Source: a virus. Taken from it: DNA of 27,730 nucleotides. Both the position numbers and the translations under genes were made by a program. The notes beneath the pieces are model-generated. The model had not been told where the DNA came from, made no database searches, and worked only from the letters and a program-made list of their open reading frames with translations. Below, one piece after another: positions 1-27,730 of this stretch (position 1 is its first letter; each line of letters opens with the position of its first letter). The stretch is from positions 1 to 27,730 of IMG/VR virus record IMGVR_UViG_3300032229_000074, one strand, 5' to 3'.

Positions 1-1
1 C

Positions 2-292
2 GTGCTGTGGCCAACGCCCCAGAATGCGTTCTACCAGATGACCATTTGGTACTCACGCCAGATCATGGACGTGGGCGACCTGTACGGCGAGTTGGAGGTG
101 CCACAGCGCTGGTACGAGGCCGTGATCATGATGCTGGCCCACAAGATGAGCCTTGAGCTTCCTGGCGTGGATATGAACCGCATCCAGTACCTTGAAGGCC
201 AAGCCAGCAAGCACCTTGGTCGGGCCGAAGAGGAAGAGCGCGACAAGTCGCCAATTTACTTTGCCCCGAACATCAGCGTCTACACGAGGTGA
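2..292 (+). CDS. Head-tail adaptor / tail accessory protein, C-terminal fragment
   Basis: The frame is open at the left window edge, so this is the last 96 codons of a longer gene. The GTG at 2-4 is probably an internal valine, not a start. The fragment shows the pattern LWPTPQ, then a Y..IWYSR segment, then EVPQRWYEAV, a helical LAHKMSLEL segment, and an end rich in Asp/Glu/Arg followed by a P-x-I-x-x-Y finish. From family memory this is the C-terminal half of the podovirus tail accessory/adaptor proteins (P22 gp4-like in role) that sit under the portal. It stops three bases before the next ATG and shares its transcription unit. Function is inferred from family resemblance and from its place at the head of a tail gene cluster. 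A generic 'hypothetical structural protein' label is the fallback. Confidence 0.6.
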   Translation: MLWPTPQNAFYQMTIWYSRQIMDVGDLYGELEVPQRWYEAVIMMLAHKMSLELPGVDMNRIQYLEGQASKHLGRAEEEERDKSPIYFAPNISVYTR

Positions 293-295
293 CCC

Positions 296-658
296 ATGGC
301 CATCTTTCTGGACACTGAGGGCTACTCTGACATCGCAATTGCGATCTGTGACCGCTGTAAGATGAAGCGGCCACATGCTGTGATGCGCAACGACCCAAAT
401 TTTCCTGGCCTGCGGGTCTGCAACGAGGGCTGCGCAGATCAGCTTGACCCTTATCGGCTGCCTGCACGCAAAACCGAAAGGATAACGATTCGGTTTCCTC
501 GTCCTGATCTTCCGCTCAATGCTGGCGACAACTATCTGGTCAGTGGCGGCATCACTACCGTTGTTCAAATTTCGACACAAGGCAACACCCAGACGCCAAC
601 CTCAAACGGAAACTTGGACACTATTGCCCCGAACCCACCAAACAACACGAGCACCTAA
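296..658 (+). CDS. Small conserved phage protein with a Cys4 zinc-binding motif
   Basis: A 120-residue protein starting three bases after the upstream stop. It has CDRC at residues 18-21 and C-x3-C at 42-46 (CNEGC), which together make a plausible single zinc site (CX2C-X20-CX3C). After the second pair comes DPYRLPARKTERI and then IRFPRPDLPL, a layout I recall from unnamed phage families located between adaptor and fibre genes. The last 30 residues are low complexity (Thr, Asn, Pro) and probably disordered. Its stop overlaps the next start as TAATG, so translation of the fibre gene is probably coupled to it. The specific role is unknown. A tail assembly or minor virion role is suggested by position only. 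Confidence 0.65.
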   Translation: MAIFLDTEGYSDIAIAICDRCKMKRPHAVMRNDPNFPGLRVCNEGCADQLDPYRLPARKTERITIRFPRPDLPLNAGDNYLVSGGITTVVQISTQGNTQTPTSNGNLDTIAPNPPNNTST

Positions 659-3600
659 TGTCAGCACAAGTAACCATCACCCAACTTCCAGCGGCTGGTG
701 CTATCACTGGCACTGAGTCTGTTCCGATTGTCCAAAATGGCGTAACGGTGCAGACCACCACGGGCGCGATTGCCGCGTCTCCGTCGCAGCCATACACCTA
801 CCTGACCGTCACCCAGACACCTCAGTTGGCCAACAGCCGCTACTTTGGCGCAACCAACGGTCTGACCATCACTGACGGTGGTGCTCAGGGCGTGTTCAAT
901 GTAACGACCACAGGCGCTTTATCGTCCTTGGTGGCATCTGGCACTGGGTTCCAAGTAAAAACGTCTTCTACGGCCATTACAGGCCGTTCTATCGCCGTTT
1001 CTGGGGCTGGTCTGTCCATTTCCAACGGCAGCGGCGTTTCTGGAGATCCAACAATCACTTTGGCTGGCCAAGTGTTGAATCTGGCCAATCTGAGTGCCAA
1101 CGGTCTGATGACGATCACCACTGCCGGTGCAATCTCTGCAACCCAGATTGCGGCGGTGGGCAATCAGACGGTTGTGACCAACGCCGATGGCATTGCAGGC
1201 AACCCGACGATTGGCTTGGCTGACAACCCGATCATTCCGGGCACTGGCGCAATCCAGATCCCTGCTGGCTCGACGGGACAGCGACCCTCTGGCGTGGATG
1301 GCAAGATCCGCTTCAACTCTACTGACGGAGCTTACGAGGGGTATGCAGTGGGTGCATGGCGTCAGTTTGCCCTGACTGGGGGCGTGCTTACGGTGTCTGG
1401 CACGGCCAATGAGATTACGGCCACCGGCACAGCCAATGTTGTCTTGTCGCTGCCAACCGCATTGACCTTCACCGGCAAGACGGTGACGGGCGGTACGTTC
1501 AACATGACTGCCGCTACTGTCGGCGCTGACACGGTCACCACCAACACGGCCACGCAGACCCTGACCAACAAGTCAATCAGCGGGTCATCCAACACGCTGA
1601 CCAACATCCCAAACGGGGCGCTGACCAACTCATCGTTGACCATTGGAACGACTGCAATCAGCCTGGGATCATCCAGCCTTACCCTGGGTGGCCTGACCTC
1701 TGTTGCGGTCACCCAAGACCCTACAACCGCCCTGCAACTGGCAACCAAGCAGTATGTGGACGCTGTTGCCGAGGGTCTGCACATCCACGCCTCGTGCGAT
1801 GCGGCAACGCCAAACACGCTGGCTGCGCTGACTGGCGGCACGGTGACGTACAACAACGGTACATCGGGGGTCGGTGCGACTCTGACGCTTTCCTCGCCTC
1901 TGACGGTGGTGGACGGCTACACGCTGCTCAACGGCAACCGCCTGATGGTCAAGAACGAGGTGGCGCAGGCAAACAACGGCATCTACACCTGGGCCACTGG
2001 CGGCACGGTTTTGACCAGGGCGACGGATTTTGATACGTCTGCTGAAATCGCAAGCGGAGATTATTCGTTTGTCACCAACGGGACTCTGTACGCCAGCACG
2101 GGCTGGGTTCAGACTCAGCCGGTGACCACTGTCGGCACTGACGCCATCATTTGGCAGCAGTTCTCCGGAGCGGGGACATACACAGCAGGCACGGGCCTGA
2201 CGCTGACCGGCACGCAGTTCAGCATCACCAACACGGCTGTGACTGCTGGTTCTTACGGGAGTGCAAGCTCTGTACCCAACTACACGGTAAACGCCCAGGG
2301 CCAGCTTACGGCTGCGGCATCCACTGCCATTGCGATCAACGGCAACCAGATCACCAGCGGGGTTGTGGGCACTGCATATGGCGGCACTGGCTTGTCGTCA
2401 TTCACAGCCAACGGTGTTGTGTACGCAAGCTCTACAAGTGCATTGGCTACTGGCTCTGCGCTGACGTTTAATGGAACTGAAACGCTTGCACTTACCGCTT
2501 CTGGTGGAGCAGCTTTTAATGTTGGTGGTTCTACAGGAAAGATATTTCTTTACGCTGATAATAGCGCAACTACTGTTGGCGCTGTAACAAATATACCAAT
2601 GCGGTTCAACGTTAACAGTGTCGAACAAGCCCGCCTTACCGCTGATGGTCTAGAAATCAAGCAATCCCAACTGATCGGATATTCCTCCTACGCAGGCATC
2701 GGCACAAACGGCTTGGCTGTTGCTGGTAATGTGGGGGTGGGGACTGCTTCGCCTGCGGCTAAGTTGCACGCAGTAGGTGACAACGTAGCATTCCGTGGTC
2801 AGGCTTCTTTGCAGACTTCAAATGCAAACAATTTTGCTCAACTCACGTTCTACGACCGCACGACACTTGGCGCTCAGATTTTTCAAGGCTACCAAGCAAC
2901 AGCGGGTGTTGGCGATTTAACAATACAAACTGTATTAACTTCATCGGCTTTGGTGTTTGGCACGAACAGCACAGAACGCGCCCGTATTTCCTCCGACGGC
3001 ACATTCCGAGTAAAGGGCGCAGGGACTGCTGGCAGCACGGACGCGGTTCAGTTGAGTGGGTCTGCTCCAGCGTCTAGCTTGATCTTCAATTCCAGCGGTA
3101 ATGTGGGGGTGGGGACTGCTTCGCCATCCGCAAAATTAGAGTTGTATAGCTCCGCAGATGCCAACTTTGGGCAAAAGATTTACCATGGTTCAGCCGCACT
3201 TGCAACTAACAGATTTCCACAACTTGAATTTAGTCAGACTCCAGTTGCGCAATCTTACGAAAACAGGGTAATTCTTAGACAGCAGAATAGTCCTTCTTTT
3301 GGCAATTATCCGTGTTTGGCGCTCATCACAAATTCCGCTAGTGCTGGTGAAGTTACAAGAATGTTTCTTGACGGGTTTTCAGGCAATGTAGGTATTGGGA
3401 CGACTTCGCCGAATGCAAATTTGGCGATTGTTGTGGCAGCAGCCGCTGTGGATGGCACTAAAGGAGTGCGTATAACCAATAGTGGCGGCGGCATTGTTAT
3501 GCTGGAAAACGGGAGCAACAACGATTCATATGTTGGAACACTTTCTACAAGTGATTTTTGTTTCCGCACCAACAATACAGAACGCGGCAGGTTCTCCTCC

Positions 3601-4386
3601 GATGGCACATTCCGCGTAAAGGGCGCAGGAACTGCTGGCAGCACCGACGCTTTCCAGGTGGCGGGAACTGCACCAGCGTCTGCTATGACGCTGTTTGCAT
3701 CTGGTGGCTTTTCTGTTGGAAATACAACTGACCCCGGTGCAGGCGCAATCAGTGCAAGGTCATCAAGTAATCCTCACATATTTGATTCAACATCCGCTAC
3801 GGAGGTTATTGGAATAACAAAAAATGGAGGGAACGCGGCTTACTTGGCGACAGTAGGAAGTGCAGACTCTGGCCTGCAAATTAAAGACTCTGCTGGCGCT
3901 GTTAACCTTACAGTTGGAACTTCTGGCAAATCAGTTGCCTTGCAAGGTGGAACCGTATCAACAGGCACAGGTATCACCTTCCCCGCCACCCAATCCGCAT
4001 CAGCCAACGCCAACACGCTGGATGACTATGAGGAGGGGACTTGGACGCCGACGGATGCAAGCGGTGCAGGGCTTACTTTCACTGAAGCAGCCGGGATGTA
4101 CACGAAGGTTGGCAGACTTGTTGTCGCCACCTTCCGCGCTCGATACCCGTCCACATCGAATGGATCAACCGCTGAGATTGGTGGCTTGCCATTCAACTCA
4201 GCAATCGTAGGCAATCAACAAATGCAGGGCAGCGCGATTCGATTCTCGGATGTGGGCAGCGCATTTACGCTTGCAAACAACACCGGGACAACCACCGTGG
4301 TGCCGCTAAATTTCAGCGGCAGTGGTTACACGAATGCCAATTTCTCTGGCAAGTATGTGGATGCTGCAATCATCTACCAAACCTAA
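658..4386 (+). CDS. Long tail fibre protein with repeated cassettes
   Basis: 1242 residues rich in Thr, Gly, Ser, Ala and Asn, with beta-repeat character and no long helices, as in phage fibres. Recognisable pieces in order: TLTNKSISG repeats near residues 300-345; a YVDAVAEGL segment near 366; a module with LMVKNEVAQANNGIY near 429 ending in WQQFSGAGTYTAGTG near 499; YTVNAQGQLTAA near 543; and GTAYGGTGLSSF near 571. Three copies of the fibre motif NVGVGTASP / NVGIGTTSP follow, each preceded by an ERARISSDGTF-type stretch. Near residue 1123 lies DDYEEGTWTPT, a motif I know from the C-terminal domain of many tail fibres. The central part (about 2470-4000) is visibly AT-richer than its flanks, as expected for an exchanged receptor-binding part. 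Role: adsorption to the host surface. The receptor cannot be told. Confidence 0.85.
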   Translation: MSAQVTITQLPAAGAITGTESVPIVQNGVTVQTTTGAIAASPSQPYTYLTVTQTPQLANSRYFGATNGLTITDGGAQGVFNVTTTGALSSLVASGTGFQVKTSSTAITGRSIAVSGAGLSISNGSGVSGDPTITLAGQVLNLANLSANGLMTITTAGAISATQIAAVGNQTVVTNADGIAGNPTIGLADNPIIPGTGAIQIPAGSTGQRPSGVDGKIRFNSTDGAYEGYAVGAWRQFALTGGVLTVSGTANEITATGTANVVLSLPTALTFTGKTVTGGTFNMTAATVGADTVTTNTATQTLTNKSISGSSNTLTNIPNGALTNSSLTIGTTAISLGSSSLTLGGLTSVAVTQDPTTALQLATKQYVDAVAEGLHIHASCDAATPNTLAALTGGTVTYNNGTSGVGATLTLSSPLTVVDGYTLLNGNRLMVKNEVAQANNGIYTWATGGTVLTRATDFDTSAEIASGDYSFVTNGTLYASTGWVQTQPVTTVGTDAIIWQQFSGAGTYTAGTGLTLTGTQFSITNTAVTAGSYGSASSVPNYTVNAQGQLTAAASTAIAINGNQITSGVVGTAYGGTGLSSFTANGVVYASSTSALATGSALTFNGTETLALTASGGAAFNVGGSTGKIFLYADNSATTVGAVTNIPMRFNVNSVEQARLTADGLEIKQSQLIGYSSYAGIGTNGLAVAGNVGVGTASPAAKLHAVGDNVAFRGQASLQTSNANNFAQLTFYDRTTLGAQIFQGYQATAGVGDLTIQTVLTSSALVFGTNSTERARISSDGTFRVKGAGTAGSTDAVQLSGSAPASSLIFNSSGNVGVGTASPSAKLELYSSADANFGQKIYHGSAALATNRFPQLEFSQTPVAQSYENRVILRQQNSPSFGNYPCLALITNSASAGEVTRMFLDGFSGNVGIGTTSPNANLAIVVAAAAVDGTKGVRITNSGGGIVMLENGSNNDSYVGTLSTSDFCFRTNNTERGRFSSDGTFRVKGAGTAGSTDAFQVAGTAPASAMTLFASGGFSVGNTTDPGAGAISARSSSNPHIFDSTSATEVIGITKNGGNAAYLATVGSADSGLQIKDSAGAVNLTVGTSGKSVALQGGTVSTGTGITFPATQSASANANTLDDYEEGTWTPTDASGAGLTFTEAAGMYTKVGRLVVATFRARYPSTSNGSTAEIGGLPFNSAIVGNQQMQGSAIRFSDVGSAFTLANNTGTTTVVPLNFSGSGYTNANFSGKYVDAAIIYQT
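2725..3125 (+). repeat. Exact 29-bp direct repeat in the fibre gene
   Basis: The 29 bases at 2725-2753 recur identically at 3097-3125. They encode the GNVGVGTASP fibre motif. A third, diverged copy lies near 3381-3411 (GNVGIGTTSP). Identity at DNA level, including synonymous positions, points to recent duplication or to homologous exchange between cassettes. Confidence 0.9.
2989..3657 (+). repeat. 63-bp near-identical repeat pair in the fibre gene
   Basis: Bases 2989-3051 and 3595-3657 differ at about 7 of 63 positions by hand alignment. Both encode SSDGTFRVKGAGTAGSTDA followed by a Gln- or Phe-Gln-containing end. Each copy follows an NSTERAR / NNTERGR stretch, marking two repeats of one fibre cassette. 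Confidence 0.85.
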
Positions 4387-4397
4387 GGAAAATCATC

Positions 4398-4658
4398 ATG
4401 TCAACCTTCACCGAAGTCACCTACATCTCCCAATTTGACATTCAGCCCAACGGTTGCATTGGCGTCCGCAAGACCACCGATGTCCTAAAGGACGGAGTTG
4501 TCATCTCCAGTACCTACTGGCGTTGCGTCCTTGTGCCCAACGACCCGCAGGCATCCACGGTGCTGGATGAGGCTTACTACCTCAACATCGCCACATACGC
4601 TTGGAGCCAACCGTCGCCCCAACCGTATGACCCTAACCCCCCAACCCCCGGAGTTTGA
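4398..4658 (+). CDS. Small conserved phage protein next to the tail fibre
   Basis: 86 residues, starting 11 bases after the fibre stop with AAGG upstream of ATG. The N-terminal part has a beta pattern with the phrases QFDIQPNGCIGVR and LKDGVVIS-x3-WRCVL, a layout I recall from small unnamed proteins downstream of phage fibres. The C-terminal 17 residues are Pro-rich (QPSPQPYDPNPPTPG) and likely disordered. There is no signal peptide or membrane segment. It could be a fibre accessory or assembly factor. That is a guess from position alone. Confidence 0.6.
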   Translation: MSTFTEVTYISQFDIQPNGCIGVRKTTDVLKDGVVISSTYWRCVLVPNDPQASTVLDEAYYLNIATYAWSQPSPQPYDPNPPTPGV

Positions 4659-4660
4659 AC

Positions 4661-4882
4661 ATGACTGAAATCACAACCCAACCCACCGCCGAAGAGATCG
4701 CACGCCACTACAGCGCCGCGATGGATTCGGTGAATCTGCTGAACGCCGGGAAGCCCGAAGGCATGGACGATGCCGAATGGGCCGACTGCGTGCGTCGGAA
4801 CAAGGAACACCTCCAGATCATGCTGGCCAAGGACTTCTGGACGACCGAAGATCTTGAGCCTCTGCGTCAGGCCGCAGCATAA
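4661..4882 (+). CDS. Small helical protein, possible fibre assembly factor
   Basis: 73 residues from ATG at 4661. A TTG at 4655 is in frame, but GGAG at 4650-4653 is correctly spaced for the ATG, so the ATG was chosen. The start lies two bases after the preceding stop. The sequence is mostly helical and acidic, with HYSAAMDSVNLLNAG, a WADCVRRNKEHLQIML helix and DFWTTEDLEPL. I recall this pattern from small unnamed proteins encoded beside phage tail fibres. No enzymatic motif is visible. A role as chaperone or regulator is unproven. Confidence 0.6.
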   Translation: MTEITTQPTAEEIARHYSAAMDSVNLLNAGKPEGMDDAEWADCVRRNKEHLQIMLAKDFWTTEDLEPLRQAAA

Positions 4883-4936
4883 TGATGGAAGGGCATACCG
4901 CTGGCCCTGACAGCGGCAACAATACGGAGAGTTTTT

Positions 4937-5077
4937 ATGGAAAAAATTGCACTTTCAACTGAGTTGGTCAACGGCATCTTGCAGTATCTTGGCAGTCAGC
5001 CATTCGTACAGGTGGCCCAACTCATAAATGCCATCCAGCAAGAGGCCAAGCCCCCTGCTGAACCTGCTATCGAATAA
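4937..5077 (+). CDS. 46-residue small phage protein
   Basis: ATG at 4937 is preceded by CGGAGAG with good spacing, and the frame ends at TAA 5075-5077. The protein begins MEKIALSTELVNGILQYLGS, followed by QPFVQVAQLINAIQQEAKPP. That is two short amphipathic helices with a QPF turn and an acidic/Pro tail. I recall very similar small proteins (helix, a short P[FY] turn, then a 'LI..I' helix) in many phages near fibre and lysis genes. It fills the gap between two recognised small genes, which supports it being real. Function unknown. Confidence 0.6.
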   Translation: MEKIALSTELVNGILQYLGSQPFVQVAQLINAIQQEAKPPAEPAIE

Positions 5078-5096
5078 TTTTTAACCGGAACCCAGC

Positions 5097-5318
5097 ATGG
5101 ACGCGCAGTTTATTTTCAATTCAATGGTTGGGATTGCTGCATTTCTTGGCGGCTGGGTTCTGAACAACATCACCAAGGCCATCGAACGTCTTGACAAGGA
5201 CGTTCGAGAGATGCCTCGCGCATACGTCAGCAAGGACGACTACCACCGAGACGTTGACGAGATCAAGGACATCTGCAAGCAGATTTTCAACAAGCTCGAC
5301 AACAAGGCTGATAAGTAA
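5097..5318 (+). CDS. Small membrane-anchored protein with coiled-coil tail
   Basis: 73 residues. A hydrophobic N-terminal segment at about residues 6-24 (FNSMVGIAAFLGGWVLNNI) is followed by a charged helical part with YVSKDDYHRDVDEIKDI and a Lys/Asp-rich end. One membrane helix plus a soluble heptad-like tail fits a lysis accessory protein (holin-like or antiholin-like). Lysis genes lie about 1 kb downstream. It has no holin family signature that I can name. RBS: CCGGAACC upstream of ATG. Confidence 0.6.
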   Translation: MDAQFIFNSMVGIAAFLGGWVLNNITKAIERLDKDVREMPRAYVSKDDYHRDVDEIKDICKQIFNKLDNKADK

Positions 5319-5327
5319 GGAAAAATC

Positions 5328-6395
5328 ATGGCAGCACCAAACTTCACCCCAATCCAGCTTTACAGCAGCGGCACTGCGGCTGCTGCGCCAAGTGCGGGCA
5401 ACCTTACAAATGGGGAGTTGGCCCTCAACTTTAATGATGGCAAGCTGTACTACAAGAATAGTTCCAGCGTGGTGACGTTGCTGGCGTCGGCTGCAGGCGC
5501 TTTGGGCAATGTGGTGGGGCCAGCCTCAGCGACGACAGATGGGAATTTGGCAGCGTTTGATGGCGTCACGGGTAAGTTGATCAAGCAGGCCGCAGCAGTC
5601 ACTGTGGCCCAGGGCGGAACTGGGCAGACCACTTTTACCGATGGACAGTTGCTGATTGGCAATACAACCGGCAACACCCTGACCAAAACTACCCTGACTG
5701 CGGGCGCAAACATCACCATCACCAATGGAAGCGGCTCAATAACGATTGCAGCCACAGGTAGCGGGGGCGTCACCAGCGTCACGGGAACTTCGCCAATTGT
5801 CTCCAGTGGCGGTGCAACGCCCGCAATCAGCCTCACCACCGTTCCCGTTAATTTAGGCGGCACAAATCTGACTTCCTACACCTCTGGTGGCGTTTTGTTT
5901 GCGTCTGGTACGGGAACGCTTGCAAACGGTTCGGGCTTGACCTTTTCCAGCGGAAACTTGGGCCTTGGGGTGGCCTCGCCTTTTTACAAGTTTGATGTGG
6001 AGACAACGTCTGGCGGAGTCACCCCGTATATTGCAAGTTTTACGAACACCAGCACATCAACTGCACAGGCCAACATAATACGCATTACGCAAAACGCATC
6101 TGGCGCTGCTGTTGGCCTTATAGGAACAGGTGGGTCAACTTTTTCTGATACAGCGTTTGCAAATAATTTTGCAATTGGAACGCAAGGCTCTAACGCACTT
6201 GTTTTTATTACCGGTGCAACTGAACGTGTCCGTATTGACACTTCTGGCAACCTGATCCAGAAAGTCAACACCACTGCTGCTACGCTGACAGTAAACGAAA
6301 CTCTGACCTTCAGCATCGTAAACAACTCCACCCTGCGCATTTCTGTTCGCGGCTCAGATGGAACCACGCGCACTGCAACTGTTGCACTGACTTAA
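5328..6395 (+). CDS. Second tail fibre / tail-spike-like protein
   Basis: 355 residues of fibre-like composition (Thr, Gly, Ser, Ala, Asn). The N-terminus has GNLTNGELALNFNDGKLYYK (residues 24-43), the 'GELA.N..DG.LY.K' signature common at the start of phage fibres. VAQGGTGQTTFTDGQLLIGN lies near 98-117, followed by a glycine-rich Ig-like stretch, the motif NLGLGVASPFYKFDV, and near the end TERVRIDTSGNL. The last two motifs are the same cassette type as in the 1242-residue fibre, so the two genes share building blocks. The start has AAGGAAAAATC before ATG and lies nine bases after the preceding stop. Probably a second adsorption or fibre-branch protein. Confidence 0.75.
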   Translation: MAAPNFTPIQLYSSGTAAAAPSAGNLTNGELALNFNDGKLYYKNSSSVVTLLASAAGALGNVVGPASATTDGNLAAFDGVTGKLIKQAAAVTVAQGGTGQTTFTDGQLLIGNTTGNTLTKTTLTAGANITITNGSGSITIAATGSGGVTSVTGTSPIVSSGGATPAISLTTVPVNLGGTNLTSYTSGGVLFASGTGTLANGSGLTFSSGNLGLGVASPFYKFDVETTSGGVTPYIASFTNTSTSTAQANIIRITQNASGAAVGLIGTGGSTFSDTAFANNFAIGTQGSNALVFITGATERVRIDTSGNLIQKVNTTAATLTVNETLTFSIVNNSTLRISVRGSDGTTRTATVALT

Positions 6396-6851
6396 ATGAT
6401 TGATCTGACCAAAGCTATTGGAGCCGTTGCTGCCAGCGTTGCTGCGCTGGGCGGCAGCTACACCTTGGCCGACAAGTTCGGCTGGTTTGACCGCGCCATC
6501 ATTGAGTGGTCGCCTGAGAACTTCAAGATCACGGCAGAACACGGCAAGCCCATCAATGTCACCGTTGCGCGGATCAAGAAGCGCGACGACTGCTCTGTTG
6601 AGAGTTTTACGCCCAGTATCCGAGACGCTGCGGGGATGATCCACGCAGCCACCACCACGGCAAGCAAGTTCAGCGGCCCAGCGGGGCCGGAGATTGACAC
6701 CTTCACCTACCAACTCACGATGGTGCAAAAAGAAAAAATTGCTGATGGCAAGGCTACTCTGCTTGCGACGATCAAGTACAAGTGCCCAGAGGGTGAGCGC
6801 GTTGTGCAGTACCCGCGTCACCCCAACTTAAGTTTTGACCTGAAGGGGTAA
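6396..6851 (+). CDS. Membrane-anchored phage protein, probable lysis-block member
   Basis: 151 residues, with the ATG directly abutting the fibre stop (TAA-ATG). One hydrophobic helix at about residues 6-24 (KAIGAVAASVAALGGSYTLA) is followed by a beta-rich, Ig-like soluble region with two cysteines (residues 68 and 139) that could form a disulfide if it is exported. This arrangement (TM anchor followed by 'ADKFGWF..I..WSPE.F') recurs, as I recall, just ahead of holin genes in phages of this type. It is followed three bases later by the holin. A lysis accessory role is inferred from position. No spanin signature (lipobox or coiled coil) is visible. Confidence 0.6.
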   Translation: MIDLTKAIGAVAASVAALGGSYTLADKFGWFDRAIIEWSPENFKITAEHGKPINVTVARIKKRDDCSVESFTPSIRDAAGMIHAATTTASKFSGPAGPEIDTFTYQLTMVQKEKIADGKATLLATIKYKCPEGERVVQYPRHPNLSFDLKG

Positions 6852-6854
6852 ACC

Positions 6855-7373
6855 ATGATTCCAATCGTTGCGTCACTGCTCGGTACGTTGGCCCAGAACG
6901 GTCTGGGCCTTTTGTCATCTGCCATTCAAGCCAAGGGCAAGCAGGTAGTCGAGGAAAAGCTCGGCATCAAGATCTCCGATGACCCCAGCCCGGAGGAGGT
7001 CAGCAAGCTGCGCCAACTCCAGTACGACCATGAGGAGCGGCTGCTTGAGTTGGGCATTGAAAAGGCCCGCCTGGAGCAGGAAGAACTCAAGGCTCTGCTG
7101 GCGGCTCAGGCCAACCAAGAAAACAACATCAGCGACCGTTGGAAGGCTGATATGTCCTCCGACTCGTGGCTGTCCAAGAACATCCGCCCAGGCACGCTAA
7201 TCTATCTTTTGACCGCTTATGTGGTCTTTGCCGGTCTGAGTGCTGCTGGCATTCAGGTGGAAGAGTCCTACGTCGCGCTGCTGGGCCAGTGGGGCATGCT
7301 GGTGATGACTGCCTACTTTGGTGGCCGCACCGTTGAGAAGGTCATGGAAATGCGCAAAGGGGGTGACAAATGA
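6855..7373 (+). CDS. Holin, 3-TM gene-transfer-agent type
   Basis: 172 residues. A hydrophobic N-terminus (MIPIVASLLGTLAQNGLGLL) is followed by a long charged coiled coil at about residues 45-90, then SDRWKADM-x4-SWLSKNIRPGTLIY and two closely spaced hydrophobic helices (about 114-131 and 139-155), and FGGRTVEKVMEMR at the end. This order matches the 3-TM holin family of gene transfer agents and phages (PF11351-like, from memory). It would permeabilise the inner membrane to let the endolysin out. The gene lies between a membrane-anchored protein and the endolysin. Its stop overlaps the endolysin start as ATGA. Confidence 0.75.
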   Translation: MIPIVASLLGTLAQNGLGLLSSAIQAKGKQVVEEKLGIKISDDPSPEEVSKLRQLQYDHEERLLELGIEKARLEQEELKALLAAQANQENNISDRWKADMSSDSWLSKNIRPGTLIYLLTAYVVFAGLSAAGIQVEESYVALLGQWGMLVMTAYFGGRTVEKVMEMRKGGDK

Positions 7374-7741
7374 GCCTGAGCCAAGAACAAGCGGCGTTTC
7401 TGTTGGACGCCTGCAAGCTGATCCAACATGCCACAGAAGAGGGCTGGATGGTCACTGGAGGCGAGTTGTCTCGCACCCCTGAGCAGCAGGCCATCTACGT
7501 CAAGACGGGCCGCTCCAAGACCTTAAATTCGATCCACCTCAAGCGCTGCGCCATTGACTTGAACTTCTTCAAGGACGGGAAGATAATCTGGGACAAGCAA
7601 ATGCTCGCTCCGCTGGGCGCATTCTGGGAGTCGTTGAATAAAGCTAACTCATGGGGTGGCAATGGGGTAACATTGGTGGACACACCACACTTCTCCAGAG
7701 GCCCAGATGGAAAACCAGAGTTTAGAAGAGTCTCACCTTGA
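7370..7741 (+). CDS. Endolysin, M15 zinc peptidase type
   Basis: 123 residues, the normal short length for single-domain M15 (L-Ala-D-Glu / D-Ala-D-Ala-peptidase-like) phage endolysins. Visible zinc-site residues are His56 and Asp63 in SIHLKRCAIDLNFF and His107 in DTPHFSR. TGGELSRTPEQQAIYV (29-44) and the NSWGGN turn (93-98) are also typical. It cleaves peptidoglycan cross-bridges or stem peptides after holin action. The C-terminus after DTPHF (RGPDGKPEFRRVSP) is longer than and unlike the short end I expect in this group. The final 35 bases overlap the HNH gene. A better-looking end (LVDCPHFER) lies downstream at 8211-8237 in the HNH frame, so this C-terminus may be secondary. Confidence 0.85.
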   Translation: MSLSQEQAAFLLDACKLIQHATEEGWMVTGGELSRTPEQQAIYVKTGRSKTLNSIHLKRCAIDLNFFKDGKIIWDKQMLAPLGAFWESLNKANSWGGNGVTLVDTPHFSRGPDGKPEFRRVSP

Positions 7742-8249
7742 GAAATTTCAAACCATGTACGATCATCTTCTTGTGACGCGATGCGGTCGGGTTTTTACAA
7801 AAGACCGCATCAAGCACAGCTTTTCAAGAGGCAGATCTTCATATTCATGCGAGATTAAAGGCCGGGAGTTGAAGACTCGTAAAGACAAAGATGGGTACTT
7901 GAGATTCAACACAACGGTTGAAAACAAGCACATCACCTTGCTTGTTCACCGGCTGATGGCTTTTACATTTCTGTCAAAGTGTTCAGACGGCCTTGTGGTC
8001 GATCACATTGACAGAGACAAGACCAACAACAAAATTGCGAACCTTCGATACGTCAGCCACGCAATAAATACCAGAAATTCTGACCGTCACAAAATGACGG
8101 AGGAAAAAAAGGAAATGGCAGTTAAGATGAAAAATATCGGAGCATCAACGGCGGCCATTGCGAGGGCGTTGAACGTGCAATACAGCTCAGTAACTTATTA
8201 CTTTAAGTCGCTGGTTGATTGCCCGCACTTTGAGCGCAACGTCGGATAA
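7707..8249 (+). CDS. HNH homing endonuclease with C-terminal helix-turn-helix
   Basis: 180 residues. The HNH core is VHRLMAFTF (His81), VVDHIDRDKTNN (Asp99, His100, Asn107) and NLRYVSHAINTRN (from Asn112), the classic order of phage HNH homing enzymes. Residues about 146-166 (ASTAAIARALNVQYSSVTYY) form a helix-turn-helix for target recognition. The ATG at 7707 lies inside the endolysin gene, with a weak GAGG before it. Met17 has no better site. The DNA is AT-richer than its neighbours, fitting recent arrival. After the HTH the frame runs into KSLVDCPHFERN, which resembles an M15 endolysin C-terminus and not HNH sequence, so the last 13 or so residues are probably captured endolysin coding sequence. 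Confidence 0.85.
   Translation: MENQSLEESHLEKFQTMYDHLLVTRCGRVFTKDRIKHSFSRGRSSYSCEIKGRELKTRKDKDGYLRFNTTVENKHITLLVHRLMAFTFLSKCSDGLVVDHIDRDKTNNKIANLRYVSHAINTRNSDRHKMTEEKKEMAVKMKNIGASTAAIARALNVQYSSVTYYFKSLVDCPHFERNVG
8202..8249 (+). pseudogene. Probable displaced 3' end of the endolysin gene
   Basis: In the HNH frame these 15 codons read FKSLVDCPHFERNVG then stop. This parallels the endolysin's own VTLVDTPHFSR (7667-7699) residue by residue around the second zinc His, and ends PHFER as M15 endolysins commonly do. DNA identity between the two is low outside conserved codons, so it is not a fresh duplication. The natural stop is 11 bases before the next gene, with normal late-gene spacing. Best read as the original 3' end left behind when the HNH gene inserted. 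Confidence 0.6.
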
Positions 8250-8260
8250 CGGAGAACAAC

Positions 8261-8896
8261 ATGACAGTCGCCGCCGTAATGACGTATGACTCGCTGGTCG
8301 ACGACATCCAGACTTATTTGGAGCGTACCGACCAGCAGACTCTGGACAAAATCCCCCAGTTCATCATGCTGGCGGAACAGATCATTGCGTCTGAGATCAA
8401 ATTTCTCGGCAACTTGGTGGTGGTCACGAGCAACATGGTTCAGGCCGCAAACGTCATTGCAAAGCCTGCAAGATGGCGCAAGACGGTCTCAATGAACGTG
8501 ACAGTGGCAGGCAAGCGCCAGCCCGTCTTGCTGCGCACCTACGAGTACATCCGGGAATATTGGCCAGACCCTGCGTCAACGGATGTGCCGAAGTTCTTTT
8601 GCGACTACGATTACGAGCACTGGCTGGTTGGTCCCACGCCGACTTTGGCTTATGCCTACGAGGTGCTGTACTACGAGCGCGTGCAGCCGCTTGATTCAAG
8701 CAACCAGTCGAATTGGTTCACGCAGTACGCCCCCCAGGCGCTGCTTTATGGCTCCCTGTTGCAGGCCATGCCGTTTCTCAAGAACGACGAGCGCATGCCA
8801 ATGTGGCAGGGTAACTATGACCGCATCATCCAAGTCCTGAAGGAAGAAAACCTCACCAGGGTGGCTGACCGTCAGGCAATTGCAAGGGATTCATAA
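8261..8896 (+). CDS. Phage adaptor protein (head-tail connector type)
   Basis: 211 residues with GGAG before ATG. The N-terminus YDSLVDDIQTYLERTD, then IPQFIMLAEQIIASEIKFLG, and the later YEVLYYERVQPL-x8-WFTQYAPQALLYGSLLQA match, from memory, the phage SU10-like adaptor family found between portal and nozzle in podovirus tails. It is an all-helical bundle plus a beta region. The C-terminal 'yy.r..pL....n W....p..Ll.a.l..a' layout parallels that of the fragment at the start of the window, so two adaptor-like proteins may be encoded. It overlaps the next start by one base (TAATG). Confidence 0.7.
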   Translation: MTVAAVMTYDSLVDDIQTYLERTDQQTLDKIPQFIMLAEQIIASEIKFLGNLVVVTSNMVQAANVIAKPARWRKTVSMNVTVAGKRQPVLLRTYEYIREYWPDPASTDVPKFFCDYDYEHWLVGPTPTLAYAYEVLYYERVQPLDSSNQSNWFTQYAPQALLYGSLLQAMPFLKNDERMPMWQGNYDRIIQVLKEENLTRVADRQAIARDS

Positions 8897-10131
8897 TGAG
8901 CTTTACCTCGCCCTTCAGCGGAAATGTGATCCAGCCGACGGACGTTTCGTTCCGTGCGATCACCCTGAGCGTCACCACAACCTTGTCATGGCCGATCAAC
9001 GGCAGCGACACGGACAATGCTGCCGCAAGGATCATGAACGTCACGGCCACTGCGGGCAGCCTGCTGCTTCAGATGCCCCCGGCAAATCAGGCATCTGTTG
9101 GCCAGGATGCGCTGATTCGGAACGTGGGGGCGACCACCTTCACGGTGGCTGACTATGTTGGCAACACCATAGTCTCTGTTGCGTCCGGCGAGGCCAAGTA
9201 CATCTACATCACCACCAACGCCAACACGGCTGGCACCTGGGGAATCATCTCCTTTGGTGTTGGAAGCTCAAGCGCTGATGCGGCAACCCTTGCCGGTTTT
9301 GGCTTAAAAGCTGTCACAACGACCCTGAACCAATCCCACACCGTTCAGACCTTTTCAAACACTTACACGGCCATCGCTTCTGACCGGGCTGCGTCTTACG
9401 TTTGGACGGGCGGATCTGGATCTCTCGGAATTACTTCAGCCTCCACTTTGGGCAACGACTGGTTCTTCATGATCCGCAACGGCGGGACTGGAACTCTTAC
9501 GATAACGCCTGCCTCTGGCTTGATCAACGGACTGGCCTCAATTGCCCTTCAGCCTGGGGACTCTGCAATCATTGTTTGTTCTGGAGCAGCCTTTTTTACG
9601 GTTGGCCTTGGCCGCAACACGGAGTTCAACTTTACTCAGTTGACAAAAGCGGTGGTCTCTGGCTCCTACACGCTTACATCGGCTGAAGCGGCAAACGTGG
9701 TGCAGAAGTACACCGGAACACTCACAGCAAACGTCACGGTAACCCTTCCCCAGACGGTTCAGGTGTACTACATCACAAACCAGACAAATGGAGGCATAGG
9801 ACCTTACTCAATTACGTTTACCACAGGTTCTGGCGGCGGTACTGCGAGTGTGCCCGCAGGCCAGCAGGTGATCTTGCTGTGCGACTCGGTCAACTTGCTT
9901 AACGCCACCACGATTGCAGCGGGCGCGGCAAACATTTCTCTTGTTGATGGTACGGCTGGTGCGCCATCTTTAAACTTTGGGTCAGAGACAAATACTGGTA
10001 TTTTCCGACCCGGTTCGGGTGAGTTTGGGCTTGCTGTTCTGGGTATTGAAATGCTTGCACTCAGTGCCACTGGGGTGACCGTGCCGGGGACTGGTATTTT
10101 CACTGGCGGCGTTTCTGGCGGTACGTTCTAA
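8896..10131 (+). CDS. Beta-rich tail protein, fibre- or nozzle-associated
   Basis: 411 residues, Thr/Gly/Ala rich, with no long helices. It opens MSFTSPFSGNVIQPTDVSFR, then ITLSVTTTLSWPING, then LLLQMPPANQASVGQDALIRNVG. I recall this string from short tail proteins encoded beside nozzle genes in aquatic phages. Two later blocks (about 155-235 and 250-335) repeat a beta-sandwich theme ending in a Gly-rich turn. The C-terminal part, with LNFGSETNTGIFRPGSGEFG, resembles fibre repeats. Position between adaptor and nozzle genes supports a structural tail role such as a short fibre or tail-hub component. The exact place in the particle is unknown. Confidence 0.65.
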   Translation: MSFTSPFSGNVIQPTDVSFRAITLSVTTTLSWPINGSDTDNAAARIMNVTATAGSLLLQMPPANQASVGQDALIRNVGATTFTVADYVGNTIVSVASGEAKYIYITTNANTAGTWGIISFGVGSSSADAATLAGFGLKAVTTTLNQSHTVQTFSNTYTAIASDRAASYVWTGGSGSLGITSASTLGNDWFFMIRNGGTGTLTITPASGLINGLASIALQPGDSAIIVCSGAAFFTVGLGRNTEFNFTQLTKAVVSGSYTLTSAEAANVVQKYTGTLTANVTVTLPQTVQVYYITNQTNGGIGPYSITFTTGSGGGTASVPAGQQVILLCDSVNLLNATTIAAGAANISLVDGTAGAPSLNFGSETNTGIFRPGSGEFGLAVLGIEMLALSATGVTVPGTGIFTGGVSGGTF

Positions 10132-13122
10132 ATGGGACAGAAAGTCTTCTCAGTTGACACGCTGCCGGGCATCCAGCGGGATGGCACGGTGTACGACAAA
10201 ACCGTCTACAACGATGGCGAGTGGGTACGCTTTCAGCGTGGGCGACCCAGAAAGATGGGCGGTTACCGAGTGATATCAGGCAACCTGAATGGCCCATCAA
10301 GGGGCATTTGGGTCAACCCGCAAAACTCGTTGACCACAATTTTTAGCGGCTACAACAACGGTCTTCAGTCGCTGGTGATTGACAACAACGGTATTGGTGT
10401 CAACGCCAACAACTTTACGCTGTCAAACTTTACGCAATCAAATTTGAACTTGTGGCAGTTTGATGGTTTTTACGATGTCACGGGCGCTGGCGTCCAGGCC
10501 ATCGTTGCCCACCCAGGGCAGAACCTTGCTGCAATCGACAGCACGGTAGACACCCCGGTGCTGTCTGGTGACATCAATGGTTTGACCATGTCACAAATCG
10601 GCGTCTTCCAAGAGACTGGCGCATACCTGAACTCCACCACCTCGGTCACACTGCCGCAGGCAAACTCATTGATCGGGGCCGGTCAAACCGTCACCGGAAC
10701 CGGCATACCGGGAAGCACCACCGTGGTGTCGAAGGTGGACGCCTCCGATATTTTGGCCGGGGTGTCAATCACTGGAGTTGCCGGAACGCTTTCCTGCACC
10801 GCAACCTCTGGGCTTTTTGTTGGCCAGTCGGTGACCGTCTCTGGCGTCCAAGGCTCTCAGGCGCTGGCAAGCGTGGCCATCACTGGGACGGGTGGAACAT
10901 TCTCCTGCACGGCCACCACGGGCCTGTACGTTGACCAGCCGGTGTACGTCACAGGGACGCAAGCCGGAACCGCCTTGGCTGCTGTAGCGGTTACGGGAAC
11001 GGCTGGGCAATGCTCCTGCACGGCTGTGAATGGTTTGTTCATCGGCCAAGCCGTAGTGGTTTCTGGAACTTTGACCGGTACTGCAACAGGCATTGTTTCT
11101 GGGTTCACCTATTACATCATTGCAACTGATGGAACCTCGACGTTCACACTGTCGGCCACCCCAGGCGGGACGGCCTTGACGACGACTGCCGGGACTACCA
11201 CCGGCCTGACGTTCACGGTGCAGCTTTTCACGGGCGTTACCTCCGGGGCGACGTACTACATCACGGCGACGAACGGGACTTCTACGTTCACCCTGTCGCG
11301 GGAGATCGGCGGGTCAGCGATCAGCACGGCCACCAACAGCCTGACGGGCCTGACGTTCTCCGTTCCGAAGGCAACCGGCCTCACATCGGGCACGACGTAC
11401 TACATCATCGCCACCAACTACTCGACGACCTTCACCCTGTCGGCAACCAGTGGCGGCGCGGCAATCACCACCATCGTCAATGCAACCACTGGGTTGGTAT
11501 TCACGCTTGGGCTGTACACCAAGGTGGTGATCTCCAATGCGGCGACGGCCAACGGCCAGTCAACCCTGACTTTCAACAACAACATCTCGGTGTCTGGAGG
11601 ACTTGTGTCCCTGCACCCTTATCTGTTCGTGTACGGAAACAACGGGCTGATCCAAAACTGCTCGGCTGGCAACACCAACGACTGGGTGTCTCCTGACGCC
11701 AATGCGACCAATGTAGCCACCGGAAAGGTTGTCCAAGGGCTACCCGTCAGGGGCGGCTCAAACGCGCCTTCTGGGCTGTTCTGGAGCCTTGACAGCCTGA
11801 TCCGAGTGTCCTACATCGGTGGTGCGGGCACGCCCCCGCAATTTTGGCGGTACGACATCATCAGCAGCCAGTCTTCCATCCTTTCGAGCCAGTCGGCTAT
11901 TGAGTACGACGGCATCTATTACTGGTGCGGTGTTGACCGGTTTCTTCTCTACAACGGTGTGGTGAAGGAGATCCCGAACACGATGAACCAGAATTATTTT
12001 TTCGACAACCTGAACTACGCCCAACGCCAAAAGGTCTGGGTGACCAAAGTTCCGAGGTTCGGAGAGATCTGGTGGTTTTACCCTCGTGGGGATGCGACGG
12101 AATGCACTGATGCGATCATCTACAACGTGCGGGAGAACGTCTGGTATGACGCTGGAGAGGCTCTTGGTGCCCGCATATCTGCAGGGTATTTCTCGCAGGT
12201 GTTTGCGTTTCCCGTGGCGGCTGACTGGGATGCCAGCGAGGCAGAGGTGGTTTTCACTCAGACAATGACGCTGGTTAATACAAGCGCCTTGATCTACCTC
12301 AGCACCTACAACACACAGGTTCAAGTCGGTCAGGTGATTAGCGGCACGGGTATTCCTACGAATACGAAGGTCACCGCCATCACAACGAGCAACATTGATA
12401 CGCTTGGTGCGATCACCCCTGGATCAGGGTACGTCGACTATACTTACACAAACGTGCCGTTGACTCTTGGCGCTGGAGAAAACGCAAGGGCAACCATCGT
12501 TGTTTCTGGTGGAGCGGTCACATCCGTCACCATCACGAACAGGGGCGCTGGCTACCAAGTTGGAGACTCCCTAAGTGCCAGCAACGCAAACCTTGGCGGC
12601 ACGGGGTCAGGCTTTGCTGTGCTTGTGTCGGCAATTTATGCTCAGGCCATTTTGATGTCGAATGCCGCCACAGCCGGTGGGTCAACCTCTCTGACGTTCT
12701 CCACCCAGGCGGGTTTGGTCAGGATTTTCCAAAACGAGATTGGCACTGACGCAGTGGACGGCCAGAACGTTTTGGCCATCCGCAGCTACTTTGAGACCAG
12801 CGACCTCAGTTTGACCGCTGGAGGGCCGTCTCAGACCGCCGTAGAGGGTGCAAACCGCTGGCTGCGCATTGAGCGAATTGAGCCAGTCTTCTTGCAGCAG
12901 GGCGAGATGTCTGTGGTGGTCACCGGCAGGCCATTTGCCCAGGGTGAGGACAAGGAGTCTGACCCTTACGTCTTTGGCCCGAACATCGGCAAGATTGACA
13001 TGAGGGAGCAGCGCCGTGAGTTGCGGCTTCGGTTTATTTCTGATGTGGCCGGTGGGGACTACCAGCTTGGCCGACTGCTCCTGAACGCCGAGATTGGCGA
13101 CGTAAGGCCCTATGGCCCTTAA
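10132..13122 (+). CDS. Nozzle-like tail protein with inserted repeat modules
   Basis: 996 residues. A beta-propeller-like body (about 1-160, 470-703 and 860-996) includes DTLPGIQRDGTVYDKTVYNDGEW at the start, SGLFWSLDSLIRVSYIGG, GIYYWCGVDRFLLYNGVVKEI and VWYDAGEALGARISAGYF, then LRIERIEPVFLQQGEMSV near the end. This fits P22 gp10-like or SU10-like nozzle proteins that close the tail channel. Two foreign-looking insertions interrupt it: residues about 165-480, holding three 37-residue and three 48-residue repeats, and residues about 707-858, holding a YTNVPLT / GGAVTSVTITNRGAGY module. Both insertions begin with an SGTGIP-type border and end with SNAATAxGxSxLTF. Annotation as nozzle is by family memory. 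Confidence 0.7.
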   Translation: MGQKVFSVDTLPGIQRDGTVYDKTVYNDGEWVRFQRGRPRKMGGYRVISGNLNGPSRGIWVNPQNSLTTIFSGYNNGLQSLVIDNNGIGVNANNFTLSNFTQSNLNLWQFDGFYDVTGAGVQAIVAHPGQNLAAIDSTVDTPVLSGDINGLTMSQIGVFQETGAYLNSTTSVTLPQANSLIGAGQTVTGTGIPGSTTVVSKVDASDILAGVSITGVAGTLSCTATSGLFVGQSVTVSGVQGSQALASVAITGTGGTFSCTATTGLYVDQPVYVTGTQAGTALAAVAVTGTAGQCSCTAVNGLFIGQAVVVSGTLTGTATGIVSGFTYYIIATDGTSTFTLSATPGGTALTTTAGTTTGLTFTVQLFTGVTSGATYYITATNGTSTFTLSREIGGSAISTATNSLTGLTFSVPKATGLTSGTTYYIIATNYSTTFTLSATSGGAAITTIVNATTGLVFTLGLYTKVVISNAATANGQSTLTFNNNISVSGGLVSLHPYLFVYGNNGLIQNCSAGNTNDWVSPDANATNVATGKVVQGLPVRGGSNAPSGLFWSLDSLIRVSYIGGAGTPPQFWRYDIISSQSSILSSQSAIEYDGIYYWCGVDRFLLYNGVVKEIPNTMNQNYFFDNLNYAQRQKVWVTKVPRFGEIWWFYPRGDATECTDAIIYNVRENVWYDAGEALGARISAGYFSQVFAFPVAADWDASEAEVVFTQTMTLVNTSALIYLSTYNTQVQVGQVISGTGIPTNTKVTAITTSNIDTLGAITPGSGYVDYTYTNVPLTLGAGENARATIVVSGGAVTSVTITNRGAGYQVGDSLSASNANLGGTGSGFAVLVSAIYAQAILMSNAATAGGSTSLTFSTQAGLVRIFQNEIGTDAVDGQNVLAIRSYFETSDLSLTAGGPSQTAVEGANRWLRIERIEPVFLQQGEMSVVVTGRPFAQGEDKESDPYVFGPNIGKIDMREQRRELRLRFISDVAGGDYQLGRLLLNAEIGDVRPYGP
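10762..11085 (+). repeat. Three 37-residue tandem repeats in the nozzle gene
   Basis: Units at 10762-10872, 10873-10983 and 10984-11085 (last one short). Each carries the core ITGxxGTxSCTAxxGLxVxQ, and the conserved Cys falls at residues 222, 259 and 296, an exact 37-residue (111-bp) period. Confidence 0.9.
11086..11517 (+). repeat. Three 48-residue tandem repeats in the nozzle gene
   Basis: Units at 11086-11229, 11230-11373 and 11374-11517. Each carries TSGxTYYIxATNGTSTFTLS and ends TGLTFTV. The Tyr-Tyr pair starts at residues 327, 375 and 423, an exact 48-residue (144-bp) period. The second unit is GC-richer than its neighbours. Confidence 0.9.
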
Positions 13123-13372
13123 TCCTGCGCTGGTGTATGACCCGAGGTATCACACGTTTGAGTCGTGGGCATCGCTCATGGTGGAGTTGTACGCTGCCCA
13201 GCAGTTGATCATTCCTGACCCTCAGACCGACTGGAAGACCTGGGGCAACGGGTTGGGTGCGATTGACGTTTTTGCGAACGAGGCGTTGCCGAGGACTGAG
13301 GAATTCGACAACTGGTTTGACTGGGCCGCAGCATTGGTGAATGCTGTAAATCCTGCGCCGCAGTCAACTTAA
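13112..13372 (+). CDS. Small conserved protein downstream of the nozzle gene
   Basis: 86 residues; the ATG lies inside the end of the nozzle gene (11-base overlap). The sequence is helical, with many aromatics: YDPRYHTFESWASLMVELYA, then the turn IPDPQTDWKTWGNGLGAIDVF, then FDNWFDWAAALVNAV. I recall small proteins of this kind directly after nozzle-type genes in podovirus-like aquatic phages, always unnamed. No catalytic motif, signal peptide or membrane helix is visible. A virion assembly or minor tail role is inferred from the conserved position only. Confidence 0.6.
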   Translation: MALNPALVYDPRYHTFESWASLMVELYAAQQLIIPDPQTDWKTWGNGLGAIDVFANEALPRTEEFDNWFDWAAALVNAVNPAPQST

Positions 13373-13384
13373 AGGTGAATTGAC

Positions 13385-16300
13385 ATGCCTGGATACAGTG
13401 GAGCAGGAGCGGGTTTCAAGAAGCCTTTTACGCCAGATCAAATTCCTGGCTTAAAGCAGGCCGCTGGAGAGGCATCGGGGCGGGCGTACCCAGAGATTAT
13501 TGCCACCAGCGTTGACATGTATGGTAACGAATTAGAAACGGGGCCAAGCGGAAGATACTATGTCAATGTACGAACTGGCGAAGGCGATTATGACTATAAA
13601 CGAGTTATTGTAGACCCACAAGACATAGTTTACAAAAACGAGGAAGTTTATGATCCATGGGGCGGCGGTGTTGATTATGAAGGCAGTGGCATTGGAGCAT
13701 ACAGAACTCAAAAAGTAGGGTATTCAACAGGCCAAAGCATAATTGACAAGGCAATGGCAGACCCACTGAGTTGGGTTGCAAGCAATGTTAATTTTAGTGG
13801 CCTTGGACACGGTGGTGATTTCACCGCTCTTGACGAGCAGATGAAGTTTTTGAAGGACAACAAGTACGACCTGTCCTCGCTGCCAAACCAAGGGGCAGTA
13901 AATCAGTACAACCTAACTAAGCAGATTCTTGACCAAGGCACAACCAGCAAGTGGTCAGGTCAAGGCTACGGTACAACCGACATTAATGCTCCTATTGAAA
14001 ACGCCAAGGTCATGGCGGGGATGCTTGCAAACACGGGCATCACAGACATTAAAGACTTTGGCAAGTTTAATGGCGTGGTGAGTCGTCAACTTACCAATGT
14101 CCAACTCAAAGACCCAGTAGACCCGTCAAAGGGGTATGTGTATCCGGAAGTCGCTAACGATGAATTTACCGGAAAAATGCTTGATGTTCCAAAAGACGTT
14201 CAAGTAAGAGATGTTCAAGTTGGGTATACGCCCGAAGACTCATACATACTCAAGCAGGCCGACATTCCTATATACGGGGAAACCTTCGGCAACAAGGTTA
14301 CAAAGCAGTCGTTTGTTGATGCCCAGAACTACAACATGGCGCAGGGCAACATCTTCAGCGGAACATACATTGGGCATGGCCGCACTAACTATGGCGTTCA
14401 GTTCGCTGCTGACGGCACACCCTACTTCTACACGCAATTTGGAGGCGATACCAGCAGCATGGCTGACATCGCCCCGATCATCTCATTTCTTGCTGCTATT
14501 CCAACCCCATTGCAGCCCTTCGCAGCAGCCGCCAATGCGCTGATTTCGATTGACAATGGCAACATCCTTGGTGGACTTGCGTCACTTGCAGGGATACCGG
14601 GCGTCAGTGAGGCGGCTGGTGCTGCTGGTCTTGCCAACGTCGCCACGGCAATTAAGACGGCCAATCAGGTCGTCAACTTAGTCAACGCCATCGAAACTGG
14701 CAACGTCATGGCAATTGCCACTTCCGCTGCCGGAATGCTTGGTGTCAATACCGGCTCCATGCAGATTGGCGACACTGGCCTGACGGTGTCTGACGCCATG
14801 AAGGCGGTCAATCTTGTCAAGGCCATAGAGAGCGAAGACCCGACTGCCATATTTAAAGCAGCAGTGGGTTTTGGAACTGCTCCAAACATTCAGAAGGCCC
14901 TGAACAGCCCGACCACAACGCTTGATGCTGATGGCCAAAGGGTTGCAGATGTTGTTGACACCAACTTTGTGGCCGATCTGGTTGACCCCAACTCTGAGAA
15001 CTTTCTTGGAGGCGCAGAGGAGTCTCTGGGCACCACTTTGGCGGCGGCCCCGGACAACGTCAAAAGTTTTGACACTGTTTTGTCTGGGTTGAAAAATTTT
15101 GGCAGCAAGTTTTTGGGCACTGGACAGCAGGACTTGGCGTCCTTGCAGCCGACTTCTGGCGACCTTGTTGGCCCCACCTACACGCCAGAGAACATCGGTG
15201 ACGTGGGGAACTTGCTTTCTGGCTCATCTGCGAATGTTGCCGGTGGATCAAACCTTGTGGACTTGGCCGCGATAGAACGCGCAAGGGGTCAGGTAACGCT
15301 GGGTGACATTCAGGGCAATGTGATTGACCTGACCAATGTTGCCCCTGGCGGCACTCTTCCAGAGGTCATAGTCGGCGGCACATCCAAAGAAGATGTTGAC
15401 AACATACTGAAGGCCGAGGACGAGGAAGTTCAGGCCGATCTTCAAGACGCCATAAATAAATCTACGTTAGTTGGCGGCGCGGCTGAAGACACCCTCACGG
15501 CAGCCGGTGAAGACACCTTAAAAGCCACTGAGGGTGCTGACATCATCGAAGCCGATGGTGAAGACACCATAGCGTCCACCACTGGCACTGACTCAGTGAG
15601 TTCTGCCGCTGGCGACGACACAGTTAATGCAGACGCTTCAACGGACACGGCTGGCAACATAACAGATCAAATTAAAAGCCAAGAAGAAATTTTGACGACC
15701 GCTAAGGAAACTTTATCGGAAGCCAAAAAAGAGGCTTCTGATAATCTTGATTTGGCTTACTTGGCTGGAATTGTTGGAGATCCAGTCGGTCAAGCGGTAG
15801 CGGAATACAAAGCTGAAAAAGCGCAAGAAGTGGTGGCGGAGCAGAAAGAAATTATTGCCAGTACCGTTACAGTTATTGAGGAACTCAAAAAAGAAGAAGT
15901 CAACAATTTACTGAATGACACGCTTATCGGCGGTCTGGGCAATGACGCCTTGTTGGACGAGATTGGGGCATCTACTCTTGTAGGCGGGCTTGGTGATGAC
16001 ACACTGATTGTTGCTGATGGCGCTGACACCACAAACGGCGGTCTGGTTGACGACGCTTTGATTGGTGATGTTGTTGACACTTTAGTTGGCGCAACGGGTG
16101 CTGACACCCTAAGTGGCGGTGTGGGTGAAGACACTTCAATTGGCGGGACTGGCGAAGATACGACGGCTGGCGGGGTGCTGCTGGACACTACTGATGACGG
16201 GGCGGGCGACGACACTTTGAATGGTGGTGCGGCCACGCTTGTTGGTGGAGCTGCTGATGACGCTTTGAGCGCCGACACGGGTCAAACAACATTAGTCAGT

Positions 16301-17638
16301 GCGGATGGTGATGACAGCCTTATTGGTGAGGAGGGCGACGACACCGTCAGCGGAGAGGCCGGGGAGACCATTCTTGATGGCGGTGTAAGCACAGACACCT
16401 CCGGCGCAGACAGTCTTGCTGGTGCCGCAGATGACGACGCCTTAATCGATGGTGCTGACACAGCAAACAACGGCGTGACCAGCGAAGATGACTGGCTTGG
16501 CGGAACGGGCGGTGATTCGCTGGACGGAGGGGTGAGCACCGACACCTCTGGTTCAAATGACGCCCTGCTTGACCTGTCCTCTGAGGAAGTTGGCCAAGGT
16601 GAGGTTGACGCCATAAACGACGATGCCCTGCTTGACTTGTCTTCTGCCGAAGTTGGAGAGGGTGAGCAGAAGGCCATAAATGAATCTGAAAGCACAAATG
16701 ACGACGGGACTTGCAAGCTAGGGTTCCACGACGACGGCACTGGCTTGTGCGTTTCTGACGAAGATGAGCCTGAGACGCAAGAGTGCAAAATTGGTGAAGT
16801 CCGGAATCTGACAACCGGATTATGTGAACCGGCTGTAACCACAGGCGGCGGCGGCGGAGGGGGCGGTGGAGGCGGTGGAGGCGGCGGAAGCACGCTAGTC
16901 AGAAGGACTGCCACGACAATCCCATTTTTGTTTCCTTCTACGGAGCGGCCAATCGTTACCGCTCCTTCGATTAACGACGATCCCGTCATGAGAGGGGCTT
17001 TGCCTGATATGCCAGCAGAAACAAAATTCCAAGGCCCCTTGGATCAATTCCTTAAACTTGCAACGGAGTCATCTACTCCGAAGCCACAACAACCACAGCA
17101 GCAGCAGGCGGGAAACATGAACGACAGATTGACCTACCCCCAGGGCGGCTCGGACTACTTCAGCTACGGCCAGCAGTCTGACATTGACAACAACCTGTAC
17201 CCGCAGTTCGGTCAGGCCCCCACAGACCAGCCGATGGATGGGGCGCTCCAGTTCAACCAGGGCGGCTTGGCTGTGCCTCTGATGGCCGCTGGAGGCACCC
17301 GCTACGGTCAGTACGCTGGTGGTGGTCTGAACGTGGTTCAGCACAGCGGCAAGCACCGGGTTGACTTCCGCAAGGGAGATGCGGTGACCGGCCCTGGCGA
17401 TGGCCAGTCTGACGACATCCCCGCGATGCTTGCGGATGGTGAGTTTGTGTTCCCGGCTGACGTGGTTGCTGCGCTTGGAAATGGCTCAACAAAGGCTGGA
17501 AGCGATAAACTCTACGACATGATGCACTCCATCAGGGCATACCACAGGTCAGCCAAGCCGAAGGATCTGCCCCCTCCCGCAAAGAAATCACCGCTGGATT
17601 ACCTCAAGGGTAAGAAGTCCACCAAGGCCAGGAGTTAA
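13385..17638 (+). CDS. Large virion/ejection-type protein with RTX-like repeats
   Basis: 1417 residues; AAAGGTGA precedes the ATG. Regions in order: an AT-rich N-terminal part with many aromatics (1-350); an Ala/Gly amphipathic part (about 355-500) such as internal virion proteins carry; an acidic part with Asp-rich RTX-like repeats (about 695-755 and 840-1075, e.g. GGLGDDTL and GGVGEDTS) split by a Lys/Glu coiled coil (about 760-838); two 21-residue DALLDLSS units; two Cys-pair units (CKLGFHDDGTGLC and CKIGEVRNLTTGLC); 15 glycines; a disordered Pro/Gln stretch; and a C-terminal domain with VTGPGDGQSDDIPAMLADGEFVFP. I recall the last motif from podovirus internal/ejection proteins. Three ejection-type genes follow. 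Role in DNA ejection is inferred. Confidence 0.6.
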   Translation: MPGYSGAGAGFKKPFTPDQIPGLKQAAGEASGRAYPEIIATSVDMYGNELETGPSGRYYVNVRTGEGDYDYKRVIVDPQDIVYKNEEVYDPWGGGVDYEGSGIGAYRTQKVGYSTGQSIIDKAMADPLSWVASNVNFSGLGHGGDFTALDEQMKFLKDNKYDLSSLPNQGAVNQYNLTKQILDQGTTSKWSGQGYGTTDINAPIENAKVMAGMLANTGITDIKDFGKFNGVVSRQLTNVQLKDPVDPSKGYVYPEVANDEFTGKMLDVPKDVQVRDVQVGYTPEDSYILKQADIPIYGETFGNKVTKQSFVDAQNYNMAQGNIFSGTYIGHGRTNYGVQFAADGTPYFYTQFGGDTSSMADIAPIISFLAAIPTPLQPFAAAANALISIDNGNILGGLASLAGIPGVSEAAGAAGLANVATAIKTANQVVNLVNAIETGNVMAIATSAAGMLGVNTGSMQIGDTGLTVSDAMKAVNLVKAIESEDPTAIFKAAVGFGTAPNIQKALNSPTTTLDADGQRVADVVDTNFVADLVDPNSENFLGGAEESLGTTLAAAPDNVKSFDTVLSGLKNFGSKFLGTGQQDLASLQPTSGDLVGPTYTPENIGDVGNLLSGSSANVAGGSNLVDLAAIERARGQVTLGDIQGNVIDLTNVAPGGTLPEVIVGGTSKEDVDNILKAEDEEVQADLQDAINKSTLVGGAAEDTLTAAGEDTLKATEGADIIEADGEDTIASTTGTDSVSSAAGDDTVNADASTDTAGNITDQIKSQEEILTTAKETLSEAKKEASDNLDLAYLAGIVGDPVGQAVAEYKAEKAQEVVAEQKEIIASTVTVIEELKKEEVNNLLNDTLIGGLGNDALLDEIGASTLVGGLGDDTLIVADGADTTNGGLVDDALIGDVVDTLVGATGADTLSGGVGEDTSIGGTGEDTTAGGVLLDTTDDGAGDDTLNGGAATLVGGAADDALSADTGQTTLVSADGDDSLIGEEGDDTVSGEAGETILDGGVSTDTSGADSLAGAADDDALIDGADTANNGVTSEDDWLGGTGGDSLDGGVSTDTSGSNDALLDLSSEEVGQGEVDAINDDALLDLSSAEVGEGEQKAINESESTNDDGTCKLGFHDDGTGLCVSDEDEPETQECKIGEVRNLTTGLCEPAVTTGGGGGGGGGGGGGGGSTLVRRTATTIPFLFPSTERPIVTAPSINDDPVMRGALPDMPAETKFQGPLDQFLKLATESSTPKPQQPQQQQAGNMNDRLTYPQGGSDYFSYGQQSDIDNNLYPQFGQAPTDQPMDGALQFNQGGLAVPLMAAGGTRYGQYAGGGLNVVQHSGKHRVDFRKGDAVTGPGDGQSDDIPAMLADGEFVFPADVVAALGNGSTKAGSDKLYDMMHSIRAYHRSAKPKDLPPPAKKSPLDYLKGKKSTKARS
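15901..16560 (+). repeat. RTX-like Asp/Gly-rich repeat region
   Basis: Encodes a run of short units of the GGxGxDxL kind, e.g. GGLGNDALL, GGLGDDTLI, GGVGEDTSI, GGTGEDTTA and GAGDDTLNGG. Many units depart from the strict calcium-binding nonapeptide, with E or T at ligand positions, so calcium binding is possible but not assured. Confidence 0.7.
16559..16684 (+). repeat. 63-bp tandem repeat (two units)
   Basis: Units 16559-16621 and 16622-16684 encode DALLDLSSEEVGQGEVDAIND and DALLDLSSAEVGEGEQKAINE-type sequence, exactly 21 residues each. They lie between the RTX-like region and the Cys-pair units. Confidence 0.9.
16844..16888 (+). repeat. Poly-glycine linker of 15 codons
   Basis: Fifteen consecutive Gly codons using GGC, GGA, GGT and GGG. 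It is flanked by Thr-Thr and Ser-Thr, and separates the acidic repeat half from the C-terminal domain. A flexible hinge is the likely role. Confidence 0.95.
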
Positions 17639-17640
17639 AA

Positions 17641-18789
17641 ATGTCAATTGTTCAAGGCTCTGCGCTTCCCAACGTCACTGAGACGACGACCACCAAGGAC
17701 ACATCTCCTGCTGGTTACCAGACCTACCTAGAAAATATAGCCAAGGCCGGATCTGGTGCGCTCACGAATGTTTCGGCTGATGGGAAAACCACCTCACTGA
17801 AAACCGGCGCAGACCTTGTTGCCGGTTACGACCCAATGCAGAACCTGGGCTACAACCAGCTTCAATCGGCTGTGGGGGCGTACCAGCCTGGGCTGACTGC
17901 TGCCGGTCAGACTGCGGGCCGGGCGGCTCAAGGCATCACCCCTGAGCGTATACAGGCGCTGCTAAACCCGTACACCACCAACGTGGTCAACGAGATGGCA
18001 CGCCTGACCAACCAGAACATGGAGCGCAGCCTCTTGCCGGGCCTTAAAGCGGGTTTTGTGGGAACTGGAGGGCTAGGTAGCCAGAGGTACGCTGGAGCGC
18101 TTGGACAGAGCTTGGCTGACATGCAAGCCAACTTGACAGGCCAGCAGACTGGCGCTCTTTCGGCGGGTTTCGGCCAAGCCTTGAAAGGTGCGCTGGACGA
18201 GGCTCAGTTGATGAACCTTGCTGCCAAGACGCAGGCCGACATTGCCAAGCAGGAGCAAGATCTTGGCATCGCTGGCGCTGGTGCATTGACCAAAGCCGGT
18301 GCAGAGCGTCAGAAGTACCAGCAGAGTTTGCTTGATGCTCCGCTTGCAATCGCAAAAGAAGCCTCTGGCCTCATGCGTGGGTTGGCACTTCCGTTAGATC
18401 AAACGAAGACTGCTACAGGGCCGAAGACTCGGGATTACTACCAGCAGTCTGACCTCGGCAAGATGGCTGGCGTGCTGTCCTTAATTGGTGGCGCTAAAGA
18501 AGGCAAAGAGGGTGAGGGCTTCAGTAGGCTCCTCGGCATTCTGCAAAGCACTGGCGCAAAAGGTGGCAACATTATTAACAGCTTGCTCTATCCATCAGGT
18601 GCAGCGACTGCCTCCGTTGGACAGGGTGAAATTGATGCGCTTAAAGCTGCTGGCGTTTATGACGACTATCAAGCACTTATTTCTGGGCTACAGAACAATT
18701 ATTCAGATGTGCTTCCTGAAGACGTGACTGCGGCATACACCAACCTGTTTAATGTTCTTGGCGAAGACGATTACTTCACCGGTCCCTGA
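17641..18789 (+). CDS. Internal virion / ejection protein
   Basis: 382 residues, starting two bases after the previous stop with AGGAG before ATG. After a Thr-rich N-terminus comes YDPMQNLGYNQLQSAVGAYQ, then ALLNPYTTNVVNEMARLTNQ, a Gly-rich GFVGTGGLGSQRYAGALGQ, and a long Ala/Gln/Lys helix (about 175-250). The 'NPY...VV.E.....' followed by 'G..G..R' pattern is one I know from podovirus internal proteins thought to be ejected with DNA. There is no signal peptide or enzyme motif. It sits second in a four-gene block of similar proteins ending with a transglycosylase, comparable in layout to the T7 gp14-15-16 set. Confidence 0.6.
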   Translation: MSIVQGSALPNVTETTTTKDTSPAGYQTYLENIAKAGSGALTNVSADGKTTSLKTGADLVAGYDPMQNLGYNQLQSAVGAYQPGLTAAGQTAGRAAQGITPERIQALLNPYTTNVVNEMARLTNQNMERSLLPGLKAGFVGTGGLGSQRYAGALGQSLADMQANLTGQQTGALSAGFGQALKGALDEAQLMNLAAKTQADIAKQEQDLGIAGAGALTKAGAERQKYQQSLLDAPLAIAKEASGLMRGLALPLDQTKTATGPKTRDYYQQSDLGKMAGVLSLIGGAKEGKEGEGFSRLLGILQSTGAKGGNIINSLLYPSGAATASVGQGEIDALKAAGVYDDYQALISGLQNNYSDVLPEDVTAAYTNLFNVLGEDDYFTGP

Positions 18790-18812
18790 TGGTTTAAAAA
18801 GAGGTCATAAAC

Positions 18813-20513
18813 ATGGCAACGAAAACAGATTCGGTTTTTGCCCCCGGTCAAGATCCGGCTGCAATAGAGGCCAACCGCGCCTATCAGGACGCCCTTGCAA
18901 AACTGACCCAGTCACTTGATCAGCGCAAGAATCGGTTCTTCGACCCAACATACTTGGCGGCGGCACAGGGCTTTCTTGAGCCTGGGTCTCCTGACTTTTT
19001 TGAGTCTCTCGGAAGGGTTGCCGGGAACATCGGGAAAGCCCAAGAGGCGGGCATCAAAGAGGATCAGACCATCGCACAGCAGCGTCTTGAGCTTGCTGGC
19101 CGAGGCGTAGAGCTTCAGCGCCAGAAGGCCAACGATGCTGAGATCTCACGATACCTTGGCGACACGCAAAAGCCACAAGTCCCGGCAGCGCCAAGACCAC
19201 AGGCGGCAGCGCCTACTGGCCCGCTATCCGTCGCAGCAAGTCCAGAAGACCCATTAGCAGATCGCGGCGCTCTGTCTCAAGTTGAACCAGTCAAGATTGT
19301 TGGATCGCCACAGGGCGCTTTAGCCTCTATGGAAGCTGGGAAGCCCCCAGGGTATGAGGGCGTTGAAGGCATTCCAGTCATGGCCCCAAACCCCAGCTTT
19401 ATGTCTGGGAAGGATTTTGTCCGTCTGAGCCGCAACAGTACCAACAGGCCCGCTGCTGACCTCTTTAAAGAGGCTCAAGAGATGGAGGCAAAGCGCTACC
19501 GTGACAAAGAGGGTGGCGTGGTGGACTTGGCCACTGGTCTGTATTACCAGTTCCCCACGGGTGCGACCGAAGAGATCCAGATTTACGGATACCCTGGCAC
19601 GCATAAAGTTGATAAACGCACCGCTGCAAGACTTAGCCTGCTTGCTGCCAGAAACGATCCCAAATATCACGAATTGGCCAAGCTCACTGTTGAAGGTCCA
19701 GGCAAGGCAGGCCCACCCAAAGAAGGTGAGCCAAGTCGCGGCTTACAGTCACAACAGGCTTTGGCTGTAGAGTTAGAAGGAGCCAAAGCACGCGAAATTG
19801 CGCTTAATCAAGCCGACGCCAAAAAAATATCCTCTTTGAGTGATACGAAGGCAACGGCAGGCCGCGTATTTGGCAACTCAACTCGCGTTTTAAGCGCTCT
19901 TAATGAAAGCCCAAACTTCTTTGGTATTTTTGAAAGACCCGGTCTTGTCCCCGCCATTCTTGGCGCTGTGGATGCTGGCATCAGAACTCAAAATGGCAGT
20001 ATCAGCATTGGCGATCTTCAGTCTGCTGTTACAAAAGTGATGCCAGGAGTTAAGCAAAAAGATTTGGATAACATCAAGAGAGCAGCGGCAGAGCTTGCTG
20101 AAGTTGAGCTTCTGTACACCAAACTTTATGTGTCTGGTGATGGTGCTATCACCGAGGGTGAGCGCAAGATTGTCCGGGCTATCCCAGGAACGGTCAGCAG
20201 CAGCCCAGAAGTGCTCCGCACTCGCATGGAGTTGCTCAAATCCCGCTCACAGTTTGACTTAGATGTGGCTGACGCATTTGAGAAGTGGGAGGATAAAAAT
20301 CCTGGCCGACCTTACCGTGAATTTGAGCGCAAGTCTCAGGTGTACAAGGACATCAAGAAGGATTTTGAGGAGCAGACCGAGAGGATCTTTGGCGGCATCA
20401 AGGCCGTGCCCACGCGCCAACGAGTTGCAGAGGCTGCTGCAAAACCACCCCCTGGCAAAGGCAAAGACTTGAGATCCGCGAAAGAACGAGTTGAAGATAT
20501 TTTGAAAGACTGA
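18813..20513 (+). CDS. Internal virion / ejection protein with coiled coils
   Basis: 566 residues; AAGAGGT precedes the ATG. A helical N-terminal third (residues 15-115, charged with Gln/Leu heptads) leads to a Pro/Ala-rich linker (about 125-160). A mixed middle region follows, and then a helical C-terminal third containing LYVSGDGAITEGERKIVRAIPG, VLRTRMELLKSRSQFDLDVADAFEKW and NPGRPYREFERK. The C-terminal block is one I recall as conserved among ejection-type proteins of aquatic podovirus-like phages. No catalytic residues are evident. Position between another internal protein and a transglycosylase supports a gp15-like inner-core role. That role is inference. Confidence 0.6.
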   Translation: MATKTDSVFAPGQDPAAIEANRAYQDALAKLTQSLDQRKNRFFDPTYLAAAQGFLEPGSPDFFESLGRVAGNIGKAQEAGIKEDQTIAQQRLELAGRGVELQRQKANDAEISRYLGDTQKPQVPAAPRPQAAAPTGPLSVAASPEDPLADRGALSQVEPVKIVGSPQGALASMEAGKPPGYEGVEGIPVMAPNPSFMSGKDFVRLSRNSTNRPAADLFKEAQEMEAKRYRDKEGGVVDLATGLYYQFPTGATEEIQIYGYPGTHKVDKRTAARLSLLAARNDPKYHELAKLTVEGPGKAGPPKEGEPSRGLQSQQALAVELEGAKAREIALNQADAKKISSLSDTKATAGRVFGNSTRVLSALNESPNFFGIFERPGLVPAILGAVDAGIRTQNGSISIGDLQSAVTKVMPGVKQKDLDNIKRAAAELAEVELLYTKLYVSGDGAITEGERKIVRAIPGTVSSSPEVLRTRMELLKSRSQFDLDVADAFEKWEDKNPGRPYREFERKSQVYKDIKKDFEEQTERIFGGIKAVPTRQRVAEAAAKPPPGKGKDLRSAKERVEDILKD

Positions 20514-20514
20514 C

Positions 20515-22146
20515 ATGGCCAAACTTTCATTTCTTGATCAACTCAACGAAGAGCAGCTTGAGTACGCCCGCAGGGTCGGAGAGAAGGCCAAGGAGATGGG
20601 CATACCGCCTGCCCTGGCCATCTCTATTGCCTACCATGAGAGCCGCTTGAATCCCAATGTTGGGCGCGGCTCAAGTGGCGAGTTTGGCATCATGCAGGTC
20701 ATGCCCAACACCGGCAAGGGCATGGGGTACACCAACAAGGACTTGGCCGACCCCGACAAGAACATCGAAGCCGGGCTGAAGTACCTCAAGAAGAACTTGG
20801 ACGCCTTCGAGGGTGATGCGCGGCTTGCAACCATTGGCTACAACGCAGGGACGGACAGCGCGTTCTTTTCTGGTGGTGAGTTGCCGAAGGTCACTGTGGA
20901 CTACCTCAAGGCCATGAAGGGCTACGGCGCTTTTGCTGCCCCAGCGGCACAACCTCAAGCCGCACAGCCTCAAGCGGCACAACCTCAAACTGCTGAAGCG
21001 CAAGCGGCTGTATCGCAACCTCAAAAGACGCAAGCCGAAGAACCTCAAGAGACCGATGAAATGCGTGATGCCCGCATGCAGTCGGCTATGGATGCCCAGG
21101 AGAAGCGTCAGGCTCAAATGATAGGGGCTGGCACAGGTGCTGGCATCTCTGCCGCCCGGCTGGCCGGATCTGGCGCAGGGGCAGTCATACAGGCAGGCGG
21201 AAAACGCGCAGGAGAGGGCTTCAGGGCAGGGATGCAGGGTAGCGCACCTACAGCCCCGGCAGCGCCCTCTATAGCCCTTCCTGGCGCTCCAGCGGCCCCT
21301 GCCGCCCCAGGCGCTCCTAGCCAAAGCATCATGCGTCAACCGATACCTTCGGGCGGTCCGGACGCTGGCCGCATGGCCCCAGGGCAGACAGGCACGATGC
21401 CGTACAACTACGCCAAGGCCGCAGGCTTGACCGACATTGAGGCTGGTCGTGCGCTGGATATGACCAAGCAGGCGGGCGGTGTTCACGACTTGACCTCGCA
21501 ACGCCGGGAGGGATTGGGCAAGATTCAAAGCCTGTTCCCCAGCGAGAGGTACATTGAGAACCCACGCTTTGGCGGAATCATGACGCCAGACCAGGGTGTC
21601 GGCGGTGGGCCGAGGCAGTCTTTCAAGGTGCAAGGAGCAATTCCAGCCGCTGATTTGCCGCCGAACTTTATGGCTGGTCCAGCAGCGCCACCGCCCCAAG
21701 GGACTTTGGTTCAGCTACCCCCTCGCCAACCTATTCCGACAACTCCAATCCCTCCAAAACCACCGTCAGGGCTTGAGACTGTGACAAACCTGTTTAAGGG
21801 CATGATACGGCCAGTAGCAGCCGCCACTTCAACCGCTCTTAAATACGTTTTACCTCCTTTGGGTTTGGCCAACATTGCCGGTGAAGGTGTCAACATTGCG
21901 CAGCAATTGCGCAAGCCAGAGGATCAGCGGGATCTTACAAGCGCGGGTTTAAGCGCAACAGGCATCTTGGGGACAGGTATGGCATTGGCCAATAAAAACC
22001 CATATCTTGGCGGGGCCTTGGCGGCTGGATCTGCGCTTACACAGGAATATCGAAACAACCCAGAGATGCAGGAATATCTCAGGCAAAAAATGCAGGGAAT
22101 GGCCAGACATCCTTTGCTGGATGAAATGACCGGACCTCTCCCCTAA
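20515..22146 (+). CDS. Virion lytic transglycosylase fused to an ejection-type tail
   Basis: 543 residues; ATG one base after the upstream stop. Residues about 12-130 form an SLT (goose-lysozyme-like) lytic transglycosylase. The likely catalytic Glu42 is in HESRLNP, GEFGIMQVMPNTG spans 55-67, and ATIGYNAG spans 105-112. A tandem AAQPQ linker (about 143-160) and Ala/Pro-rich segments (about 240-270) follow, then a C-terminal part with a hydrophobic stretch (LKYVLPPLGLANIAGEGVNI) and an Ala/Gly helix (near 485-505). It probably opens the cell wall during DNA entry, like T7 gp16 or P22-type internal proteins, and differs from the endolysin that lyses at the end. Last gene before a terminator. 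Confidence 0.8.
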   Translation: MAKLSFLDQLNEEQLEYARRVGEKAKEMGIPPALAISIAYHESRLNPNVGRGSSGEFGIMQVMPNTGKGMGYTNKDLADPDKNIEAGLKYLKKNLDAFEGDARLATIGYNAGTDSAFFSGGELPKVTVDYLKAMKGYGAFAAPAAQPQAAQPQAAQPQTAEAQAAVSQPQKTQAEEPQETDEMRDARMQSAMDAQEKRQAQMIGAGTGAGISAARLAGSGAGAVIQAGGKRAGEGFRAGMQGSAPTAPAAPSIALPGAPAAPAAPGAPSQSIMRQPIPSGGPDAGRMAPGQTGTMPYNYAKAAGLTDIEAGRALDMTKQAGGVHDLTSQRREGLGKIQSLFPSERYIENPRFGGIMTPDQGVGGGPRQSFKVQGAIPAADLPPNFMAGPAAPPPQGTLVQLPPRQPIPTTPIPPKPPSGLETVTNLFKGMIRPVAAATSTALKYVLPPLGLANIAGEGVNIAQQLRKPEDQRDLTSAGLSATGILGTGMALANKNPYLGGALAAGSALTQEYRNNPEMQEYLRQKMQGMARHPLLDEMTGPLP

Positions 22147-22207
22147 TTCAAGCGACTCCTCCACGCTTGGATTGCCGTGGCTTTGCAGTTGCCTACGGTA
22201 CTTCCAG

Positions 22208-22239
22208 CCCCCTACCTCGAAAGGGTAGGGGGTCTTTTT
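22208..22239 (+). terminator. Intrinsic terminator of the late operon
   Basis: CCCCCTACC at 22208-22216 pairs perfectly with GGTAGGGGG at 22224-22232. A T-G pair may extend the stem, leaving the loop CGAAA. TCTTTTT follows at 22233-22239. It terminates rightward transcription. On the other strand no U-run follows the stem, so it is one-directional by this criterion. It lies in the 91-base gap between convergent genes and abuts the stop of the leftward gene. Confidence 0.9.
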
Positions 22240-22459
22240 AAGGAAGCTGTGTTGCCAGGGCCTTGGCCACTTCTTGGTTCATGTTGGCCACGATGGTGAC
22301 ACAGCGCTTGTGCTCCTCCATGGCGATCATGGGGCGGATCACGGCCTCCAGCTTCTCGGCAAATTGCAAGATGTCTACCTCGTCAGCGATCAGCGGATCT
22401 GGCCGCTTCTCGTCGCTGTAGAAAAAGACTTGCTTGACCAGTTCTTCACTTAGTTTCAT
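22238..22459 (-). CDS. Small acidic hypothetical protein
   Basis: 73 residues, the last gene of the leftward operon. GGAAGG precedes its ATG with good spacing, and its start overlaps the upstream gene's end by 14 bases. The sequence is helical: MKLSEELVKQVFFYSDEKRP, then ADEVDILQFAEKLEAVI, then MEEHKRCVTIVANMNQEVAKAL. No motif known to me is present. A single Cys makes metal binding unlikely. It may be an early phage accessory protein. Function unknown. Confidence 0.6.
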   Translation of the reverse strand: MKLSEELVKQVFFYSDEKRPDPLIADEVDILQFAEKLEAVIRPMIAMEEHKRCVTIVANMNQEVAKALATQLP

Positions 22460-22661
22460 TTGTTACCTTCCAGTGTTCCCAGTTGATGATGGTGTTGCGG
22501 GCCATTGTCATGTGTGCGTGGCCCGTGTAGGGGTTCCCTTTGCTCTCCAAAAAGTTCTCAATGACATCGCTCTGTGACAAAAACATTTGATGCTTTTGAG
22601 CATCATCCTTTTTTACAAACAGCTTGCCGTCAGTGGTCTCAAATGCGGTGATGGATTTCAT
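22446..22661 (-). CDS. Small conserved phage protein
   Basis: 71 residues from the ATG at 22661, which overlaps the nuclease stop as ATGA. A longer reading to 22742 would lie inside the nuclease gene and has no support. The protein begins MKSITAFETTDGKLFVKKDD, then AQKHQMFLSQ. The 'FET.DGK.F..K.DA..HQ' pattern is one I recall from widespread small phage early proteins of unknown role. The rest is helical. There is no strong Shine-Dalgarno, so translation is probably coupled to the nuclease. Confidence 0.65.
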   Translation of the reverse strand: MKSITAFETTDGKLFVKKDDAQKHQMFLSQSDVIENFLESKGNPYTGHAHMTMARNTIINWEHWKVTNETK

Positions 22662-23428
22662 GTGTGTTGATTTTTGAGTTGCCAAAACTGCAATAAAGCG
22701 CAGAACATAGCCCAGCCGCGCTTGAGATCTTTTTCTTCCCACTCCTTTACGACGACAAGCCCAGGCACACTGCGAGAGACGAACACGTTGGCACAGCGTG
22801 CAGCAGGGATGCCCAGGCCAACACGGTAAGCGGCCAACTGCATCAGGTGGTCGTCGTAGAGGTCAATCTTGTCAGGGTCGCTGAACTCCTTAGTCTTTAT
22901 GTCGGCCACGATCCCAACGCCGACGGTGCTGTGCAAGTCGCACTTGCCGCCGAAGCCGTAACTGTGACCGAAGGCACGTTCAGCAATCCACGGCTGCTGC
23001 CCGAAGGAGGCGTCCAGAGCGGCCACAGTAGCCTTGACATGCTCCTCGTGAAGCAAGGTCACTGTGCCCTCATAAAAGCCCTGGATTGAGGCATGGATGG
23101 CCGTGCCGTCGTCTGCTGCCTTGCGTCCCTGCTCCTTGCTGTCGGTCATGATCCGGGCGATGTAGTCATCCTCCGGCTCACCCTCGATGCGAGGCAGGGT
23201 CAGAGCGGCCATCAGCACTTGCTTTTGCAGCCATTGGATGAGCGCAGGCTTGGCCATCACGTTCAGAACTGTGGTGACGCTTGGCACAAGGCTTTCGGTG
23301 CGGGCGTCACGGAGCGTGGTGTTGCGCTCCTTGCCGTTCTTGCCGATCACCGTGTACCGAGGAATGCCATCACGGGTGTACCAGTGCCCAGATTCTTGGG
23401 CGTGGCCATCTTTTGCAATCAAAGTCAT
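22658..23428 (-). CDS. PD-(D/E)XK nuclease (RecB/Cas4-like exonuclease)
   Basis: 256 residues. After PSVTTVLNVMAKPALIQWLQ and a GTAIHASIQGFYEG helix (His112) come Glu150 (AERAF), Asp164 in GGKCDL, and Asp176-x-Lys178 in VADIKTKE, then QLAAYR (197-202). This order (H, E, D, DxK, QxxxY) is that of RecB-family PD-(D/E)XK nucleases, which in phages act as 5'-3' exonucleases or DNA-end processing enzymes, with metal bound by the D/D/K set. An SSB-like gene in the same operon suggests a recombination or replication-repair role. AAGGCGG lies upstream of the ATG, which overlaps the preceding stop by four bases. Confidence 0.8.
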   Translation of the reverse strand: MTLIAKDGHAQESGHWYTRDGIPRYTVIGKNGKERNTTLRDARTESLVPSVTTVLNVMAKPALIQWLQKQVLMAALTLPRIEGEPEDDYIARIMTDSKEQGRKAADDGTAIHASIQGFYEGTVTLLHEEHVKATVAALDASFGQQPWIAERAFGHSYGFGGKCDLHSTVGVGIVADIKTKEFSDPDKIDLYDDHLMQLAAYRVGLGIPAARCANVFVSRSVPGLVVVKEWEEKDLKRGWAMFCALLQFWQLKNQHT

Positions 23429-23667
23429 TGCGCTGCCGCCTTAGCTTTTCTGGCCACCCACGCCTGTTTCATACGCTCACTCATAAGAGCACGAGATTCA
23501 GGTGACTGAGATCTGCGGGGCTTCTTGGTTGCTTCGTAGTGTCTTTTGGACGACTCACGCTGCTTTTCTTTTTTCAGTTTCTGCTCCATGCGCATGGTTT
23601 CAAGCATTGCTTCCAACACAGACACGCGCAGCATGAGATCAAGTTTTTCGGCTTTAGAAATAAACAC
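23425..23667 (-). CDS. Small basic coiled-coil protein
   Basis: 80 residues from a GTG start at 23667. AAGGAG sits five bases before it, which decides the start over the internal ATG at Met12. The N-terminal 40 residues form a heptad-like helix (KLDLMLRVSVLEAMLETMRM) running into a Lys/Arg-rich stretch. The end, SPESRALMSERMKQAWVARK, resembles the small DNA-binding motifs seen in homing endonucleases (NUMOD3-like, low certainty). It is very basic overall, so nucleic-acid binding is plausible. It overlaps the nuclease start by four bases. The Shine-Dalgarno overlaps the stop of the upstream membrane protein gene. Confidence 0.55.
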   Translation of the reverse strand: MFISKAEKLDLMLRVSVLEAMLETMRMEQKLKKEKQRESSKRHYEATKKPRRSQSPESRALMSERMKQAWVARKAKAAAQ

Positions 23668-23676
23668 AGTTGCTCC

Positions 23677-23844
23677 TTAGAAAAATCCAACCCAGACGCC
23701 AGTTCCGTGAATCCAGGCGATGGGAAACAAAATGGCCCCTGCGATTAGGAAGCCCCAGGCTGCGGTCTGAAGGCAAACCACGATGTGCGTGATCCAGGCA
23801 GCAAAGCCCCAGATCACCAAAACAATTGGCAGTACGTCTTCCAT
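23677..23844 (-). CDS. Small membrane protein with two hydrophobic segments
   Basis: 55 residues from ATG at 23844, which overlaps the preceding stop as TAATG. AAGGAG lies upstream. An upstream ATG (23889) would sit inside the HNH gene. Two membrane segments are evident: residues 4-24 (VLPIVLVIWGFAAWITHIVV) and about 28-45 (AAWGFLIAGAILFPIAWI), joined by a Cys-Leu-Gln-Thr turn. It has very few charges. It could be a superinfection-exclusion or host-takeover protein of the inner membrane. Nothing identifies which, and no family is recognised. Confidence 0.55.
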   Translation of the reverse strand: MEDVLPIVLVIWGFAAWITHIVVCLQTAAWGFLIAGAILFPIAWIHGTGVWVGFF

Positions 23845-24272
23845 TATTTTTTTAACTCCTTGTGCCGCTGCTTGTGGCAGGGTTGGCAAAGCCAGACAAC
23901 GTCAAGAGGCTTGTCGTAATCCTCGTGATGAGCGACGGATTTGGCTTCTCCGCATCGGACGCAGGGCTGTCGAACCAAAGATCCGTTGCGAATGGCTTGC
24001 GAAACGCTTGAATGGGCTGCGCTTCTTCTCTTGTCTTCAGCCCGCCACGCCCGCGTAATTTCAGTATTTGCTTTGATCCGAATTGGATCTTTGCCGCGTG
24101 CCCTGTCATAGGCCCGCACCCTCTCAATGTTTTTATTCCGATTGGCTGTGGAATCATTTTTGTTGCACTCTTTGCATTTATTGACGTGGCCGTCAGGCAT
24201 CTGAGGGTGCTTATAAAAGTCCTCCAGAGGCTTGACGGTGTTGCACTTAAAACACTCTTTAGAACGAACCAT
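23844..24272 (-). CDS. Zinc-ribbon / HNH-type endonuclease-like protein
   Basis: 142 residues from the ATG at 24272, chosen because GGAG lies correctly spaced before it. An in-frame ATG at 24302 has no Shine-Dalgarno. N-terminal CFKCNTVKPLEDFYKHPQMP then CKECNK gives a Cys4 zinc knuckle. The C-terminal part, CVRCGEAKSVAHHEDYDKPL then WLCQPCHKQRH, is the compact Cys4/HNH fold of small phage HNH proteins (CxxC, HH..D, CxxCH). The centre is Arg/Lys-rich. It may be a homing or packaging/recombination nuclease. Its place in an early operon beside SSB and the exonuclease suggests DNA metabolism, but free-standing homing enzymes of this type are common. Confidence 0.7.
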   Translation of the reverse strand: MVRSKECFKCNTVKPLEDFYKHPQMPDGHVNKCKECNKNDSTANRNKNIERVRAYDRARGKDPIRIKANTEITRAWRAEDKRRSAAHSSVSQAIRNGSLVRQPCVRCGEAKSVAHHEDYDKPLDVVWLCQPCHKQRHKELKK

Positions 24273-24314
24273 GTTGAACTCCAGTGGCTTTGGAGCAACC
24301 ATTATAGGCCCGTT

Positions 24315-24968
24315 CTAATTAAAAGGTATGTCATCCTCCATGTCATCAAACCCAGAGCCTGACGGGGCAGGCTTGCTGACAGGCTGACCAGCATTACGGG
24401 CACGCCACTCAGGTGTGGCCTGGATCTTCTCCTTGAGGCTGCTACCGAAGGTTTCAAACAACTCCATGTCTGGGTTGTCGATCACGAACATGGACATCTT
24501 GTTGAAGCCCTCCGGAAGGCCAGCCTTCTTGATCGTCACGGGAACCGGGTTGATCGAGATGATGTTGGTGTACTCTTTGCCGTTGTTGCCAATGGCCTTA
24601 GCCACAGTCAACATGCACCAAGCGCCCAGCACGTTCTTCAACTCAAAGCCACGAAGCTCTTCAGGTGTGAACTGACGGCCACGCCAAGCCTGAAGGTCTT
24701 TGCGCAAGGTGGCGTTCTCGCCCAGTGACAAAGTGAAGTTTTTGCTGATGGACAAAGGTTCACCCTTGGCTGTGACCATTGGCTTGCCGCTGTCGTCCTC
24801 ACCGTGAACTTCGAACTGCATCATCACCTTTTGCTGGTGCTTGATCTGTCCTTGGTACTCAGTCTTCTGCGTGCCAATGTCCACGATGCGGTAGCACCGG
24901 GCAAGGTGCATGCCTGGGGCCACGGGCGTAAAGCTGCCGCCGCCGCTGTCTCTCGCTGTCAAACTCAT
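24315..24968 (-). CDS. Single-stranded DNA-binding protein-like
   Basis: 217 residues. An N-terminal beta-rich OB-fold-like part has GMHLARCYRIVDIGTQKTEY, then VMMQFEVHGED and NFTLSLGENATLRKDLQAWRG. A helix/loop part follows, and the tail is disordered and acidic, ending FDDMEDDIPFN. The DDIPF tip is the hallmark of SSB proteins, used to recruit partner proteins. It would coat single strands during phage replication or recombination with the PD-(D/E)XK nuclease downstream. AAGGAG lies before the ATG, which directly abuts the upstream stop (TAA-ATG). The N-terminal domain is not a textbook bacterial SSB, so an SSB-like phage family is the safest call. Confidence 0.75.
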   Translation of the reverse strand: MSLTARDSGGGSFTPVAPGMHLARCYRIVDIGTQKTEYQGQIKHQQKVMMQFEVHGEDDSGKPMVTAKGEPLSISKNFTLSLGENATLRKDLQAWRGRQFTPEELRGFELKNVLGAWCMLTVAKAIGNNGKEYTNIISINPVPVTIKKAGLPEGFNKMSMFVIDNPDMELFETFGSSLKEKIQATPEWRARNAGQPVSKPAPSGSGFDDMEDDIPFN

Positions 24969-25133
24969 TTATCGCTCCTTTTCAGTTTCAAAAATAGACG
25001 ACCTGGGCATGCCGCATTCCATGCAAATCATCTCCCAGTCGTCGGTGGTAGCAACGCCTGCGATGGCCCGGCGAAGGGCCTCCTCAAGCATTTGCATTCT
25101 TTCCAGCATGAGCTGGTGATCCTCGCCACTCAT
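24969..25133 (-). CDS. 54-residue early protein
   Basis: The ATG at 25133 has GAAGG seven bases upstream and follows the microprotein stop by two bases. The longer frame to 25346 overlaps the control region and has no support. It begins MSGEDHQLMLERMQMLEEAL, an acidic, Met-rich amphipathic helix, then ATTDDWEMICMECGMPRSSI with CxxC at residues 38-41. One CxxC could bind a metal only as a dimer or with other ligands. Expressed from the leftward promoter just ahead of SSB. No family recognised. Confidence 0.55.
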   Translation of the reverse strand: MSGEDHQLMLERMQMLEEALRRAIAGVATTDDWEMICMECGMPRSSIFETEKER

Positions 25134-25135
25134 GG

Positions 25136-25240
25136 TCAGTCCTTCGACATGAAGTAGCCAAAGACCAACAAGAGGAAGAAAAAGATGCCGCTCCCCCTCC
25201 CAAGCAAGAACCGAACAATCGCTGTAAAAAAGCCACTCAT
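25136..25240 (-). CDS. 34-residue membrane microprotein
   Basis: ATG at 25240 with GAAGG seven bases upstream. It reads MSGFFTAIVRFLLGRGSGIF then FFLLLVFGYFMSKD and a stop at 25136-25138. One strong hydrophobic helix covers about residues 18-31, with a short amphipathic N-terminus. It is the first gene of the leftward operon and ends two bases before the next ATG, a spacing that supports real translation. It could act on the host membrane early in infection. The function is unknown and the protein is too short for a family call. Confidence 0.5.
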   Translation of the reverse strand: MSGFFTAIVRFLLGRGSGIFFFLLLVFGYFMSKD

Positions 25241-25249
25241 AATGTGCCT

Positions 25250-25288
25250 TCAAGTTAAAGTGCAGCCACTGTATCAAATTTAACTTGA
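25250..25288. promoter_or_regulatory. Inverted repeat, candidate operator
   Basis: TCAAGTTAAA at 25250-25259 and its perfect complement TTTAACTTGA at 25279-25288, with 19 bases between. It lies between the divergent operons. The left arm is directly next to the microprotein ribosome-binding site. It could be bound by a repressor or Cro-type dimer. The leftward promoter itself has no convincing -35/-10. Confidence 0.55.
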
Positions 25289-25292
25289 GCAT

Positions 25293-25305
25293 ACAAGCCC
25301 CTTGT
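25293..25305. promoter_or_regulatory. 13-bp palindrome, candidate Cro operator
   Basis: ACAAG-CCC-CTTGT, a perfect five-base dyad around three bases. It overlaps the -35 element of the rightward promoter, the expected place for a Cro/CI operator. Binding is inferred. Confidence 0.5.
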
Positions 25306-25329
25306 GCATCTTTTTTTCTGATGTATGAT
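25302..25329 (+). promoter_or_regulatory. Sigma70-like rightward early promoter
   Basis: TTGTGC at 25302-25307 and TATGAT at 25324-25329 with a 16-base spacer and a T-run between them. The predicted start is near 25336. The Shine-Dalgarno AAGGAG at 25345-25350 and ATG 25356 follow directly. Confidence 0.55.
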
Positions 25330-25355
25330 GCGCTTAAACCAACCAAGGAGATCGG

Positions 25356-25565
25356 ATGACACTGACAGAGTTTTTTGAAGACAAGCCACGAGGAGCGAAG
25401 CTGGCGATGGCCAACAAGCTCGGCGTGAGCAAGACGTGGATGAGCCTCGTCATCTCTGGGAGGGCCTTGGCCTCACCGGAGTTGAGCGGGGCCATCGAGC
25501 GCTACACCAGGGGTCAGGTGACGCGCAAAACCCTCAGACCTGACATCTTCGGGGACTTAAAGTGA
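25356..25565 (+). CDS. Cro-like / YdaS-type DNA-binding regulator
   Basis: 69 residues. The helix-turn-helix spans about residues 12-42: GAKLAMANKLGVSKTWMSLV, then SGRALASPELSGAIERYT. This is the Cro/YdaS layout (A..LGVS...VS.w..g.r..sp....aie..t.g.vtr..LRPD), and the end LRPDIFGDL is typical of that group. It is the first gene of the rightward early operon and faces the leftward operon, as cro does. It probably represses one or both divergent promoters by binding the palindromes upstream. No CI-type partner is present in the window. AAGGAG lies five bases before the ATG. The stop overlaps the next start (GTGA). Confidence 0.8.
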   Translation: MTLTEFFEDKPRGAKLAMANKLGVSKTWMSLVISGRALASPELSGAIERYTRGQVTRKTLRPDIFGDLK

Positions 25566-26227
25566 TTTGGTACAAATTCCACCTTGGTGACTACATCACC
25601 CACACCACGCATCTGAGCGATGCAGAGGACTTGGCTTACCGCCGCCTGCTGGATTTGTACTACATCAGCGAAAAGCAAATCCCACTCAATACCGAATCGG
25701 TTTCCAGGAAAATCCGAATCGACCTCGACATCGTTGAAACAGTGCTTGAAGAGTTCTTTGAGAGGACCGATGAGGGGTACTTCAACAGTCGTTGCGATGC
25801 CGAAATCGCACGCTACAACAAGCAGGTTGAGACCAACCGCTCATTGGGGAAAAAGGGCGGCAGACCTAAGAAAACCGAATCGGTTACGAAGCGAAACCCA
25901 AAGTTAACCCTAAAAGAAGAAGATAAAGATATAAATACCATATCGTCGGTTGCACCGACAACATCACGCTTTAACGACTTTTGGTCAGCATGGCCACCAT
26001 CAAAACGCAAAGTCGCTAAAACGGCCTGTGAGGCGAAATGGAAGCGTCAAGCACTAGACCCCTTCGCCGACAAAATAATCGCCTCTGTGACCCGTTTAAG
26101 GGCCTCTGAGCAGTGGTTAACGGGCTTTGATCCTGCCCCACTTACGTTCTTGAATCAAAAGAGGTGGGAAGACGACTCAGAAACCGAGTCGGTTAACGGT
26201 TCGATTTTCAACAGGAGAGTGATATGA
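25562..26227 (+). CDS. DUF1376-type replication protein
   Basis: 221 residues from a GTG start overlapping the cro stop by four bases, with GGGGA upstream. N-terminal residues 1-95 match the DUF1376 (YdaU) pattern: WYKFHLGDYITHTTHLSDAE, DLAYRRLLDLYYISEKQIPL, and FFERTDEGYFNSRCDAEI. A Lys-rich, AT-rich linker follows (about 98-130). The C-terminal part has FNDFWSAWPPSKRKVAKTAC and WLTGFDPAPLTFLNQKRWED, as in phage replication initiation/helicase-loader proteins. Genes for a primase-like zinc finger and a DnaB-like helicase follow, so it probably brings the helicase to the origin. The peptide TESV occurs three times, each time encoded by the ACCGARTCGGT palindrome. Confidence 0.75.
   Translation: MIWYKFHLGDYITHTTHLSDAEDLAYRRLLDLYYISEKQIPLNTESVSRKIRIDLDIVETVLEEFFERTDEGYFNSRCDAEIARYNKQVETNRSLGKKGGRPKKTESVTKRNPKLTLKEEDKDINTISSVAPTTSRFNDFWSAWPPSKRKVAKTACEAKWKRQALDPFADKIIASVTRLRASEQWLTGFDPAPLTFLNQKRWEDDSETESVNGSIFNRRVI
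25691..26194. other. Candidate replication origin with palindromic iterons
   Basis: ACCGAATCGGT occurs at 25691-25701 and 25874-25884, and ACCGAGTCGGT at 26183-26193. The last two extend to 13-bp palindromes. The inverse arrangement GTCGGT-TGC-ACCGAC lies at 25945-25959. An AT-rich stretch (about 25903-25943) sits just before it. Iterons plus an AT-rich unwinding region inside the initiator gene are the layout of lambda ori within O. Confidence 0.45.
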
Positions 26228-26454
26228 CGAAAGAAACAGGTGGGCCAGCGTTTCCGAACGAGGGCTTCAACGGCTGGGGGACGCCAGAAGAAGGCATGAC
26301 GCTCAGGGACTACTTCGCGGCCAAGTCTATTCCTATTGCATGGGAGGCTTACGACAAGGGGTACATGCTGATAGTTGATGAAAACGTAATAGCCTCCGTC
26401 GCCAAAGCCGCTTACCAACAGGCCGACGCCATGCTGGAAGAGAGGAAGAAATGA
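26224..26454 (+). CDS. Small conserved phage protein (GGPAFP / GMTLRDYFA type)
   Basis: 76 residues; the ATG overlaps the replication gene stop (ATGA). GGPAFPNEG at residues 6-14, GMTLRDYFAAK at 24-34 and AYQQADAMLEERKK at the end form a pattern widespread in phage early regions as I recall it. It has no assigned function. No metal-binding or catalytic residues are evident. It is translationally coupled on both sides within the replication operon. Confidence 0.7.
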   Translation: MTKETGGPAFPNEGFNGWGTPEEGMTLRDYFAAKSIPIAWEAYDKGYMLIVDENVIASVAKAAYQQADAMLEERKK

Positions 26455-26879
26455 CCCCAGTCGAAAACTTGATCTCGCGCCTGCAAGTGGTTAAGGGCCG
26501 CAACGGTGCGTGGACTGCCAGATGCCCGGCCCATGAAGACAAGAGTCCATCACTGGCTGTGCGTGAAGGTGAGGATGGCCGGGTGCTGCTGCACTGCTTT
26601 GGTGGCTGCTCTACAGCCGACGTACTTGGCTCTATCGGTCTGGACATGAGCGATCTGTTCCCGCCCGACGACAAGCGCCGAGAGGTGACCAGCAAGCCCA
26701 GCATGAAGCCTGCGTTCTTCGCAAGCGACCTGATGCGCATCATCCACTTTGAGGCTTTGATTGTGCAGATCGTGGCGTTTGACATCGCTAACGGCAAGAC
26801 ACCGAATGAAGAGACCCGTGAGCGGATGCTGACGGCTTACCAACGAATCGACGAGGCAGTGAGGTACGCAAATGTCTAA
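26451..26879 (+). CDS. CHC2 zinc-finger primase-like protein
   Basis: 142 residues; the ATG overlaps the preceding stop by four bases. Residues 25-53 carry a primase-type zinc ribbon: CPAH (Cys25, His28), then KSPSLAV, then LLHCFGGC (Cys49, Cys53), followed by DVLGSIGLDMSDLFP. This is the DnaG/phage-primase CHC2 layout, used to read single-stranded template. There is no TOPRIM or other catalytic polymerase domain in the remaining 70 residues, which are helical. So it is either a stand-alone zinc-binding subunit of a split primase or a primase-derived regulator. The helicase gene starts inside its last codons. Confidence 0.75.
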   Translation: MTPVENLISRLQVVKGRNGAWTARCPAHEDKSPSLAVREGEDGRVLLHCFGGCSTADVLGSIGLDMSDLFPPDDKRREVTSKPSMKPAFFASDLMRIIHFEALIVQIVAFDIANGKTPNEETRERMLTAYQRIDEAVRYANV

Positions 26880-27730
26880 CGTGAGCGCAATTGAGCAGAG
26901 GGCCAGAGATCTTGATCAGGCCCGCAAGGTCAGGCTGGTGAAGTCCCAGGACATTGACACCGAGAAGTACCTCAAGGCCAATGACGTGACCCATAAGGTC
27001 CACGAGGCATCTGTCTGGCTGGATGAGATCCAACGTGACATGGTCAGCCCGCCTGAGAAGGACATGAGCAGCACCATGCCCTGGGCGAAGACTCACTCGA
27101 CCTTCAAGTTCCGCCCAGGCGAGGTGACCCTCTACGCAGGCAGCAATGGCGGTGGCAAGTCTCTGGTGACCGGGCAGGTTGCTTTGGGCTTGATCAAGCA
27201 AAAGCAGCGGGTGTGCATTGCCAGTTTTGAGATGAAGCCTAAGCGCACGCTGTACAGGATGTTGCGGCAGTTTGCCGGGGAGGACATTGACGTTCCCCGC
27301 TACACCGACAAGGCCACCTACATTGGCCGCATCTTGGGAAGGTTCGTTGACTTCTCTCAGCAGGGCTTGTGGCTGTATGACCAACAGGGGACTACCTCAA
27401 GCCAGCAAGTGATTGCCATGGCCCGGTACTGCGCAATTGAGTTGGGCGTGCAGCATGTCTTCATCGACAGCCTGATGAAGTGCGTGACCGGCGAGGACGA
27501 CTACAACGCGCAAAAGACTTTCGTTGATGAGTTGACCGCCCTGGCCCGTGACCACAACATCCACATCCACCTGATCCACCACATCCGCAAGCTGGGCAGC
27601 GAAGAGATGCAGCCAAGCAAGACGGACATCAAGGGCACGGGGGCCATCACCGATCAAGTGGACAACGTGCTCCTCATGTGGCGCAACAAGAAAAAAGAGC
27701 ACGACATCCAGAATGGGCAGATCCCTGACC
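26872..27730 (+). CDS. DnaB-like replicative helicase, 3' end outside window
   Basis: 286 codons to the window end, with no stop seen. ATG at 26872 overlaps the primase-like gene by eight bases. Walker A is AGSNGGGKS (residues 89-97). The DnaB-family glutamate is in ASFEMKPKRT (Glu120). Walker B is VFIDS (Asp199). LIHHIRK (234-240) and DIKGTGAITDQVDNVLLMWR (252-271) are the later RecA-fold motifs (H3/H4-like). An N-terminal part of about 80 residues is short for DnaB and may be a linker helix region. It would unwind the fork, working with the zinc-finger protein and the DUF1376 protein. T7 gp4-like or Twinkle-like helicases are close alternatives. Confidence 0.85.
   Translation, partial: MSNVSAIEQRARDLDQARKVRLVKSQDIDTEKYLKANDVTHKVHEASVWLDEIQRDMVSPPEKDMSSTMPWAKTHSTFKFRPGEVTLYAGSNGGGKSLVTGQVALGLIKQKQRVCIASFEMKPKRTLYRMLRQFAGEDIDVPRYTDKATYIGRILGRFVDFSQQGLWLYDQQGTTSSQQVIAMARYCAIELGVQHVFIDSLMKCVTGEDDYNAQKTFVDELTALARDHNIHIHLIHHIRKLGSEEMQPSKTDIKGTGAITDQVDNVLLMWRNKKKEHDIQNGQIPD

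Follow-up and report, generated by a model that had tools for sequence, protein, structure and literature searches.

Homing genes usually spare their targets by residing in introns, in inteins or at intergenic sites. A third way, in which the mobile gene carries the missing end of its target, is known from fungal mitochondria. Mobile ORFs (mORFs) have been described there in atp6 of Allomyces macrogynus and, as four hybrid genes, in atp6, atp9, cox2 and nad3 of Glomus (PMC3630166; also PMC4019555). In these cases an endonuclease ORF lies near the 3' end of the host gene without an intron, a foreign C-terminus is fused in frame to that gene, and the native C-terminus, closer to that of the sister species than the inserted one, is kept downstream. 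Ophiostoma rps3 and Phlebia cox2 and atp6 (PMC4019555) likewise contain an inserted endonuclease and have part of the C-terminal coding sequence in two copies. In phages, free-standing HNH endonucleases such as the T4 mob genes and the I-HmuI-like enzymes (PMC2988022, PMC12724721) lie beside or overlap essential genes and are absent from relatives; for T4 mobA and mobC, the overlap with the gene upstream amounts to 23-24 bases (PMC2988022). However, these genes sit between genes or in introns, and none described in the relevant sections of those two papers carries a replacement coding end. At nrdA/mobE of Aeromonas phage Aeh1 and at T4 gene 60/mobA (PMC2988022), an endonuclease is inserted without an intron into an essential phage gene, and the two resulting polypeptides reassemble.

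Here we describe the third arrangement in phages. The window, a stretch of 27,730 nucleotides of viral DNA, contains between position 7637 and about 8201 what is likely (we put the probability at roughly 0.83) a mobile, intron-less homing element composed of a foreign endolysin 3' end and an I-HmuI-like HNH gene; its anatomy is shown by sequence, and its movement and cleavage are inferred. At the sequence level the locus meets the tests set by the Allomyces atp6 type of element: an intron-less insertion, an in-frame foreign C-terminus, and a native end downstream that matches element-free relatives. It differs from mORFs in lying in phage rather than mitochondrial DNA, in using an HNH rather than a LAGLIDADG or GIY-YIG nuclease, in keeping the native end in frame with the endonuclease, and in showing many independent insertions and loss scars at one site. 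The Ophiostoma and Phlebia cases, too, are mitochondrial and involve other nuclease families. With the free-standing phage HNH genes it shares an HNH_3 nuclease, a position overlapping an essential gene and absence from relatives; unlike in Aeh1 nrdA/mobE and T4 gene 60/mobA, the carried C-terminus completes the first piece. We found no phage precedent for a carried C-terminus in the open-access literature searched, most subscription papers being outside its scope.

In PHROG terms the locus runs holin, endolysin, HNH, virion structural protein. The endolysin ORF (7370-7741; all features given here are on the plus strand) encodes an L-Ala-D-Glu peptidase of the M15 family (Pfam Peptidase_M15_4, here M15_4; PHROG endolysin; matches to 8q2g, 5opz and 2vo9). 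Codons 1-89 (7370..7636), the body, are the recipient's own sequence; codons 90-123 and the stop (7637..7741) are a foreign replacement C-terminus, the patch, with the tail NKANSWGGNGVTLVDTPHFSRGPDGKPEFRRVSP. The ORF ends SWGGNGVTLVDTPHFSRGPDGKPEFRRVSP, and its terminal M15 zinc-site segment begins GVTLVDTPHFSR. A Shine-Dalgarno-like AGAGG (7697..7701) lies within these endolysin codons, 5 bases upstream of the HNH ATG; HNH-bearing relatives have AGAGG, AGGGG or AGGA at this position. The HNH gene (7707..8249) overlaps the end of the endolysin by 35 bases in another frame. Because its ribosome-binding site and start lie inside the patch, the patch doubles as endolysin end and HNH translation start. 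The gene encodes an HNH_3 domain (about 7941-8075; Pfam HNH_3, 1.3e-11; PHROG HNH) and a helix-turn-helix (about 8088-8204) and ends YYFKSLVDCPHFERNVG. Its last codons (8202..8249), which read (F)KSLVDCPHFERNVG and a stop, are the displaced native endolysin C-terminus. The stop falls 11 bases ahead of the ATG of the next gene, a virion structural protein (8261..8896; PHROG 2941).

To define the uninterrupted site we compared the window with endolysin genes from viral contigs. An endolysin search yielded HNH-free genes with the native tail (type A) and genes with the window's tail (type B); a third group, type C, is also HNH-free. The locus with the window's endolysin and HNH gene unchanged is L001. 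In the HNH-free relatives the WGGN codons run directly into (F)KSLVDCPHFERNVG, giving the native tail FKSLVDCPHFERNVG; type A endolysins thus end in NRWGGNFKSLVDCPHFERNVG, with small variations, and the window's nearest relatives have the same next gene behind it (the gene at 8261..8896 is the one that comes after the intact endolysin of L016-L018). Across both flanks the nearest type A locus is L018, which shares a contig with L137; its identity to L001 is 94.4% over 900 bases to the left and 94.9% over 900 bases to the right. Base by base, the window matches L018 up to GAGTCnTTG at codon 89, breaks, and matches again from ACTTTAAGTCGCTGGTTGA (about 8200) past the stop. The 94% DNA identity of the endolysin body to L018 thus holds until 7636, and right-hand homology to L018/L137 resumes at ACTTTAAGTC. 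About 26 native bases (codons 90-98) have been replaced by about 560 bases, with the right junction at the F99/K100 boundary.

The leftover of 14-15 residues is letter for letter the native endolysin C-terminus of many HNH-free relatives; indeed, the HNH query itself matched the same 15 residues at the ends of HNH-free endolysins with 100% identity. The flank match to L018 and this identical protein end lead us to conclude that the KSLVDCPHFERNVG codons closing the HNH ORF are the displaced native end of the endolysin. Leftovers at other filled loci are similar to the native ends found in their respective relatives, as with the unusual ending AACGTATGA common to L006 and L064, and the two-copy layout was seen again in other contigs having different downstream genes. 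Since the leftover is identical in HNH-free relatives and the layout recurs, the arrangement is not due to chance. Every sequence used here is a metagenomic assembly, which leaves room for an artefact or a chimeric contig joining two phages. This is all but excluded: contigs that come from separate samples, and whose flanks belong to different phages, have the same junction, and the tail and the HNH gene show graded divergence.

An earlier, sequence-only reading of the window had proposed much of this, and most of it held. Its two copies of the M15 zinc-site segment, at the ends of the endolysin and the HNH ORF, were correctly placed, and its prediction that the C-termini of HNH-free relatives would match 8202-8249 directly after WGGN was met. 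The proposed insertion of an HNH gene at the endolysin 3' end with a replacement C-terminus is supported by the HNH-free relatives, by purifying selection and by the M15 profile. It had, however, called the window's endolysin end, RGPDGKPEFRRVSP, an odd tail, and this failed, that end closely resembling RGDGKPEWRRVT, which is native to another endolysin clade. Its further claim that the insertion recodes the end of the gene needs correction: the new end is a foreign homologous C-terminus, and the old one is displaced onto the HNH ORF. Finally, it had held that HNH-free relatives with a RGPDGKPEFRRVSP tail would refute the insertion. Such genes formally exist, but they are the type C clade or type B loci that lack the HNH gene (3 of 5 scarred, as described below), and they support insertion.

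The other clade was found by searching with the type B tail, which recovered the HNH-free type C genes (L176-L236), ending in PLNSWGGNGVKLVDTPHFSRGDGKPEWRRVT. Type C endolysins form one clade with a complete native C-terminus, NSWGGNGVKLVDTPHFSRGDGKPEWRRVT. Over codons 1-90, similarity between types A and B is about equal to that within groups; over codons 91-100, A-B identity drops to 48%, against 91% within B. The patch has about 50% DNA identity to type A tails, whereas type B loci agree among themselves at 91% (codons 91-100) and 83% (codons 101-110). The left boundary is constant in all type B loci open to comparison; the L011 row was out of register, a different ATG having been chosen, and was disregarded. 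These sequence comparisons show that the patch is foreign, a homologous C-terminus of another endolysin lineage and not a recoded old end, and that it travelled with the HNH gene. Type C is likely the source lineage. The entire type C clade lacks an aromatic residue after WGGN, a residue that is present in type A genes.

The HNH protein gave a profile match (E 6.8e-16) to the HNH homing endonuclease in PDB 1u3e, which we take to be I-HmuI. Its D99, H100 and N121 align with the catalytic D74, H75 and N96 of 1u3e (residues named in PMC12724721) and are invariant in 8 relatives. The gene is under purifying selection (pN/pS 0.26), and its GC content is 0.44, against 0.55-0.57 in the flanks. The family occurs in 14 contigs of the viral collection, every one with a type B endolysin; relatives in named phages and bacterial genomes are distant. 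The structure model of the protein was poor (pLDDT 52.6), and no weight is placed on it. Two loci, L010 and L014, have the HNH gene without the leftover, and their HNH proteins end YYFSKIQSAKM and YYFSKI, respectively, which fits the view that the leftover did not belong to the original HNH protein. HNH proteins that naturally end VDCPHFER, the other refutation that had been proposed, were not seen among those compared: L010 and L014 end otherwise, as do the distant HNH proteins in phages and genomes.

Such HNH genes are often borne by introns (I-HmuI; the terminase of Bacillus phage Silence), and the insertion lies within a conserved catalytic motif, as is usual for introns. If the insert were an intein, or a spliced intron of group I or II whose core has degenerated, the mature endolysin would keep its native end. 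We nevertheless consider this very unlikely. A search of 6500-9500 against Rfam gave no group I or II intron family, even at E 5, and the alternative of another structured RNA likewise found no Rfam support. Only 43 bases separate the WGGN codons from the HNH ATG, confirming the earlier estimate of about 40 and its conclusion that no group I intron fits, and there are none after the HNH coding region. Moreover, the upstream frame holds a complete, selected C-terminus that is native elsewhere, so the host protein is not restored only by splicing. An intein would need to be in frame with both flanks, but the endolysin stops at 7741 and the HNH gene is in another frame.

Selection on the patch is purifying (pN/pS 0.15-0.20), near that on the body (0.14), and the zinc-site segment required of an M15 L-Ala-D-Glu peptidase is present at the C-terminus. 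The M15_4 score of 17.7 bits for the body alone rises to 26.8 with the type B tail and to 33.8 with the type A tail. The carried tail thus completes the M15 profile, but activity of the chimeric endolysin is unproven and is inferred from sequence alone; no aromatic residue follows WGGN in the foreign tail, whose score is below that of the native one. The structure model of the endolysin was of moderate quality (pLDDT 75.7), with low confidence in loop 99-103, and its best PDB matches were M15 peptidases, with weak E-values. As a separate observation, pS is only 0.42 in the patch (window 7637-7706 and the same segment of L001-L015), against 0.69 for the HNH gene and 0.71 for the body at these loci; possible causes are the short length of the patch, constraint from the ribosome-binding site, or a DNA site bound by the nuclease.

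The element occupies a single site in the type A endolysin gene. In the mechanism that we infer, the HNH protein would cut or nick the uninterrupted allele of a co-infecting phage within the codons of the conserved M15 zinc motif, with the cut expected near GGCAACTTTAAGTC of L018-type DNA. Repair would use the element-bearing genome as template, with the endolysin body as left homology arm and, as right arm, the displaced native end together with the next gene. Reading of the recipient's endolysin would then run across the left junction into the carried C-terminus and the enzyme would stay functional, in which case splicing would not be needed, and the native end would remain, fused in frame to the end of the HNH protein. 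That the nuclease cleaves, that the filled allele resists it, and that the hybrid gene is transcribed with its inserted end are all inferred.

Repeated spread of the tail is shown by the sequences. A maximum-likelihood tree was built from the endolysin body alone (143 genes, 255 columns). Type C forms a single clade in it, but the 14 genes of type B fall in scattered positions among the 89 of type A. The A/B state changes 10 times, gains and losses counted together, at least 9 of the changes being forced by well-supported branches. A single origin of the foreign tail followed by vertical descent was rejected (one type B clade on the body tree, p-AU 0.0006). Between L001 and L002 the divergence is 22% for the body, 3% for the patch and 12% for the HNH gene; for the pair L006 and L009 it is 20%, 3% and 12%, respectively. 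The accompanying rank correlations rest on non-independent pairs and are descriptive only. Presence/absence polymorphism at one site together with horizontal spread, as expected of an HNH homing endonuclease, is therefore met.

The HNH gene is absent from 5 of the 14 distinct type B endolysin sequences, and 3 of these 5 bear a deletion-like scar. In L004, L012 and L015 a short, cut-down native remnant directly follows the type B tail, and at the junctions, read by eye, a few bases (AGTC or TTGA) are common to the two sides. Because the body of L004 groups with those of HNH-bearing L002 and L007, deletion is the natural reading, but an incomplete homing event would look alike. L008 and L013 also have the type B tail and no HNH gene, and no recognizable leftover follows their endolysin stop. 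At L012 (3300-3390) the patch has AGAGT in place of AGAGG, as though the motif had lost its use.

The main rival is plain homologous recombination, in which the HNH gene landed once at a type C-like endolysin end and the block of tail and HNH gene was moved among type A phages by general recombination only, with the nuclease as passenger. Exchange of this block between co-infecting phages would not require HNH activity, free recombination is usual among phage lysis genes, type B loci differ downstream in a way that fits general mosaicism, and the HNH gene is missing from the 5 type B sequences noted above. Against it stand the same two junctions wherever they are readable, intact catalytic residues under purifying selection, the many separate transfers on the body tree, and the scars, which look like losses rather than separate transfers of the tail alone. 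We judge this rival unlikely, but it is not excluded.

The homing reading can be taken one step further. On balance we lean, without great confidence, toward a "home and rescue" drive in which the nuclease is aimed at the catalytic motif of a lysis gene that the phage cannot do without, brings a divergent, cut-resistant 3' end by which the destroyed gene is restored, and spreads repeatedly among related phages without intron or intein, the resistant foreign end persisting after nuclease loss. Man-made gene drives with a recoded rescue segment are a parallel. By this route, selfish genes can exchange the catalytic end of an endolysin for another. Since empty and numerous filled sites are available together with loss scars and a likely source of the tail, the life cycle of the element is testable.

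When the surroundings of 19 distant HNH genes were searched, on a small scale, for the duplicated-end layout, no convincing case emerged. In Pectobacterium phage phiTE (L259, 1665-4059) an HNH gene lies between two ORFs annotated as nicotinamide phosphoribosyl transferase, apparently one split gene, and a duplicated C-terminus was not found there. Duplicated-end matches in L244 and L245 were rejected, as they apparently reflect two neighboring HNH-like genes and not a host-gene end: at about 4250-5441 in both, adjacent ORFs have similar C-terminal 60 residues and appear to be tandem HNH-like genes of Peptostreptococcaceae genomes.
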